The translations under genes and the position numbers were made by a program. A model generated the notes under the pieces. The model worked only from the letters and a program-made list of their open reading frames with translations, searched no databases and had not been told where the DNA came from. A stretch of DNA of 64,000 nt from the NCBI RefSeq assembly GCF_002263495.1, contig NZ_CP022753.1:620001-684000 (forward strand), in the 5' to 3' direction. Source of the stretch: Nocardiopsis gilva YIM 90087. Its GTDB lineage: Bacteria; Actinomycetota; Actinomycetes; Streptosporangiales; Streptosporangiaceae. Positions 1 through 64,000 of this stretch are shown in pieces; within the stretch, counting starts at the first letter, position 1; the number at the start of each line of letters is the position of its first letter.

Positions 1-425
1 CCCGATCGGGTGGCCAGGGGCCTGAGGCGCCCAATACCGATGAGCGCTCGCTGGGAGAGCTCGTCTCCGAGGCCAGCGGGAACCTCTCCCGCCTCATGCG
101 CCTGGAGCTGGAACTCGCGAAGCTGGAGATCGCCCGGGACGCGCGGCAGGTCGCCAAAAGCTCCGTGCTGTTCATCGTCGCCGCGGTCATGGGCCACATG
201 GTGCTCATCCTGGCGTCGATCACCGCAGGCCTCGCCCTGTATGCCCTCGGCCTCGCCCCCTGGCTGGCCTTCCTCATCGTCACGGCCTTCTACGTGGTGA
301 TCGCCGGGATACTCATCTTCATCGGCCAGCGCAAGCTGCAACGGCTCCAGGGGATGCCCCGGACCAGCTCGACCATGGCCACGACCATGGCGGTGCTGCG
401 GCGCGAGCACCCGGCCGATCTCTGA
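1..425 (+). CDS. Holin-X (phage-holin superfamily III-like) membrane protein, 5' partial
   Basis: The reading frame is already open at base 3 and runs to the TGA at 423-425, so the N-terminus lies outside the window. The visible part (about 140 residues) starts with a soluble amphipathic stretch containing S-L-G-E-L-V-S-E-A, typical of the actinobacterial Holin-X family. Two hydrophobic segments follow (around 175-235 and 240-320 in DNA coordinates), then a short basic and polar tail. The ATG at 96 would give 109 residues but would cut into the conserved N-terminal helix, so I prefer an upstream start. Members of this family are small membrane proteins of unknown role in actinobacteria; the phage name is historical and nothing here suggests a prophage. 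Confidence 0.75.
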   Translation, partial: RSGGQGPEAPNTDERSLGELVSEASGNLSRLMRLELELAKLEIARDARQVAKSSVLFIVAAVMGHMVLILASITAGLALYALGLAPWLAFLIVTAFYVVIAGILIFIGQRKLQRLQGMPRTSSTMATTMAVLRREHPADL

Positions 426-465
426 GCCGCGCGCCGCGGGCGAGGGCCGGGTCAGCCAATGAGCC

Positions 466-1377
466 ATGACTGAGGAGTCCGCCGTCCTGATCGATGGACC
501 CTGGACGCACAGGACGGTCAGTGCCGCCGGCACCCGCTTCCACGCGGCCGAGGCCGGAACCGGCCCCTTGGTTCTGCTGCTGCACGGATTCCCGCAGTTC
601 TGGTGGTCCTGGCACGAGCAGCTGGTGGCCCTCGCAGAGGCCGGATACCGGGCGGTCGCGGTGGACCTGCGCGGCTACGGGGCCAGCGACAAGCCGCCGC
701 GCGGCTATGACCTCGTCACCCTGGCATCGGACGCCGCCGGGCTCATCCGTGCCCTCGGCGAGGGCGAAGCCGTCGTCGTCGGGCACGCCTCCGGCGGCTT
801 GCTCGGCTGGACGATGGCGACGTACTTTCCGAAGTCGGTGCGGCGCCTGGCGGTCCTCTCCATGCCCCATCCCCTGCGACTCCGCGGGGCGCTGGCGTCC
901 TCCGGACAGGCCTGGGCCGGGCGGCACCTCCTCGGCTTCCAGGTGCCGATGCTCCCCGAACGCCGTCTCGTCGCGCACGACGCCGCGCGCGTGGCCGAGA
1001 TGCTGCACGACTGGTCGCGGCCCGGATGGCCGGACCCCACGACGGAGCGCCGCACCCGCGATGCCTTCCAGATCCCCGGGGTGGCGCACAGCTCCCTGGA
1101 GTTCCACCGCTGGCTGTTCCGCTCCCAGGTGCGCCCGGACGGACGGCGCTACATGCGGCGCATGCAGCGCCTCATCGGAGTGCCCACCCTGCACGTTCAC
1201 GGAGCGCTGGACTCCTACCTGCTCCCGGCGACGGCGCGGGGGTCCGGGCGCTACGTCAACGCCCCCTATCGCTGGCGGGTGATCGAGGGGGCCGGGCACT
1301 TCCCGCACCAGGAGCAGCCGCAGCGCGTCAACTCCGCTCTCATAGGCTGGTTGAACGACACCGAGCCCGACACGTGA
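466..1377 (+). CDS. Alpha/beta-hydrolase fold protein (epoxide-hydrolase-like) without canonical nucleophile
   Basis: This 303-residue protein has the oxyanion motif HGFPQFWWSW (residues 40-49) and the G-Y-G-A-S-D turn of epoxide hydrolase and haloalkane dehalogenase relatives. Near the C-terminus it has an acid candidate (A-L-D-S-Y) and the catalytic-type histidine in G-A-G-H-F-P. The nucleophile elbow, usually G-H-D/S-x-G-G, reads G106-H-A108-S-G-G, so the expected nucleophile position is alanine and the serine sits one residue later. The protein may therefore be non-catalytic, or may use Ser109. The gene starts 40 bases after the holin-X gene and could be co-transcribed with it. The fold assignment is secure; substrate and activity are not. 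Confidence 0.8.
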   Translation: MTEESAVLIDGPWTHRTVSAAGTRFHAAEAGTGPLVLLLHGFPQFWWSWHEQLVALAEAGYRAVAVDLRGYGASDKPPRGYDLVTLASDAAGLIRALGEGEAVVVGHASGGLLGWTMATYFPKSVRRLAVLSMPHPLRLRGALASSGQAWAGRHLLGFQVPMLPERRLVAHDAARVAEMLHDWSRPGWPDPTTERRTRDAFQIPGVAHSSLEFHRWLFRSQVRPDGRRYMRRMQRLIGVPTLHVHGALDSYLLPATARGSGRYVNAPYRWRVIEGAGHFPHQEQPQRVNSALIGWLNDTEPDT

Positions 1378-1457
1378 GCGGCTGATCGGCGGGCGAACCG
1401 GGGGCGCGAGCACGCGAATCGGAGCATGCGCGCAGCGCGGGGGAGGAAAGGAACGGC

Positions 1458-2069
1458 ATGAGCGGCACGAGTGGTGCAGGCAGTACCGGCAACACCGGCG
1501 AGAAGGACACGGCGCAGGCCGCCCGGGACCGCGATCCCCAGGGCCGGGCGCAGAACCAGCGCCCGCGCGACCGCTTCGGGCGCCCGCTCCCGCACGGCTC
1601 CCCCGGGGTGCCACGCGTGCCAGATGACGCGGTCTTCACCCCGGAGGAAGGGCTCACCGAGGCCCAGCGGCTACTGGACGACGGCTACGCCTTCAACGCC
1701 CACGAGGTCCTGGAGGCCGTCTGGAAGGCGGCCCCGGAGCCCGAGCGCGAACTGTGGCGGGGGCTCGCTCAGGTCGCCGTTGGGCTGACGCACGCGCAGC
1801 GAGGCAACCGCGTCGGCGCCGAGCGTCTGCTGCGCCGTGGCGCCGAACGTGTGGCCGCCTATGGGCCGTCAGCTCCGCACGGCGTGGACGCGCTGGGGGC
1901 CGCCGCCCAGGGGCGTGCGGTGGCCGACACGCTGGCCGATGGGACACAGCCAGCGGAGGGGATCGGCGGCGGTTTAGCGGACGAGGACGGCAACGGTGAC
2001 GCAGCCGTGATCCCGGTCGACACCTCCGCACTGCGCCTGCGCCGCGCCGATCCGCGGAGCGGCGCCTAG
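1458..2069 (+). CDS. DUF309 domain protein
   Basis: The protein has 203 residues and begins at an ATG preceded by GGAGGAAAGG, a strong ribosome binding site. The first 55 residues are polar and low in complexity. The DUF309 core follows, with the signature F-N-A-H-E-V-L-E-A-V-W-K (the family's NxHExxExxW motif) and the downstream helix L-A-Q-V-A-V-G-L-T-H-A-Q-R-G-N. The last 60 residues form a variable Ala/Gly/Asp-rich tail. The family is widespread in actinobacteria and Firmicutes and its biochemical function is unknown. The hydrolase gene upstream is in the same direction, 80 bases away. Confidence 0.85.
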   Translation: MSGTSGAGSTGNTGEKDTAQAARDRDPQGRAQNQRPRDRFGRPLPHGSPGVPRVPDDAVFTPEEGLTEAQRLLDDGYAFNAHEVLEAVWKAAPEPERELWRGLAQVAVGLTHAQRGNRVGAERLLRRGAERVAAYGPSAPHGVDALGAAAQGRAVADTLADGTQPAEGIGGGLADEDGNGDAAVIPVDTSALRLRRADPRSGA

Positions 2070-2663
2070 CAAACCCGCGACAGGCGGCGCCAAAGCCAGT
2101 CTGACCTGCGCAGTTACCGGGTATGCGGTACGTACAACCGCATTCACCTCGGCGTGCGCTGAGCCACATCCTCGCCGAATCGCTGGCGGATGACGTCGAA
2201 GTCGGGTTGGCTAGGGACCGTATTGGGGGGCATCGCCATTATCGCCCGCGGGTGTTCACCCGCTGCGGCCGTTGGCTGTTACTGATGTTACGCATTCCGC
2301 TTTTGCGGCAGTATGTGGATTTTTACCCCTAATGTCTCGTTGCTTCAATTCTGATGGTGGACGAGAATTATGTCCGCCCATAAAGGTAAATTTCCTACTT
2401 TGAAGATCACCGTGTGATCACATATCCAGAGCGGTGTGCGGAAGATTGCGCCCCGCCCTCACTTTTCGCGTCGGCGGTGCGTAGAATCCCCGAGCATCGT
2501 GCCCGTTGAATGCGGCGGAATCGATGAATTTAATACATACATCAGTGGTGGCACCCCGCAAGACCCTGCTGCGCGTGCCGATGACCCTTCTGTTCGGGGC
2601 CACTCCGGACGGCGGTGCGCACAAGCGCGGGTCCGGAACGTGCCCGTCTCATAGGAGGACGGT
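2070..2663. other. Intergenic region upstream of hppA with small palindromes
   Basis: No convincing gene is visible; the short open frames here lack the GC-rich third positions of the neighbours. The region is distinctly richer in A and T than its flanks. It holds a perfect inverted repeat ATGCGGT-N7-ACCGCAT at 2123-2143 and a palindromic GATCAC-CGT-GTGATC at 2405-2419 that extends into TGTGATCACA. A weak promoter candidate is TTGAAT (2506-2511) with TAATAC (2531-2536), a long 19-base spacing. If it is used, hppA has a leader of roughly 120 bases. Confidence 0.4.
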
Positions 2664-5102
2664 TTGTCTGGGCTTAGCCTCGCTGCCGTAGGTGGCAACG
2701 GCCTGGCTCTGGAGGGCATGAATTTCACGCTGGTCATCGTGGTGCTGGTGGTGGCGCTCCTCGCGCTCGCCGTTGCCGGGATGCTGGTTCGTGAAGTTCT
2801 CGCCGCGGGCCAGGGAACCGAGCGGATGCAGAGCATCGCGCTTGCGGTACAGGAAGGGGCGGGGGCGTATCTCAAGCGCCAGTTCCGCACCCTGATCATA
2901 TTCGTCGTCGCCATTCCCCTACTTCTCCTCCTTCTGCCCGCCGACAGCGAAGCCGTCCGTTACGGGCGATCGCTGTTCTTCGCGCTCGGCGCGATCCTCT
3001 CCGCGGTGACCGGATTCATCGGAATGTGGCTTGCGGTGCGGGGAAATGTCCGGGTCGCGGCCGCCGCGCGTGAGGGCGGTGAGAACAGCGGGCGCACCGC
3101 GATGCGGATCGCGTTCCGCACGGGCGGCGTCGCCGGCATGATCACCGTCGGCCTCGGGCTCCTCGGCGCCTCGATCGTCGTCCTGACGTACCAGGGCGAC
3201 GCCCCCTTGGTGCTGGAGGGCTTCGGCTTCGGTGCCGCGCTGCTCGCGATGTTCATGCGTGTCGGCGGCGGCATCTTCACCAAGGCCGCCGACGTCGGTG
3301 CCGACCTGGTCGGAAAGGTCGAGCAGGGCATCCCGGAGGACGACCCGCGCAACGCCGCCACCATCGCGGACAACGTGGGTGACAACGTCGGCGACTGCGC
3401 CGGTATGGCGGCCGACCTGTTCGAGTCCTACGCCGTGGTGCTCGTCGCCTCACTGATCCTCGGCCGGGTCGCGTTCGGCGTGGAAGGCCTGGTCTTCCCG
3501 CTGCTGGTGCCGATGATCGGTGTCATCACCGCCATGATCGGGATCTTCGTCGTCGCACCGCGGCCCAAGGACAAGACCGCGATGGCCGCGATCAACCGGG
3601 GCTTCTTCATCTCGGCGATCATCTCCGCCGTCCTCGTCGCCGGTACCGCCGTGGCCTACCTGCCGAGCACTTTTGACGAGCTCGGCGGCGTCAGCGCGGA
3701 GATCGCAGCCCACGACGGAAACCCGCAGCTCATCGCGATCGGGGCCGTGCTCGTCGGCCTCGTCCTCGCGGCCGCGATCCAGCTACTCACCGGCTACTTC
3801 ACCGAGACCAACCGGCGACCGGTCCGGGAGATCGGGGAGAGCTCGCAGACGGGCGCTGCCACGGTGATCCTCTCCGGCATCTCGGTCGGTCTGGAGTCCG
3901 CCGTCTACTCCGCCGTCCTTATCGCCGCGGCGGTCTACGCGGCCTTCCTGCTCGGTGGAACGTCCATCACGGTCAGCCTGTTCGCGGTCGCCCTGGCCGG
4001 TACCGGGCTGCTCACCACGGTCGGTGTCATCGTGGCCATGGACACCTTCGGGCCGGTCTCCGACAACGCCCAGGGCATCGCCGAGATGTCCGGCGATGTC
4101 GAGGGCAAGGGCGCCGACATCCTCACCAGCCTCGACGCCGTCGGCAACACGACCAAGGCCATCACCAAGGGCATCGCGATCGCCACAGCGGTGCTCGCCG
4201 CGACCGCGCTGTTCGGGGCGTTCCGCACCTCGGTTGAGGAGGCGCTCGGCGCGCAGGCCGCCACGTTCAGCCTCTCCATCGACCAGCCCAACGTCCTCGT
4301 CGGCGTGATCATCGGTGCCGCGGTGGTGTTCCTCTTCTCCGGCCTCGCCGTGATGGCGGTCGGCCGAGCGGCGGGACGTGTGGTGCTGGAGGTTCGCGAC
4401 CAGTTCCGCAACCGTCCGGGAATCATGGACGGCACCGAGAAGCCCGAGTACGCGCGGGTCGTCGACATCTGCACCCGCGACTCCCTGCGCGAGCTGGTCA
4501 CGCCTGGACTGCTGGCGGTGCTCACCCCGATCGCCGTCGGCTTCGCCCTGGGATACGCCCCCTTGGGCGCGTTCCTCGGCGGCGCGATCGCGGCAGGTGC
4601 GCTCATGGCCGTGTTCCTGGCCAACTCCGGCGGCGCCTGGGACAACGCCAAGAAGCTCGTGGAGGACGGGCACTACGGCGGCAAGGGCTCCGAGGCCCAT
4701 GAGGCCACGGTCATCGGTGACACGGTGGGCGACCCGTTCAAGGACACGGCCGGCCCGGCGATCAACCCGCTGCTGAAGGTGATGAACCTCGTCGCGCTGA
4801 TCATCGCACCGAGCGTGGTCATCTACGCGGGCAACGTCGGCCTCCGCGTCGGTGTCGCGGTGGTGGCGGTGGCGATCATCATCGGCGCGATCGTGTGGTC
4901 CAAGCGCCGTTCCGACGGCGGCCCCATGCCGACTCCGGTCGCGACGGGCGGGGACACCCCGGCGGTTGAGTCCGCCGAAGAGGGCGTCGATCCCGCGGCG
5001 CCGTCCCTCAACGGCAAGAAGTCCGCACCGGCTGGCGAGAGCGACGGCGACAACGACGACAAGGCGGAGGCGCGTGCCTCCGACGGCGGAGTCACGGAGT
5101 AG
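2664..5102 (+). CDS. hppA: Membrane-bound proton-pumping pyrophosphatase, K+-independent type
   Basis: HppA hydrolyses pyrophosphate and pumps protons across the cytoplasmic membrane. The TTG start at 2664 is chosen because AGGAGGA (2653-2659) lies four bases upstream. The 812-residue protein has about 16 hydrophobic segments, the substrate loop D-V-G-A-D-L-V-G-K-V-E and the acidic motifs D-N-V-G-D-N-V-G-D-C-A-G, and a second metal-binding loop G-D-T-V-G-D-P-F-K-D-T near the C-terminus. The motif G-N-T-T-K-A has lysine where K+-dependent enzymes have alanine, which in this family marks the K+-independent class. About 65 C-terminal residues form a hydrophilic acidic extension beyond the usual core. 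A hairpin terminator follows at 5249. Confidence 0.97.
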   Translation: MSGLSLAAVGGNGLALEGMNFTLVIVVLVVALLALAVAGMLVREVLAAGQGTERMQSIALAVQEGAGAYLKRQFRTLIIFVVAIPLLLLLLPADSEAVRYGRSLFFALGAILSAVTGFIGMWLAVRGNVRVAAAAREGGENSGRTAMRIAFRTGGVAGMITVGLGLLGASIVVLTYQGDAPLVLEGFGFGAALLAMFMRVGGGIFTKAADVGADLVGKVEQGIPEDDPRNAATIADNVGDNVGDCAGMAADLFESYAVVLVASLILGRVAFGVEGLVFPLLVPMIGVITAMIGIFVVAPRPKDKTAMAAINRGFFISAIISAVLVAGTAVAYLPSTFDELGGVSAEIAAHDGNPQLIAIGAVLVGLVLAAAIQLLTGYFTETNRRPVREIGESSQTGAATVILSGISVGLESAVYSAVLIAAAVYAAFLLGGTSITVSLFAVALAGTGLLTTVGVIVAMDTFGPVSDNAQGIAEMSGDVEGKGADILTSLDAVGNTTKAITKGIAIATAVLAATALFGAFRTSVEEALGAQAATFSLSIDQPNVLVGVIIGAAVVFLFSGLAVMAVGRAAGRVVLEVRDQFRNRPGIMDGTEKPEYARVVDICTRDSLRELVTPGLLAVLTPIAVGFALGYAPLGAFLGGAIAAGALMAVFLANSGGAWDNAKKLVEDGHYGGKGSEAHEATVIGDTVGDPFKDTAGPAINPLLKVMNLVALIIAPSVVIYAGNVGLRVGVAVVAVAIIIGAIVWSKRRSDGGPMPTPVATGGDTPAVESAEEGVDPAAPSLNGKKSAPAGESDGDNDDKAEARASDGGVTE

Positions 5103-5248
5103 TCGCAAGGACCAGGCGGCAAGGAACAAGAAACGATGTTCCGACGTGTCCTTATCCAGATCAAGCTGCCAGAGGATGGCATCAGCGGATGCCCCGGGTG
5201 ACAAGGAGGCGCGACCCGGGTCATCCGTCACGGACAACTAGATAGGAG

Positions 5249-5289
5249 GGTGGCCGTCTGAGCCAGAGAGGCTTCGGGCGGCCACCTTT
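5249..5289 (+). terminator. Hairpin terminator downstream of hppA
   Basis: GGTGGCCG (5249-5256) pairs perfectly with CGGCCACC (5279-5286), and AGCC/GGCT pairs inside. The stem is followed by TTTG. It lies about 145 bases after the hppA stop. Confidence 0.7.
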
Positions 5290-5470
5290 GTGTGTCTGCC
5301 GAGCCACAGTTGCGTGTCTGAGCGTGGAGGGGAGGGAGACGGTTCCCCCAGGGACAGGTGGATGATCTGGATCTGCTGTCGCGCCACTGCGAGGGTGGGT
5401 TCTGTGGAATGCAGGGGACGCGGCTGAGTGAGAGATCCAGCCTCATAGGCTGGAGAAACCTAGCGCCGGA

Positions 5471-5593
5471 GTGACAGAGACAACGAGGGAGTGGCGGCTG
5501 GTGTCGGGAGCCAAGGGACTCGCCATCGTCCTGGCGGTGATGGTCGGCTTCATGGTCGCGCTGGCGATCATCGCAATGCTGGTGTCGCCATGA
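5471..5593 (+). CDS. Small single-pass membrane peptide (about 40 aa) coupled to sixA
   Basis: The GTG at 5471 opens a 40-codon frame with a short charged N-terminus (M-T-E-T-T-R-E-W-R) and one strongly hydrophobic helix, G-L-A-I-V-L-A-V-M-V-G-F-M-V-A-L-A-I, ending S-P. Its TGA (5591-5593) overlaps the sixA ATG (5590) as ATGA, which implies translational coupling. An alternative GTG start at 5501 with GAGGGAG upstream would leave 30 residues, essentially only the helix. I do not recognise a named family. The overlap and the clean transmembrane pattern are the support for calling it a gene. Confidence 0.6.
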   Translation: MTETTREWRLVSGAKGLAIVLAVMVGFMVALAIIAMLVSP

Positions 5594-6069
5594 CGACAGG
5601 TAAGCGACTGATCATTCTCCGGCACGCCAAGGCCGAGCACGGTTACGTCGGCACAGACCATGAGCGGGAGCTGACGGACAAGGGGCGCAAGCAGGCGCAA
5701 AAGGTAGGGGCGCTGCTGACGGAAGCGGACTGCATCCCCGACCACGTCATCTGTTCCACCGCCGTGCGCACCCGCCAGACACTCGACCTGGCGATGGAGC
5801 GGATGCCCCGTCGGCCGACGGTGGACTACGAGAGCGCCGCCTACATGGCGGGGATCGACACGATCTTCGACCTGATCAACGTCGTCGATGCGGACATCGA
5901 GACCCTGATGGTGGTCGGCCACAACCCGACTATGGCCCAGCTCGCCGCAGCGTTCCTAGAGGACGAGCCGTTGATGTCGTTCCCGACGGCCAGCGTCGCC
6001 CTCGTCAACCTGGAGGTCGACTGGCTGTACGCCGCACCGGGGATTGGGACGGCGCAGATCCTGACGTGA
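5590..6069 (+). CDS. sixA: SixA-type phosphohistidine phosphatase (histidine phosphatase superfamily)
   Basis: The protein has 159 residues from the ATG at 5590, chosen because it overlaps the stop of the upstream membrane peptide. The catalytic R-H-A motif is at residues 11-13 (L-R-H-A-K-A-E-H), so His12 is the predicted phosphohistidine nucleophile. The second arginine and histidine of the superfamily appear in S-T-A-V-R-T-R-Q-T and V-V-G-H-N-P-T. The short length without inserts fits the SixA branch, which dephosphorylates phosphohistidine on partner proteins, rather than phosphoglycerate mutases. The in vivo partner cannot be read from the context; hppA lies upstream beyond a terminator. 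Confidence 0.88.
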   Translation: MTTGKRLIILRHAKAEHGYVGTDHERELTDKGRKQAQKVGALLTEADCIPDHVICSTAVRTRQTLDLAMERMPRRPTVDYESAAYMAGIDTIFDLINVVDADIETLMVVGHNPTMAQLAAAFLEDEPLMSFPTASVALVNLEVDWLYAAPGIGTAQILT

Positions 6070-6135
6070 CGGAGGCCCCGCCGTGAGGGGAGTTTCGCAG
6101 GTGAAGGGCGCGATGTATTGCGCCTGATGTCCGAG

Positions 6136-6164
6136 TTGGCGCAAACGGTAGCGACGGGTATAGT
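6136..6164 (+). promoter_or_regulatory. rrn operon promoter P1
   Basis: TTGGCG (6136-6141) and TATAGT (6159-6164) are separated by 17 bases, a near-consensus housekeeping promoter about 530 bases upstream of the 16S gene. Confidence 0.75.
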
Positions 6165-6383
6165 TCACCGAGTCGCTTCAAGGGGTCCGGCGGAGTTCGG
6201 GTCCTGGGGCGGCGGTCTTCTTTCCGGTCGCACGCGGGCCTGGCCCGGTGGGAGCGGCCGCTCTTCGCACGGTTCGACGCACGGATTTCGCCTGGCATAC
6301 TGGCGTGTGCCCGGACAGCAATTCCGTGTCGGAAATCGTGTGCGGGCGGGTTTTATCGGGAGAGCGAACGCGAAACCGCCGAT

Positions 6384-6413
6384 TTGGCGGGGCCCGCAGC
6401 CACCTGATAAAGT
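6384..6413 (+). promoter_or_regulatory. rrn operon promoter P2
   Basis: TTGGCG (6384-6389) and TAAAGT (6408-6413) are separated by 18 bases. The -35 hexamer is identical to that of P1, consistent with tandem rRNA promoters. Confidence 0.75.
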
Positions 6414-6503
6414 GAAGACACAACAAAGCGGAACGCACCGCCTCAACAGAAAAGCCAGACCAGGCAAATGACAGGTCGGCTCGTATGGGATGAGCGGTTG
6501 TTT

Positions 6504-6521
6504 CTTGAGAACTCAACAGCG
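6504..6521 (+). promoter_or_regulatory. rRNA leader antitermination/processing element
   Basis: CTTGAGAACTCAACAGCG matches the leader element commonly found between the last promoter and 16S in actinobacterial rrn operons. It is followed by a T-rich run (about 6526-6540) and by self-complementary sequence around 6552-6615 that probably forms the 16S processing stalk. Confidence 0.65.
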
Positions 6522-6698
6522 CGTGTTTGTTTTTCTTTCAGCCAAGTTTGTTTTGGCCCCTTTTGAGCACACGGAACCCTTGGTGGTTGCGGGGTGCTCG
6601 GGGTTCCTTTGATTGGCCATGATGCGAGTCATGGTCGGTCAGGGTTATCTCTTCCAGGTTTACCCGCCATGCTTCGGCACGGCCGGGTTGTTTGGCCT

Positions 6699-11715
<5,017 letters not shown>

Positions 11716-11885
11716 CCGCAGATGGCTGGGTGCTCGCGCACACTATTTCATCACTCTTGAAGGTAGGGGTGGTGGAGCGTGATGATCGCACACGAATCGT
11801 TTTTGTTCTTTTTCATATGGTTGCCGCTCGTTGCGGCCCTTGGTTTTCCCGACACGGATCGTGTGGTTCGTGGTTTGGGGTTAGG

Positions 11886-12003
11886 GTTGCGGTGGTTTTT
11901 GCGAGGGGGTCACACCCGGTCTCATTTCGAACCCGGTCGTTAAGTTCCTCAGCGCCGATGGTACTGCCTCCATGGTGGGGTGGGAGAGTAGGACGCCGCC
12001 GCG
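11886..12003 (+). rRNA. rrf: 5S ribosomal RNA (rrn operon copy)
   Basis: The sequence contains the 5S core CCGAT-GGTACTGC and GGGAGAGTAGGACGCCGCC. The 5' GCGGTGG strand pairs with the 3' CCGCCGC strand to close helix I. It lies about 170 bases after 23S and just before a strong terminator. Confidence 0.95.
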
Positions 12004-12014
12004 CATTCTTTGAG

Positions 12015-12051
12015 GGAGGGGATCACCTGTTGGGGTGGTCCCCTCCTTTTT
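12015..12051 (+). terminator. rrn operon terminator
   Basis: GGAGGGGATCACC pairs with GGTGGTCCCCTCC (one G-U pair), followed by TTTTT at 12047-12051. It is a classic intrinsic terminator twelve bases after 5S. Confidence 0.92.
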
Positions 12052-12087
12052 GTCGTGGTCTTTGTGATTTTGTGAAGAGAAACCGAG

Positions 12088-12117
12088 TGGACATCACTAC
12101 GGCTCCCCCTCTAGCGT
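12088..12117 (+). promoter_or_regulatory. Promoter of the threonine attenuator / short ThrRS
   Basis: TGGACA (12088-12093) and TAGCGT (12112-12117) are 18 bases apart. Transcription is expected to start about seven bases later, which is at or next to the leader-peptide ATG (12125). The leader peptide would then be translated from a leaderless or nearly leaderless mRNA. Confidence 0.7.
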
Positions 12118-12124
12118 TATGGGC

Positions 12125-12175
12125 ATGAAGCGCGCTGCTATGACGACGACGCCGGAGAGTGTCCCGGCGCGCTGA
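12125..12175 (+). CDS. Threonine-rich leader peptide (16 aa)
   Basis: The frame encodes MKRAAMTTTPESVPAR, with three consecutive ACG threonine codons at positions 7-9 and a TGA stop at 12173. It sits directly after a -10 hexamer and before two alternative hairpins and the ThrRS gene. That is the arrangement of a ribosome-mediated attenuator that senses charged tRNA-Thr. The peptide itself is not expected to have a function. Confidence 0.7.
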   Translation: MKRAAMTTTPESVPAR

Positions 12176-12189
12176 TCCTTGTCTTAGTT

Positions 12190-12241
12190 CGAAGCCCGGG
12201 CGAGTGCCCCGGGGCTTCGGCGTTCGGTCACTCGCCCTTTG
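12190..12241 (+). promoter_or_regulatory. Threonine attenuator: mutually exclusive hairpins
   Basis: Hairpin A pairs CGAAGCCC (12190-12197) with GGGCTTCG (12212-12219). Hairpin B pairs GGGCGAGTG (12198-12206) with CACTCGCCC (12229-12237), nine perfect base pairs followed by TTTG. The 3' strand of A lies in the loop of B and the 5' strand of B lies in the loop of A, so the two compete. I read B, with the U-rich edge, as the terminator and A as the alternative fold. Which fold is favoured by a ribosome stalled at the Thr codons is inference. Confidence 0.6.
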
Positions 12242-12258
12242 TACGCGAGGAGACCGTC

Positions 12259-13479
12259 ATGTATGACCACCGCAAGCTCGGTCGCGAGCTGGAGCTGTTC
12301 GACACCAGCCCCCTGATCGGCTCTGGGCTGCCGTACTGGTTGCCTGACGGCGCGGCCGTGCGCCACGCCCTGGAGGAGTACATCCGCACTGTCGAGCAGC
12401 GGGCGGGCTATCGACACGTCTATTCGCCGGTGCTGGGGAAGCGGGAGCTGTACGAGATCTCCGGCCACTGGTCGCATTACAGCGACGACATGTTTCCCCC
12501 GATGGATGTGGGATCGGAACAGGTTGTCCTACGGCCGAGTCTGTGCCCACACCACGCAGTGATTTACCGTTCCCGTTCACACAGCTACCGCGAACTTCCC
12601 CTGCGCATGGCTGAGCTGGGCGGGATGTACCGGTCGGAGCTCTCCGGCGTGCTTGGAGGGCTGAGCCGGGTGCGGGCTATCCACCTTAATGACGCGCACA
12701 TCTTCTGCACCATCGACCAGGTCGCGGCGGAGGCGGGGGCGGCTCTGGAGATGATCCGGCGAGCCTATGAGGCTCTCGGTATTGCCGCGGCCCGTTTTCG
12801 GCTCTCACTCCCTGGTCCCGATGGAAAATATGTCGCCAGGCCCGAGATGTGGGAGAGGTCCACCGCGCTGCTGACCGATGTCCTCGATCGCTCCGGCCTT
12901 TCCTATGAGGCAGTCGAGGACGAGGCCGCCTTCTATGGTCCAAAGATCGACGTTCAGGTGGTCGACGACGCTGGCCGGGAGACCACTCTGTCCACTGTCC
13001 AGGTTGACTTCCACCAGCCCGAGCAATTCGACCTGCACTACATCGGTGCCGACGGTAGGAAACACCGACCGGTCATGGTGCACCGCAGCATCATCGGCAG
13101 TGTGGAACGGGCTGTCGCTCACCTCATTGAGCAGCATGGCGGGGCCTTCCCTCCGTGGCTTGCCCCTGTTCAGTTGGTGATCCTCCCGATCTCCGAAGCC
13201 GAGGTGCCTAACGCTGTCGGGATCGCCCGGCAATGCGTCGACCTCGGACTGCGCGCTGAGCTCGTCGGGCCCGAACAGGGAAGCCTCGGTTCCCGCATCC
13301 GCGAAGCACGGTTGGTGCCCTACCAGGCTGTCATCGGCCCCAAGGAAACCGCAGATGACCATGTCGCCCTGCGGCTGCGTGATGGACGACGAATCGATCC
13401 ACTACCCGCTGTCGAGGTCCTGAGGCACATAAGCGCACTCGTCGATGCCCACAGCAGCGATCTGTGGGATCTCTCCTGA
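12259..13479 (+). CDS. Short threonyl-tRNA synthetase lacking TGS and editing domains
   Basis: This 406-residue class II synthetase has only the catalytic core and anticodon-binding domain of ThrRS; full enzymes have about 640-680 residues with N-terminal TGS and editing domains. The start ATG has AGGAG (12248-12252) upstream. Predicted Zn ligands are Cys96 (S-L-C-P-H-H), His147 (N-D-A-H-I-F-C) and His275 (V-M-V-H-R-S). Motif 2 is M-A-E-L-G-G-M-Y-R-S-E-L-S-G and motif 3 is G-S-V-E-R. The usual T-Q-D-D-A-H reads H-L-N-D-A-H, losing the Gln. It should charge tRNA-Thr without proofreading serine. The attenuator upstream suggests induction when charged tRNA-Thr is scarce, so it is probably a second, conditional enzyme. 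Confidence 0.9.
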   Translation: MYDHRKLGRELELFDTSPLIGSGLPYWLPDGAAVRHALEEYIRTVEQRAGYRHVYSPVLGKRELYEISGHWSHYSDDMFPPMDVGSEQVVLRPSLCPHHAVIYRSRSHSYRELPLRMAELGGMYRSELSGVLGGLSRVRAIHLNDAHIFCTIDQVAAEAGAALEMIRRAYEALGIAAARFRLSLPGPDGKYVARPEMWERSTALLTDVLDRSGLSYEAVEDEAAFYGPKIDVQVVDDAGRETTLSTVQVDFHQPEQFDLHYIGADGRKHRPVMVHRSIIGSVERAVAHLIEQHGGAFPPWLAPVQLVILPISEAEVPNAVGIARQCVDLGLRAELVGPEQGSLGSRIREARLVPYQAVIGPKETADDHVALRLRDGRRIDPLPAVEVLRHISALVDAHSSDLWDLS

Positions 13480-13866
13480 AGCGCCTTCTCGCCTGTTCTC
13501 CAGGTAGAAGCACTAGCTCCCATCATGCCCACGACGCAGTGAGTGGGGCGCCGTGGGGGTGTGCCGGGCTTCCCGATGTCTATTCCGAGGTAGTTGGCGC
13601 GGGTTGAACAGCGGGGCGGGGTGCTGGGGTGTGGTTGTCCCCAGATGAGGTGCGGCCCTGCCCCGTCGCTGGCTCTCAGATTAGGGTGCGTTTTCGGGGG
13701 CGCTGGTTGCTCGCACCTGTGGGAGCACGACGACCGGGGAGATGCCGTGGCCGTAGGAGGTGTCCGGGGAGGGGCGCCGTGTCGGTGCCCGGGCGGCGGC
13801 GCAACTTATCCACAGCCGAGAAATCTTTCCTGGAACCCCCTATCCCTGCTGCTTAGCGTTGAGGGT
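13480..13866. other. Intergenic region upstream of the HNH gene
   Basis: I see no gene or RNA here. The frame of the downstream HNH gene stays open back to 13594, but that stretch encodes Cys/Gly/Arg-rich sequence unlike the DUF222 family, so I treat it as non-coding. There is no clear terminator for the ThrRS gene. Confidence 0.5.
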
Positions 13867-15282
13867 ATGAGCGATGGCACGGGTTTCACCTCCCCCTCTT
13901 CCCAGCCGCCGGGTGGCGGTGCGGGCGAGGCGGTGGCGTGCCTGCGCCGTGCTGCGGAGGTGTTGGGCGAGGTGGCCGGGGCCGACATCCCGCCCGGGGC
14001 TGAGCACACCGTGGGCGAGGACCTGATCCAGGTCCTGCGGGGCCTGGATGAGGTGAAGCTCGCTGCGGCCGATGCTGCGGGGGTGTTCGAGGCGCGTGGT
14101 GGGCTGGTGGGCTCGGGGCAGTTCAGGCTGTCGCATTGGTTGCAGCACACCGCGCACCGGTCTCCGGCCGAAGCGCGCCAGCTGGCGTCGTTGGCCCACC
14201 GCTCGGCGCATCTGGAGGAGTCCGAGCAGGCCTACCAGCAGGGCGAGATCTCTCTGGCGAAGCTGGAGCGCATCGCCCACTGGGTCAACGAGGGCCTGGC
14301 CTGCCGGTCGGTGCAGCGGTGGCCGGAGGCCGAGGCCTTCGCCCACACGGCTGAGGGTCCGTTGTTGGGGTTGGCGTGTGAGCCCGGGGTGACGGTGTGG
14401 GGCCTGGACCAGGTCGGACGGCGGTTGCGCTACACGTTGGACCCCTCCCGTCAGGAGAAGGAGTACCAGGACCGCTATGCGGGCCGGGGTGCGAGGTTTA
14501 TCCGGGGGATGGATGACTCCTTCCACCTGGAGGCCTGGGGGGACGAGGCGTCGGGGGACGTGTTGCGCAACGCGCTGGACGCCTTTTTGGCCCCGCCGGC
14601 CACGGAGGGGGAGGAGCGCTCCTCCTACCAGCGCACCCATGACGCGTTGGTCGAGATGTGCCAGACCGTGGTGGAGCTGCCCGCCGAGCAGGCGCCGCGC
14701 CGCAGGGCCGGTGCCAACCCGGTGGCGTTGGTGGTCGGGCTCGACCTGCTGCAGGGCCAGGAGGGGGCGGGTCCGGCGGTCAGTGAGTACGGCACCCTGT
14801 GGCCGGCCTCGGCGGCCCGGGCGCACGCCACCGACGGCGTGCTGCGGCGGGTAGTGACCGATCCGGTCAGCGGGCAGCCGCTGGATGTGGGATACGCCCA
14901 GCGGCTGTTCTCCCCGGCGGTGCGCACCGCGCTGCTGGTGCAGCGCCAGAGGTGTGCGTGGCAGGGCGGGTGCGACCGGCCGATCGCGTGGTGCCAGGCC
15001 GACCACAAGGTCGCCTGGTGGGACGGCGGCCCCTCGGACCTGTCCAACGCCCAACCACTCTGCCGGTTCCACAACCTGGAGAAGGAGCACCGCCGGGCGC
15101 GGGAGCGCGGCTGGGCCCAGCGGCCCGCCCACGGCACAGGCCCCACCCCCGCCGCCGCGGGCGCCGGGAGGCCCGAGCTCCCCCGCCGCACCGACCGCCC
15201 CGACCGGGGTGCGCGCCCGCCGGCTGAGGAGTCCGGCGGGGGTGAGGGCGGCGCTGATCGGCCACCGGATGACACTGTTTGA
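13867..15282 (+). CDS. DUF222 / HNH endonuclease domain protein
   Basis: The protein has 471 residues from the ATG at 13867. The N-terminal two thirds is the helical DUF222 (13E12-repeat type) domain. The C-terminal third carries an HNH nuclease module with a Zn-binding frame: R-C-A-W-Q-G-G-C-D, then Q-A-D-H-K-V-A-W-W-D-G-G, N-A-Q-P-L-C-R-F-H-N. The catalytic D-H pair, the Asn and the final His are all present. The last 60 residues are a proline- and arginine-rich tail. These genes are multicopy in many actinobacterial genomes and may be mobile or competence-related; the real role is unknown. Codon use and GC content match the neighbours. Confidence 0.88.
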   Translation: MSDGTGFTSPSSQPPGGGAGEAVACLRRAAEVLGEVAGADIPPGAEHTVGEDLIQVLRGLDEVKLAAADAAGVFEARGGLVGSGQFRLSHWLQHTAHRSPAEARQLASLAHRSAHLEESEQAYQQGEISLAKLERIAHWVNEGLACRSVQRWPEAEAFAHTAEGPLLGLACEPGVTVWGLDQVGRRLRYTLDPSRQEKEYQDRYAGRGARFIRGMDDSFHLEAWGDEASGDVLRNALDAFLAPPATEGEERSSYQRTHDALVEMCQTVVELPAEQAPRRRAGANPVALVVGLDLLQGQEGAGPAVSEYGTLWPASAARAHATDGVLRRVVTDPVSGQPLDVGYAQRLFSPAVRTALLVQRQRCAWQGGCDRPIAWCQADHKVAWWDGGPSDLSNAQPLCRFHNLEKEHRRARERGWAQRPAHGTGPTPAAAGAGRPELPRRTDRPDRGARPPAEESGGGEGGADRPPDDTV

Positions 15283-15595
15283 CGCCGCTTGCTCGTGTGA
15301 TCTTGCCGGACCCGCCAGGTACCCCCGCCCGGCGGGCCATCGGCATGCCGTCAATACGCGGACGTGGTGAGGCGGGCGTCGGTTCGCCTGGCTCGCCCTG
15401 CGGCACCTGTTCGATCGGGGCGGACGGTGGCAACGTGCTTCACGCGATCACCGGCCCGCACCACACGCATCGACCAATCCAGTCGTTCAGCCGCTGCATC
15501 TGGGGGACCGCGAGTGGCCTCTCGCCCTTGTCTGCGTCAACTTCGGTGCCCGACTAATCGGCGCGGAGTACGCGTGGAGACTACAGTGCTCTGCT
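15283..15595. other. Intergenic region upstream of the 15.6-kb methyltransferase
   Basis: I see no gene in this 313-base stretch. Only the last 15 bases carry a recognisable signal, the -10-like TACAGT described separately. Confidence 0.5.
15582..15587 (+). promoter_or_regulatory. -10 element for leaderless methyltransferase mRNA
   Basis: TACAGT lies eight bases before the GTG start at 15596, so transcription would begin at or next to the start codon. No good -35 hexamer is visible. Confidence 0.45.
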
Positions 15596-16252
15596 GTGAC
15601 AGAAGCTCCCTTTATTCGCACCACCCGTGCGTTCTATGACGCGGTGGCCGCGGACTACGCCGCCTACTCCAAGGACGAACTGGCGGCCAAGCCACTGGAT
15701 CGGGCGATGCTAGCTGCCTTTTCGGAACGCGTACGCGCCGCCGAGATCGCCCCCGTCGCCGACATCGGGTGTGGTCCTGGCGATGTGACGGCACGCCTCC
15801 GCAATCTTGGCCTGACGGACGTCTTCGGCGTTGACCTGTCGCCCGAGATGGTCGCGATCGCACGTCGCGCCCATCCCGATCTGCGATTCGACGAGGGCTC
15901 GATGACGGCCCTCGATATCCCGGACAGCTCCCTCGCCGGGGCCGTCGCCTGGTACTCCATCATCCATGTACCACCCGGCCAGCTCGCAGATGTGTTTGCC
16001 GAGTTCCACCGCGTTCTGGTCCCTGGCGGTCATCTGCTGCTCGCCTTTCAGGTCGGTGATCATCCACTCCATGTCGCTGAGCCGTTCGGCCAGCAGGTGT
16101 CGCTCGACTTTCTCCGGTTGTTGCCCGACCGCGTCGCCGAGATGCTGAGCCAGGCGGGGATTCCCGTCGAGGCGCAGCTGCTGCGCGAGCCCGACGGGGT
16201 CGAGAGGGTCCCGCAGGCATTCCTCATCGCCCGTAAGTCGGCGGAGAGCTGA
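15596..16252 (+). CDS. Class I SAM-dependent methyltransferase
   Basis: The protein has 218 residues from a GTG start. Motif I, V-A-D-I-G-C-G-P-G-D-V-T, forms the SAM-binding loop, and the acidic end of strand 2 is G-V-D-L-S. Motif post-I is F-D-E-G-S-M and the late motif is L-V-P-G-G-H-L-L-L-A-F. The overall pattern is of the Methyltransf_11/25 type acting on small molecules. No substrate can be deduced. No ribosome binding site is visible and the -10-like TACAGT eight bases upstream suggests a leaderless transcript. The gene stands alone, followed convergently by the DUF418 gene. Confidence 0.85.
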   Translation: MTEAPFIRTTRAFYDAVAADYAAYSKDELAAKPLDRAMLAAFSERVRAAEIAPVADIGCGPGDVTARLRNLGLTDVFGVDLSPEMVAIARRAHPDLRFDEGSMTALDIPDSSLAGAVAWYSIIHVPPGQLADVFAEFHRVLVPGGHLLLAFQVGDHPLHVAEPFGQQVSLDFLRLLPDRVAEMLSQAGIPVEAQLLREPDGVERVPQAFLIARKSAES

Positions 16253-16338
16253 TAGAGACCGTGTATGACGGACCCTGCAATAGGGGCGGGTCCATGAGTG
16301 GGCAGGTACGGACTTCCAGGGAGAGGAATCGCGTCCGC

Positions 16339-17691
16339 TCACGTGTTCGCCCGCTGCTGCCCTCCCTCCTGTCGGGGGAGGGCACGGCCGTAGAGCAGGC
16401 GTCGTAGGAGAGCCTCGGCGGGGCCTGGACGGCCGGCGCGTTCCAGGGCGTAGGCCCCGGCAGCGGTGATGAGCCAGACTCCGAAGGCGAAGGCCGCCAT
16501 GCTCGCGCTGCCCATCATCGCGCCCAGGCCCAAGCCCCAGGCGGCCAACACTGGGGAGAACAGCAGCGAGTGGGCTATGTAGCAGGACATCGACCGTTTG
16601 CCCACGGCCGCGACCGCCTGAACGGCGACGCTCTGCTCACCGCGCCGCCGCGACGACAGCCAGTGGGCCAGCAGAGCGAACAGCGCCACATACCCGAGGC
16701 CGCCAGCGACGCCGGTCACCTCCTGGAGCTGCGAAAGCGCCCCTTCCTCGCCGACCGCATTCGGAGGAACATCGACCAGATTGACGTGGGCGAGCGCGGG
16801 GAGCAGTCCACCCGACCAGCCAATAGCGACGCCGACCGCCGCCGTCCACCCGAGCAGCCGTAGGTGCCGGTGCGGCTCCTCCAGGATTCTCTGGCGTGCG
16901 GCCCAGAACCCGAGCAGCATCACGGCGTGTGTCCCGAATGCGAGCAATCCGCCCGCGATCGTGACGAATGCCCACGTCACCAGCCGTGTCTCCGCGGCGG
17001 CGATGGGGTCGGCCTCCCCCGCCGCATAGGCGACGGTCGATGGCTCGGTCGCGGGCGTGCCGATACTGCCGAGGTCGCCGGTGGCAAGCGCGGTGAACGC
17101 CGGTAGCGCCGTGAGTACAAGGATCGTCGCGGCCACCCCACTCCACACCAGCAGCGTGCGCTGCCTTCGCCGCAGAAAGAGCCAGCCGAGGATCAGACTC
17201 CCCAGCCCGTAGGCGCCGATGATGTCCCCAGCCAGGAGCAGCGCCGCGTGGACGAAGCCGAACGCGAGGAGTAGCAGACTGCGCCGACGTAGCAGTGCCA
17301 CGCCCGCTCGCTCGGAGGCGCCCGCCTCGGTCTGGCGCATGTAGAGGCGCATCATGCCGTAGCCGAACAGGAAAGCGAACAGCGGATACGCCCGCAGGTC
17401 CAGCATCGTGATCATGGCGAACTGGACGACGCGGTCCGCTATCGACCCGTCGATCGGGTGCCACCCTGATGGTCCGTGCTTGGCCGCCCACAGGTGAAAC
17501 GCTGTGTTGGACAGGACGATGAGGAGCAGCATCGCACCGCGGCCGAGGTCAGGGGCGAGCGCCCGTTCACTGGCCCGAACGCTGCCACGGGCGGAGCCCC
17601 TGGCGGGGTCGCGGTGGGTGGACCGAACGTCCGCGGACTGGGAAGGGGCGTCCTGAGAATTGGCGGCTTGGGCGTCGGCGGAATCGCGCAT
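16339..17691 (-). CDS. DUF418 family polytopic membrane protein
   Basis: The 450-residue protein begins with a 50-residue polar Arg/Ser/Asp-rich segment, followed by about ten hydrophobic helices. The DUF418 hallmarks are present: R-G-A-M-L-L-L-I-V-L-S-N in the first helix, F-L-F-G-Y-G-M-M after the second, D-I-I-G-A-Y-G-L in the middle, and the C-terminal K-R-S-M-S-C-Y-I-A-H-S-L. The family is related to acyltransferase-3-like membrane proteins; function is unknown. The ATG (17691) lies six bases after a TAGCGT -10 hexamer on the minus strand and has no ribosome binding site, so the mRNA is probably leaderless. Confidence 0.88.
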   Translation of the reverse strand: MRDSADAQAANSQDAPSQSADVRSTHRDPARGSARGSVRASERALAPDLGRGAMLLLIVLSNTAFHLWAAKHGPSGWHPIDGSIADRVVQFAMITMLDLRAYPLFAFLFGYGMMRLYMRQTEAGASERAGVALLRRRSLLLLAFGFVHAALLLAGDIIGAYGLGSLILGWLFLRRRQRTLLVWSGVAATILVLTALPAFTALATGDLGSIGTPATEPSTVAYAAGEADPIAAAETRLVTWAFVTIAGGLLAFGTHAVMLLGFWAARQRILEEPHRHLRLLGWTAAVGVAIGWSGGLLPALAHVNLVDVPPNAVGEEGALSQLQEVTGVAGGLGYVALFALLAHWLSSRRRGEQSVAVQAVAAVGKRSMSCYIAHSLLFSPVLAAWGLGLGAMMGSASMAAFAFGVWLITAAGAYALERAGRPGPAEALLRRLLYGRALPRQEGGQQRANT

Positions 17692-17697
17692 GCAAGG

Positions 17698-17703
17698 ACG
17701 CTA
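17698..17703 (-). promoter_or_regulatory. -10 element of DUF418 gene (leaderless type)
   Basis: TAGCGT on the minus strand lies six bases before the DUF418 ATG. The same hexamer sits at equivalent positions before the Thr leader peptide, the adenosine-deaminase-family gene and the PmtA-like gene. Confidence 0.55.
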
Positions 17704-17847
17704 TGAGTGGCCGTTCTCGTGCCGCATCGCCCGATCGGCGGGGCTTCGGCGACGGGAGTCCCCGGGCTCTCTGCTCCCAGACGCCGAAAGTCGCTGTGTC
17801 CGTGACGTAGGTTTCGCGGGCCGAGGCACGAGGCGCCCGACACGCGC

Positions 17848-18522
17848 TCAGTCGCGAGGCACGGTTCCGGAGAACGTCACCCCTTCCCGCTGGTTGTCGA
17901 GGAGAACGAAACTGAGCTCGACCTGGAGGTAATCCTCCTGCGGCGGCATGGCGCAGGCGTACGTGGCTCTCTCCGTGCTTCCCGGGGCCACGGTCGTCGC
18001 GAACTCGCCCTCGACACCCTCGTCGGGGAAAGGCATCGTGGGTCGATCCCCCGCATCCTCGCCGACCAGGCACTTCACCCGCAGGCCGGACATCGGCAGC
18101 GGATCGGAGCCCATCGCGTTCGCCACCTCGACGGTGAAGAGGGCCATGTGCTCACTCTTCAGCGTCGCTCGGCGTGACTCCTTCACTGAGACATACACAT
18201 AGTCGTCATAGGCGATCGAGCCGCCCAGCTTCTCCCAGGTGGTATTGGCCTGCACCGGCCCGCCAGGCTCCTCTTCGTATTCGGCGGGAACTGGCGGGGG
18301 TGCGTCGGGTGCGGGGGGTACGTCCGGCCCCGAGGTGACATCGGAGCCACCGCCGCCGTTTGCCAGCGCCGTGACCAGGGACGAGGAGAACTCGCCCATT
18401 GGGCCGGCCACAATCGATAGCGCGGCCAGCCCAATGATCCCGGCCAACGCCCACCGTTTGGTGACTTCCTTCTCGCTTGCGCGACGATCCGGATCGCGGC
18501 GTCCGTCGGAGGAATCAGACAT
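17848..18522 (-). CDS. Membrane-anchored extracytoplasmic hypothetical protein
   Basis: The protein has 224 residues: a basic cytoplasmic head of about 24 residues, one hydrophobic segment (A-L-A-G-I-I-G-L-A-A-L-S-I-V-A-G), a Pro/Glu-rich linker (roughly 60-90), then a beta-rich domain of about 130 residues with two cysteines (in V-K-C-L-V and Y-A-C-A-M) that could form a disulfide. The layout resembles actinobacterial DUF4352-type immunoglobulin-like exported proteins, but I cannot assign it firmly. It is followed convergently by nothing obvious and preceded divergently by the orphan 5S gene. Confidence 0.7.
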   Translation of the reverse strand: MSDSSDGRRDPDRRASEKEVTKRWALAGIIGLAALSIVAGPMGEFSSSLVTALANGGGGSDVTSGPDVPPAPDAPPPVPAEYEEEPGGPVQANTTWEKLGGSIAYDDYVYVSVKESRRATLKSEHMALFTVEVANAMGSDPLPMSGLRVKCLVGEDAGDRPTMPFPDEGVEGEFATTVAPGSTERATYACAMPPQEDYLQVELSFVLLDNQREGVTFSGTVPRD

Positions 18523-18702
18523 GTCCGGATCCTAGGCGCATGCGTGACGCGTCCTCGTCCCGGGGCGGGGCCATCGGGCCGTCAACCTTGTCGCCAATGT
18601 GGCCACAGCATGCACGCGGATGGTCTATACTCAGAACCGTTGTCGCACTCCGACGCGGCCCATAGGTTTCCACGCTCCCGGTATCCGGGAGTGATGGGCA
18701 AG

Positions 18703-18823
18703 GTGTGCGGCGGCTATAGCGAGAGGGAAACACCCGGTCTCATTCCGAACCCGGTCGTTAAGCCTCTCAGCGCCGATGGTACTGCCCCCATGGTGCGGGG
18801 TGGGAGAGTAGGTCGCCGCCGCA
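18703..18823 (+). rRNA. rrf: Orphan second 5S ribosomal RNA gene
   Basis: A second full-length 5S sequence lies about 6.7 kb downstream of the rrn operon with no 16S or 23S beside it. It shares the 5S core (AACCCGGTCGTTAAG, CAGCGCCGATGGTACTGC, GGGAGAGTAGG) with the operon copy but differs at many positions in helices I-III. Helix I pairs almost perfectly: GTGCGGCGG with CCGCCGCAT, including one G-U. A TATACT -10 hexamer lies at 18626-18631 without a clear -35, and a perfect terminator follows. Structure and terminator argue that it is expressed and functional. Confidence 0.9.
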
Positions 18824-18837
18824 TTTTTCTTGAGGAG

Positions 18838-18868
18838 GGGGTCCTTGACTTCGGTCAGGGGCCCCTTT
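18838..18868 (+). terminator. Terminator of the orphan 5S gene
   Basis: A 12-base-pair stem (18838-18849 with 18854-18865, two G-U pairs) is capped by a TTCG tetraloop and followed by TTT. Confidence 0.9.
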
Positions 18869-19089
18869 CGCGTTGCCGGGCATTGCCGATGACCTGGTCA
18901 GCGCAGCATGGTGACGACTTCGCCGGACTCTCGTAGCACCGTCGGCAGCGTCTCCGCCGCGGATGATGCGTTCTCCGTTGGAGTCCCTGGCTGAAGTCCC
19001 TCGGGGAGGTCGGCACGTCAGGGCGCCGACCGGCACCCCCGTCCCACCGGCCACCCGGGCAGGCCGGTCCGAACGCGCTCGCTCCGTTC

Positions 19090-20051
19090 TCAGCCGCCAA
19101 CGACCTTGGCGAATGACTCCAGTTCCCGCGGAACATCGGCCCCGGCCGGCTGATAGACGACCTCGGTCGCGCCGGCCGCTTCCAACTGAGCGAGCTCGTG
19201 CCGCCACCCGTCGGTGTCGAGGGCCAAGCCGAGATCGCTGAGCAGTTCTCCCGTGCTGAAGGGACGGTCCAGCTCGTTGAGCCCGCACATATGTCCCTCG
19301 TGCATGACGAGGTGACGCGTCTCCGCAGGGATCTCGGCCTAGGCGGACGCCCAGGGTTCGGCCGCGGGGATGAGTTCCAGCCGGTCGAACTCCACGGCGA
19401 AGTGCATGATCGCCGCTGCGGCGTGCCCGGCGGTGCCGCGTCCCCGCTCCGAGCCGGGGTCCTCGCCGTCACGGAGCACGGTGCCGAATGTCAGGGCGGC
19501 ACTCCAGTCGAACCCGGGTACCGGCGTCACGGCTCCGAAGACCCCATAACCCGATTCCCGCGCCACGGCTGCCCCTTTCGGGGCCTGGGCACCGACCAGG
19601 ACGGGAACGTCGATGGGACGGGGCGGAGCGAACCCCGGCCGGTGCAGCATCTCGATGACCGCGCCGTCCCAGTTCGCTCGCTCTCCCCGCAGCAGCGCCC
19701 GGAGCACCCCGATGTCGTCGGCGACGTCCGACCACGGGCTCGGTCGAGTCCCCAGGCTGACCCGACCGGTGAACCCGGACCCGATCCCGACCGCGACGCG
19801 CGTCTACCCAGCCAGCGCGACGAGGGTAGCGATGCCTGCGGCGTTGACCATCGGGTGGCGAAGGGCGGGGACCAGCACGCCCGGGCCGAGGCCGATACGC
19901 TCGGTCAGTTCCGCGGCTCGGCAGAGCTGCACCCACCCGTCGGGGGGTACACGGCCGGTGAGTCGTAGAACCAGGCGTGCCGATAGCCGAGCTGTTCCGC
20001 GATCCGCGCATGCTCGTGGCTTTCGAGGGATGTGCTGAACGAGCACGACAT
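19090..20051 (-). pseudogene. LLM-class (F420/flavin-dependent) oxidoreductase, broken by one frameshift and two amber codons
   Basis: Translation from the ATG at 20051 gives a bacterial-luciferase-like N-terminus with the signature A-W-F-Y-D-S-P-A-V-Y-P. It shifts frame in a run of six C residues near 19950. The second frame continues as D-G-W-V-Q-L-C-R-A-A-E-L-T-E-R-I, meets TAG at 19804-19806 just before R-V-A-V-G-I-G-S-G-F-T-G-R, continues through V-L-V-G-A-Q-A-P-K-G, meets a second TAG at 19339-19341, and then resumes as H-E-G-H-M-C-G-L-N-E to a TGA at 19090. The pieces together cover an LLM enzyme of about 320 residues. Three independent lesions make a functional product very unlikely. 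The rest of the frame is well preserved, so the decay is recent. Confidence 0.85.
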
Positions 20052-20206
20052 CTTGAGTGCCAATCGGGCCTCCGCGAGTCACTCGCTGCTGGGGGAAAGG
20101 GCCATCCGGTCTTCCCGCAGCGTTACAGCGAAACGTATGAGGGCCCGGACATGGGGTCTTTCGCGAACACGCAGGGAAGTTGCCTCTCCCCGCAGAACTG
20201 CTTCGG

Positions 20207-21174
20207 TCAGGTCTCGGCGGATCCCTCGCCGTAACGTGCCTCGCGGGGTGACATCCCGAAGCGTCGCTTGAACGCTGTACTGAGGGCGCTCACGGAGGAG
20301 AACCCTGTGACGCGGGCCAGTTCCGTGATCGACATGTGCCGGTAGGTCGGGCTGCGCAGCCGGTCTCGGATCAGCCGCAGCCGCTCTTCGCGGATCAGTT
20401 CGCTCGGTGTAGTGCCCGCTTGCTGCAGGGCGACTTGCACCTGTCGGAGCGACCACCCAAGCGACCGACCCAGGATGGCGCAGTTCAAGTCAGGGTCGGC
20501 GGCATGTTCCCGGATGTGGCGGCGCACGACGGACTCAACGTCGGCCAGGTGCCGTGGGGAGTCGGGACGGTCATCACCTGCGGCGAGCATGCACACGAGC
20601 TCGACCAGCCGGTCACACACCGCGTCGAACTGCGAGGCGGTGAGGACCTCACGCTCTTCAAACAGGGCGACCATCACGTCGTTCACGACGCGTCCCAGAC
20701 CGGTGGTCATGTCGAACCCCGTGGCCAGGGGCGCCGACAGTCCGAGTCGCTCGTTGACCTCACGCGCCGGGAACGTGGCGATGAGCGTGCTGTTGGCTCC
20801 CTTCTTCTCCAGGTCAAAAGGTTCGACCAGGGTGAACAGGGTCCCGCCACCGGGCACCAGCCGCGTCTGCTGATCGTGCTGACGGATGAACATCTCCCCG
20901 TCGAGCGGGATGAGCAGACGGTAGTCCTCGTCGTCTTCCTGGCGTGCCTGCTGCAGGGTGCGAATGTAATTGAAGGTGTTCGACGTGCACTGTGTTATCT
21001 GATAGGCGGCAGTGCGCTGGGCGACCATCCACCCACGAATTTGCTGGCATCAGGGAACCGGTAGTCGAGTGGGAAGTAGCACGAGCTGATGTGATCGGTC
21101 CAGAAATCGATTCGCTCGCCTACGCTGACTTCGCGCGTTGTGACCGTCTTCACCACATAATTTGCGTCAGTCAA
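20207..21174 (-). pseudogene. AraC-family regulator, copy 1, frameshifted near the N-terminus
   Basis: An apparent TTG start at 21174, with AAGGAAA upstream, encodes M-T-D-A-N-Y-V-V-K-T and continues as the AraC-binding N-terminal domain (E-R-I-D-F-W-T-D-H, F-P-L-D-Y-R-F-P-D). A one-base shift near 21030, after K-F-V-G-G, moves the frame to M-V-A-Q-R-T-A-A-Y-Q. The remaining 273 codons from 21028 are intact and end in a complete two-helix-turn-helix AraC domain (S-L-R-Q-V-Q-V-A-L, T-G-F-S-S-V-S-A-L-S-T-A-F). A truncated protein starting at 21028 could still be made, but it lacks the first 50 residues of the family. It is a duplicate of the copy at 21452-22423. Confidence 0.75.
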
Positions 21175-21451
21175 GAGGGGCTTTCCTTTGTGCGGCCGCG
21201 GGTCGCCGCCAACCGCTTCACACCGTGGTGATCACTGAGGTCGTGAGTGTAATGCAGTCGCCCTTCGATCTGAGGGGGGCGCGGCGTCGATGGTCTGAAC
21301 TAGTTGGGGTTCCCTAATTCAGCCGGTGATCTTTTATGTTCTGGCCGTGCACTGGATATGCGCGCGGTCGAGTATGTCTTTGGGTGCCCGGTGTTGGAAT
21401 TTCCCGAACGAGTACTGAGGGGCGCTGTGTCTCCACGTAGAGCCTGCGTGG

Positions 21452-22423
21452 TCAGGTCTCCACGTCGCCCCCTTCGCCGTTGCGTGCCTCACGCGGGGTG
21501 ATCCCGAAGCGCCGCTTGAACGCGGTGCTGAGGGCGCTCGCCGAGGAGAACCCTGTGGCATATGCGAGCTCGGTGATCGACATGTGCCGGTAGGCCGGGC
21601 TGCGCAGCCGATCCCGGACGAGCCGCAGTCGCTCCTCGCGGATGAGCTCGCTGGGCGTCGTTCCCGCTTGCTGCAGGGCGACTTGCACCTGCCGGAGGGA
21701 CCACCCCAGTGACCGCGCCATTGCGGCGCAGTTCAACCCCGGGTCGGCGGCATGTTCCCGGATGTGGCGGCGCACCGCGTCCTCCACGTCGGCCAGCTGC
21801 CGAGGGGCGTCCGGCCGGTCGTCACCCATGGCGAGCATGCACAACAGTTCGACCATTCGCTCGCGCACGGAGTCGAATTGCATGGCGGTGAGGGACTCGC
21901 GCTCCTCGAAAAGGCCGCATATCATGTCATTCACGACGCGTCCCAGGCCGGTGCTCATATCGAATCCCGTGGCCAGCGGTGCCGACGCTCCGAGCCGACC
22001 GTTGATCTCGCTCGCCGGTATCGTTACAAGGATTGCGCTTTTGGCGCTCTCCCTATTGAGGTCGGATGGCGAGACCGGGGAGAACAGGCTCCCCTTCCCC
22101 GGTGTCAGCTGCGCCTGCTGGTCACCCTGTCGAATGAACACCCGCCCGTCGAGCGCGAGAAGGAGGCGGTAGTCCTCGTCGCCTCCCACTCGTGCCTGGC
22201 GCGGGGTGCGAATGTGGTTCAACATGTTTGATGCGGGCTCGTGAATCTGATAGGTGCCGGTGGACTGGGCGACTTTCCGCCCCATGAATCTGCCGATGCT
22301 GGGAAGACGGAAGTCAATCGGGAAGAACTGTTCTCTGGCATGGTTGCACCAGAAGTCGCCTCGTTAATGCTCTGCTATATCCCCTGTGGCGACTGTTTCT
22401 ACGTGATAGTTCGCGTCGGACAT
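21452..22423 (-). pseudogene. AraC-family regulator, copy 2, with nonsense codon near the N-terminus
   Basis: The natural start is the ATG at 22423, with AAGGGAAG upstream, encoding M-S-D-A-N-Y-H-V-E-T. Codon 20 is TAA (22364-22366). The same frame then continues without interruption (R-G-D-F-W-C-N-H-A, F-F-P-I-D-F-R-L-P) into an open stretch of 277 codons from the ATG at 22285, which ends in an intact AraC DNA-binding domain. A truncated product from 22285 is conceivable. Copies 1 and 2 are clearly paralogous over their whole length and share upstream sequence, yet carry different lesions within the same N-terminal region. Confidence 0.75.
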
Positions 22424-22981
22424 CAAGGACTTCCCTTGCCGCGGTTACAGGTCGTCACCGGGCGCTTTAGTCGTGGTGATCGCTGGGCTCGAGAGTGTAA
22501 TGCAACCGTCTTTCAAACTGAAGAGGCGCGGTGTTAATCGTCCGAATCCAAGAGAGTCGAGCACAGTCCCATGATCAAATCATGTGATGTTTTGTCGTTG
22601 AAGAAGCGTGCGGCCAAGTGCGTGAACGTATGTCTGGAAGCTGTGTCGCATGAACAAAATTGCACGAAGGATTCGGTGCTTTCCTTGGTGGCTGCCTGTG
22701 CCAGCCGACACCGCATGGATTCCTTTGCCAAGGGGAGGAACCCCCTCTCCAGAGGTGTCATGAGAGGTGTTATGCGCCTCTGAAAAAGAGCTCTGCGCGT
22801 GGGAAAAAGTTTCGAGGCTCACGCGCACCTAGCGTCGTCATAACCGCTCGTGATCTTGCCCATCACCTGGGAGACGCGGAGCAGTGCGCGGTATCCGGCC
22901 CGGGACCACCCCCGCATGCCTCGGAGCGCCCCTCACTCCTTACCAGGAACACCCCCCATACGTCTCGCTGTCGAGGAACTG
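22424..22981. other. Intergenic region between AraC copy 2 and the conservon
   Basis: The stretch is relatively A/T-rich and I see no gene; a 70-codon frame at 22571-22783 lacks the local codon bias. A TAGCGT hexamer at 22830-22835 may be the conservon -10, giving a leader of about 140 bases before the ATG at 22982. Short hairpins occur around 22720-22790 (for example CAGAGG with CCTCTG). Confidence 0.4.
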
Positions 22982-24307
22982 ATGGAGCACTACCTGTTGC
23001 CGGTGGCGTTCGTGATCGCCGTCGCTGGTCTCATCGCCCTGGCGGCTCTGCTGGTTCGTCAGCGGCTGGCCGCTGACCACCTGAGCCGGAGGAACGCCGA
23101 GCTGTCGACGGAGCTGCGTCTCCGCGACGAGGAGTTGCGCTACCTGGTCACCATCCGCCTGCCCAAGCTGGCCGAGGCACTGCACGACCGCCCGGTCACC
23201 GCCTCTGGCCCGCTGCACGATCGGACACTGGCCGGGACTGCCTTCGCCAAGGATGTCGGGGCGGTGGTGGACCTTTACACCGACGCCGTTCGTAACGCGC
23301 GGAGTCGTGCCGAGGACTCGGCCAAGTCGACGCTGCGGGCCATGATGCGCACCGTCCAGAGCCTCGCGAACGAGCAGCAGGTCGTCCTCTCCAATATGCA
23401 GGGCCGCCACGACGACCCGGACGTCCTGGAGGACCTGCTGAAGATCGACCACATGAACGCGCAGCTCGGCAGGCGGGCGCAGGCAACAGCGGTGCTCTGC
23501 GGATCCTGGCCCGGCCAGCAGCGGTCCTCCTCGCCCCTCACCGACGTCGTGCGCGGCGCCACCTCCCGGATCCGCGACTACCTGCGCATCAGGCTCCGCT
23601 CCTCGCTGAACACGGCCGTGACGGGCCGGGCGGTGGAGCCGGTTGTCCTCACCGTGGCCGAACTCCTGGACAACGCCGCGCGCCACTCGCAGCCCAACAC
23701 CACGGTGGAAGTCAACTTCCAGCCGACCCACAACGGCGTGGCCGTCACGATCGACGACGCCGGCGTCGCCATGGACGCCGAGGAGCTCGCCCAGGCGGAG
23801 CGGATGCTGTCCGGCCAGCGCACCCCGGACATCCACCGCCTGGGCACCCCGCCCCAGGTCGGCTTCGCCGTGGCCGGTGTACTCGCCGCCCGGTACGGGT
23901 TCAGCGTCTCGGTCGACACCCGCTCGCCCTACGGAGGCGTGCGAGCCGTCGTGTTCCTCCCCTCCTCCCTGCTCACCGACGGCGCTCAGCGGCCCCCCAT
24001 CGTCGAGGAGTCCACGAAACCGGTCGCCGCTGCGGCGCCGACGCCGCCACCGGAACCGCCCGGGCACGATGGCGCCGACACACCCCGGACGGCCGACGCT
24101 GGGCTGCCCAGCGGACTGCCCAGACGCCGCCGCCTCGAAGCCGCCGAGCCGCCCCCGGCGGAGAAGAACGCCGCTCCGGTCGCCGACCAGTCAGGCCGCC
24201 CGGCCCAGGATGTCGCCGCCGGGATGGGCGCCTGGCAGCGCGGAACCAGATCGGGACGCGCCGACGACGCCCCGCCCGAGAGTGAAGGGAAGGACCCCCG
24301 GCCATGA
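22982..24307 (+). CDS. cvnA: Conservon sensor-histidine-kinase-like ATPase (CvnA)
   Basis: I chose the ATG at 22982 because GAGGAA lies just upstream and the protein then begins with a transmembrane helix (L-L-P-V-A-F-V-I-A-V-A-G-L-I-A-L). The 441-residue protein continues with a coiled helical linker, a histidine-containing dimerisation region (I-D-H-M-N-A-Q-L-G-R-R), and a GHKL ATPase domain with the N-box E-L-L-D-N-A-A-R-H-S and glycine loops. The last 110 residues are a Pro/Ala-rich disordered tail. CvnA proteins form a membrane complex with CvnB-D analogous to a G-protein-coupled receptor system in Streptomyces. The stop overlaps the next start (ATGA). Confidence 0.92.
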   Translation: MEHYLLPVAFVIAVAGLIALAALLVRQRLAADHLSRRNAELSTELRLRDEELRYLVTIRLPKLAEALHDRPVTASGPLHDRTLAGTAFAKDVGAVVDLYTDAVRNARSRAEDSAKSTLRAMMRTVQSLANEQQVVLSNMQGRHDDPDVLEDLLKIDHMNAQLGRRAQATAVLCGSWPGQQRSSSPLTDVVRGATSRIRDYLRIRLRSSLNTAVTGRAVEPVVLTVAELLDNAARHSQPNTTVEVNFQPTHNGVAVTIDDAGVAMDAEELAQAERMLSGQRTPDIHRLGTPPQVGFAVAGVLAARYGFSVSVDTRSPYGGVRAVVFLPSSLLTDGAQRPPIVEESTKPVAAAAPTPPPEPPGHDGADTPRTADAGLPSGLPRRRRLEAAEPPPAEKNAAPVADQSGRPAQDVAAGMGAWQRGTRSGRADDAPPESEGKDPRP

Positions 24308-24717
24308 AGGAAGCCGAGAACAACAAGCTGGGCTGGATGCTCGACGACGCCCTGCGGATGCCGGAGACGCGCTACGCGATTCTGCTGTCCGCCGACGGGC
24401 TGCTCATGGCCCACTCCGACGCGATCAGACGGGACGATGCCGAACGTCAGGCCGCGGCGATGTCCGGGCTGCAGTCGTTGGCTCGCAGCACCGCCGATTT
24501 CTGCGGCGACGCGTCCACCCCGTGGCGGCAGACCGTCAGCGAGTTCGACGACGGTTACGTCTTCCTGGTTGCCGCGGGCTCCGGCGCCTATGTGGCGGTC
24601 TCCGCCTCCCAGAAGGTGGACATGGAAGCGGTCTCGTTCCGGCTGCAAGAGCTCGTGCAGCGGCTGGGCAAGGAGCTGACAGCCCCACCACGAGAGAGCG
24701 CCGGCGGTGCGTCGTGA
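24304..24717 (+). CDS. cvnB: Roadblock/LC7 domain protein (CvnB)
   Basis: The protein has 137 residues and one roadblock/LC7 fold: the N-terminal helix L-G-W-M-L-D-D-A-L, the strand Y-A-I-L-L-S-A-D-G-L-L-M-A, and the C-terminal S-G-A-Y-V-A-V-S-A. In conservons the roadblock protein is thought to act on the small GTPase encoded two genes downstream. Its start overlaps the cvnA stop (ATGA) and its stop overlaps the cvnC start (GTGA), so translation of the whole set is coupled. Confidence 0.93.
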   Translation: MKEAENNKLGWMLDDALRMPETRYAILLSADGLLMAHSDAIRRDDAERQAAAMSGLQSLARSTADFCGDASTPWRQTVSEFDDGYVFLVAAGSGAYVAVSASQKVDMEAVSFRLQELVQRLGKELTAPPRESAGGAS

Positions 24718-25079
24718 GCCCGCGAGGCGAGCGGCCCCTGGTGCGGCCCCACGTCGTGACCGGGGGGCGCGCTCACCCGACCCGCAACATCTTCGACCTG
24801 GTCACGCTGGTGATGGCTGCCGGTGACCTGTCGAATGGTCTGCCCATGGCCGACCTCAGCCCCGAGAAGCGCCGGATCGTTGAGCTGTGCCGGGGCGGTT
24901 CGCTCTCGGTGGCCGAGGTCGCCGGGCACCTGGAGCTGCCCGTCAGTGTCACGAAGGTGCTGCTCTCCGACCTCGTCGACAGCGGCCACCTCGCCACCCG
25001 GGCGCCCGCTCCCGCGGCCCGGATCCCCCAGGCCCAACTCCTGCAGGAGGTGCTCGATGGACTCCGCGCTCGCCTCTGA
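24714..25079 (+). CDS. cvnC: DUF742 protein (CvnC)
   Basis: The protein has 121 residues from the GTG at 24714. It carries the DUF742 core R-P-H-V-V-T-G-G-R, D-L-V-T-L-V-M-A and a winged-helix-like half (S-V-A-E-V-A-G-H-L-E-L-P-V-S-V-T-K-V-L). DUF742 proteins occur almost only in conservons, next to the GTPase. The 3' end overlaps the cvnD start by 23 bases. Confidence 0.93.
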   Translation: MSPRGERPLVRPHVVTGGRAHPTRNIFDLVTLVMAAGDLSNGLPMADLSPEKRRIVELCRGGSLSVAEVAGHLELPVSVTKVLLSDLVDSGHLATRAPAPAARIPQAQLLQEVLDGLRARL

Positions 25080-25656
25080 CGGCGTCTACCTGCGCGAATC
25101 CGTGCAGTCCGCGGTGAAGCTGCTGATCGTCGGCCATTTCGCCGTCGGCAAGACCACGTTCGTCGGCACGCTGTCCGAGATCCGTCCGCTGCGCACGGAG
25201 GAGACGATGACGCAGGCCGGGGCCCTCGTCGACGACCTGGCCGGAATCCGCGACAAGACGACCACCACGGTCGCGATGGACTTCGGGCGCCTCACCATCA
25301 GTGATCGCCTGGTGCTGTACCTGTTCGGCGCCCCCGGTCAGGCGCGCTTCAACCAGCTGTGGCAGGACCTGTGCCTCGGCGCCGTCGGCGCGCTGGTACT
25401 GGTCGACACCTCCCGGCTGGAGAGCTCGTTCGAGGTGATGGACCTGCTGGAGCAGCAGGGCGTCCCGTACGCGGTGGCGGTCAACCGCTTCGACGGGACA
25501 CCCGACTTCCCCCTGGAGGAGGTCCGCGAGGCACTCGACCTGCTGCCGAGCACCCCGCTGGTGAACTGCGACGCCCGCGACCGTGTGTCCTCCACGAAGG
25601 CCCTCATCGCGCTCGTCGACCACCTCGTGAACCGCGACCATCAGGAGCAGATATGA
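25057..25656 (+). CDS. cvnD: Conservon Ras-like GTPase (CvnD)
   Basis: The protein has 199 residues. The P-loop is G-H-F-A-V-G-K-T-T, the switch-II motif is G-A-P-G-Q-A-R-F and the guanine-specificity motif is N-R-F-D (NKxD-like, with Arg replacing Lys). The T-T-T-V-A-M-D-F-G stretch supplies the switch-I region. Members of this MglA/CvnD-like family cycle between GDP and GTP under control of the roadblock partner. The ATG at 25057 lies inside the end of cvnC. The stop overlaps the P450 start (ATGA). Confidence 0.93.
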   Translation: MDSALASDGVYLRESVQSAVKLLIVGHFAVGKTTFVGTLSEIRPLRTEETMTQAGALVDDLAGIRDKTTTTVAMDFGRLTISDRLVLYLFGAPGQARFNQLWQDLCLGAVGALVLVDTSRLESSFEVMDLLEQQGVPYAVAVNRFDGTPDFPLEEVREALDLLPSTPLVNCDARDRVSSTKALIALVDHLVNRDHQEQI

Positions 25657-27107
25657 CTTTCGATTCCGCGGCCCCCGCGTCCGGCGGAGCCGGGCCGGCC
25701 CGCTTCCCGCTGTACGGGCCGGAATTCGCCGCCGACCCCGCTGCGGCCTACGCGCGGATGCGTGCCCGCGGGCCGATCGTCCCCGTCGAGCTGTCCCCCG
25801 GTGTCCCCGCCTCGCTGGTCATCGGCTACGACACCGCCCTCGACGTGCTCCGCGACCCTGGCACCTTCCCCAAAGACCCGCGCAGGTGGGAGGCGAAGAT
25901 TCCGGCCGACTGCCCGGTGCTGCCGATGATGATGTACCGGCCGAACTGCCTGTTCGCCGACGGCGCCGTCCACGCGCGGTTGCGCGGTGCGGTCACCGAC
26001 AGCCTGGCCCGGGTGGACGCGAGCGCGGTGCGCGGGTACGTCGAGCGGAACGCCGACACGCTCATCGACCACTTCGCTCCCAGCGGGGAGGCCGACCTGC
26101 TCGGGCAGTACGCGCAGATCCTCCCGCTGCTCGTCTTCAACGAGCTCTTCGGCTGCCCGCCCGACATCGGCGACCGCCTGGTCTACGGCATGAGGGGGAT
26201 CTTCGACGGCGTCGACGCCGAGAAGGCGAACGCCGAGCTCACCCGTGGGGTCGCCGACCTGGTGGCGCTCAAGCGCGAACGCCCCGGCGCCGATGTGACG
26301 TCCTGGTTGCTCGACCACCCGGCCGAGCTCACGGACGAGGAGGTGATGCACCAGCTCGTGGTGCTCCAGGGCGGTGGGACCGAGCCCGAACAGAACCTCA
26401 TCGCCAACGGGATGCGGCTGCTGCTGTACGACGACCGGTTCGCCGGCGACCTGTCGGGCGGCAGCCTTCCGGTCGAGGACGCACTTGACGAGATCCTGTG
26501 GACGGACCCGCCGATGGCGAACTACGGGGTCACTTACCCGCGGCGGGACGTGGAGCTCGCCGGGGTGCGACTGCCCGCGGACGAGCCGGTCGTCGTCAGC
26601 TTCGCCGCAGCCAACACCGACCCGTCGAAGGCGTCGGAGCACCGCGCGGGAAACCGGGCCCACCTGGCCTGGAGTACCGGACCGCACACCTGCCCGGCCA
26701 AGGGGCCGGCACGCCTGATCGCCTCCACCGCCATCGAGCGGCTGTTGGACCGGCTGCCGGACCTGGAACCGGCCGTCCCGGTCGACCGGCTCGAATGGCG
26801 GCCCGGACCATTCCACCGCGCCCTGGCGGCGCTGCCTGTCCGCTTTCCTGCCGAACCGGTGCACACCGTCCCCGGCGCGGGCGCGCGGCCCGAGGCGGAC
26901 ACAGGGACGGACTCAGGGGCGGACTCGGGGGAGGAAAGAGGGGAAGACACAGGGGCGGGCGCCGCCCGCGCCTCCGGACCTTCCCCTGACGAGTCGGACC
27001 GGGACTTCCCGCCGGTCGAGGAATCCACCCGCCGTCCCGAGGCAGCGCTCCCCAGTCGGCTGCGCTCGCTCCGGGACGTCCTCGCACGATTGTGGACCCG
27101 GCGGTAG
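25653..27107 (+). CDS. CYP157-like cytochrome P450 of the conservon
   Basis: The 484-residue protein shows P450 features: an I-helix-like G-G-G-T-E-P (240-245) and a heme loop with Cys347 in S-T-G-P-H-T-C-P-A-K. Two hallmarks are altered. The K-helix ExxR motif reads E280-I-L-W283, without arginine, as is established for the CYP157 family of Streptomyces conservons, and the Phe-Gly before the heme loop is Trp-Ser. About 85 residues follow the P450 fold as an acidic low-complexity tail with Asp/Gly/Ser repeats. It is the last gene of the conservon and overlaps cvnD by four bases. The substrate is unknown. Confidence 0.9.
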   Translation: MTFDSAAPASGGAGPARFPLYGPEFAADPAAAYARMRARGPIVPVELSPGVPASLVIGYDTALDVLRDPGTFPKDPRRWEAKIPADCPVLPMMMYRPNCLFADGAVHARLRGAVTDSLARVDASAVRGYVERNADTLIDHFAPSGEADLLGQYAQILPLLVFNELFGCPPDIGDRLVYGMRGIFDGVDAEKANAELTRGVADLVALKRERPGADVTSWLLDHPAELTDEEVMHQLVVLQGGGTEPEQNLIANGMRLLLYDDRFAGDLSGGSLPVEDALDEILWTDPPMANYGVTYPRRDVELAGVRLPADEPVVVSFAAANTDPSKASEHRAGNRAHLAWSTGPHTCPAKGPARLIASTAIERLLDRLPDLEPAVPVDRLEWRPGPFHRALAALPVRFPAEPVHTVPGAGARPEADTGTDSGADSGEERGEDTGAGAARASGPSPDESDRDFPPVEESTRRPEAALPSRLRSLRDVLARLWTRR

Positions 27108-27566
27108 CCGCCGGGAACGGCCCGCGGCGGCGTCGTACCCCTCCCGATCCGCTGCGGGCGCTCACTCCACGTCCCAGACGTACCGTCTGCGTGCCCCTCC
27201 CACGGCTGGTACCCGGGCCGGGCGCGTAATTTCGAGGGGCTACTGGCCCGACCCTCCACCCCTCCCGTCCGGTGGCGCGTCGGCCTCACGCACCACACAC
27301 CCGGAGTCGGGCGGGAGGGGCCCCGGGAGTGGGGGTTCAGCCAGCCGGGAGCGCGCAGAACGCTCGCGTAGGCGATGGCGGCCGACACGCGCTCCCGCCG
27401 CGTCGTGGAGAAGGCCGGCCTCGGCTGCGTCCGCACCCTCTCCCGCTCCCGACCAATGGGAGCACCCCCATCGACGGCTCGGAGCACGGCGCGGCCACAT
27501 CCGCGGCGACGGCACGGGGCGGGGCGCGACGAGCGTACGACGGGCGACGCCGTCGAACCCGGGACG
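27108..27566. other. Intergenic region between conservon and serB
   Basis: The 459 bases separate two convergent genes. No open frame with the local codon bias, tRNA or clear U-tailed terminator is visible. There are G/C-rich self-complementary stretches near 27310-27325 that could act as a tailless terminator. Confidence 0.45.
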
Positions 27567-28799
27567 CTACTCGGACTCGGGGCTGTCCCCGGCCGCGAGG
27601 TCGGCGGCCTCGATCTCCTCGCGGGAGACACCGAGGAGGAAGACGATCGCGTCCAGGTAGGGGACGTTCACCGACGTGTGGGCCTGTTCGCGCACCACTG
27701 GCTTGGCGTTGAACGCCACGCCCAGGCCGGCCGCGCGCAGCATGTCCAGGTCGTTGGCGCCATCCCCGATCGCCACGGTCTGCATCAGCGAGACCTCGGC
27801 CTCCTTGGCGAAGTGCCGCAGCGCCTGGGCCTTCCCCTCGCGGTCGATGATCGGGCCGACGAGCTCGCCCGTCAGCTTGCCGTCGACGATCTCCAGGGTG
27901 TTGGCCGCCGAGTAGTCAATGCCGAGGCGGTCCACCAGCGCGTCGGTGATCTGGGTGAACCCACCGCTGACGATCGCGCACTCGTAGTCGAGCCGCTTGA
28001 GGGTCCGGATCAGGGTGCGGGCGCCGGGCGTCAGCACGAGTTCCTCGCGGACCGCGTCGATGGCGGAGGCGTCGAGGCCCTTCAGCAGGGCGACGCGGCG
28101 GCGCAGCGACTCCTCGAAGTCGAGGTTTCCGCGCATCGCCTCCTCGGTCACCCGGGCGACCTCCTCGGCACATCCGGCGTGCGCCGCGAGCAGCTCGATG
28201 ACCTCGCCCTGGATCAGGGTGGAGTCGACATCCATCACGATCAGGTGCTTGGCCCTGCGGTGCAAGCCGCTGCGCTGGACCGCCACGTCGATGGACTGGG
28301 TGGCGGCCTCCATGGCCAGATCTCCGCGCAGCCGGTCCAGATCGGTACCGGAGATGTCCAGTTCGATGGAGGTGACGGGGTAGCTCGACAGCCGCTCGAT
28401 GCGGTCGATGTTGGACCCGGCCCGCGCGACGCAGGAGGCGATCGCGCCCAGCGCTCCCGGGCGCAGCGGGTCCGCCAGGACGGTCACGTGCAGGCGCCCG
28501 TCGCTTGAGGCGCTCACCCGCCCGCTGCCCTGCGAGAACTCCACATCCATGTCGATATCGATGGCGGTCTTCTCGACCGCGCTGCGGAGTTCGTCGAAGA
28601 GCCGTGCCTTGCTGACACCGGGGGCGACCGTGTCGTCCACGCTGAGCAGCGCTCCGAGTACGAGTCGACCGCCGATGACGACCTGTTCGAAATCGGACAG
28701 CGTCACCGGAAACACCGACAGTGTGCTCAGCAGGCGCGCGCTAACGCCGGGCCTGTCGCGTCCAGTAACGGTCACCAAGAGCGTCGAATCATCATTCAT
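27567..28799 (-). CDS. serB: Phosphoserine phosphatase with N-terminal ACT domain
   Basis: SerB removes phosphate from phosphoserine in the last step of serine synthesis. I place the start at the ATG at 28799 (M-N-D-D-S-T-L-L-V-T-V); the frame upstream is non-homologous. The 410-residue protein has an N-terminal regulatory ACT region (T-V-T-G-R-D-R-P-G-V) and a HAD domain from about residue 185. HAD motifs are M-D-V-D-S-T-L-I (nucleophile and acid aspartates), S-G-G-F-T, the conserved Lys in R-E-G-K-A-Q-A-L, and G-D-G-A-N-D-L-D-M-L. The length fits the actinobacterial two-domain form. The neighbouring genes are unrelated to serine synthesis. Confidence 0.95.
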   Translation of the reverse strand: MNDDSTLLVTVTGRDRPGVSARLLSTLSVFPVTLSDFEQVVIGGRLVLGALLSVDDTVAPGVSKARLFDELRSAVEKTAIDIDMDVEFSQGSGRVSASSDGRLHVTVLADPLRPGALGAIASCVARAGSNIDRIERLSSYPVTSIELDISGTDLDRLRGDLAMEAATQSIDVAVQRSGLHRRAKHLIVMDVDSTLIQGEVIELLAAHAGCAEEVARVTEEAMRGNLDFEESLRRRVALLKGLDASAIDAVREELVLTPGARTLIRTLKRLDYECAIVSGGFTQITDALVDRLGIDYSAANTLEIVDGKLTGELVGPIIDREGKAQALRHFAKEAEVSLMQTVAIGDGANDLDMLRAAGLGVAFNAKPVVREQAHTSVNVPYLDAIVFLLGVSREEIEAADLAAGDSPESE

Positions 28800-28924
28800 C
28801 GCGTGAACTACGGTACTCGGCCAGTTCGTGGGGGTGTAGGGCCGGGGGGTGAACATGCGTCCGCAGTTCACCTGACCTTCACCTGGGCGATGATTCGCGC
28901 AGGGGGGGCGAGCACAGAGTGCGA

Positions 28925-29581
28925 TTATCGGTCCGTCTTGAACCACTTGCGCTTGGGGCCCTTGGCTCGGACGTCGATCGTGCCGAGGATGCAGGTCCCG
29001 GACAGCCTGATGGTCGGCGCGTTGGGGTCGGTCACCGCTTCCGTGCCTTGGAAGTCGGAGGTACCGAGGACCGCCGTTGTGTTGTTCACCACACGCACAC
29101 CGTGCGGGACGGTGATCTCCAGGGTGCCGAGGAACACGGCGCAATGCACACTCACCTCGCGCTGCGTGAGAACGGCCTCGCGGAAGTCGAGGTCGATCGT
29201 GCCGAGGAGGGCCGAGACGTTGGTGCGCGGTTCCACGAGCCAGCGGCCCCTGCGGTCCGCCGAGCTGAGCACGGCGACGAGGTTCTCCTGGCCTTTGCTA
29301 TCGGCCGCCAGCTGCCGCGCCGCCTCGGAGGACAGCGAAGCGGTCATGGGCAGGGCGCCGCTGTCGGCCGACCCCCGGAGGTCGGCGCCGTTCTGCTCGG
29401 ACGGCGCGGGCAGGTCGTGGGTGATGGACGCCAGATCGCCCACGGTCGTGGCCCGGTACACCGCGTCGATCCGCTCTTCGTGCTCCTCATGGGTGAGGCG
29501 GCCCTCCGCAAGGGCCTCCCGGAGCCGCTCGGCGACGCGGTCGCGGTCGGCGTCTGATGCGCGGATGTGTTCGGGGTCCAT
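28925..29581 (-). CDS. DUF1707 domain protein, copy A
   Basis: I choose the ATG at 29581, with GAGGA upstream, giving 218 residues; a longer start at 29653 is possible. The N-terminal DUF1707 motif I-R-A-S-D-A-D-R-D-R-V-A-E-R-L and G-R-L-T-H-E-E-H-E-E-R is clear. The C-terminal half is a beta-rich domain with repeated L-G-T-x-D/E strands (S-A-L-L-G-T-I-D-L-D, A-V-F-L-G-T-L-E, A-V-L-G-T-S), resembling the C-terminal domain of LiaF-like cell-wall stress proteins. No membrane segment is present. It is a paralogue of the adjacent upstream gene and probably in one operon with it. Confidence 0.87.
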   Translation of the reverse strand: MDPEHIRASDADRDRVAERLREALAEGRLTHEEHEERIDAVYRATTVGDLASITHDLPAPSEQNGADLRGSADSGALPMTASLSSEAARQLAADSKGQENLVAVLSSADRRGRWLVEPRTNVSALLGTIDLDFREAVLTQREVSVHCAVFLGTLEITVPHGVRVVNNTTAVLGTSDFQGTEAVTDPNAPTIRLSGTCILGTIDVRAKGPKRKWFKTDR

Positions 29582-29646
29582 CACTGTCCTCGTCTTCGGT
29601 TCCTCGCCACTGCCCCCAGTCGCCCCGTCAACCGGATTATCCCCGG

Positions 29647-30342
29647 TCAGCAACAGCTGTGCCGCTGGTCCGGCGACGACTTGACCTCGATGCCGCCCAG
29701 TAGCGCGTGACCGGTGATGACGACTTTGGGCGCCCCGGACGCGGGTTCGGGCCGGTCCTTCTCGATGCCGACGCCGCCGAGCACCGAGGTGACGCGGTTC
29801 TCGATCTCGACGCCGTGCGGCACGACCAGTGTCACGCCGCCGAGGATGACGGAGGTCTGCACGACGACCCGGTTCTGGGACATCAGGGCCTGGCGCATGT
29901 CCAGCTCGACGGAGCCGAGCAGGGTGGAGACGTTGGTGCGTGGTTCCACCAGCCAGCGGCCCTTTCGCTCGGCGGTGCTGAGCACGGCGATGATGTTCTC
30001 CGAGCCGGTGGCCGACGCGAGGAGTTCGGCGTCCTCCGGGGTCGTCGGCTGTGTAGGTGTCGCGGCGGCGCTGGAGGCCCCGGGCGCCGCGGCCGGGTTT
30101 CCGCCGGGCAGGTCGGCGGTGAGCGGGGCCAGCTCCTCCAGGGTTTTGGAGGTGTAGACGGCGTCGAGACGCTCGGTGTGCTCCTCATGGGTGAGTCGTC
30201 CCTCGCTGAGGGCTTGGGACAGCACCTGGGCGACACGGTCGCGGTCGGTGTCGGAGGCACGCAGCGGTGGCGGGGCGCCGGGTGCGCTGTCAGGCGAGCG
30301 ATCAGGGGAGCGAGCAGGTGTGCGGTCGGTCGTGTCGTTCAT
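29647..30342 (-). CDS. DUF1707 domain protein, copy B
   Basis: The protein has 231 residues. After a 28-residue Pro/Ser/Asp-rich head comes DUF1707 (L-R-A-S-D-T-D-R-D-R-V, G-R-L-T-H-E-E-H-T-E-R-L-D-A-V-Y). A low-complexity linker follows, then the beta-rich domain with G-R-W-L-V-E-P-R-T-N-V-S, a segment nearly identical to copy A. The protein ends in His-Ser-Cys-Cys, an unusual vicinal cysteine pair absent from copy A. Copy A lies 65 bases downstream. The two genes look like a tandem duplication. Confidence 0.87.
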   Translation of the reverse strand: MNDTTDRTPARSPDRSPDSAPGAPPPLRASDTDRDRVAQVLSQALSEGRLTHEEHTERLDAVYTSKTLEELAPLTADLPGGNPAAAPGASSAAATPTQPTTPEDAELLASATGSENIIAVLSTAERKGRWLVEPRTNVSTLLGSVELDMRQALMSQNRVVVQTSVILGGVTLVVPHGVEIENRVTSVLGGVGIEKDRPEPASGAPKVVITGHALLGGIEVKSSPDQRHSCC

Positions 30343-30534
30343 AACTCCGAGTATTCGCTCTTGAGATCGCGCACGGATCCGGAGACAACCCTGGGGTTCC
30401 CCTGATTCGGTGGCGGGCCGACCCTGACGTGCCCCGGAACGGTCAACGGGCCGAGTGGCCAGCGGCCGGAACGGCAGGAGGACCGGCCCGCGGAAGCGTC
30501 CGAGCCCCTGCCCGCGATGGCGTCGGCGAAAGAG

Positions 30535-31320
30535 TCAGCCGCCGCAGGCCGCGCCGTAGGCGGCGACCTGGGCACGGCGCACCGCGCTGTCGAGAACGCG
30601 CAGTGCCTCGCGCCGGGCGGCCGCCTGCGCGGCGGACAGGCCGCGCCCGCTGTCCCGGTGGTCCCGCTCCGCGAGTCGGACCACGACGGCCAGGCGGTCG
30701 GCCTGGGCGGCGAGCCGGTGCGCCCGTTGCGGGTAGCCGGGGGCCAGCCCGTCGCCGGGGGCGCGTGCGGGATCGCGCAGGGCGTCCAGGGCGCTTTCGA
30801 CCTCGGGTCCCCAGCCGCTGATGTCGTCGACCCGGCCGAACAGGTCGGTGGACTCGCGCATGGCGAGGGTCAACCGGTACTCCGCCTCGGCCAGCTGCAT
30901 CGGCTCCGGTGCGGCGTCGGCGGCCGGGTAGGGCGCCCAAGCGACGCCCACGTACGACGAGCCCCGCCGGTCCTCGCTCGGGACGAGCCCGATCTGCCGA
31001 TCCTTCAGCCGGATCAGCACGGCCTCGCGGGCCTCGATCGCGGCCGTGTTGAGGTCCGCCGCCCCCACGAGCCCGAGCGGATCGCCGGGCACAGGCAGGC
31101 ACAGCCGGAAGGCGCTCAGCCCCAGGGGCCGCAGCCGGGCCAGAGTGGATCGCAGCGAGGCGCCGGGTTCGACGGGCAGCTCCGGCGCGGCGGTCGTCCC
31201 GATGGTGTTCGGCCCCGTGCGCCGTTCCACGGCGTCGACGGCGTCGTCGAGCCCGGCCTGTCCGGCCAGCCACGCGTTGCCCCAGGCGACCAGTGGCGGG
31301 GATGACAGTTCTCGCACCAT
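30535..31320 (-). CDS. Conserved actinobacterial hypothetical protein
   Basis: The protein has 261 residues from the ATG at 31320; earlier in-frame codons encode Cys/Arg-rich non-homologous sequence and are excluded. It is soluble, with an alpha/beta-looking N-terminal half (L-R-P-L-G-L-S-A-F-R-L-C-L-P-V-P-G-D-P) and a helical, Ala/Arg-rich C-terminal half. I do not recognise a named domain. It is divergent from the ABC ATPase gene (222 bases apart). Codon use is ordinary, so it is very probably a real gene of unknown function. Confidence 0.65.
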   Translation of the reverse strand: MVRELSSPPLVAWGNAWLAGQAGLDDAVDAVERRTGPNTIGTTAAPELPVEPGASLRSTLARLRPLGLSAFRLCLPVPGDPLGLVGAADLNTAAIEAREAVLIRLKDRQIGLVPSEDRRGSSYVGVAWAPYPAADAAPEPMQLAEAEYRLTLAMRESTDLFGRVDDISGWGPEVESALDALRDPARAPGDGLAPGYPQRAHRLAAQADRLAVVVRLAERDHRDSGRGLSAAQAAARREALRVLDSAVRRAQVAAYGAACGG

Positions 31321-31542
31321 GTGTTCCAGCCTAGATCGGTGGTCCGAACGGCACGCGCGTCCAGTAGGTTCACACCGTGCCGTCGTGGGCGGCGCGGGAC
31401 CGAATCGGCCTGAACGCTGCACGCCGGGCGCGGGTGTGCAGCGGATCATCGGTCCGGAGCATCGGTGATGGCGGTCCGGTCGCCCGGCGAGCGCGGGTGC
31501 GGGCCATCGGGGTCAAGTGCGCGGAGAGGTGCAAGGAGAACG

Positions 31543-32328
31543 ATGAACGGTCATGTGCTGCGTATGAACGGCGTGAGCGTGCGCCGCGACGACGCGGAGC
31601 TGGTGCGCGGTGTGGAGTGGATCGTCGAGGAGGACGAGCGCTGGGTCGTCATCGGCCCGAACGGCGCGGGCAAGACCACACTGCTGAGCATCGCGGCGAC
31701 GCAGCTGTTCCCGACCGAGGGCGAGGTGGTGGTCCTCGACGAGCAGCTGGGCGCGACCGACGTCTTCGAGCTGCGCCCGCTGGTCGGGTTCGCCGGTGCC
31801 GCGGTGGCCAACCGGGTCCCCGACTCCACCAAGGTGCTCGACCTGGTGATCAGCGCTGCCTACGGCTACCTGGGCCGCTTCGGCGAGCAGTACGCCACCC
31901 CGGACTACGGCCGTGCCCGCGTGCTGCTCAACCAGTGGGGCGTGCTGCACCTGGAGGACCGCACCTACGGCACGCTTTCGGAGGGCGAGCGCAAGCGTGT
32001 GCTGATCGCCCGCTCGCTGATGGCCGACCCGGAGCTGCTGCTGCTCGACGAGCCCGCGGCCGGGCTGGACCTGGGCGGCCGGGAGGACCTGGTGCGGCGG
32101 CTCGGCACGCTGGCCGACGACATCGAGGCGCCGACGCTGGTGATCGTGTCGCACCACGTTGAGGAGATCCCGCCGGGGTTCACCCACGGTCTGCTGCTGC
32201 GCGAGGGGCGGGTCGTCGCCTCGGGGCCGCTGGAGGACGTGATGACCGCGGAGAACCTGAGCGAGACCTACGGCCTGCCGTTGAAGGTGGAGCGCGTCGG
32301 CGACCGGTGGACCGCGCGGGCCGTGTGA
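31543..32328 (+). CDS. ABC transporter ATP-binding protein
   Basis: The 261-residue protein starts at the ATG at 31543 with AGGAG four bases upstream. It has Walker A G-P-N-G-A-G-K-T-T, the signature L-S-E-G-E-R-K-R, Walker B L-L-L-L-D-E-P-A-A-G-L-D and the switch histidine in S-H-H. The 'E-G-E' signature variant and the absence of a permease gene nearby resemble the iron-ABC-like or YlmA-type stand-alone ATPases. No partner membrane gene is visible, so transport substrate, or even a transport role, is open. Confidence 0.9.
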   Translation: MNGHVLRMNGVSVRRDDAELVRGVEWIVEEDERWVVIGPNGAGKTTLLSIAATQLFPTEGEVVVLDEQLGATDVFELRPLVGFAGAAVANRVPDSTKVLDLVISAAYGYLGRFGEQYATPDYGRARVLLNQWGVLHLEDRTYGTLSEGERKRVLIARSLMADPELLLLDEPAAGLDLGGREDLVRRLGTLADDIEAPTLVIVSHHVEEIPPGFTHGLLLREGRVVASGPLEDVMTAENLSETYGLPLKVERVGDRWTARAV

Positions 32329-32701
32329 CGCGGGGCCCGGGCCCGGGTCTGGGGGAGAGGTCCGGAGTAGGCGCCCGGAGAACACGTGGTACCGGGCGGT
32401 GCGTGCCCGGAGTGCGGGAACCGGTACCGATTCGGGGTATTCGGTGGCATTCGGGGATGCTCGGGGGAGACCGCGTTCCGCGAATAAAACTCATTTGGAA
32501 ATGCGCGTAAAGGGGTGGCCGCAACCCGCATTCATGTCCGAATGTGGACATGTGATGTGGGTTTGATGTGTGGTTACGGGCGTTCCGTGCGTACGCGTGT
32601 TTGTTCGCGTTTTATGATCGCCGCGTGGGCGTCTGTGCCGGATTCGTCCGCGTCCATATGCAGCCTGTTACACCCCCGACAGGAGAGCCGGAGCCGCCTC
32701 G
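32329..32701. other. Intergenic region upstream of the SPFH gene
   Basis: The first part is G/C-rich with the palindrome GGGCCCGGGCCC just after the ABC stop, a possible tailless terminator. From about 32480 it becomes markedly A/T-rich (for example near TTTATGATCG at 32610), typical of a promoter region. No gene is seen. Confidence 0.45.
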
Positions 32702-33658
32702 ATGGGCACCATCGTCATCATCCTGCTGCTGTTCGTGCTGATCTTGGCCGTGATCGGCTGGCGTAGCGTCCGCATCGTCCCCCAGGCCATGGCCGATGTG
32801 GTCGAGCGTTTCGGTAGCTACCACCGCACGCTGAAGTCGGGATTCAACATCGTCGTCCCGTTCGTCGACCACGTCCGCGAGCGCATCGACATGCGGGTCC
32901 AGGTGGTCAGCTTCCCCTCGCAGACCGCCATCACCCAGGACAACCTCGCGGTCAACGTCGACACGGCCGTCTACATCAAGGTCACCGACCCCTACAACGC
33001 CGTCTACAAGATCGCCAACTTCATCCAGGCCGTCGAGCAGCTGGTCTCGGCCACGCTGCGCAACGTCATCGGGGGAATGGACCTGGAGCAGACGCTCACC
33101 TCGCGCGACCAGATCAACCGCGAGCTGCGCACGGTGCTGGACGAGGCCACGGGCGAGTGGGGTATCGAGGTCAGCCGCGTGGAGCTGAAGGCCATCGAGC
33201 CGCCGGAGTCGGTCCAGGAGGCGATGGAGAAGCAGATGCGCGCCGACCGCGCCAAGCGCGCGGAGATTCTCACCGCCGAGGGGCAGAAGCAGTCGGCGAT
33301 CCTGCGGGCCGAGGGTGAGTCGTCCTCGGCGGTCCTCAGCGCCCGGGGCGCCGCCGACGCCGAGATGATCCGCGCGAAGGCCGAGGCGGACGCGACCACG
33401 CTGCGCGCCCGCGGGGAGGCGGACGCGATCACGATGGTGTTCAAGGCGCTGCACTCGGGTGACGTCAGCCAGGACGTGCTGGCCTACCAGTACCTGCAGA
33501 AGCTCCCGGAGATCGCCAAGGGCGACTCCAACAAGGTCTGGATCGTGCCCAGCGAGATGGGGAAAGCCCTGGAGGGCATCGGTGGCGTCTTCGATCGGGT
33601 GCGCCGCGAGGCCGCAGAAGAGAACGGGGACGGGGGCGCGACCGAGCCCCGGCGTTAG
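32702..33658 (+). CDS. SPFH/band-7 (stomatin-like) membrane protein
   Basis: The protein has 318 residues: a single N-terminal hydrophobic helix (I-V-I-I-L-L-L-F-V-L-I-L-A-V-I-G-W), then a band-7 domain with V-V-E-R-F-G-S-Y-H-R-T-L, G-F-N-I-V-V-P-F-V-D and V-K-A-I-E-P-P-type sequence (E-L-K-A-I-E-P-P). A long Ala/Glu/Lys-rich coiled coil covers about residues 170-260. The family forms large membrane-associated rings and is linked to membrane microdomains and protease regulation (QmcA/HflK-like). The partner NfeD gene often found beside it is not present here. GGAGAGCC lies upstream of the ATG. Confidence 0.93.
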   Translation: MGTIVIILLLFVLILAVIGWRSVRIVPQAMADVVERFGSYHRTLKSGFNIVVPFVDHVRERIDMRVQVVSFPSQTAITQDNLAVNVDTAVYIKVTDPYNAVYKIANFIQAVEQLVSATLRNVIGGMDLEQTLTSRDQINRELRTVLDEATGEWGIEVSRVELKAIEPPESVQEAMEKQMRADRAKRAEILTAEGQKQSAILRAEGESSSAVLSARGAADAEMIRAKAEADATTLRARGEADAITMVFKALHSGDVSQDVLAYQYLQKLPEIAKGDSNKVWIVPSEMGKALEGIGGVFDRVRREAAEENGDGGATEPRR

Positions 33659-33698
33659 AGCAGTACAGCAGCAGAGCAGTACAGCAGCAGAGCAGTCG
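33659..33698. repeat. 16-bp direct repeat, 2.5 copies
   Basis: The unit AGCAGTACAGCAGCAG occurs at 33659-33674 and 33675-33690, with a partial third copy to about 33698, directly after the SPFH stop codon. Confidence 0.9.
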
Positions 33699-33903
33699 AG
33701 CTGGAGACCGGCGAGGGCCTGACACGACCTGGCGTCCGGCCTACGGCTCCCGGGGGCGCCCCGAGTCGGCACATCGGGGATTTGTAGGATGTATACAGGA
33801 TGCCGCTGATTCCGCCGCCGCCGTTGGGGCGCGCGGGCGGCACGGCGGAGGCCAGTATCAGTGATGGCAACGGCGCCGTCCACTCACCTTCGAGGGGCCG
33901 GAA

Positions 33904-34662
33904 TTGAGTCTGTGGGAAGCGCTCGCCATCCTGCTGGCGGGGATCGGGGCCGGGGGAATCAACGCGATCGTCGGCTCGGGCACGCTGTTCACCTTCCCGG
34001 TCCTGCTCGCCCTCGGATACCCGCCGGTGACAGCGTCGATCTCGAACAGCATCGGCCTCGCGCCCGGCTCACTCACCGGGGCGATCGGCTATCGGCGCGA
34101 GCTGGCCGGGCAGCGCCGCCGGGTGCTCCGGCTCGGGGCCATGTCGTGCCTCGGGGCGATCACCGGCGGGATCCTGCTGGTCAGCCTGCCTCCGGACGTC
34201 TTCGAGCGCGTGGTTCCCGTGCTGATCGGGCTGGCCTGCGTGCTCATCATGGCGCAGCCTCGCCTCGGCGCGTGGATGCGGCGGCGCCGGGCGGGCCGTT
34301 CCGAAGGAGGCCCGCTGCTGCCGCTGGGCGTGTACGGCGCCGGTGTCTACGGCGGCTACTTCGCCGCCGCGCAGGGCATCGTCCTCATCAGTGTCCTCGG
34401 CTTGTCCCTGGATGAGGACCTGCAGCGGGTCAACGCGCTGAAGAACGCGCTGACCTTCGCCGTCAACACGACGGCCGCCGTCTTCTACATCGTCTTCGCC
34501 TCGCCCGAATGGCCGGTCGTGGCCCTCATCGCGGGAGGATCGGTCATCGGAGGCTACGTTGGCGCCAGGTTCGGCCGCCTGCTCCGTCCGTTCGCACTGC
34601 GGGTGATCATCGTGGCCGTCGGACTCAGCGCGATGGTGCAGCTGGTGCTTGGCCAGATCTGA
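33904..34662 (+). CDS. TauE/SafE (TSUP) family membrane transporter
   Basis: The protein has 252 residues from a TTG start, with GAGGGG about eight bases upstream. Eight hydrophobic segments are arranged as two halves. The family loop G-G-I-N-A-I-V-G-S-G-T-L-F-T-F-P lies in the first half and the matching A-L-K-N-A-L-T-F-A-V-N in the second. TSUP proteins are thought to move sulfur-containing or other small anions across the cytoplasmic membrane; the substrate is not predictable here. The gene stands alone between the SPFH gene and the convergent HD hydrolase. Confidence 0.9.
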   Translation: MSLWEALAILLAGIGAGGINAIVGSGTLFTFPVLLALGYPPVTASISNSIGLAPGSLTGAIGYRRELAGQRRRVLRLGAMSCLGAITGGILLVSLPPDVFERVVPVLIGLACVLIMAQPRLGAWMRRRRAGRSEGGPLLPLGVYGAGVYGGYFAAAQGIVLISVLGLSLDEDLQRVNALKNALTFAVNTTAAVFYIVFASPEWPVVALIAGGSVIGGYVGARFGRLLRPFALRVIIVAVGLSAMVQLVLGQI

Positions 34663-34904
34663 CGCTTACGGAGGCGACACGTCCCGGGGTGGCGACGAAC
34701 AGGTGTGGCGACGAACAGGGGCGGCGAATCCGGGGCTGAGCGGCGCGGATCCGCGGACCTCGGCCGCGCGATGCTCGGCTCCGAGCAGCAGGGCCAGGGA
34801 CAGCGTCCGACGGTCCGCCCGGACATCCGCGCCCGATGCCGCGCCCGGCGAGGGGCGCGGCCCGGTGCGGTGTCGCGTCGTCGTCCCGCGCGGCGCGGAG
34901 GCTG

Positions 34905-35525
34905 TCAGCGCAGGTAGCCGCGGCGAGCGGCGTCCTCGGTGAGCGCGAGGGCATAGGCGCCCAGCGCCTCGGATCCCTCAGCGATCGTCTTCACCTTTTC
35001 GCGCACCTGCGCGGCGGTGATGCCGTAGCGGACCCAGGTGCCGCCCTCGGTGTGCCAGTTGGCGAGCATCGGGGCGAGCCTGTCGATGGCCTTGGCGAAC
35101 CGGGCCTCGGGGGTCGTGCGCTCCTCGAACTCGTCCCACAGGGCGCGGGCGTGCGCGGCCTGGTCCTCGGGTAGCAGGGAGTAGATCCGGTCGGCCGCGG
35201 AGCGCTCCCGCTCGGGCTGGGAGACCGAGTCCTGGGCGTCGTAGACGAAGGTGTCTCCAGCGTCGATCTCGACGATGTCGTGTAGGACCAGCATCTCGAC
35301 CACGCGGTCGATGTCGGTGCCCTCCGGCGCGTATTCGGCGAAGACCCGGGCGGTCAAGGCGAGATGCCAGGAATGCTCGGCGTCGTTCTCCCGCCGCGAA
35401 CCGTCGACGAGCATGTTCCGGCGCAGGATCCGCTTGAGCTTGTCGGTCTCCAGGATGAACCGGAGCTGGGACGTGAGCCGTTCGTGATCGACCCCGCTGG
35501 CAAACACCGGTGCCGGTTCTGTCAC
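34905..35525 (-). CDS. HD-domain hydrolase (YfbR/HDDC2-like)
   Basis: I choose the GTG at 35525 because AGGAGG lies nine bases upstream; the protein then has 206 residues. The HD metal-binding residues appear as N-D-A-E-H-S-W-H, L-V-L-H-D-I-V-E-I-D-A-G-D and the later acidic K-A-I-D-R-L. This matches the YfbR/HDDC2 branch, several members of which are 5'-deoxynucleotidases. Substrate assignment is by family only. The gene is convergent with the TSUP gene. Confidence 0.9.
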   Translation of the reverse strand: MTEPAPVFASGVDHERLTSQLRFILETDKLKRILRRNMLVDGSRRENDAEHSWHLALTARVFAEYAPEGTDIDRVVEMLVLHDIVEIDAGDTFVYDAQDSVSQPERERSAADRIYSLLPEDQAAHARALWDEFEERTTPEARFAKAIDRLAPMLANWHTEGGTWVRYGITAAQVREKVKTIAEGSEALGAYALALTEDAARRGYLR

Positions 35526-35966
35526 GTAAGTCGCCCTCCTAGCGCGCTGCATGATCACGTAGAACCAGGGGGATGCCCGGCCGCCACACGGATGATCCCA
35601 TGGAACGGGGGCCCATTGACCCCGGAGCGTCCGAGAAGAGAGGGGGCGGGAAGCGGCGGATGAACGCGTGGGTGCGCGAGACCGCGGCCGGTGTGGCTGC
35701 CATCGTCTCGTCCAGCTCCCTGCCCGTGCTCCGCTGTCGTCCCTGTGGCTGTGCGCTCCGGTGCCGCGCCCGCGTCCATTGCCGATGACGCGTTGTGGCA
35801 TCGAGGGAAAGGGCGGCGCGGCGCTGTAACGAACCGCTGTAGCCAACAACGAGCCCAGCGCACCGCGATCCACGCCTGGTGGAAAGAACCGTATCGAGCT
35901 TCGACGCGCGAATCATCCGCGCCCCCGTACTTTTCCGTCCGATCATGCGCTCAGCGCGGGTGGTTC
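35526..35966. other. Intergenic region between HD hydrolase and hydrolase-fold gene
   Basis: The 440 bases hold no gene I can support. A 71-codon plus-strand frame at 35573-35788 has fairly high third-position GC but ends in a Cys/Arg-rich run unlike a protein. The minus-strand frame upstream of the HD hydrolase is likewise open but not conserved-looking. Confidence 0.4.
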
Positions 35967-35999
35967 GACCGTCGTTCCCCGGCTCGGGGAACGACGGTC
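35967..35999 (-). terminator. 15-bp perfect hairpin at the end of the hydrolase-fold gene
   Basis: The arms 35967-35981 and 35985-35999 pair perfectly around a 3-base loop, overlapping the stop codon of the minus-strand gene. There is no U-tract, a form common in high-GC actinobacteria. Confidence 0.75.
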
Positions 36000-36876
36000 A
36001 GAGTCTGACCGTGGCCTCGGCGTCGGCGTTGAGGTGCTGGTGAAACCACTCGGTGAGGGCGCGATCGGCCAGGACGTTGCCCGGTGCGGGCGGACCGGGC
36101 TCCAGGCCGGGCTCGGGGCCCATGGTGTGAGCAAGGTCCGGAATCACGATCTGGCGTACCCCATGCGGCGCGTAGCGCGGGGCCAGGGCGTCGTGCAGGG
36201 CCTGGCCGTGCTGGGGCGGGACCACCTCGTCCATACCGCCGTTGATGATCAGCAGCGGCGGCTGCGGGCGCCGGGCCGCGAGGTCCTCCACGCGGGTGGT
36301 GAAGTCCAGCCATGCGGCGATCTCGCGGGACTCCTCGGTCCACTCGTAGGCGACCCCGAGTCTCCGCTCGCGGGCACCGAGCACCAGAGCCGGTTCGACA
36401 ACCGGGTTGACCAGGCCCATCGCGCCGATGGGGAGCTTGCTCTCAGCAAGGGCGAGCAGGGCCGCGGCCGCACCGGCACCCACGCCCGCCAGGCCGATGG
36501 GGCCGTCGTGCACCGGGAACCGGTCGCGCAGCTCGGTGATGACGCGACCGAGTTCGGCCGCGGCCTGCTCGACGACGGGACCGAAGAGCTGGATCAGGTA
36601 GTCGGTCTGCCCGCGCCGGTTGACCTCGGCGACCCCGCCGTCGGGCAGGCGGGCGCCGAACATCGGCAGGCCGAGGTAGAAGCGCCATGCCGGTAGCGAG
36701 GCCATGGGGAGCGTGCCCGCGAGGGCGGTTTCGCTGCGCGGGGGCTCGAACGCGTGGAGTGAGACGATCACGGGGGCGGGGCCGTCGCCCCCGGCGACTA
36801 CCGGCGGCATCGCCACGAAGGGAACACCGGCCGCGGTCCCGGTCGTCGGGCGAGTGAGCGTACTTTCGGCTACCAC
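35998..36876 (-). CDS. Alpha/beta-hydrolase fold protein lacking the nucleophile serine
   Basis: The 292-residue protein has the dienelactone-hydrolase-like layout: an N-terminal strand V-I-V-S-L-H-A-F, an elbow region, an acid candidate in G-M-D-E-V-V-P-P and a histidine in D-L-A-H-T-M-G. The nucleophile elbow reads G131-V-G133-A-G135, with glycine where Ser or Cys is expected, so classical hydrolysis is unlikely. A proline-rich loop lies near the C-terminus. The gene is divergent from nothing close and ends in a perfect hairpin. TetR lies 100 bases upstream in the same direction, so the two may be related in regulation. Confidence 0.75.
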   Translation of the reverse strand: MVAESTLTRPTTGTAAGVPFVAMPPVVAGGDGPAPVIVSLHAFEPPRSETALAGTLPMASLPAWRFYLGLPMFGARLPDGGVAEVNRRGQTDYLIQLFGPVVEQAAAELGRVITELRDRFPVHDGPIGLAGVGAGAAAALLALAESKLPIGAMGLVNPVVEPALVLGARERRLGVAYEWTEESREIAAWLDFTTRVEDLAARRPQPPLLIINGGMDEVVPPQHGQALHDALAPRYAPHGVRQIVIPDLAHTMGPEPGLEPGPPAPGNVLADRALTEWFHQHLNADAEATVRL

Positions 36877-36976
36877 TGGGGGATCCTCCCATGTTCGAAC
36901 GCCGTGCGCCGGTCTCGACGGGGCGGTCGCGGATCGCGAACCTCATCCGTGCGCGGCGGGCAACTTGCAGCCTAAT

Positions 36977-37705
36977 TCAGGCGAAATGTCGGCTGAGGTA
37001 GCTGCGGAGAAGCAGTTTGGTTTCGTCGATGAGATGCTGGTCGCCCTCGGGATCGCAGCGGAATGCGAGCTTGAGGACGGCGTCGGCGGACTCGACGGCC
37101 ACGGTGATGGCGCGGTCGAGCTCCGCGCTCTCCTCCACGCCGGCGATGGAGATGAGCAGGTCACGTAGGCGGGCGGCGATCACCTGGTTGTTGTCGTTGT
37201 TCGCGTCGAACAGGCGGATGTCGACCGCGTCGCCGAAGTGCAGACTACGGAAGCCCGGCACGTGGCGGTGCATGTCGAGGTACTCGTCGATGATCACATC
37301 GACGGCTTCGGACCAGTGTGAGAAGTCGCCCTGGGACAGCCGGTCGGTCACCCGCGCGCTGAACATGTCAAGGTAGCGCAGGCCGAGCGCCTGGGTGATG
37401 GCCTTCTTGTCCGGAAAGAACTGGTAGACCGATCCGATAGCGACGTTGGCGCGTTCGGCGATCCGGGTTGTGGACAGCTCGTCGTAGCCGACTTCGTCGA
37501 GGAGTTCGGCGCAGGCGTCCAGCATGCGCTGGACCCGGACCATGCTGCGTTGCTGGGCGGGGAGGCGGCGGAGGGGGGCTTGCGACAGGGCCTGCCCCGC
37601 GGTGTCGAGCATCGGCCATGCGGTATGTCCGAGGTGCCCGGTGGAACCATTACCGGATTCCTCGGCCTCCCGTGGCCTGGAGGTGGAACTGCGGGAAGTA
37701 GTCAT
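36977..37705 (-). CDS. TetR family transcriptional regulator
   Basis: The protein has 242 residues from the ATG at 37705. About 50 polar residues precede the TetR DNA-binding domain, which reads Q-R-M-L-D-A-C-A-E-L-L, T-R-I-A-E-R-A-N-V-A-I-G-S-V-Y-Q-F-F-P-D-K. The C-terminal ligand-binding part is helical and ends R-S-Y-L-S-R-H-F-A. A 13-base palindrome at 37732-37744, just upstream of the start, is a likely autoregulatory operator. The frame is open far upstream, but that part is not TetR-like. Confidence 0.9.
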   Translation of the reverse strand: MTTSRSSTSRPREAEESGNGSTGHLGHTAWPMLDTAGQALSQAPLRRLPAQQRSMVRVQRMLDACAELLDEVGYDELSTTRIAERANVAIGSVYQFFPDKKAITQALGLRYLDMFSARVTDRLSQGDFSHWSEAVDVIIDEYLDMHRHVPGFRSLHFGDAVDIRLFDANNDNNQVIAARLRDLLISIAGVEESAELDRAITVAVESADAVLKLAFRCDPEGDQHLIDETKLLLRSYLSRHFA

Positions 37706-37731
37706 CACGTCTCTATGATGCCTTTCCGGTT

Positions 37732-37744
37732 GGGAATGGTTCCC
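37732..37744. promoter_or_regulatory. Candidate TetR operator
   Basis: GGGAATGGTTCCC is an inverted repeat (5+3+5) located 27 bases upstream of the tetR start and within its probable promoter (TATTAC lies next to it on the minus strand). Confidence 0.4.
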
Positions 37745-38280
37745 GTAATATCGCGCTTTTAAGGCGCTGACTTCGCTGGAAGCGGGGATATGGCCGGTTC
37801 CGGTCTGATGGAGTGCGGGATTCGGCGTCCACTGGCACGGTAAGGCGATCTCGGCGGGTTTGTCCCGCGGAGGAAGGCGCTGAAGAGGGCACGGAAGAGG
37901 ACGTTGCGCGCCACCCGCGAGATGAGGGGCGCTGTGCGGGGCACCGTGAGCGGACGCGGGGTGCGGAGACCGCCGCCACGGGACCGCCACCGCTGCCTGG
38001 AACGCCATTGACCAGGCGGAACGTGGCGGCGAGGAGCCGCGGCACGCCCGATCCGGGGCACCGGCGGCGCCGGGGCCGGTCGGATGCGTGACGTGGTTCC
38101 GGTCGAATGACCGGCGCCCCTGAGGACCGGTGCGGCAACGGCCGCACACGGCCGGTAAACCTCCGGCTTTTCGCGTGCCGATTTTGCATCCTTACTGCGG
38201 ATTATGCCGACTTGTCAGGGCGGAAAACCCCTGGTGGTCGCGCTGTCGACGCCCCTGTAGCGATGAGTGCCGAGCACCCC

Positions 38281-38340
38281 CGGGGAAGTGGCCGGGGAAG
38301 TGGCCGGGGATGGGGTCGAGGAAGGGGCCGAGGAAGTGGC
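38281..38340. repeat. Purine-rich imperfect tandem repeat
   Basis: The word GGGGAAGTGGCC recurs as GGGGAAGTGGCCGG, GGGGATGGGGTCG, GGAAGGGGCCG and GGAAGTGGCGG in about 60 bases. The strand is almost purely G and A, apart from spaced C/T pairs. Confidence 0.7.
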
Positions 38341-38489
38341 GGCGCAAGCGAATCTCTGCTCCGTCGGGGCGGAAGGTCGGCGTCGAGAGAAGGCGTGTCC
38401 ACAGCCGGAGAAGGTGCTCTTCCGCCGGGCGGCGAAAGGCGATTGAGTAGGAGCTGGATCACACGTTGTCCATGCTCCGGAGGCGACCG

Positions 38490-40022
38490 ATGACCGACAC
38501 CGGCATGACCAACCCAGAATCGGCCAACGCAGGGACGGCGAACGCAGGGACGAGCGCCGCCGTCACCCCCATTCCCGACACCGGTCCGGCCGAGCTCGAT
38601 GACGTCATGGCCGCCGCCGCGGCCGCCGCCCCCGCTTTCGGCGGGCTGCGCCCGGCCCGGCGCGCGGCGATGCTGCGCGCTGTGGCCGACGCCCTCGACG
38701 CCGCGGCCGAGGAGCTCGTCCCGGTGGCGATCGCCGAGAGCCACCTACCCGAGGCCCGCTGCCGGTCTGAGCTCGGCCGGACCACGTTCCAGCTGCGCTT
38801 CTTCGCCGACCTGATCGAGGAGGGGGCCTACCTGGAGGCCGCCATCGACGTCGAGGACCCCGCATGGGGCATGGGGCCGCGCCCGGATGTGCGGCGGATG
38901 CTCGTCCCCTTGGGCCCGGTCGTCGTCTTCGGGGCGAGCAATTTCCCGTTCGCGTTCAGCACCGCCGGGGGCGATACCGCATCGGCGCTCGCCGCGGGGT
39001 GCCCGGTCGTCGTCAAGGCACATCCCGGTCACCCGCACCTGACCCGGCTCACCGGCCGGGTGGTCGCCCAGGCACTCGCCGACGCTGGGGCGCCCGCGGG
39101 TGTGTTCGCCGTCGTCCTCGGAATGGAGATCGGGCAGCGCGCGGTGCTGCACCCGTTGACGCGGGCCGTCGGGTTCACCGGGTCGATCCCGGGCGGTCGC
39201 GCCCTGCACGACCTCGCGGCGTCCCGCCCGGAGCCCATTCCGTTCTACGGCGAGCTCGGCAGCGTCAACCCCGTCTTCGTCACACGCGCCGCGATGAAGG
39301 CGCGCGGCGAGGAGATCCTCTCCGGCTACGTCGGCTCGTTCACCCTTGGCGCCGGGCAGTTCTGCACCAAGCCCGGCATTCTGCTGGTGCCCGAGGAGAG
39401 CGACCTGAGCACGCTCACCGGCGACGTCGCCGAAAGGGCCCAGGCGCCGCTGCTCAACCCGCGGGTGGCCGAGGGCTTCGAGCACCGCCTTGGCGAACTC
39501 GCCGAGCAACCGGAGGTCGAGGTGCTCGTGCGCGGGGCGCACACCGCCGAGGGGTGGACGCCCACGCTGCTGCGCACCAGCGTCGAGGCGCTCGTGCGGC
39601 ACCCCGGCGTGCTGCTGGAGGAGTGCTTCGGCCCGGCATCGCTGATCGTCGGCTACACCGAGGAGGACCAGCTCGCGGATGTGGCCGGGCTGCTGCACGG
39701 CCAGCTCACCTCGACCGTGCACGCCGAGGAGGACGACCCCGTCGCGCCGCGGCTGCTGGAGCTCCTGACCGAGCGGGCCGGACGGGTGCTGTGGAACGGG
39801 TGGCCCACCGGGGTGTCGGTGACCCACGCGATGACCCACGGCGGCCCCTACCCGGCGACCACGTCGGTGCTGCACACATCGGTGGGTGCCACGGCCATCC
39901 GGAGGTTCCTGCGGCCGGTGAGCTACCAGTCCGTTCCCAACGCTCTGCTGCCCGAGGCGCTGCGCGACGGCAACCCGCTCGGTATCCCGCGCAAGGTGAA
40001 CGGGAAGCCCGAATCCGGCTGA
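38490..40022 (+). CDS. Aldehyde dehydrogenase, alpha-ketoglutarate-semialdehyde (2,5-dioxovalerate) type
   Basis: The protein has 510 residues from the ATG at 38490, chosen because CCGGAGG (38477-38483) lies six bases upstream. It has the ALDH cofactor segment V-F-G-A-S-N-F-P-F-A-F, the general base Glu255 in Y-G-E-L-G-S-V-N-P, and the catalytic Cys292 in G-Q-F-C-T-K-P-G. The N-P-V-F and G-Q-F-C-T signatures are characteristic of the NADP-dependent ketoglutarate-semialdehyde dehydrogenases acting late in sugar-acid or hydroxyproline breakdown. No sugar-acid genes are nearby. The first 30 residues are a low-complexity Ala/Gly/Thr lead-in. Confidence 0.92.
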   Translation: MTDTGMTNPESANAGTANAGTSAAVTPIPDTGPAELDDVMAAAAAAAPAFGGLRPARRAAMLRAVADALDAAAEELVPVAIAESHLPEARCRSELGRTTFQLRFFADLIEEGAYLEAAIDVEDPAWGMGPRPDVRRMLVPLGPVVVFGASNFPFAFSTAGGDTASALAAGCPVVVKAHPGHPHLTRLTGRVVAQALADAGAPAGVFAVVLGMEIGQRAVLHPLTRAVGFTGSIPGGRALHDLAASRPEPIPFYGELGSVNPVFVTRAAMKARGEEILSGYVGSFTLGAGQFCTKPGILLVPEESDLSTLTGDVAERAQAPLLNPRVAEGFEHRLGELAEQPEVEVLVRGAHTAEGWTPTLLRTSVEALVRHPGVLLEECFGPASLIVGYTEEDQLADVAGLLHGQLTSTVHAEEDDPVAPRLLELLTERAGRVLWNGWPTGVSVTHAMTHGGPYPATTSVLHTSVGATAIRRFLRPVSYQSVPNALLPEALRDGNPLGIPRKVNGKPESG

Positions 40023-40163
40023 CCGGCGACACGGCGTTCGGCCACGCTGCCGGGGTGCGCCAACTTCCGGGACGAGCTGCGGGAGCACGGGGTGCGAGCA
40101 GGCTGACAAAAGCAGGCTGGCAGGGGCGGGCTGACAAAGTGGTGTCAAAAGATCGATTCCGGC

Positions 40164-40193
40164 TTGGAGGGGCGGTTGGGGGCCGAGTAGCGT
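40164..40193 (+). promoter_or_regulatory. Promoter of the adenosine-deaminase-family gene (leaderless)
   Basis: TTGGAG (40164-40169) and TAGCGT (40188-40193) are 18 bases apart, and the ATG (40200) follows after six bases. No ribosome binding site is present, so the transcript is expected to be leaderless. Confidence 0.65.
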
Positions 40194-40199
40194 CGCGGC

Positions 40200-41240
40200 A
40201 TGGACCGCTCCCTGACCGCCGAGGCCCCCGGTATCGAGGCCTTCATCCGCGACCTTCCCAAGGTCGAACTCCACGTCCACCTCGAGGGCTCCATGCGGCC
40301 CGCGACACTCATCGAGCTCGCCGCTCGGCACCGGGTGGAGGGCATCCCCGGCACACCGGAGGAGATCCGGGACTGGTACGAGTTCCGTGACTTCCCGCAC
40401 TTCATCGAGGTCTACCTCGCCTCCGTCGAGGCGCTGCGCGACGAGGAGGACTTCGCGCTGCTGGCCGCCGACGTGGCCGCCACCCTGGCGGCGCAGAACG
40501 TGCGCTATGCCGAGCTGCACGTCAGCCTGTACGGCCACCTCATGCGCGGTATCCCGGCGCGGGTCGTGTTCGACGGTATCGAGCACGCCCGGCGTGAGGC
40601 GGAGCGCGAGCACGGGATCCACCTGCGCTGGATCCCCGACTTCCCCGGCGACTACGGCCTGGAGGCGGGCGAGGAGACCCTGGACGCGGTGCTGCGGGAC
40701 GGGCCGGACAGCGTGGTCGGGTTCGGTGTCGGTGGAATCGAGGTCTCCCGTGCCCCGTTCACCGACCTGTTCGGTCGTGCGCGCGCGGCCGAACTGCACA
40801 GCCTTCCGCACGCGGGGGAGAACGGCGGCGCTGACCACGTCTGGGAGGCGCTGGACCTGCTGCACGCCGAACGCATCGGGCACGGCATCGACAGCATGGG
40901 CGACGAACGGCTGGTCGGTCGGCTCCGCGACGAGCAGATCCCGCTCGACGTCGCACCGACTTCCAACCTGCGGACGCGTGCCGTCGACACCATCGGCAAG
41001 CACCCCCTGCCCCGGATGATGGAGGCCGGACTGCTGGTCACCCTCAACTCCGACGACCCGCCGATGTTCGGCACCGACCTGCTCAACGAGTACCGCACCG
41101 CCCACGGCCTGGGCCTGGGGGCGCCCGAGCTCGCGACCTTGGCCCGCAACGGCGTGCGGGCTTCCTACCTTGACGCGTCGGCCAAGCGGGAAATGATCAC
41201 CGAGATCGACGCGCTGCTCGCCCGCTTCCCGGCCCCGTAG
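40200..41240 (+). CDS. add: Adenosine deaminase family protein
   Basis: The protein has 346 residues. Metal ligands appear as His25 and His27 in V-E-L-H-V-H-L-E-G-S-M, the H-A-G-E motif in L-P-H-A-G-E-N-G-G, the H-G-I-D histidine and the S-D-D-P-P aspartates. The family hydrolyses the amino group of adenosine or of related nucleosides. The sequence around A-P-T-S-N-L-R-T-R-A resembles actinobacterial enzymes, some of which act as aminodeoxyfutalosine deaminases in menaquinone synthesis, so the exact substrate is not certain. The start is supported by the promoter, not by a ribosome binding site. Confidence 0.9.
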   Translation: MDRSLTAEAPGIEAFIRDLPKVELHVHLEGSMRPATLIELAARHRVEGIPGTPEEIRDWYEFRDFPHFIEVYLASVEALRDEEDFALLAADVAATLAAQNVRYAELHVSLYGHLMRGIPARVVFDGIEHARREAEREHGIHLRWIPDFPGDYGLEAGEETLDAVLRDGPDSVVGFGVGGIEVSRAPFTDLFGRARAAELHSLPHAGENGGADHVWEALDLLHAERIGHGIDSMGDERLVGRLRDEQIPLDVAPTSNLRTRAVDTIGKHPLPRMMEAGLLVTLNSDDPPMFGTDLLNEYRTAHGLGLGAPELATLARNGVRASYLDASAKREMITEIDALLARFPAP

Positions 41241-41276
41241 GCCTGGCCGGCCTGGTGGGCCTGGTGGGCCTGGTAG
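41241..41276. repeat. 9-bp tandem repeat, four copies
   Basis: The unit GCCTGGTGG is repeated four times (first and last copy with small changes) immediately after the stop codon of the adenosine-deaminase-family gene. Confidence 0.9.
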
Positions 41277-41361
41277 GCGCGGCCCCCAGGGGCCCGGGAG
41301 CCGGCCGACCCGTCCAGCCGACGACCTGCGCGGTTCCGTCTCCGGTCGTGCCGGTCGGCCG

Positions 41362-42582
41362 TCATCCGGTGGGATCGGCGTGGTCATCGGCGTGGTCATC
41401 GGCGGGGCCAGCGCTCGCGCCCCCGCCCCGCTCGGCGGCGCCGGAGGGCCCATCGGAGGGCAGATCGGACGGGACCGACGCCAGGTCCGTCGCGCAGCTC
41501 GTGCGCAACCGCTCCCACTCGTCGCGGGCGTCATCGGCGGCGCCGCCCTCATAGGGAATCGGGACCCCGCCCTCGATCCGCGCGGGCAGCCAGTCGTCGT
41601 TGAGGACCGCGCCGTCCTGCATGGTCAGGGTCAGCACCCCGCTCTCGGCGGTGGGGCCGCTGAAGTTGTAGAAGACGAAGTTCCCCAGGCCGTAGTGGAC
41701 GTAGGCGTTGCCGACGTAACCTCCGGGCGAGAGCACATGCGCATGGCCGCCGACCACGGCGTCGGCCCCGGCGTCGATGAGTTCCCGGGCGAGGCCGGGT
41801 GCGTGCGGCAGCGGGCAGTGCGAGCCCTCGAGACCCCAGTGCAGGAAGGTGACGACGGTGTCGGCCTGCTCGGCGGCGGAGCGCACCGCCGCGGTCAGCC
41901 GCTCGCGCATCTCGTACTTGGCGGACGCGAGGCCGGGCTGGTCCTTCCCAGCCGTCCAGGTGGGGACGAGGTGCTCGTCCATCACGTCGGTGGCCCCGAT
42001 GATCGCGACGGAGTTGCCGTTGACCTCAGTGGTATAGGGCGCGTACGCCTCGTCGACGTTCTTCCCGGCCCCGACCACCGGAAAGTCGGCCTCCTCGGCG
42101 TTGCGCAGGGTGTCGCGCAGCCCGTCGACGCCGTAGTCCATGCCGTGGTTGTTGGCGACCGACACGACATCGACACCGGCGGCGTCGAGCGCGTCGAAGG
42201 CCGTCGCCGGGGCGCGGAACACGAACTCCTTGTCGGGAGCGCGTCTACCGCCGCCGGTGACGGCGGTCTCCAGGTTCACCATGGCGAGGTCAGCCGAGGA
42301 CAGCGTGTCGGCGATCGGCCCGAGGGCGGTCGCCGGGTCGCTGTCGAGCCGTTCGTGCAGCAGACCGTCGAACATCACATCACCGCCGAAGGCGATGGTG
42401 AAGGGCGAGCTCGCGGCCGCCCCCTCGGGGTCGGTGGGAGAGGAGCTCTCGGCCGTCCCTTGGACGTCGCCTCCGGCGGTGCAGGCGGCTGCGACGGTGG
42501 CGGTGACCACGAGCGAGCCCACGCGCAGGGCTGTGGGCAGATGGCGGGAACTCCACGGAGCAGTGTCGACTCGGCTGGTCAA
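41362..42582 (-). CDS. CapA family lipoprotein (metallophosphatase-like)
   Basis: The 406-residue protein has a signal peptide with a lipobox (V-A-A-A-C), so it is predicted to be a lipid-anchored extracytoplasmic protein. The CapA/PgsA core is a calcineurin-like phosphoesterase fold with F-G-G-D-V-M-F-D, V-N-L-E-T-A-V-T, S-V-A-N-N-H-G-M-D-Y-G, F-L-H-W-G-L-E and G-G-H-A-H-V-L. CapA proteins accompany poly-gamma-glutamate export in bacilli; in actinobacteria they are often solitary and of unknown role. No capB/C genes are seen. The C-terminus is acidic, with an A-D-D-H-A-D-D-H repeat. Confidence 0.92.
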   Translation of the reverse strand: MTSRVDTAPWSSRHLPTALRVGSLVVTATVAAACTAGGDVQGTAESSSPTDPEGAAASSPFTIAFGGDVMFDGLLHERLDSDPATALGPIADTLSSADLAMVNLETAVTGGGRRAPDKEFVFRAPATAFDALDAAGVDVVSVANNHGMDYGVDGLRDTLRNAEEADFPVVGAGKNVDEAYAPYTTEVNGNSVAIIGATDVMDEHLVPTWTAGKDQPGLASAKYEMRERLTAAVRSAAEQADTVVTFLHWGLEGSHCPLPHAPGLARELIDAGADAVVGGHAHVLSPGGYVGNAYVHYGLGNFVFYNFSGPTAESGVLTLTMQDGAVLNDDWLPARIEGGVPIPYEGGAADDARDEWERLRTSCATDLASVPSDLPSDGPSGAAERGGGASAGPADDHADDHADPTG

Positions 42583-42828
42583 TGGGGGGCTCCTGGGCAG
42601 AGGAGGGGACCTTACCTAGGTGACGCCTGATCGCTGGGCCGGAGTTGACCTTCGCGGCTGTCCGGATCCGGCCATGCGGGTGCGCCGGACGCGGGGATAT
42701 GCAGTACGACCGCGACCATGCTCAAAAAGTGCTGCGGTAATCGCTGTGAGCAGCCCTCGTGTCCGACTCTTGATCGGATGGGGCGTCTCCCGGCGAGTGG
42801 CGCGTCTCTTTTGGATTGAATCGTTTTC

Positions 42829-42857
42829 TTGAACTAGTCCAATTTGTGTCCTAGTCT
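42829..42857 (+). promoter_or_regulatory. furA-katA promoter (leaderless)
   Basis: TTGAAC (42829-42834) and TAGTCT (42852-42857) are 17 bases apart, and the furA-remnant ATG (42865) follows after seven bases. The flanking sequence is A/T-rich, as in Fur-type autoregulated catalase promoters. Confidence 0.65.
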
Positions 42858-42864
42858 GAGACGC

Positions 42865-43084
42865 ATGGACGACGCCGCCGACCTCCGTACGGCCGGGCTG
42901 CGGCGAGGTCACCGACGTCGACCGCGTGGTCGGGGCTGCTCCCTGTCTGGAGCCCTCCGACGACCACGGGTACTCCGTCGACAAGGCCGAGGTGGTGTTC
43001 TGGGGCGTTCGTCCACAGTCCCGTGCGGAGAGCGCGAGCACGGACGAGGGGAATGCCGACGCCGCGACAGGGCGCGCGTCATGA
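42865..43084 (+). pseudogene. furA: furA (Fur-family regulator of catalase) with internal deletion
   Basis: The ATG at 42865 encodes [13 protein letters not shown], the start of an actinobacterial FurA. The next bases belong to the dimerisation domain in another frame: C-G-E-V-T-D-V-D, then [12 protein letters not shown] and A-E-V-V-F-W-G-V. About 75 residues, including the whole winged-helix DNA-binding domain, are missing at the junction (about 42901). The last zinc-binding cysteine pair, normally C-x-x-C, reads R-P-Q-S. The stop is at 43082. The remnant lies directly upstream of katA and keeps the promoter. It cannot act as a repressor. Confidence 0.8.
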
Positions 43085-43181
43085 TCCGTCCGGTCTCCGT
43101 ACCGGTGTAACAGCCAGGGGAGCGGCGATCCGTCGCCGCTCCGACGAGGTCGCTTATTCCTTATCCCGAAAGGTGCGAGCA

Positions 43182-44645
43182 GTGAGCGTTCCCTACAGCG
43201 GTGTTTCCTACAGCACTGACGACGCCGGCCACCCGGCGCCGAGCGATGGTCTCTCGCAGTCGGTCGGCCCCAACGGGCCGCTGCTGCTCCAGGACCACTT
43301 CCTGATCCAGAAGATGGCGCACTTCAACCGCGAGCGGGTTCCCGAACGCGTGGTGCACGCCAAGGGCGGCGGCGCCTTCGGCGAGCTGGAGATCACCGAG
43401 GACGTCAGCCAGTTCACCTCGGCGGACCTCTTCCAGAAGGGCAAGAAGACGCCCCTGCTGCTCCGCTTCTCCACCGTCGCCGGTGAGCTCGGCAGCGCCG
43501 ACAGCGCCCGTGACCCGCGTGGCTTCGCGCTGAAGTTCTACACCGAGCACGGCAACTACGACATCGTCGGCAACAACACACCGATCTTCTTCATCCGCGA
43601 CCCCTCGAAGTTCTCCGACTTCATCCACTCGCAGAAGCGCCGCGCCGACAACCAGCTGCGCGACAACAACATGCAGTGGGACTTCTGGACGCAGAACCCC
43701 GAGTCGGCCCACCAGGTCTCCTTCCTGATGACCGACCGTGGTACCCCGAAGAACTGGCGCCACGTCAACGGCTACGGCAGCCACACCTTCCTCTGGTACA
43801 ACGCCAGCGGCGAGAAGTTCTGGGTCAAGTACCACTTCAAGACCGACCAGGGCATCGAGAACCTCACCGCCGGTGCGGCCAAGGCCCTGGAGGCCGAGGA
43901 CCCCGACGCGCACCGTCGCGACCTGTGGCAGGCCATCGAGCGCGGGGAGTTCCCCTCCTGGACCGTCAAGGTGCAGGTCATGCCGTTCGAGGACGCCGCC
44001 GACTATCGGTTCAACCCGTTCGACCTGACCAAGGTGTGGCCGCACGGCGACTACCCCGAGATCACTATCGGTAAGTTCACGCTGAACCGGAACCCGTCGA
44101 ACTACTTCGCGGAGATCGAGCAGGCCGCGTTCGAGCCGTCCAACCTGGTGCCCGGTATCGGCGCCAGCCCGGACAAGATGCTCCAGGGCCGCCTGTTCTC
44201 CTACCCGGACACGCACCGCTACCGCATCGGCCCGAACTACCTTCAGCTGCCGGTGAACCAGCCGAAGTCGCCGGTCCGCAGCTACAACTTCGACGGCCCG
44301 ATGACCTACGCGAACCAGGTCGACCCGGTCTACGCGCCGAACACCGTCGGCGGTCCGGTCGCCGCCGAGACGCTGTACGACGGCGAGCAGTACGAGGTGA
44401 CGGGTGAGATCATCCGCTCCGCCTACAAGCTGCACAAGGAAGACGACGACTTCGGCCAGGCGCGCACGCTCTGGGAGAAGGTCCTCTCCGAGTCCGACCG
44501 CGCCAACATGGTGAGCAACATCGTCGGCCACGCCTCGGCCTCCGAGGTCACCGATGACATGAAGAAGCGCGTCGTCGAGTACTGGACCAATATCCACCCC
44601 GACCTCGGCACCGGTGTCGCCAAGGGTCTGGGCGTGCAGGGCTAG
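43182..44645 (+). CDS. katA: Heme catalase, small-subunit (clade 3) type
   Basis: KatA converts hydrogen peroxide to water and oxygen. The GTG at 43182 is chosen from the family N-terminus and AAAGG upstream; the protein has 487 residues, usual for clade 3. The distal histidine is His59 in R-V-V-H-A-K-G-G-G-A-F-G, the distal asparagine lies in G-N-N-T-P-I-F-F, and the proximal heme tyrosine in R-L-F-S-Y-P-D-T-H-R-Y. The NADPH-binding region of small catalases is present. The gene follows the furA remnant by 98 bases and probably shares its promoter. A strong hairpin terminator lies downstream. Confidence 0.97.
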   Translation: MSVPYSGVSYSTDDAGHPAPSDGLSQSVGPNGPLLLQDHFLIQKMAHFNRERVPERVVHAKGGGAFGELEITEDVSQFTSADLFQKGKKTPLLLRFSTVAGELGSADSARDPRGFALKFYTEHGNYDIVGNNTPIFFIRDPSKFSDFIHSQKRRADNQLRDNNMQWDFWTQNPESAHQVSFLMTDRGTPKNWRHVNGYGSHTFLWYNASGEKFWVKYHFKTDQGIENLTAGAAKALEAEDPDAHRRDLWQAIERGEFPSWTVKVQVMPFEDAADYRFNPFDLTKVWPHGDYPEITIGKFTLNRNPSNYFAEIEQAAFEPSNLVPGIGASPDKMLQGRLFSYPDTHRYRIGPNYLQLPVNQPKSPVRSYNFDGPMTYANQVDPVYAPNTVGGPVAAETLYDGEQYEVTGEIIRSAYKLHKEDDDFGQARTLWEKVLSESDRANMVSNIVGHASASEVTDDMKKRVVEYWTNIHPDLGTGVAKGLGVQG

Positions 44646-44696
44646 TAGCCGCTTCACCCACGGTGACCGGCAGCGGCGATCGGCTGCCAGAACCTG

Positions 44697-44737
44697 CCCC
44701 GGGTGCGGATCCATCGATCTGCGCCCGGGGCTTCCTT
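44697..44737 (+). terminator. katA terminator
   Basis: A 14-base-pair stem (44697-44710 with 44717-44730, two G-U pairs) with a 6-base loop is followed by CTTCCTT. Confidence 0.8.
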
Positions 44738-45267
44738 GTGTCCGGAACCAGGCACGCGGAGTAATTGACGAAATAGTGATGATTACGGATAAGGGGCAAT
44801 ATCTTCGACTATTTCGTGGGCCGTAGCTCTGTGGATCTCCAATGTCCGTGGGCGTGAGATGTGTCCGATTGAAGGTTTTATGTCGGTTTTCCAGTGGCTG
44901 CTCGCGAGTAAGTTGGCGACGCTCCTGTCGGGGGAATCCGGGGGTCTTCGCTCTCATATCCAGCGAATATGACAGAACGTGAAGGGCATAATGCGGACGG
45001 TTCTCGCCCTATCGGGAATTACTCGCCAAAAAGGTCGCGCATCCTCGAAAAGCTGCTAGGTTATGGACATCGGCGGCTCGGGAAACGTTCCGTCGCCTTT
45101 CCCTCCACATGATGGGACTCGGTCGGCTATAGCCGCCGCCCATAGCACAGGGCAGAAATCCCCCCGCATGTCAGCGGGACCTGCGGCCACTGCTACCCGC
45201 TCTCAGGTGGCGTCAGGGTCTTCCATGCTCGTCTTGCGAATGCGTCTGCGAAAGGTCATGCCTGAAC
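44738..45267. other. Long A/T-richer region upstream of the chaplin-like gene
   Basis: The 530 bases are clearly less G/C-rich than the flanking genes. A perfect inverted repeat ACGAAATAG / CTATTTCGT (about 44768 and 44810) could form a long hairpin. A 71-codon frame (45063-45278) has poor codon bias and overlaps the next gene; I do not call it. Regulatory function is likely but I cannot match a known riboswitch. Confidence 0.45.
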
Positions 45268-46380
45268 ATGATGCGTAAGAAGCTCTCCACCACCGCCTAC
45301 GCGACTCTGCTCACCGCGGGCCTGGTCGTCGCGGCACCCGTCCCCGCTTTCGCCGGCCCCGAGACCAGCGGTTCCGGTGGTGTGGCCAGCGGCAACCAGG
45401 TCAGCGTCCCGGCGGACGTCGAGGCCAAGATCTGCGGCAACTCCGTCGCCGCGCTGGGTATCTCCAAGGCCAAGTGCAAGGAGGTCGCCAAGGTCCTCTA
45501 CGCCTCCTCCGACGAGGGGGGCGCCAAGACCGACGGCTCCGGTGGCATCGGCAGCGGCAACCAGATCATCATGCCGGTCGACGCGGCCGTCGAGGTCTGC
45601 GGCAACTCTGCCGCCGTGGCCGGCGTCTCCAAGGCCAAGTGCGTCAAGGTGGTCAAGGGCGTGGCCTCCTCCTCGAAGAACGAGGGCGCGGAGACCGACG
45701 GCTCCGGTGGCATCGGCAGCGGCAACCAGATCATCATCCCCGTGGACGTCGCCGTCGAGGTCTGCGGCAACTCCGTCGCGGTCGGCGGGGCCTCGAAGGC
45801 CGACTGCACCAAGGTGGTCAAGGCCATGTCCTCGTCCTCGGACAACGAGGGCGCGGAGACCGACGGCTCCGGTGGCATCGCCAGCGGTAACCAGGTCATC
45901 GTCCCGGCCGACGTCGCCGTCGAGATCTGCGGCAACGCCGTCTCCGCTGTGGGAGTCGCGAAGGCCGACTGCATCAAGAAGATCTCCGACGGCAAGGGCG
46001 GTGACGACGGGGACAACGGCAACGGGGACGACAACGGCTCCGACGACAACGGCGGGGACAACGGCAACGGGGACGACAACGGCAACGGCGGGGACAACGG
46101 CTCCGACAACGGCGACGACAAGGGCAAGGACAACGGCAAGGGCTCCGACGACAAGGCCGACAACGGCGCGGAGAGCCCGGACGAGGGCGCCGAGTCGGGC
46201 GAGGACGCTGAGGTCGACCTGGTCGCCGACGACAAGAACGCCAGCGGGGGCCTGCCGGTGACCGGTGCCGCGCTCGGCGGCCTGGTGGCCGCTGGCATCG
46301 CGGCCCTCGGCGGTGGCGCCGCCGCCATGCGGTTCGCCCGCAAGCGCAAGGCCGCGGCCGACACCGACGCCGAGGTGTAA
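45268..46380 (+). CDS. Sortase-anchored surface protein with four tandem chaplin domains
   Basis: The 370-residue protein has a signal peptide cut after A-F-A29. Four chaplin (DUF320) repeats follow, at roughly 34-75, 89-128, 143-182 and 197-236. Each has S-G-G-x-x-S-G-N-Q, a Pro-x-Asp strand, C-G-N-S/A and a second cysteine (K-A-K/D-C), so each can form the family disulfide. A 95-residue Asp/Asn/Gly-rich spacer, the sorting signal L-P-V-T-G (329-333), a hydrophobic segment and an R-K-R-K tail complete it. Long chaplins of Streptomyces have two chaplin domains and coat aerial hyphae with amyloid; four is unusual. A perfect terminator follows. Confidence 0.93.
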   Translation: MMRKKLSTTAYATLLTAGLVVAAPVPAFAGPETSGSGGVASGNQVSVPADVEAKICGNSVAALGISKAKCKEVAKVLYASSDEGGAKTDGSGGIGSGNQIIMPVDAAVEVCGNSAAVAGVSKAKCVKVVKGVASSSKNEGAETDGSGGIGSGNQIIIPVDVAVEVCGNSVAVGGASKADCTKVVKAMSSSSDNEGAETDGSGGIASGNQVIVPADVAVEICGNAVSAVGVAKADCIKKISDGKGGDDGDNGNGDDNGSDDNGGDNGNGDDNGNGGDNGSDNGDDKGKDNGKGSDDKADNGAESPDEGAESGEDAEVDLVADDKNASGGLPVTGAALGGLVAAGIAALGGGAAAMRFARKRKAAADTDAEV

Positions 46381-46468
46381 GGCAAAGCCGAGGTGTGAGG
46401 CAAACAGGTGTAAGGCGAAACCCGCTGATCGACCGGTGTGAATCCGGTCATCTCCACTGACCACGTGG

Positions 46469-46501
46469 CGCCGGGCCCGGGGATCTTCCCCGGGCCCGGC
46501 G
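46469..46501 (+). terminator. Terminator of the chaplin-like gene
   Basis: A perfect 14-base-pair stem (46469-46482 with 46488-46501) surrounds an ATCTT loop, with TTCGTGT after it. Confidence 0.85.
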
Positions 46502-46626
46502 TTCGTGTCGCCCGGTCTGGCCCGTGATCGAGCGTTCGGTCGGGCGCTGCCCTCCGCGTTCGTCGCTCCGCCGCTCAGACCCGGGGCGATGCGCGTGGCT
46601 CCAGGCCATCTCCTAACCTCGAAGGT

Positions 46627-47487
46627 GTGTTCCGGGTTCTCTTCTCATCGCGCATGCTGGCGTTCCACGCGCTGGTGCTGTTGGTCGTGCCGTCGTTCAT
46701 CTGGCTGGGCTTCTGGCAGCTCGGCCGGTGGGAGGAGAAGCAGGCGGCGGCCAACCTGCAGCAGGCCAACATCGAGTCGGCCCCGGTCCCCGTCGAGAAG
46801 CTGACCGAGGTCGGCACGGACGTCGCCCGTGACGACCGGTGGAAGCCCGTCGAGGCCACCGGCACATACGACGCGGAACACGAGCTCCTGGTGCGCAACC
46901 GCAACGGCTCACGGGGCGTCGGCCTGTACGTCCTCACCCCGCTGGTGACCGATGACGGCCCCGCTCTCCTCGTGAACCGCGGCTGGGTGCCGATGCCGGC
47001 CACGGCCACCGCCCAGCCCGATGTTCCGCCCCCGCCCACGGGGGAGGTCACGGTCACCGGCAGGATCCAGTACAGCGAGACCCCGGAGAACACGGGCATC
47101 CGCGAACGCGGAGGCCTCCCCGAGGGGCAGATCATGATCATCGACGTCGACAAGATCGCCGCCGACCTGCCCTACCCCGTCTACGGCGGCTTCGCCGAAC
47201 TCACTGACCAGGACCCTCCGTCCGACCCGGCCCCGGAACGCGTCGCCGCTCCCGAGACCAACATGGGGATGAATCTGTCCTACGCGGTGCAGTGGTGGGT
47301 CTTCACCGCCGTCGCCATCATCGGCTGGATCTTCCTCATGCGCCGCGAACTCCGCGATGCCCGGACCGCCGAGCAGAATCCGCCGGGTGACGGAGCATCC
47401 GTGAACGCGACCCGTGGATCCGATACGCACGACGATGCGGCCGAACCACCGTCGGACACGCCCGTGCGCACCGAATCCCGGAGTTGA
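46627..47487 (+). CDS. SURF1 family cytochrome c oxidase assembly protein
   Basis: The protein has 286 residues from a GTG start. The first transmembrane helix carries the SURF1 signature F-I-W-L-G-F-W-Q-L-G-R-W. The central extracytoplasmic domain includes L-V-R-N-R, L-L-V-N-R-G-W-V-P and G-R-I-Q-Y-S-E. The second helix near residue 225 has S-Y-A-V-Q-W-W-V-F. SURF1 proteins help insert heme into cytochrome c oxidase. No oxidase genes are adjacent. A -10-like TAACCT lies seven bases before the GTG, so the mRNA may be leaderless. The C-terminal 45 residues are a polar extension. Confidence 0.93.
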   Translation: MFRVLFSSRMLAFHALVLLVVPSFIWLGFWQLGRWEEKQAAANLQQANIESAPVPVEKLTEVGTDVARDDRWKPVEATGTYDAEHELLVRNRNGSRGVGLYVLTPLVTDDGPALLVNRGWVPMPATATAQPDVPPPPTGEVTVTGRIQYSETPENTGIRERGGLPEGQIMIIDVDKIAADLPYPVYGGFAELTDQDPPSDPAPERVAAPETNMGMNLSYAVQWWVFTAVAIIGWIFLMRRELRDARTAEQNPPGDGASVNATRGSDTHDDAAEPPSDTPVRTESRS

Positions 47488-47680
47488 GTACCGGCATTGA
47501 TCCGGCCACCGACGACTGCGGGCCGATCCCCGTACCATTGCGCGCCGGACGCGCCTACTCGAAGCCGTGCCGCGTCCCGCCCCGGAGCGCCTTCGTCAGC
47601 ACCGCGGGTGAACGTCCGAGGATGGACTGTCTGAGGCTAGAACCGTCTGAGGGAATGCTGTCTGAGGGTGAACGCCTGAG

Positions 47681-48286
47681 TCAGTACGGGGACTTGACGA
47701 CGCTGTGGATGCGGGGCGCCCCCACGTCAGGGTTGGCGCAGACGGTGTCCTTGCCCCCGGTCGGGGCGTAGACTCCGCCGCCCGTCTCGTGGAAGCCCAG
47801 GTAAACCTGGATTCCGGCGACCCGGCTCGGCTCGCAGACCTCGGGATCGTAGTTCCCGTGACTGGGCTGGGCCAGGGTCATCAGCGCGACCCCCTCGGGC
47901 TCCAGGACGAAGGGCTCGCGGTTGGGCTCGGTGTACTCGGCCCAGGCGCCGACGCGGTCCCCTTGGTAGTCGTCGATCCAGTGCACGCCGAACCGGTCGT
48001 CCAACAGGCACGGCTCCTGGCGGGGTTTGTTGGCCTCGCCCTCGCCGCCGATTCTGATCATTGCGAACTCGATGTAGACGGTGCCGGCCGCGGCTCCGCG
48101 CGTATTCTCGATGATCTTGAAGTCGTCGGATCTACACCAGCGGATGTCGTCCGATGCGGATCCCGCGTCGGTGGTGGACTGGGCCGCCGCCGGTACGGCG
48201 CCGAGGGCAACAGCGGGTGCGGCGATCGCCGCGGTCAGCGCAGCGCGGATGATCCGTCGTCGGTTGTCGGACGTGTGAACGGTCAT
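47681..48286 (-). CDS. Secreted DUF4232-like protein
   Basis: The protein has 201 residues with a Sec signal peptide (A-A-L-T-A-A-I-A-A-P-A-V-A-L-G-A) cut after A-A-A. The mature part is a beta-sandwich-like domain with two cysteine pairs (W-C-R-S, P-C-L-L, V-C-E-P, V-C-A-N) and the pattern E-P-F-V-L-E-P-E-G-V-A, as in actinobacterial DUF4232 proteins. There is no lipobox, so it is predicted to be released. Function is unknown. It is divergent from the methyltransferase gene. Confidence 0.8.
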   Translation of the reverse strand: MTVHTSDNRRRIIRAALTAAIAAPAVALGAVPAAAQSTTDAGSASDDIRWCRSDDFKIIENTRGAAAGTVYIEFAMIRIGGEGEANKPRQEPCLLDDRFGVHWIDDYQGDRVGAWAEYTEPNREPFVLEPEGVALMTLAQPSHGNYDPEVCEPSRVAGIQVYLGFHETGGGVYAPTGGKDTVCANPDVGAPRIHSVVKSPY

Positions 48287-48460
48287 GGTGTGCCTCCGTG
48301 GTGGGGACGTGTGCCTCGTAGGACGGGGTGATGGCAGGAGGGGTTCACCCTCCGACGGCGCGCGGATTGGCCTGAACTGGACATCAGCGCAGGTAAACCC
48401 GGTTGGGCGGCAGTGGAATGGCGATCAACGGCACGCCTCGTCGGCTGCGAGGATGTGGGT

Positions 48461-49315
48461 ATGACCGATGACCCGAACACAGCTAGCCCGCCCCCGTCCG
48501 CGACCGTCCGGGTGGCGCGGCGGGCGGCGGATGCCGACGAGAGTGCTCGGGCCAGCCGCACCTGGTGGGAGGACGCGGCCGACGCGTACCAGGCCGAGCA
48601 CGGGGGATTCCTCGGCGACGACGCGTTCGTGTGGGGGCCGGAGGGCCTTGACGAGGCGCGGGCCCGGCTGCTCGGGAAACCGGAGGAGCTGCGCGGAGCC
48701 CGCGTCCTCGAAGTCGGGTGCGGGGCCGGGCAATGCGCCCGGTGGCTACGGAGCCAGGGTGTGGGCGAGGTCGTCGGGATCGATGTGTCGTACCGCCAGC
48801 TGCAGCACGCGCGGCGGATCGACGAGCAGATCGGGGCGGCGGTGACCGTGGCGCAGGCCGACGCCCAGCGCCTCCCGTTCGCCGACGGCTCCTTCGACGT
48901 GGTCTGCTCCGCCTACGGCGGGTTCCCGTTCGTCCCTGACGCCGCGGCCGCGCTGGCCGAGAGCGCGCGGGTGCTGCGCCCGGGCGGCCGACTGGCGTTC
49001 TCGGTGAGCCACCCGATCCGGTGGTGCTTCCCCGACGACCCCACCGAGGCCGGGCTGGTCGCCTGCGACTCCTACTTCGATCGGCGCGCCTACGTCGAAG
49101 AGGACGACGCGGGCCGTGCCATCTACGTCGAGCACCACCACACCCTCGGCGACTGGGTGCGCTCCATCGCCACCGCCGGACTTTACCTGCGCGACCTCGT
49201 CGAACCCGAGTGGCCCGAGGACAACGAGCAGACGTGGGGTGGCTGGAGCCCGCTGCGCGGCCGCATCATCCCCGGCACCGCCATCTTCGTCGCCGAGAAA
49301 CCGCCGGTGCCGTAG
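48461..49315 (+). CDS. Class I SAM-dependent methyltransferase
   Basis: The protein has 284 residues from the ATG at 48461; earlier in-frame codons are not family-like. Motif I is V-L-E-V-G-C-G-A-G-Q-C-A and the second acidic residue is in V-G-I-D-V-S-Y. The late motif is L-R-P-G-G-R-L-A-F-S-V-S-H-P-I-R-W, with the S-H-P-I-R-W typical of an actinobacterial family often annotated as methyltransferase type 11. An N-terminal W-W-E-D-A-A-D-A-Y helix precedes it. The substrate is unknown. Confidence 0.88.
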   Translation: MTDDPNTASPPPSATVRVARRAADADESARASRTWWEDAADAYQAEHGGFLGDDAFVWGPEGLDEARARLLGKPEELRGARVLEVGCGAGQCARWLRSQGVGEVVGIDVSYRQLQHARRIDEQIGAAVTVAQADAQRLPFADGSFDVVCSAYGGFPFVPDAAAALAESARVLRPGGRLAFSVSHPIRWCFPDDPTEAGLVACDSYFDRRAYVEEDDAGRAIYVEHHHTLGDWVRSIATAGLYLRDLVEPEWPEDNEQTWGGWSPLRGRIIPGTAIFVAEKPPVP

Positions 49316-49363
49316 GCGGATCCGCGGGGAGCCGTGCGGGAGGTGGCGCGGGGCCGGACGGGA

Positions 49364-50767
49364 TCAGAAGTTGATCATGTGTCCGGCCAGGCCGTGGACC
49401 GCCTCCTTCACCGCCTCGCTGAGCGACGGGTGGGCGTGGATGTTGCGGGAGACCTCGTGGACGGTGAGGTCCCACTGCTGGGCCAGTGTCAGTTCGGGGA
49501 GCAGCTCGGTGACCTCGGGGCCGATCATGTGGGCGCCGATGATCTCCCCGTACTTGCCGTCCGAGAGGAGCTTGACGAAGCCGCGCGAGTCGCCGAGCCC
49601 GTGCGCCTTGCCGTTGGCCGTGAACGGGAACTTCGCGACCTGCACGTCGAACCCGGCCTCCCGTGCCTCGGCCTCCGTGTAGCCGAAGGAGGCGATCTGC
49701 GGCTGGCAGTAGGTGGCGCGCGGGATCATCCGGTAGTCGATCTCCATCGTCTCGGCGTCGGCGATGGTCTCGACCGCCACGATGCCCATGGCCTCGGCGG
49801 TGTGGGCGAGCATCAGCTTGGCCGTGACGTCACCGATGGCGTAGATGTGCGGCACGCTGGTCCGCCCCCGGGAGTCGATGTCGATGGCACCCCGCTCGGT
49901 GACCTTCACCCCGGTCTTCTCCAGCCCGTAGCCCTCGACGTTCGGCGCGAAGCCGATGGCTTGGAGGAGCTTGTCGGCCTCCAGCGTGCGGCGGCTCCCG
50001 TCGGCCGCCGTGACCTCGGCGCGGACCTTCTCGCCGGTGTCCTCGACGGACTCCACCCGGGTGGAGGTCATGACCTCCACACCGAGGCGCTTGTACTGCC
50101 GGGCCAGCTCGGCGGAGACGTCGGCGTCCTCGGTCGGCGCCATCCGGTCGAGGAACTCGACCATGGTCACCTCGACGCCGTAGTTGCGCAGCACGTAGGC
50201 GAACTCGATCCCGACCGCCCCGGCCCCCGCGACGATGGCGCTCTCCGGAAGCTCCTCGGTGAGAATCTGCTCCTCGAAGGTGACCACCCGCTCGGACAGG
50301 GATGTGCCGGGAAGCAGCTTGGCAGAGGCCCCGGTGGCGATGACGGCGTGGTCGAAGGTGAGGGTGGCCGTCTCGCCGCTCTCCGAGCTCACGCTAAGGG
50401 TGTGGTCGCTGGTGAACGTCCCCCGCCCGGTGAACTCGGTGATGGCGTTCTTCTTCATCAGGTAGTGAACGCCCTTGACCCGGCCGTCGGCCACTTTTCT
50501 GCTGCGCTGATAGGCCTTGGCGTAGTCGAAGCGCACACTGCCCTCGACCTCGATCCCGAACGTCGCGGCCTCGTTGGTGAACAAGTGGGCGAGCTCGGCG
50601 TTGCGCAGCAGCGCCTTGGACGGGATACAGCCCACGTTGAGGCAGACGCCGCCCCAGTACTTCTCCTCGACGACCGCGACTTGCATGCCCAACTGCGACG
50701 CCCGGATCGCGGCCACGTAGCCGCCGGGGCCCGCGCCCAGAACAACCAGGTCGAAGTGCTGTCCCAT
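49364..50767 (-). CDS. lpdA: Dihydrolipoyl dehydrogenase
   Basis: This FAD flavoprotein reoxidises the lipoyl arm of 2-oxoacid dehydrogenase complexes using NAD+. It has 467 residues. The FAD fingerprint is G-A-G-P-G-G-Y and the redox-active disulfide is Cys42-Cys47 ([11 protein letters not shown]). The NAD-binding fingerprint is G-A-G-A-V-G-I-E and the second FAD motif is Y-A-I-G-D-V. The C-terminal active-site base is in [15 protein letters not shown] lies eight bases before the ATG. The complex subunits are not encoded nearby, as is common for lpd in actinobacteria. Confidence 0.96.
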
Positions 50768-51013
50768 CAGGGGACCTCCTTGGATGCGACTGTGTCGGTG
50801 GATTTCCTCGTCGGTACGGATGTTCGCTGTGGGCGGGAGGGGCCGGATCTGCTCACGACGGTAACGCGGGGGAGACGACAGGACCGTCTACGACCCGTCC
50901 TTCGGCGGGTTTTCCCAGGGGCAGCTTTCCCAGGGGCGGGCGTCCCGCGGCGGACCTTCCTGGGGCACGTCGTCGAGGGGGTCGATCAGCGCGTCGACCA
51001 GCGCGCGGACGCT

Positions 51014-51370
51014 TCACGCCGCGCGCTCCGCTCGCGCCCGCTCCAGCTCTTCGGGTAGTGCGGCCAGGATGGACGGAATCAAGCCGGGGAAGCGTGCTTC
51101 CAGGTCGTCATAGCGCAGTCGGACCCACCTCTTGCGGCCGTCGAGCCGGGTCGAGGTCACGCCCGCTTCACGGAGCAGCCGGAAGTGGTGTGACAGCGTC
51201 GACTTGTGCACGGCCACGCTCCACTCCTCCACCGCGCAGCGGCGCTCGGAGTCGAGCTCGTGGTCCTCGGACAGGCAGGCGAGGAGCCGGAGGCGCACCG
51301 GGTCGGCGAGGACGTTCAGGACGGTGGAGAGCCTGAGCTCACTCCGGGCCGGTTGGGGCAGCAGGGACAT
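51014..51370 (-). CDS. ArsR-type winged-helix regulator
   Basis: The protein has 118 residues from the ATG at 51370, with GGAGGGGG upstream; a TTG 14 codons earlier lies inside the probable operator and is rejected. It carries the ArsR/HTH_5 pattern L-N-V-L-A-D-P-V-R-L-R-L-L-A-C-L and the recognition helix K-S-T-L-S-H-H-F-R-L-L-R-E-A-G-V, then the wing R-K-R-W-V-R-L-R. Two cysteines exist (A-C-L and R-R-C-A), but no clear metal site, so the signal is unknown. The palindrome at 51397-51414 suggests autoregulation. The gene is divergent from the OmpA-like lipoprotein gene. Confidence 0.88.
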   Translation of the reverse strand: MSLLPQPARSELRLSTVLNVLADPVRLRLLACLSEDHELDSERRCAVEEWSVAVHKSTLSHHFRLLREAGVTSTRLDGRKRWVRLRYDDLEARFPGLIPSILAALPEELERARAERAA

Positions 51371-51396
51371 GGGCGCGGCACCCCCTCCAGGTAACT

Positions 51397-51414
51397 GTTT
51401 GACAGGCTTCAAAC
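51397..51414. promoter_or_regulatory. Candidate ArsR operator
   Basis: GTTTGA-N6-TCAAAC is a perfect 6-base inverted repeat located 27 bases upstream of the arsR start. A related half-site, TTTGATGTCAA, lies about 25 bases further upstream. Confidence 0.55.
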
Positions 51415-51645
51415 GATGATGCGACTTGTTCTGTTTGATGTCAATCCAACAATGGCGAGCGCGGGAACGGCCCCGCCCATCACCCGATCCGGGGCTTGTG
51501 TGAACACCGCGGATGAGCGTGACCGCCCACGGACCCTGATCCCGGCCCGGCGAGGTGCGGAAACCGGGACTCTTTCGCGAATCTGGGCGGATGTGCCGGA
51601 GGATGGCCCCGGTACACCTCCCTCAGAGATCGGAGTTCCCCTCAT

Positions 51646-53250
51646 ATGGCGCGGACATTTCATAGGCGGCGGACACTGCGGGCCGTCGCGCTGCTGGCCG
51701 CGGGCAGCGTTCTGCTCGGCGGGTGCAGCATCACCGGCGACGTCTCCTCGTGGTTCGGTGACGGCTCCGGGCCGCCGAAGGTCGAGGAGGACTTCCCCTA
51801 CACCAAGGAAGGGCGGATATTCCAGGACACGGGCCAGGACGCGCGGATGCGCTTCTCGATCAACGGTCTGGAGCGCACGCCCGACTACACGGTCATGTAC
51901 TACGACGTGGAGTACATCGACGACATCCGGGGCGGCAACCGCAACCTCGCCATGCCCGACACCCTCGTCGACCCGATCACCGGGCGGGTGTACCGCGAGT
52001 ACCTGGATGAGGAGGGCCTGAAGTACGGATCGGTCAGCCCCGGCCCCAAGGGGCTGTATCCCGTGTTCGACGGGGTCGCCAATGAGTACCGGCGCTACTT
52101 CCCGCCCATCCCCGAGGAGGTCAAGCAGGTGACCTTTGTCGGCAGCGGCCTGGGGGCGATGACCGGGATCCCGATCCAGGACGTGGACAAGGAGCGGCCC
52201 GACCCGGAGGACCCCAACGGCAAGGACCACCTCACCCCCTCCGACCCCCCGCCCGCCGGAGAGAACCTCACGTTCGAGAACCGGAGGCCGGACGACGACG
52301 CCGTCGCCGACCAGGGCGCGGTGGAGAGCTTTGTCGACTCCGAGATCGCTTCGACCACGCGCGATGGCGACAAGGAGACCATCGCGCTCCACTCCGACGT
52401 CATGTTCGATTTCGACAAGTCGGACCTCACCGACGAGGCCGAGGAGGTCGTGCGCCAGGCTGCCGCCTCGCTGGCCAACAACGTCGACCCCGACGACCGC
52501 GAGATCACCGTCATCGGGCACACCGACGGCATCGGCACCCACGACTACAACGACAAGCTCTCCCTGCGGCGCGCCGAAAACGTGCGCAAGCTGCTGCGGG
52601 AGGAGATCGGCAGCGGATACACCTACAAGGTGGAGGGGCACGGCAAGCGGGAGCCGATCGCGCGCGAAGGCGGCCCCGACGACGAGCAGGCGCGGGCCCG
52701 CAACCGCCGGGTGGAGTTCTCCTACAAGGTCGACCGGTCCACGGATCCCGTGGAGGACGAGGCCGATGACGACGGCCTGGGCGTCGCGGAGCGCAGTGTC
52801 GGCTGGCCCGCGCCGTTCACCGACGACAACGGCGCGGTCGCCGCGACCGCGGAGAAGGACGGCGTGCAGCTGGACGTCTACCCGCTGCGCCGTGACGGCG
52901 CCTATGTCATCGGGACGGTGGAGCTGACCAACACGACCCGTGAGCCGGTCTCGCCGGATATGGGTGGAGCGGACGCGGTGCAGGCCGGCGGCCCGGAGAA
53001 GTTCAGCAAGGGGACCCTGGGCGGGTTCCAGCTGGTGGATCCCGAGACCAAGCTGGTGCGCTACGTCGCGCAGATGAACTTCGGCGACGACAAGTACAGC
53101 GGGTTCGCCGAAGACGTGCATGAGCTCCAGCCGGGCAAGCCCTACGAGCTCGTCGCGGTGTTCCCCGCTCCGCCGGAGAGCGTCGAGGAGCTGACCCTGC
53201 GGGCCGGACCCTTCGGCGAACTTCCGGAGATCCCGATCGAGCAGCGGTAG
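51646..53250 (+). CDS. OmpA-domain lipoprotein
   Basis: The 534-residue protein has a lipoprotein signal peptide with lipobox L-L-G-G-C. A roughly 200-residue N-terminal region of unknown fold is followed by a peptidoglycan-binding OmpA domain (about 235-350) with F-D-F-D-K-S-D-L, G-H-T-D-G-I-G, L-S-L-R-R-A-E-N-V-R and A-R-N-R-R-V-E-F. A C-terminal beta-rich domain of about 170 residues completes it. In a Gram-positive cell the OmpA module would tie the lipid-anchored protein to the wall. CTCCCTCAGAG lies upstream but no clear ribosome binding site is visible. Confidence 0.9.
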   Translation: MARTFHRRRTLRAVALLAAGSVLLGGCSITGDVSSWFGDGSGPPKVEEDFPYTKEGRIFQDTGQDARMRFSINGLERTPDYTVMYYDVEYIDDIRGGNRNLAMPDTLVDPITGRVYREYLDEEGLKYGSVSPGPKGLYPVFDGVANEYRRYFPPIPEEVKQVTFVGSGLGAMTGIPIQDVDKERPDPEDPNGKDHLTPSDPPPAGENLTFENRRPDDDAVADQGAVESFVDSEIASTTRDGDKETIALHSDVMFDFDKSDLTDEAEEVVRQAAASLANNVDPDDREITVIGHTDGIGTHDYNDKLSLRRAENVRKLLREEIGSGYTYKVEGHGKREPIAREGGPDDEQARARNRRVEFSYKVDRSTDPVEDEADDDGLGVAERSVGWPAPFTDDNGAVAATAEKDGVQLDVYPLRRDGAYVIGTVELTNTTREPVSPDMGGADAVQAGGPEKFSKGTLGGFQLVDPETKLVRYVAQMNFGDDKYSGFAEDVHELQPGKPYELVAVFPAPPESVEELTLRAGPFGELPEIPIEQR

Positions 53251-53403
53251 CCCGGAGGCGCGGCCCCGTTGACCCCTGGGGGTCCCGTCGCGCCGGGAGG
53301 TCACACGGAACGGGTTCTCCGCTCGGGACATCGCGTCGCGGCGGGGGACCCGTCGTCGTTCGACGGCCGGAGGCCGTCGCTGACCTCGGCTATCCCCTCT
53401 CTC

Positions 53404-54114
53404 TTACCGCTCGGCCTTCTCAGCGGCCGCGAGGACGAGCTTTTCCAGGTCCTCCTTGGTGGCGTCGGAGAACATGGCGCTGGCCGACACGTGGAAGTCG
53501 CCGGGCAGGGAGAGATAGAGGTGCTTGGCGGAGCCTTCGACGGTGGAGATGTACTTCAGTTCGCCGCCCAGCTCGACGGTCTTGTCGGTCCGGTAGGTCT
53601 CGGTGTCCACGGGCACGTCGACCTCCCAGTTCATCTCCTCCTGGCCGCCGGGCACCTGGATGATCTGGGCCCGGTTGCTCGGGTCGGTATTCACCGTGAA
53701 GGTGAGGATGATCGACGGGGCGCCCGCCGCGTCCGCCCCGTCCTCGGCAGCGCCGGAGTCACCGCTCGGGTCACTGGCCGCGCCCCCGGACCAGGAGCAC
53801 GCCACCTCCTCGGCGTCGGACGCGCCCTCGACCTCCCCAGCGGTCTCGTCGGCGGTGCTGCCCCGCGGCGCCAGGTCGCCGACGAGCTCTGCGGCGCCGA
53901 TGTCCTCGCAGGAGCCGGGCAGGGCGAACGCGGGCCCGGCCTGCTGTGCCGAGGCGCTGGGGGACGGCGACGGCGAGGCTTCTGCGCCTAGCCCCTCCCA
54001 CAGCTCGCCGTCGGTGGGGATGACGTCGCAGCCGACGAGGACGGCGCCGCCCACGACGACCGCGCCGAGGGCCACGACGGAGCAGGAGAGGGGGGAGGAG
54101 GGGACGAGTCGCAT
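53404..54114 (-). CDS. DUF3558-like lipoprotein
   Basis: The protein has 236 residues from the ATG at 54114, the start that gives a proper signal peptide with lipobox V-L-V-G-C. The mature part begins with a Ser/Pro-rich linker, then a domain with S-C-E-D-I and V-A-C-S-W cysteines, as in actinobacterial DUF3558 proteins. A long acidic insert sits in the middle. The C-terminus is S-D-A-T-K-E-D-L-E-K-L. It is predicted to be a surface lipoprotein of unknown function, convergent with the OmpA-like gene. Confidence 0.8.
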   Translation of the reverse strand: MRLVPSSPLSCSVVALGAVVVGGAVLVGCDVIPTDGELWEGLGAEASPSPSPSASAQQAGPAFALPGSCEDIGAAELVGDLAPRGSTADETAGEVEGASDAEEVACSWSGGAASDPSGDSGAAEDGADAAGAPSIILTFTVNTDPSNRAQIIQVPGGQEEMNWEVDVPVDTETYRTDKTVELGGELKYISTVEGSAKHLYLSLPGDFHVSASAMFSDATKEDLEKLVLAAAEKAER

Positions 54115-54308
54115 GGAAGGCCTTCGGGGTCGGGGACTCAGGGGCGGAGACACGGACATGCGCCACGGGGGAGCGGCACCGGCGCGGACGACACACGGAA
54201 CCGTAGCAAGAAGGGGGATTCCGGCGGCGCGTATCGGTTCCGCACCGGTGCACCTGTTGCTGGCCATCCCCGGGGCTGGCCGTGGATCAGCCGCGGATCA
54301 CCGGTGGC

Positions 54309-54767
54309 TCACCCGTTCGCCTCCTTGGTGAGCCGCTCGGTCGTCGCGCGCAGGGCGCCGAGATCCACCCCGGCGTCGGTGAGGACGCGCACGGCGGCTC
54401 CTTCCTCGACACGCAGCGTCCCCAGCAGTAGGTGTCCCGCGGTGATGGTCTGGTGCCCGAAGTGGATCGCGTAGCGCAGCGACAGCTCCAGGGCCTTCTT
54501 CGCGTCCTTGGAGAAGGGGATGTGCGCGATCGGCAGGATGCCGCGACGCCGCGGCGCGGCGTCGGAGGCGGTTCGCCGCACGCCTTCGCGCAGCTCGTCG
54601 AGGTCCCCGCTGTGATCGCGCAGCGCACGCGTCCCGGTCCCGGCGTCCTCGGCCATGAGCGCCAGCAGCAGATGCCCGGTGCCGATGCTGCGGTGTCCCA
54701 GCTCGCGTGCCTCCGCCTGGGCGCCGACGGTGACCCGGCGGGCTTCGTCGGTGAATCGCTCGAACAT
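54309..54767 (-). CDS. Clp N-terminal domain protein (ClpC-N-like, no ATPase)
   Basis: The 152-residue protein starts at the ATG at 54767 (M-F-E-R-F-T-D-E-A-R-R), the canonical beginning of ClpC-type N-domains. It holds two Clp-N repeats, around residues 5-60 and 80-145 (G-T-G-H-L-L-L-A-L and T-A-G-H-L-L-L-G-T-L), and no ATPase domain follows. Such stand-alone N-domains are common in actinobacteria and may act as adaptors or stress sensors for Clp proteases. Two palindromes lie just upstream. Confidence 0.92.
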   Translation of the reverse strand: MFERFTDEARRVTVGAQAEARELGHRSIGTGHLLLALMAEDAGTGTRALRDHSGDLDELREGVRRTASDAAPRRRGILPIAHIPFSKDAKKALELSLRYAIHFGHQTITAGHLLLGTLRVEEGAAVRVLTDAGVDLGALRATTERLTKEANG

Positions 54768-54826
54768 GGTGAAGCACCCCATTTCGCGTCGTCAGAGCAG
54801 CGGCGGATGGGTTCTCCGCCACCGTG

Positions 54827-54872
54827 TTGTCAATCTATGTTGACGACATTCGGCGTGTCAACTTTTGTTGAC
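54827..54872. promoter_or_regulatory. Twin palindromic operators upstream of the Clp-N gene
   Basis: Palindrome 1 (54827-54846) is TTGTCAA-N6-TTGACGA and palindrome 2 (54857-54872) is GTCAAC-TTTT-GTTGAC. Their centres are 28 bases apart and both carry the same GTCAA/TTGAC half-site. This points to one dimeric repressor binding twice. Confidence 0.65.
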
Positions 54873-55017
54873 GGAACTGGGGTCTCCGGGGTGTGCGACG
54901 GGGTGCGACCGCCCCTGAACGACGAAACCCCTGCTGCGCGGCTGAGGCGCGACAGGGGTGTGTGGAACAGGGACAGAGAGGAGAGGCGGAGGAGGCCGGG
55001 GAAGAAAGGCGGGCGCG

Positions 55018-55713
55018 CTAGTCTTTCGCGGGTTTGCGCAGGTGGTGGATCCACGCCGGGGGGATGTTGGGTAGGACCCGCTTGGACTCGATGCCGTAGC
55101 GGTTCACCCACTCCTCCACCACCCAGCTGGACTGGGCCTGGCGCAGGTAGTCATGGCGCGACGCGACGATGGCCTTGATCTCCTTCGTGTAGAGGTAGCC
55201 GAAGAAGGAGAGGTGGCCGCCGGGGCGCAGCACGGTGAAGTAGTAGTCGAAGATCTCCCGCACCTCCTCCGCCGTGAAGTTGGCGAAGGGGAGGCCGGAG
55301 ACGATCACGTCGTACTCCCGGTCGGTTCCCAGGTCGGTGACCGGCGCCTGGTGGACCGTCGACTGCTCGGCGACCCGGGACAGGGCCGGGTCGGTCTCCA
55401 GCAGGCCCCGGAGGTAGGTGGCGAACTCCGGGTTGGTCTCCACGAGATCGAGGGCGTCGCCGGGCTGCATGGCGGCGGCGATGGCGCGGGACACAGGGCC
55501 GGTCCCCGAGCCCGCCTCCATGATGCGCAGCGGAGCGGTCGGGTCCTCGCGCTCGGCAACGAATCTCGCCAGATGGTTCGCGAGCACCGGCCCGCTGGGG
55601 AGAACCGCTCCGGTCGCCCGGAAGGTACGGAATGCCTCTCGGAAAAACAGACCGGTGTCGCGCAGGCGGGTATCAAGGCTGAACGGATCGGAGAAGCTCT
55701 GGGTCGGTGCCAT
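55018..55713 (-). CDS. PmtA-like (phospholipid N-methyltransferase family) SAM methyltransferase
   Basis: The protein has 231 residues from the ATG at 55713; a GTG nine bases earlier overlaps the -10 hexamer. The SAM-binding motif is I-M-E-A-G-S-G-T-G-P-V-S and the following acidic residue lies in D-L-V-E-T-N-P-E-F. The S-G-L-P-F-A-N-F motif and F-Y/F-G-Y-L-Y-T segment match the COG3963 family, which includes bacterial phosphatidylethanolamine N-methyltransferases. Actual lipid substrate is inference. The TAGCGT hexamer seven bases upstream indicates a leaderless mRNA. Confidence 0.82.
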   Translation of the reverse strand: MAPTQSFSDPFSLDTRLRDTGLFFREAFRTFRATGAVLPSGPVLANHLARFVAEREDPTAPLRIMEAGSGTGPVSRAIAAAMQPGDALDLVETNPEFATYLRGLLETDPALSRVAEQSTVHQAPVTDLGTDREYDVIVSGLPFANFTAEEVREIFDYYFTVLRPGGHLSFFGYLYTKEIKAIVASRHDYLRQAQSSWVVEEWVNRYGIESKRVLPNIPPAWIHHLRKPAKD

Positions 55714-55720
55714 ATCGTCC

Positions 55721-55726
55721 ACGCTA
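55721..55726 (-). promoter_or_regulatory. -10 element of the PmtA-like gene (leaderless)
   Basis: TAGCGT on the minus strand is followed by seven bases and the ATG at 55713. The -35 region is weak. Confidence 0.5.
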
Positions 55727-55925
55727 GCGTCCCTTAGCTAAGCTCCCTGTTAATCGCGGGGTTGTCGAGGTTCGGACCCACCATGAAGCGCCTTGATCAT
55801 GTCCGTTTGTCCGTTTTGTTGGATGGGTCTTGTGCTTTTCCACAGCGGTCCGCAACGCGTTGATCAACGCGAAATGGAGTGGCGCACTTACCCGTTGTCC
55901 CCTGTCCAATAATGCGACCGGCCGG

Positions 55926-55931
55926 TAACAT
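55926..55931 (+). promoter_or_regulatory. -10 element of the SDR gene (leaderless)
   Basis: TAACAT lies eight bases before the ATG at 55940, with TGTCCA 17 bases upstream (55903-55908). No ribosome binding site is present. Confidence 0.45.
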
Positions 55932-55939
55932 GCCGCCGT

Positions 55940-56752
55940 ATGAGCGGATCGCGCAATCCTCGAACGGCAGTGGTCACCGGTGCGTCGACCGGGATCGGTG
56001 AGGAGTACGCCCGCAAGCTCGCCGAACGCGGGTACGCGCTCGTCCTCGTCGCCCGCCGGGCCGAGGCCATCGAGCGGCTCGCCGCCGAGCTGAGCGAGCG
56101 CCACGGGATCGACGCGCGCACGCTCCCCGCCGACCTCACCGACGACGCCGACCTGGCCCAGGTGGAGGAGCGGCTCAGTGCCGACGGCACAGGGGACGAC
56201 GCTCCGATCGACCTGCTGATCAACAACGCGGGTCGAGGCGAGGGCGGGACGTTCACCAAGATGGACCCCGACACCATCGACGCCATGCTCTCCCTCAACG
56301 TCCGCGCTGTCCTGCGCCTCGCCCGCGCGGTGCTGCCGGCCCAGATCGCCCGCCGCGAAGCGGGCGAGCACGGCGCGCCGCTCGGCGTGATCAACGTGGC
56401 GTCGGTCGCCGGCGAGCTGACGGTCAATCCGCACGGCTCGGTCTACGGCGGCAGCAAGAAGTTCGTCACGCTGTGGAGCGAGAGCGTCGCCCTGGAAGTC
56501 GCCAAGCACGGCGTGCACGTGACGGTCGTGCTCCCCGGCTATGTGCGCACCGACATGACCCGCGATGTTCAGGACAAGGGGCTGCCCGACTTCGCGTGGA
56601 TCCCCAAGGAGCGCATCGTCCGCGACTCCCTGCGCGCTTGGGCGGGCGGCCGCACGAAGGTCGTCCCCGGCGCCCAGTACAAGGCCGCCGACAACCTGCT
56701 CCGCGTCATCCCGCGCAGCGTGTTCAAGTCGGTGGCGCGCAGGTTCGGCTGA
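55940..56752 (+). CDS. Short-chain dehydrogenase/reductase
   Basis: The 270-residue protein has the classical SDR cofactor motif T-G-A-S-T-G-I-G-E, the N-N-A-G-R-G motif, the catalytic serine in N-V-A-S-V-A-G and the Y-G-G-S-K-K active site. The R-R after the second strand (V-A-R-R-A) suggests NADPH preference. It belongs to the DltE/YdfG-like branch, often annotated as general oxidoreductases; substrate unknown. The gene is divergent from the PmtA-like gene and both start regions look leaderless. Confidence 0.9.
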   Translation: MSGSRNPRTAVVTGASTGIGEEYARKLAERGYALVLVARRAEAIERLAAELSERHGIDARTLPADLTDDADLAQVEERLSADGTGDDAPIDLLINNAGRGEGGTFTKMDPDTIDAMLSLNVRAVLRLARAVLPAQIARREAGEHGAPLGVINVASVAGELTVNPHGSVYGGSKKFVTLWSESVALEVAKHGVHVTVVLPGYVRTDMTRDVQDKGLPDFAWIPKERIVRDSLRAWAGGRTKVVPGAQYKAADNLLRVIPRSVFKSVARRFG

Positions 56753-56874
56753 TCGGAGGGCGCGGTCGCGGCCGCGTTGTCGCTCTTCGTCACCCCCGAT
56801 CCGCCGGGTCGGGTCACCGAACGGGTCGCGATGCGCCTACCCTGGGAGGGCACGTCGTCTAGCGAAGAGTGATC

Positions 56875-57138
56875 ATGAAGACCTTCGAAGAGCTGTTCGC
56901 CGAGCTGTCCGAGAAGGCCGAGACCCGCCCCGAGGGGTCGGGAACGGTGGCCCAACTCGACGCCGGCGTGCATGCCATCGGCAAGAAGGTCGTCGAGGAG
57001 GCCGCGGAGGTCTGGATGGCCGCCGAGTACGAATCCGACGAGGCCGCCGCCGAAGAGATTTCCCAACTCCTCTACCACCTCCAGGTCCTGATGCTGGCCC
57101 GCGGCCTGCGCCTGGAGGACGTCTACAAGCATCTGTAG
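56875..57138 (+). CDS. hisE: Phosphoribosyl-ATP pyrophosphatase
   Basis: HisE hydrolyses phosphoribosyl-ATP to phosphoribosyl-AMP in histidine synthesis. The protein has 87 residues with the all-alpha MazG-like pattern: F-E-E-L-F-A-E-L, the metal-binding E-E-A-A-E-V-W and [10 protein letters not shown]. The ATG at 56875 is preferred over a GTG two codons earlier. It is followed 97 bases later by hisG, the enzyme of the preceding step, an arrangement conserved in actinobacteria. Confidence 0.95.
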
Positions 57139-57235
57139 GTCGATCCTGGACCTGCGACACCTCGCCCCGGGATCGACCGCGCAGTCGACGTCCACACCGA
57201 CATGCTTGAGCCGATGAGTAGGGGAATCACCTCCC

Positions 57236-58090
57236 ATGAAGGACTACCTCCGTATCGCCGTGCCCAATAAGGGCCAGCTCTCCGAGCCCGCCAGCGCCAT
57301 GCTCCGCGAGGCCGGATACCGCCAGCGCAAGGACTCGCGCGACCTCGTCCTGGTCGACCCGGACAACGAGACCGAGTTCTTCTTCCTCCGTCCCAAGGAC
57401 ATCGCCGTCTACGTCGGCGAGGGGATCCTGCAGGCCGGGATCACCGGCCGGGACATGACGCTCGACTCCCAGGCGCCCGTCGACGAGGTGCTGCCGCTGG
57501 GCTTCGGCGGCTCCACCTTCCGCTTCGCGGCGCGCGACGGCGCGTCCATGAAGCTGGAGGACCTGCGGGGCAAGCGCATCGCGACGTCGTTCGACGGTCT
57601 GCTCCGCTCCTACCTGGCGGACCGCGGCATCGACGCCCGGGTCATCCACCTCGACGGCGCCGTGGAGAGCTCCATCCAGCTGGGTGTGGCCGACGCCGTG
57701 GCCGACGTCGTGTCCACCGGTACGACGCTCCGCCAGGCCGGGCTGGAGATCTTCGGCGACCCGATCCTGCAGTCCGAGGCCGTCCTGATCCGGCAGCGCG
57801 ACGCCGACGACGACCCCAAGATCGAGCAGCTGCTGCGTCGTCTGCGCGGGGTCCTCGTCGCCCGCGACTACGTGATGATGGACTACGACGTACACGCCGA
57901 ACGGCTGGACGACGCCGTCGCGCTCACCCCCGGCATGGAGGGCCCGACCGTCTCGCCGCTGCACCGCGAGGGCTGGGTCGCCGTGCGCGCCATGGTCCCG
58001 CGCCGCGACGCCCAGCGGATCATGGACGACCTGTGGGGGATCGGCGCACGCGCCATCCTCGTCACCGACATCTACGCCTGCCGCCTTTAG
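57236..58090 (+). CDS. hisG: ATP phosphoribosyltransferase (long form)
   Basis: HisG catalyses the committed, histidine-inhibited step of histidine synthesis. The protein has 284 residues, the length of the HisG_L form with a C-terminal ACT-like regulatory domain. The start P-N-K-G-Q-L, the G-I-T-G-R-D motif and the PRPP-binding stretch D-V-V-S-T-G-T-T-L are clear. The C-terminal part ([13 protein letters not shown]) is the feedback domain. It presumably works without HisZ. No attenuator or leader peptide is evident upstream of hisE. Confidence 0.97.
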
Positions 58091-58165
58091 CCGCCCGCGC
58101 ATCACCGAAACGCCCTCGACGCCCGGCCCCACCCGCCGCAGGGCCGCCCTGTTGGAGCCGCCGCG

Positions 58166-58885
58166 ATGTCCACCCACGGCCTGCGACCGGACCCCGAGCC
58201 CGAGGTCCTCGCGCGTGCCACGGGGGAGACCGGCGGCGACCTGGTGCTGCGGCGGGTCGGGGCCGACTTCGAGATCTACAGCAACGGCGTCGCGCTCATG
58301 GACACCCGGGACGGGGCGTCCGAGCGGCGGATGGTGCGTGCCGCCCTGGACGCGCTGCCCGGCGAACCCGCCGGGGCACGTGTGCTCATCGGGGGCCTCG
58401 GCATGGGGTTCTCCGCGCGCGAGGCCCTGGACGACGCCCGCGTCGGCCACGTCCGCGTCATCGAGCTGGAACCGCTGGTCATCGCGTGGCACAGCGGCCC
58501 GCTCGCCGACGTCGCGGGGGACCTGCCGGCTGATCCGCGGTGCGAGCTGACGCGAGGGGACATCGTCACCTGGCTGCGGGACGCCGCCGATCACGCGTCG
58601 ACCGGCGGTGAACAGGTCGGCTATGACGTCATCTGCCTGGACACCGACAACGGCCCGGACTGGACGGTCGTGGAGGGCAACGGCCGGTTGTACGAGCCCG
58701 CGGCACTGGGCCGGCTGGAGCGCCTGCTGCGCCCCGGCGGTGTGGTCGCCTTCTGGAGCGCGATGCGGGCGCCCACGTTCGCGGCGCTGCTGGGACAGCG
58801 CTTCGGCGGGGTCGACACGATCGAGGTCCCGGCACGCCGGGGCGAACCCGATGTCGTCTACCTCGCGCGACGTTCGGCCGACTGA
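58166..58885 (+). CDS. Spermidine-synthase-like (SpeE fold) protein
   Basis: The 239-residue protein has a Rossmann methyltransferase-like core with V-L-I-G-G-L-G-M-G-F, the acidic V-I-E-L-E-P strand end, D-V-I-C-L-D-T-D-N-G and R-P-G-G-V-V-A-F-W-S. This matches polyamine-aminopropyltransferase relatives (spermidine-synthase-like proteins of actinobacteria). The aspartates needed for a true aminopropyltransferase are not all recognisable, so the substrate is uncertain. It follows hisG by 75 bases. Confidence 0.8.
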   Translation: MSTHGLRPDPEPEVLARATGETGGDLVLRRVGADFEIYSNGVALMDTRDGASERRMVRAALDALPGEPAGARVLIGGLGMGFSAREALDDARVGHVRVIELEPLVIAWHSGPLADVAGDLPADPRCELTRGDIVTWLRDAADHASTGGEQVGYDVICLDTDNGPDWTVVEGNGRLYEPAALGRLERLLRPGGVVAFWSAMRAPTFAALLGQRFGGVDTIEVPARRGEPDVVYLARRSAD

Positions 58886-58961
58886 TTCGGGCGACCCTTA
58901 CCTGAGCGCGACCGCTTCCGGCCGCACGGCGTACCCCGCTCTTATCCCTGGCGTCTGCCAA

Positions 58962-58981
58962 GCGCATGTTTGATAATGCGC
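58962..58981. promoter_or_regulatory. Palindrome upstream of the second SDR gene
   Basis: GCGCAT-N8-ATGCGC is a perfect inverted repeat about 70 bases before the SDR start, in a position fit for a repressor. Confidence 0.4.
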
Positions 58982-59047
58982 AGAACGGGCGGGTACCTCC
59001 GAGTAGGAACGGTCAGCGCGACGGGACCTACAGGGATTGAGGCCCAC

Positions 59048-59941
59048 ATGGACACGGATCGGACGGGTACAGACGCCAGCGACACAGGGGGTCCAGACAC
59101 AGGGGGTACAGCCACAGGGAGTCCAGGCATAGAGCGCACGGATACAGAACGCGAGGGCGCCGAGCACTTCGGTCGCCGCTATGTCGGAAAGGCGGCCATC
59201 CTCACCGGTGCGGCCTCGGGAATCGGCCGGGCGACGGCGCTGCGGCTGTCGGCCGAAGGTGCACGGCTGCTCGTCGTCGATCGGGATGAGGAGGGGCTGA
59301 AGGAGACCGTCCGGCTGGCCGAGGAAAGCAACGGGGCGGGCGGGCCGCGGCTGGTCCCGGTGGTCGCAGACGTGGGCGACGAGCGGGAGGCGCGATCGGC
59401 GGTGGCCACCGCCGCCGAGCGATTCGGCCGGATCGACCTGCTGGTCAACGTCGCCGGGATGCTCAGTGTGACTCCGCTGGCCCAGCTCGGCGTCGACGAG
59501 TGGCGTCGGCTGCTCGACGTCAACGCGCTCGGGACGATGCTGTTCTGCCGGGAAGCCCTGCCGCACCTCATCGCGAGCAAGGGAGTGGTGATCAACACCG
59601 CCTCGACCTCGGCGACGCATGCCCATCCCCTGATGACCGCCTACGCGGCCTCGAAGGGAGCGGTACTGGCGTTCACCCTGAGCCTGGCCGCCGAGCTGGC
59701 GCCGCACGGCGTGCGGGCCGTCGCGATCTCCCCCGGCGGGGTGACGACGCCGATGACGCGGTCGACCCGGTTCCCCGAGGGGTCTGAGCCCGTCGCCGCC
59801 TACTACCGTCGGATCGTTCCGCAGATGGGGACGCTGGGCGCGCCCGAGCAGATCGCCGGGACTATCGCCTTCGCCGGATCTGCGGACGCCGGCTACATGA
59901 CCGGCGTCGAGCTGCGCGTCGATGGCGGATCACACAACTGA
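59048..59941 (+). CDS. Short-chain dehydrogenase/reductase
   Basis: The protein has 297 residues from the ATG at 59048. A 45-residue low-complexity Thr/Gly/Asp head, encoded by an imperfect DNA repeat (GACACAGGGGGT-like words near 59085-59125), precedes the enzyme. SDR motifs are T-G-A-A-S-G-I-G-R, V-N-V-A-G (usually N-N-A-G), S-T-S and Y-A-A-S-K. The D-R-D after strand 2 suggests NAD preference. The C-terminus ends R-V-D-G-G-S, typical of FabG-like proteins. Substrate is unknown. The head is unusual for the family. Confidence 0.9.
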   Translation: MDTDRTGTDASDTGGPDTGGTATGSPGIERTDTEREGAEHFGRRYVGKAAILTGAASGIGRATALRLSAEGARLLVVDRDEEGLKETVRLAEESNGAGGPRLVPVVADVGDEREARSAVATAAERFGRIDLLVNVAGMLSVTPLAQLGVDEWRRLLDVNALGTMLFCREALPHLIASKGVVINTASTSATHAHPLMTAYAASKGAVLAFTLSLAAELAPHGVRAVAISPGGVTTPMTRSTRFPEGSEPVAAYYRRIVPQMGTLGAPEQIAGTIAFAGSADAGYMTGVELRVDGGSHN

Positions 59942-60002
59942 GCGGCCCCGCGCCCCTCTCCGGCGGGATGCTGTCGTCGCCCCCGTCACCTGGGCAAACG
60001 TA

Positions 60003-60033
60003 AGGGGACCGCCCCTCGGGGGTGCGGTCCCCT
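60003..60033. terminator. Bidirectional terminator between SDR and trxA
   Basis: AGGGGACCGC (60003-60012) pairs perfectly with GCGGTCCCCT (60024-60033), and CCC/GGG extends the stem. It lies between convergent genes and can serve both. Confidence 0.8.
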
Positions 60034-60071
60034 CCACGGCCCCGCGTCTCGCAGCGGAGGCCCGGCCCCGG

Positions 60072-60455
60072 TCACTCGGCGGAGGCGCGGCCGTCGGCCT
60101 GCTGCTTCTCGATCTCCTTGCGGACCTCCTCCATGTCGAGTTCGCGGCACTGCTTGATGAGGTCGTCCAAGGCGTCCTTGGGGAGTGCACCGGGCTGGTT
60201 GAAGATCACCGTCTTGTCCCGGACGACCATCAGGGTCGGGATCGACTGGATGTCGAATCCGGCGGCCAGTTCCTGCTGCGACTCGGTGTCCACCTTGGCG
60301 AAGAGCAGGTCGGGGTTCTCGTCGGACGCCTGGTCGAAGATCGGGGCAAAGGTCTTGCACGGACCGCACCATGAGGCCCAGAAGTCGATCAGGACGAACT
60401 CGTTATCCGTCAGGGTCTCGTTGAAGTTGTCCTTGGTGAGCTCGAAGGTGGCCAC
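60072..60455 (-). CDS. trxA: Thioredoxin
   Basis: The protein has 127 residues from the GTG at 60455, with AGGAGA five bases upstream. The active site W-C-G-P-C lies at residues 29-33 in F-W-A-S-W-C-G-P-C-K, and the cis-proline in S-I-P-T-L-M. The C-terminal helix runs on for about 20 residues beyond the usual end (E-E-V-R-K-E-I-E-K-Q). It is a general disulfide reductant. No thioredoxin reductase gene is nearby. Confidence 0.95.
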   Translation of the reverse strand: MATFELTKDNFNETLTDNEFVLIDFWASWCGPCKTFAPIFDQASDENPDLLFAKVDTESQQELAAGFDIQSIPTLMVVRDKTVIFNQPGALPKDALDDLIKQCRELDMEEVRKEIEKQQADGRASAE

Positions 60456-60664
60456 GAAGTCTCCTGAGTCGTCGAGGTTGTGTCTACTGGCTAACGCCTC
60501 GTAGAGCGGTCGTGCCCACTGTTTTGTTCCGCATGCGTGCTGAGGAGTTACGGAGCAGGGAATCGTCACGCTCGGTTTTCCCTGCAAAACACATGGTGAA
60601 TACCGAGTTGGGAGGAAAGGCCCAGTGTGGCTAGTGTCGACTGATAGGAGGACGAATCATCTCG

Positions 60665-61057
60665 GTGTGCGGGGGGAACGGCGTGGGCATAGGCAGGCCG
60701 CCGGTGTTCCGGCGCGGTGAAGCGGCGGAGGGCGAGGAGCCCGACTACCGCTTCACCCTGGCCAACGAACGCACCTTTCTCGCCTGGATCCGCACGTCGC
60801 TGGCGCTGGTGGCCGGGGCGGTCGCGGTGCTGCACCTCGTTCCGCTGGACTGGCGTGCGGAGCTCAAGCTGGTGGTGGGCCTGGCCCTCACCGCGCTCGC
60901 GGTCATCATCACCATCTACGCGCCCGTGCGCTGGGTGCGGGTGCAGCGCGCCATGCGTCTCGGCCGACCGCTGCCGATGAGCGCCCTGCCCGTGATCACC
61001 ACGATCGGCATCGCGATCGTCTGCGTCGCGGTGCTGCTCGGCAACTATTGGCGGTGA
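60665..61057 (+). CDS. DUF202 membrane protein, copy A
   Basis: The protein has 130 residues. The DUF202 signature is A-N-E-R-T-F-L-A-W-I-R-T-S-L-A-L, followed by three hydrophobic segments. The start is uncertain: AGGAGG at 60645-60650 is about 13 bases from the GTG at 60665, and a second in-frame GTG is at 60683. It overlaps the next gene (GTGA). Function is unknown; related proteins are YidH-like. Confidence 0.85.
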   Translation: MCGGNGVGIGRPPVFRRGEAAEGEEPDYRFTLANERTFLAWIRTSLALVAGAVAVLHLVPLDWRAELKLVVGLALTALAVIITIYAPVRWVRVQRAMRLGRPLPMSALPVITTIGIAIVCVAVLLGNYWR

Positions 61058-61545
61058 GCCCGATGGGCAGAGCGGACCCGAGGAGGGCGCGGACCTGGGA
61101 TGCCGCCGGAGGCGCGACCGGGGGCACCTCCGGGGGCACAGCCGCGGACGGAGGCGACGGCGCAACCGGGGCCCGCCCCGAGGACAGGGACGCCGGGCTG
61201 CAGCCGGAGCGGACGTTTCTCGCCTGGCAGCGCACGCTGATCGTCATCTTCGTTGTCGCACTTCTCTACCTGCGCGATCCGTTCCAGAACGGCGCGTCAG
61301 GGTCAGGGAGCGGGCCCGACCCCATCTTCCGGTTGGCGGCTGTTCTGGTGGTGGCGGTAGCGGTGGGCATCCTCATGGCGCATCTGCGGCGGCGCTGGCG
61401 CGCGACCGACCAAGGTCTGCATGATGACGCCACTGGGAACCCGCCCGCACCGCTGGCCTCTCCGTGGGCGATCTACCTGCTGAGCGGGTCAGCGGCAGCG
61501 ATCGCCACCGTGGTCGCGGTGAGCGCGCTCTTCGGATTCGGATAG
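61054..61545 (+). CDS. DUF202 membrane protein, copy B
   Basis: The protein has 163 residues from the GTG at 61054, which overlaps the stop of copy A. A 50-residue Gly/Ala/Asp-rich head precedes the DUF202 motif Q-P-E-R-T-F-L-A-W-Q-R-T-L-I-V. Three hydrophobic segments follow. The tandem, translationally coupled arrangement of two divergent DUF202 genes suggests a heteromeric membrane unit. Confidence 0.85.
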   Translation: MSPMGRADPRRARTWDAAGGATGGTSGGTAADGGDGATGARPEDRDAGLQPERTFLAWQRTLIVIFVVALLYLRDPFQNGASGSGSGPDPIFRLAAVLVVAVAVGILMAHLRRRWRATDQGLHDDATGNPPAPLASPWAIYLLSGSAAAIATVVAVSALFGFG

Positions 61546-61656
61546 GGCGAATCGGGACATTCAGGATCGGGACGCTGCGTGGTGGGGCACCCGCCGGGAA
61601 CGGTGGGTGTGCGTGTCCCGGTGGGCCGGACGGACGGGATCCGGCCCGGAGGGTGG

Positions 61657-62646
61657 TCAGACCACCGCTGCCTGGGGCGCGGCATCCTCGGCCCTCTTGT
61701 ACTCGATGATCGACGTGATGATGTCGTTGAGGTCGCGCTGTGGGGCGTAGTCGATGAGGCGGTTGGCGAGGGTGGTGTCGGGCATGCGGCGCTGCATGTC
61801 CTCATACCCCTTCCCGTAGGCGTCCGCGTAGGACACATACGAGATCTCGCTGGAGGAGCCGGTGAGCTCGAGGACGCGGTCGGCCAGTCCCTTGATCGAG
61901 ACCTCCTCCTGTCCGCCCAGGTTGACGGCTTTGTTGTAGGCCGCGGGGGTGTCCATGAGCCGGACGACGGCGGGGATGATGTCGAACACCGAGCCGAAGC
62001 AGCGGCGCTGGGTGCCCTCGCCGTAGACGGTGATGGGTTCGTTGTTGAGTGCTTGGGAGACGAAGCGGGGCACGACCATGCCGTAGCGCCCGGTCTGACG
62101 GGGGCCGACGATGTTGAAGAACCGGGTGATGACGCAGGGGATGCCGGACTGCTCGCCGTAGATATGGGCGACGAGCTCGTCGAGGCCCTTGGCGGCGGCG
62201 TACGACCAGCGGCTCTTCAGTGGTGACCCGAGGACACGGTCGGCGTCCTCGGTGAGGCCGTCGGCGTCGTTCTTGCCGTAGACCTCACTGGTCGAGGCGA
62301 CCATGAAGCGGGCGCCGTGCGAGACCGCGGCTTCGACCACGTTCTCGGTGCCGTGCAGGTTGGTGTGGAGAGATCGCAGCGGGTTGTCCACAATCGTGTG
62401 GACGCCGACCGCCGCGGCGAGATGGAAGACGGTGTCGCTGCCCGCGATCACATCACTGACCAGACTCTGATCCAGGATCGAGCCCTTGACCAGCTCGAAC
62501 GATGTGTTCTGGGCAACCTGTTCGAGATTGGACTCCGATCCGGTGGACAAATCGTCCAGGACGGTGACCTCATGCCCGTGGGCGATGAGGTAATCGCAGA
62601 GATGAGAACCGATGAAGCCGGCACCGCCGGTCACAACAGCCTTCAA
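61657..62646 (-). CDS. NAD-dependent epimerase/dehydratase (NDP-sugar type)
   Basis: The protein has 329 residues from the TTG at 62646, with GAGGGGGAGG just upstream. The extended-SDR cofactor motif is V-T-G-G-A-G-F-I-G-S-H, the catalytic triad is S-T-S-E-V-Y and Y-A-A-A-K, and the substrate loop G-P-R-Q and Y-G-E-G-T-Q-R-R are typical of NDP-sugar-modifying enzymes such as UDP-glucuronate decarboxylases and sugar 4-epimerases. It lies 90 bases downstream of a PIG-L deacetylase gene and both follow a WbqC-like gene, so it probably works on an activated sugar for a glycan or secondary metabolite. Confidence 0.92.
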   Translation of the reverse strand: MKAVVTGGAGFIGSHLCDYLIAHGHEVTVLDDLSTGSESNLEQVAQNTSFELVKGSILDQSLVSDVIAGSDTVFHLAAAVGVHTIVDNPLRSLHTNLHGTENVVEAAVSHGARFMVASTSEVYGKNDADGLTEDADRVLGSPLKSRWSYAAAKGLDELVAHIYGEQSGIPCVITRFFNIVGPRQTGRYGMVVPRFVSQALNNEPITVYGEGTQRRCFGSVFDIIPAVVRLMDTPAAYNKAVNLGGQEEVSIKGLADRVLELTGSSSEISYVSYADAYGKGYEDMQRRMPDTTLANRLIDYAPQRDLNDIITSIIEYKRAEDAAPQAAVV

Positions 62647-62736
62647 CGTTGCCTCCCCCTCCAAGGGTGCGGTTGTACATAGCTGATTCGGATTGCGTGC
62701 GGTGAACTGGGACGGGAAACACGGGGGCCTCGGCGC

Positions 62737-63450
62737 TCAGGCAAGCCAGCGCAGGGCGTGGTAGCCCTCGGCCAGTGCGACTCCGCTCTGCATCCCGCGC
62801 AGGGCGGCCAGACTCCGGAGCGTGAGCTCCGACCGGGTGTGCGGATGGTCGTGGATCTGGGTGCCGTACAGGCGCATGCCGGCGATCTTCGCGTCGAGGT
62901 CGTGTTCCGCCAGTTCGACGAGGAGGTTCGGTGAGGCGGACGCCTCGTACCTCCACTGGTCGGCGGCCTCCTCGTAGGCGAGCACCACGTCGGGGTGGTG
63001 CCGCAGGGCGTTATTGGACGGGCGCAGGGCCGTGTGTACGGCCTCCGCGGTGACTTGGTGATCCTGGTTGTAGCTGGTCCGATGGGGGGCGAGTACCACC
63101 GTCGGCTTGAGGTTCGCGATGGACAGCGGGCTCTGCCGCTCGATCGCGTTGCACAGCTCGAAGCGGGGCACCTGGTCGAGCTTGAGGTGGTACTCGTCGC
63201 CGGGAAAGGCGACGTGCCAGTCGTCCCAGCGGAAGTAGTCGGCGACCTCCTTGATCTCGGCGTACCGCTCGTGGGCGGTGGAGAAGCCCTTGGGTGACAG
63301 GTCGGCGGTGTCGCCAACGGTGAGGAACTGGATGAAGACGTGGGCACCGGCAGCCTTGGCTTTGTGCATCAGCCCGCCGCAGCCGAGCGTTTCGTCGTCG
63401 GGGTGGGGGGCGAAGATGAGGATGCGCTGCTCGGACCAGTTGATCGTCAT
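62737..63450 (-). CDS. PIG-L family deacetylase
   Basis: The 237-residue protein has the zinc-binding motif A-P-H-P-D-D-E-T-L-G-C-G-G and the downstream His in Y-N-Q-D-H-Q. PIG-L/LmbE enzymes remove acetyl groups from N-acetylglucosaminyl compounds. The gene is in line with the epimerase (90 bases) and the WbqC-like gene. GGACATGGCATGAC-type sequence precedes the start at 63450. Substrate cannot be told from sequence. Confidence 0.92.
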   Translation of the reverse strand: MTINWSEQRILIFAPHPDDETLGCGGLMHKAKAAGAHVFIQFLTVGDTADLSPKGFSTAHERYAEIKEVADYFRWDDWHVAFPGDEYHLKLDQVPRFELCNAIERQSPLSIANLKPTVVLAPHRTSYNQDHQVTAEAVHTALRPSNNALRHHPDVVLAYEEAADQWRYEASASPNLLVELAEHDLDAKIAGMRLYGTQIHDHPHTRSELTLRSLAALRGMQSGVALAEGYHALRWLA

Positions 63451-63574
63451 GCCATGTCCTTCGAAAACGGGGGATTATCTAGGCAGTACGGCAGTGAGCA
63501 CGGTGCAGATCACTCCACCTGGTCATAGAAGACGTCCACGCAGGTGTGATGGTTGGCACACCGGGTTGTTCCGG

Positions 63575-64000
63575 TCAGGCCCCGGCGGTGGGGGCGCGTG
63601 CCGCGCGGAGCAGCCCGAGGCCGTCGGGACCGACGTTGAGAAGCAGGTCCAGGGCGGCCACGCGGGGCAGGAACTCGCCCTTGCCCCGGGCGGGTTGCGG
63701 GTATTCCGGGTGCTGGAAGTTCTGCCATTCGACCTCGATTCCGTACTTCTGGAAGAGGCCCTGGTCGACGTAGTCGCGGGCGCCGTCGCCGGAGAGCATC
63801 ACGTCGGCGCCGACCTTCGCGCAGATCTGTGCCAGCAGCTCGGACTTCTGACCGGGGAAGTCGCCGAGGTCGCTCGCGAGGACGATCGGCGTGGTGATCC
63901 CGAAGCCGGTCAGGAGGAAACGGGTGGAGGCCATCGAGAGGTCGATGAGGCGCTCCCACTCGGTGTCGTAGAGGCGCAGGAAGTCCTGGCCGAACCGGTC
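63575..64000 (-). CDS. WbqC-like family protein, 5' partial
   Basis: The frame is open from the window end (no start seen) to the stop at 63575, leaving 142 residues of the C-terminal part. Signatures are D-L-G-D-F-P-G-Q-K-S, L-S-G-D-G-A-R-D-Y and N-F-Q-H-P-E-Y-P-Q, and A-L-D-L-L-L-N-V-G-P, which match the WbqC family found in surface-polysaccharide loci. Its biochemical role is not established. The N-terminus lies beyond base 64000. Confidence 0.8.
   Translation of the reverse strand, partial: DRFGQDFLRLYDTEWERLIDLSMASTRFLLTGFGITTPIVLASDLGDFPGQKSELLAQICAKVGADVMLSGDGARDYVDQGLFQKYGIEVEWQNFQHPEYPQPARGKGEFLPRVAALDLLLNVGPDGLGLLRAARAPTAGA

Follow-up and report, generated by a model that had tools for sequence, protein, structure and literature searches.

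A stand-alone 5S rRNA gene conserved in two genera of one family, with a probable origin from an extra rrn copy

The rRNA copies of one genome normally stay alike. Here we report on a 5S rRNA gene of Nocardiopsis gilva YIM 90087 that lies apart from the rrn operons and differs in sequence from the 5S genes inside them, which raises the question of whether it is a working gene and how it came to stand alone. The gene is located in a stretch of 64,000 nucleotides (the window), which comprises positions 620001-684000 of the single 6.14-Mb contig of this genome (G000). In our reading, which we consider likely, it is a stand-alone working 5S gene that most probably goes back to an internally deleted extra rrn copy in the common ancestor of two genera.

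A 5S gene outside the rrn operon

The relevant features of the window are given below; G001 is the second genome of the window's genus.

6699-12004, + strand: ordinary rrn operon upstream of the solo gene (16S 6699-8232, 23S 8630-11717, 5S 11888-12004; Rfam matches)
18626-18631, + strand: -10-like hexamer TATACT, with GGTCTATACTCA..ACCGTTGTCGC common to G001 (read in the sequence; conserved between G000 and G001)
18670-18697, + strand: leader hairpin directly before the 5S gene, resembling the end of a 23S-5S spacer (consensus fold, BLAST and model matches)
18706-18824, + strand: solo 5S rRNA gene, 119 nt (Rfam RF00001, 96.8 bits, full length; 34 of 34 helix pairs standard)
18834-18869, + strand: UUCG-capped terminator-like hairpin with a short U tract (-30 kcal/mol, a stability not reached in any of 200 shuffles)

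Rfam detects a single 16S gene, a single 23S gene and two 5S genes in the window; of the latter, the operonic one scores 78.7 bits and the solo one 96.8 bits. The sequence at 18706-18824 is a real 5S gene: its covariance match to RF00001 covers model positions 1-120, exceeds the gathering score of 38 bits and has an E-value of 8.3e-20 in the window search, which excludes a chance match. The segments AUGGUA and AGAGUA, which we take to be the loop E strands of bacterial 5S rRNA, are present, and the corresponding columns (71-76 and 100-105) are invariant across the eight solo genes described below. The gene is situated 6.7 kb past the operonic 5S at 11888-12004, and no 23S other than the operon's own was found by Rfam in the window; likewise, none of the eight solo genes has a 23S within 1.5 kb upstream.

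The original prediction, made from the letters of the window, had described a complete 5S gene 6.7 kb from the rrn operon without 16S or 23S of its own, and had proposed a covariance-model scan and a count of the rrn operons. The full-length match and the single 16S and 23S genes of the window bear out the description, and genome-wide there are seven 5S genes and six 16S genes in G000, the solo copy therefore being extra. The six operonic 5S genes score 70.7-78.7 bits, all below the solo copy, and each of them starts 172-177 nt past a 23S end.

Upstream of the solo gene, on the opposite strand, are an ORF starting at 18522 (without a Pfam family) and a gene for a DUF418 protein. Relatives of the latter were found at six loci in the genome contigs (29-33% identity), and the 5S scan lists no 5S gene in these loci; a DNA pattern search of the genome contigs returned no matches. 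On the minus strand at 19804-20082, a single ORF of 92 amino acids matches luciferase-like monooxygenase (PF00296) over profile positions 52-95 of 314. The two adjoining ORFs, when tested, matched no family; disruption of this luciferase-like gene or errors in its sequencing may be the explanation.

Several further observations concern the rrn operons themselves. Among the six operonic 5S genes of G000, the lengths of two G runs are the only differences, and 13 of the 17 variant indel columns among its six 16S copies are located in runs of four or more, compared with 6 substitution columns; all six 16S genes of G001 have equal scores. The six G000 operons (that at 6699-12004 and five others) show numerous single-base indels within runs of G or C, and these run-length differences probably stem from errors in the assembly. 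Substitutions are present at 111 columns of the 23S copies as well, and these have the appearance of true heterogeneity. An element of 15 nt, TTGTGAANNNGTGAA, lies about 60 nt past the operonic 5S, just beyond the terminator; the window operon carries the variant TTGTGATTTTGTGAA at this site (12062-12076). The matches to TTGTGAANNNGTGAA are all at rrn ends in G000 (5/5 genome-wide) and G124 (5/5) and near contig edges in G096 (4/4). The exact element was found neither in G001 nor in G023, and once in G150, elsewhere than at an rrn end. A looser form occurs 3' of the G001 operons and after none of the eight solo genes. Just past the window operon, 12259-13479 encodes a class II aminoacyl-tRNA synthetase-like protein of 406 amino acids (PF00587, PF03129), presumably a short extra threonyl-tRNA synthetase.

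Counterparts and distribution in the family

A comparison of the neighbourhood with related genomes, another suggestion of the original prediction, located an equivalent solo 5S gene in all eight genomes examined of two genera, namely the window's genus g1 (G000 and G001; 2/2) and genus g9 (G124, G165, G009, G181, G096 and G146; 6/6). In each case, the gene is on the same strand as an rrn operon and downstream of it, a placement read directly in three genomes (G000, G001, G124) and deduced from the contig starts in five drafts. G001 has six identical operonic 5S genes (90.4 bits) and one solo 5S gene of 119 nt (96.5 bits), which lies 2.8 kb past an rrn operon and shares 94% identity with that of G000. 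G124 has five 16S and six 5S genes, with operonic copies at 75.7 bits and a solo copy at 98.7 bits, 1.27 kb past one rrn operon. G000, G001 and G124 have an ORF upstream of the rrn operon in common, and G001 and G124 also share one downstream of the solo gene, which indicates the same rrn neighbourhood. In the five draft genomes of g9, the contig begins 1.6-3.5 kb before the solo gene; the start is inside an operonic-type 5S in G009, G181 and G096, whereas the contig of G165 opens with sequence that in G181 follows an rrn terminator, and that of G146, as judged by eye, with sequence of the same kind.

The distribution was investigated with a model (R1) of the leader hairpin and the first 30 nt of the 5S, which was built from the eight solo units and run on 341 genomes of the family with a cut-off of E <= 1e-5. 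Matches were obtained in 25 genomes. The top eight (76.1-94.0 bits) are the same eight units from which the model was built, so that a diverged solo gene could be missed, and the next match (54.7 bits) is the end of an operonic spacer in G008. The weaker matches include three operons of G001, which supports the identity of the solo leader with a spacer tail. When 14 complete or nearly complete genomes were searched again, a solo gene was found in G124 only. The 5S genes of G108 form two score classes, and three of its four copies examined are operonic; an odd-scoring 5S gene of G120 also proved operonic. A 5S survey of 201 genomes covered the best ~150 matches, and no count was drawn from it.

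Two other ways of finding solo genes were discarded. Counts of 5S versus 16S genes were unsuitable because a 16S search under stricter filters gave no 16S gene in 2 of 41 genomes and fewer 16S than 5S genes in several; since 16S genes were lost in this way, score classes, the distance to a 23S and the leader model were used instead. An earlier promoter pattern detected only G000 and G001 among 297 genomes of the family and missed genus g9 because the g9 promoter differs. In another family of the class, the genome G042 has a 5S gene (L053:15178-15292) that lies 10.3 kb past the end of a 23S and has no 23S in the 1.5 kb before it, perhaps an independent solo 5S; the other two 5S matches of this genome contain runs of N.

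Signals, pairing and divergence

The unit had originally been taken to begin at 18626, which is exactly the start of the TATACT hexamer. No TTG-type -35 box was found at the usual distance from TATACT in the window, and a consensus scan of the window unit gave no sigma-70-type promoter. The solo units of g9 all have a promoter-like TTGGNN-17/18-TANNNT (6/6), and the same pattern is present 300-321 nt before the 16S in 12 of the 13 rrn operons examined (six of G000, five of six of G001, one of G124). The solo promoter of G124 resembles the P2 promoter of its own rrn operon (score 51, reached by 0 of 1000 shuffles) and is the best non-self site in 18 kb; that of G165 matches the same P2 better than all 1000 shuffles. 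The resemblance is marginal for G096 and G181 (28 of 1000 shuffles each), and no resemblance to the G124 P2 was found for G000, G001, G009 and G146 (4/8, including both genomes of the window's genus). Judged by anatomy, the predicted transcription from a promoter of its own is well supported in the six g9 genomes and more weakly in the window's genus, where only the -10 box is recognisable.

The leader hairpin has a consensus of nine pairs in the eight solo units, two of which are changed on both sides yet kept, the structure having been predicted from the same alignment that gave these compensated pairs. BLAST matches the G000 solo unit to an operonic spacer end plus 5S of G001, and the hairpin is probably a processing signal. 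At the other end of the gene, the original prediction had seen a perfect TTCG-capped terminator. The strong UUCG-capped hairpin stands up to analysis; the perfect terminator does not, as the hairpin is followed by only UUU and a scan for hairpins with a T-rich tail gave 0 sites at the solo unit. Stable hairpins are located 3' of all eight solo genes, their stability being equalled in no more than 2 of 200 shuffles.

All 272 helix cells of the eight solo genes, in five helices, are standard pairs. Three pairs show compensated changes, with eight cells altered on both sides; pair 17-62, for example, is G-C in six of the genes but A-U in those of G000 and G146. The solo genes' percentage of paired cells, count of doubly changed cells and covariation score were each reached by none of 500 shuffles, and two of the five pairing measures were within the range of the shuffles (doubly changed pairs, 109/500; further pair types, 262/500). 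As had been predicted, the window gene differs from the operonic copies at many sites and has kept its pairing: the solo and operonic 5S genes of G000 share 84-86% identity, an alignment with one operonic copy shows differences in 16 of 119 columns, and each of the 34 helix pairs tested is a standard pair. Within genomes, solo and operonic copies differ in 10-23 columns and also in the length of helix IV.

Between genomes, the solo copies differ less than the operonic copies. In the comparison of G000 with G001, 6 of 119 columns differ in the solo and 20 in the operonic 5S (Fisher p = 0.006, ignoring gene conversion), and the solo difference is the smaller one in 9 of 10 genome pairs, which are not independent (sums of 92 vs 169 columns; sole exception G181-G096, where the operonic copy of G096 is at a contig edge and called operonic by sequence). 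The solo gene of G096 shares GTCACACC with this operonic copy, perhaps as a result of gene conversion. In four of five genomes, the solo 5S has a more stable canonical fold than the operonic 5S (G000: -48.0 vs -35.1 kcal/mol), the opposite being true of G181; the canonical pairs are likewise more probable in the solo 5S in four of five, here with the order reversed in G096. The idea that the operonic copies are broken was rejected: at 73 columns with almost no variation among 24 reference 5S sequences, solo copies have 0-2 and operonic copies 1-2 deviations, which does not mark the latter as defective.

Origin, alternatives and known systems

According to the origin that we favour, the common ancestor of both genera would have had an additional rrn copy next to an existing operon, and this copy would have lost its 16S and 23S genes. 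What remained would be a promoter, the terminal ~45 nt of the 23S-5S spacer including its hairpin, the 5S gene and a terminator hairpin; the order of these events is our reconstruction. A P2-like promoter together with a spacer-like leader points to such an internally deleted copy, and in the window's genus the leader alone speaks for it. Transcription of the solo gene would yield a short RNA; this would be trimmed in the manner of operonic 5S, aided by the retained spacer hairpin, and would enter 50S subunits as a second 5S type. Because it is separate, it would have escaped most of the gene conversion that homogenises the operonic copies. The original prediction had also considered that the gene might be what remains of a second rrn operon, an idea that fits the origin (a leader like the tail of a 23S-5S spacer; P2-like promoters in G124 and G165, though not in the window's genus) and fails with respect to decay, the gene being conserved and its changes compensated. 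A relic of a deleted operon without present function would account for the rrn-like leader and, in g9, the rrn-like promoter, and is nevertheless very improbable in view of eight genes without a broken pair, the compensated changes and a divergence below that of the operonic copies. Nor were convincing 23S fragments found in the flanks, which had been named as possible evidence of a recent deletion: a search of 27.7 kb for rRNA fragments turned up no more than four matches, all of them short (20-44 bases) and weak (best E 0.011), and none is a convincing 16S or 23S fragment.

A history in which the two genera gained the solo gene separately, or one of them by transfer, appears quite improbable. 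The 5S and 23S trees are weak, the promoters of g1 and g9 look unlike, and genera lacking the solo gene are close by: one of them, g30, stands near g9 on the weak 23S tree, which requires loss or another history, and support in the 5S tree is too poor to date the duplication. Separate gain is opposed by the flanking ORFs shared among G000, G001 and G124, and between G001 and G124, in the same rrn neighbourhood, and by the leader and 5S, which align in all eight units. It is also rather improbable that the gene is a specialised 5S used under particular conditions (e.g. sporulation, starvation or stress) to give a functionally different ribosome population. The separate promoter region, the conserved difference of 10-23 columns and of helix IV length, and the slower change of the solo copies between genomes would suit a specialised role. 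Ribosomal protein L25, the one partner protein examined, binds the helix IV region of 5S rRNA, and its being a single gene in all eight genomes argues against such a role, as do the near-invariant family bases, which are kept about equally well in both types. A wider version, in which a dedicated solo 5S escaped concerted evolution, changing slowly while the operonic 5S genes drift, and in certain conditions provides a distinct class of ribosomes or even the larger part of the working 5S, is unlikely.

If the solo gene is a working descendant of an extra rrn copy, as we prefer to think, a single cell might contain two sorts of ribosome that differ in their 5S RNA, which would be the ribosome heterogeneity suggested in the original prediction. 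The solo copy seems to have remained separate from a time before the two genera split, and it is still intact. Such a system is important because it makes the question of whether bacteria use different 5S types directly testable: the 10-23 differing columns allow sequencing reads to distinguish both types, and the genera of the family without a solo gene can serve as controls.

Divergent 5S copies within prokaryotic genomes, some of them tied to partial or split operons and with conserved secondary structure, were reportedly described by Pei et al. (2012, FEMS Microbiol Lett). A literature search yielded no publication on the solo 5S of this clade, which does not by itself show that none is in print. 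For Francisella, an unlinked 119-bp 5S gene outside the rrn operons (3+1) is reported genus-wide, and is called an orphan fragment in a table note of the same source (PMC3479022). An extra 5S outside the rrn operons in other members of a genus is likewise found here (2/2 and 6/6 genomes); in contrast to the Francisella gene, which that account describes as unlinked, the solo gene is downstream of an rrn operon, divergent from the operonic copies and equipped with rrn-like signals. The stand-alone 5S of Desulfallas gibsoniae also kept the region that normally precedes a 5S gene, and is presented as an oversized, displaced piece with a large insertion and accidental control elements, perhaps from another species (PMC7812874), whereas the solo unit is, by comparison with that description, normal-sized and conserved in eight genomes. 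Escherichia coli rrnD is cited as having a 5S gene beyond the usual one per operon, the second copy being within the operon (PMC11883441); the solo gene forms a unit of its own, kilobases from the operon. Additional or unlinked 5S genes are already known, and the present case contributes a conserved, divergent and separately placed 5S unit with rrn-like signals in two genera.
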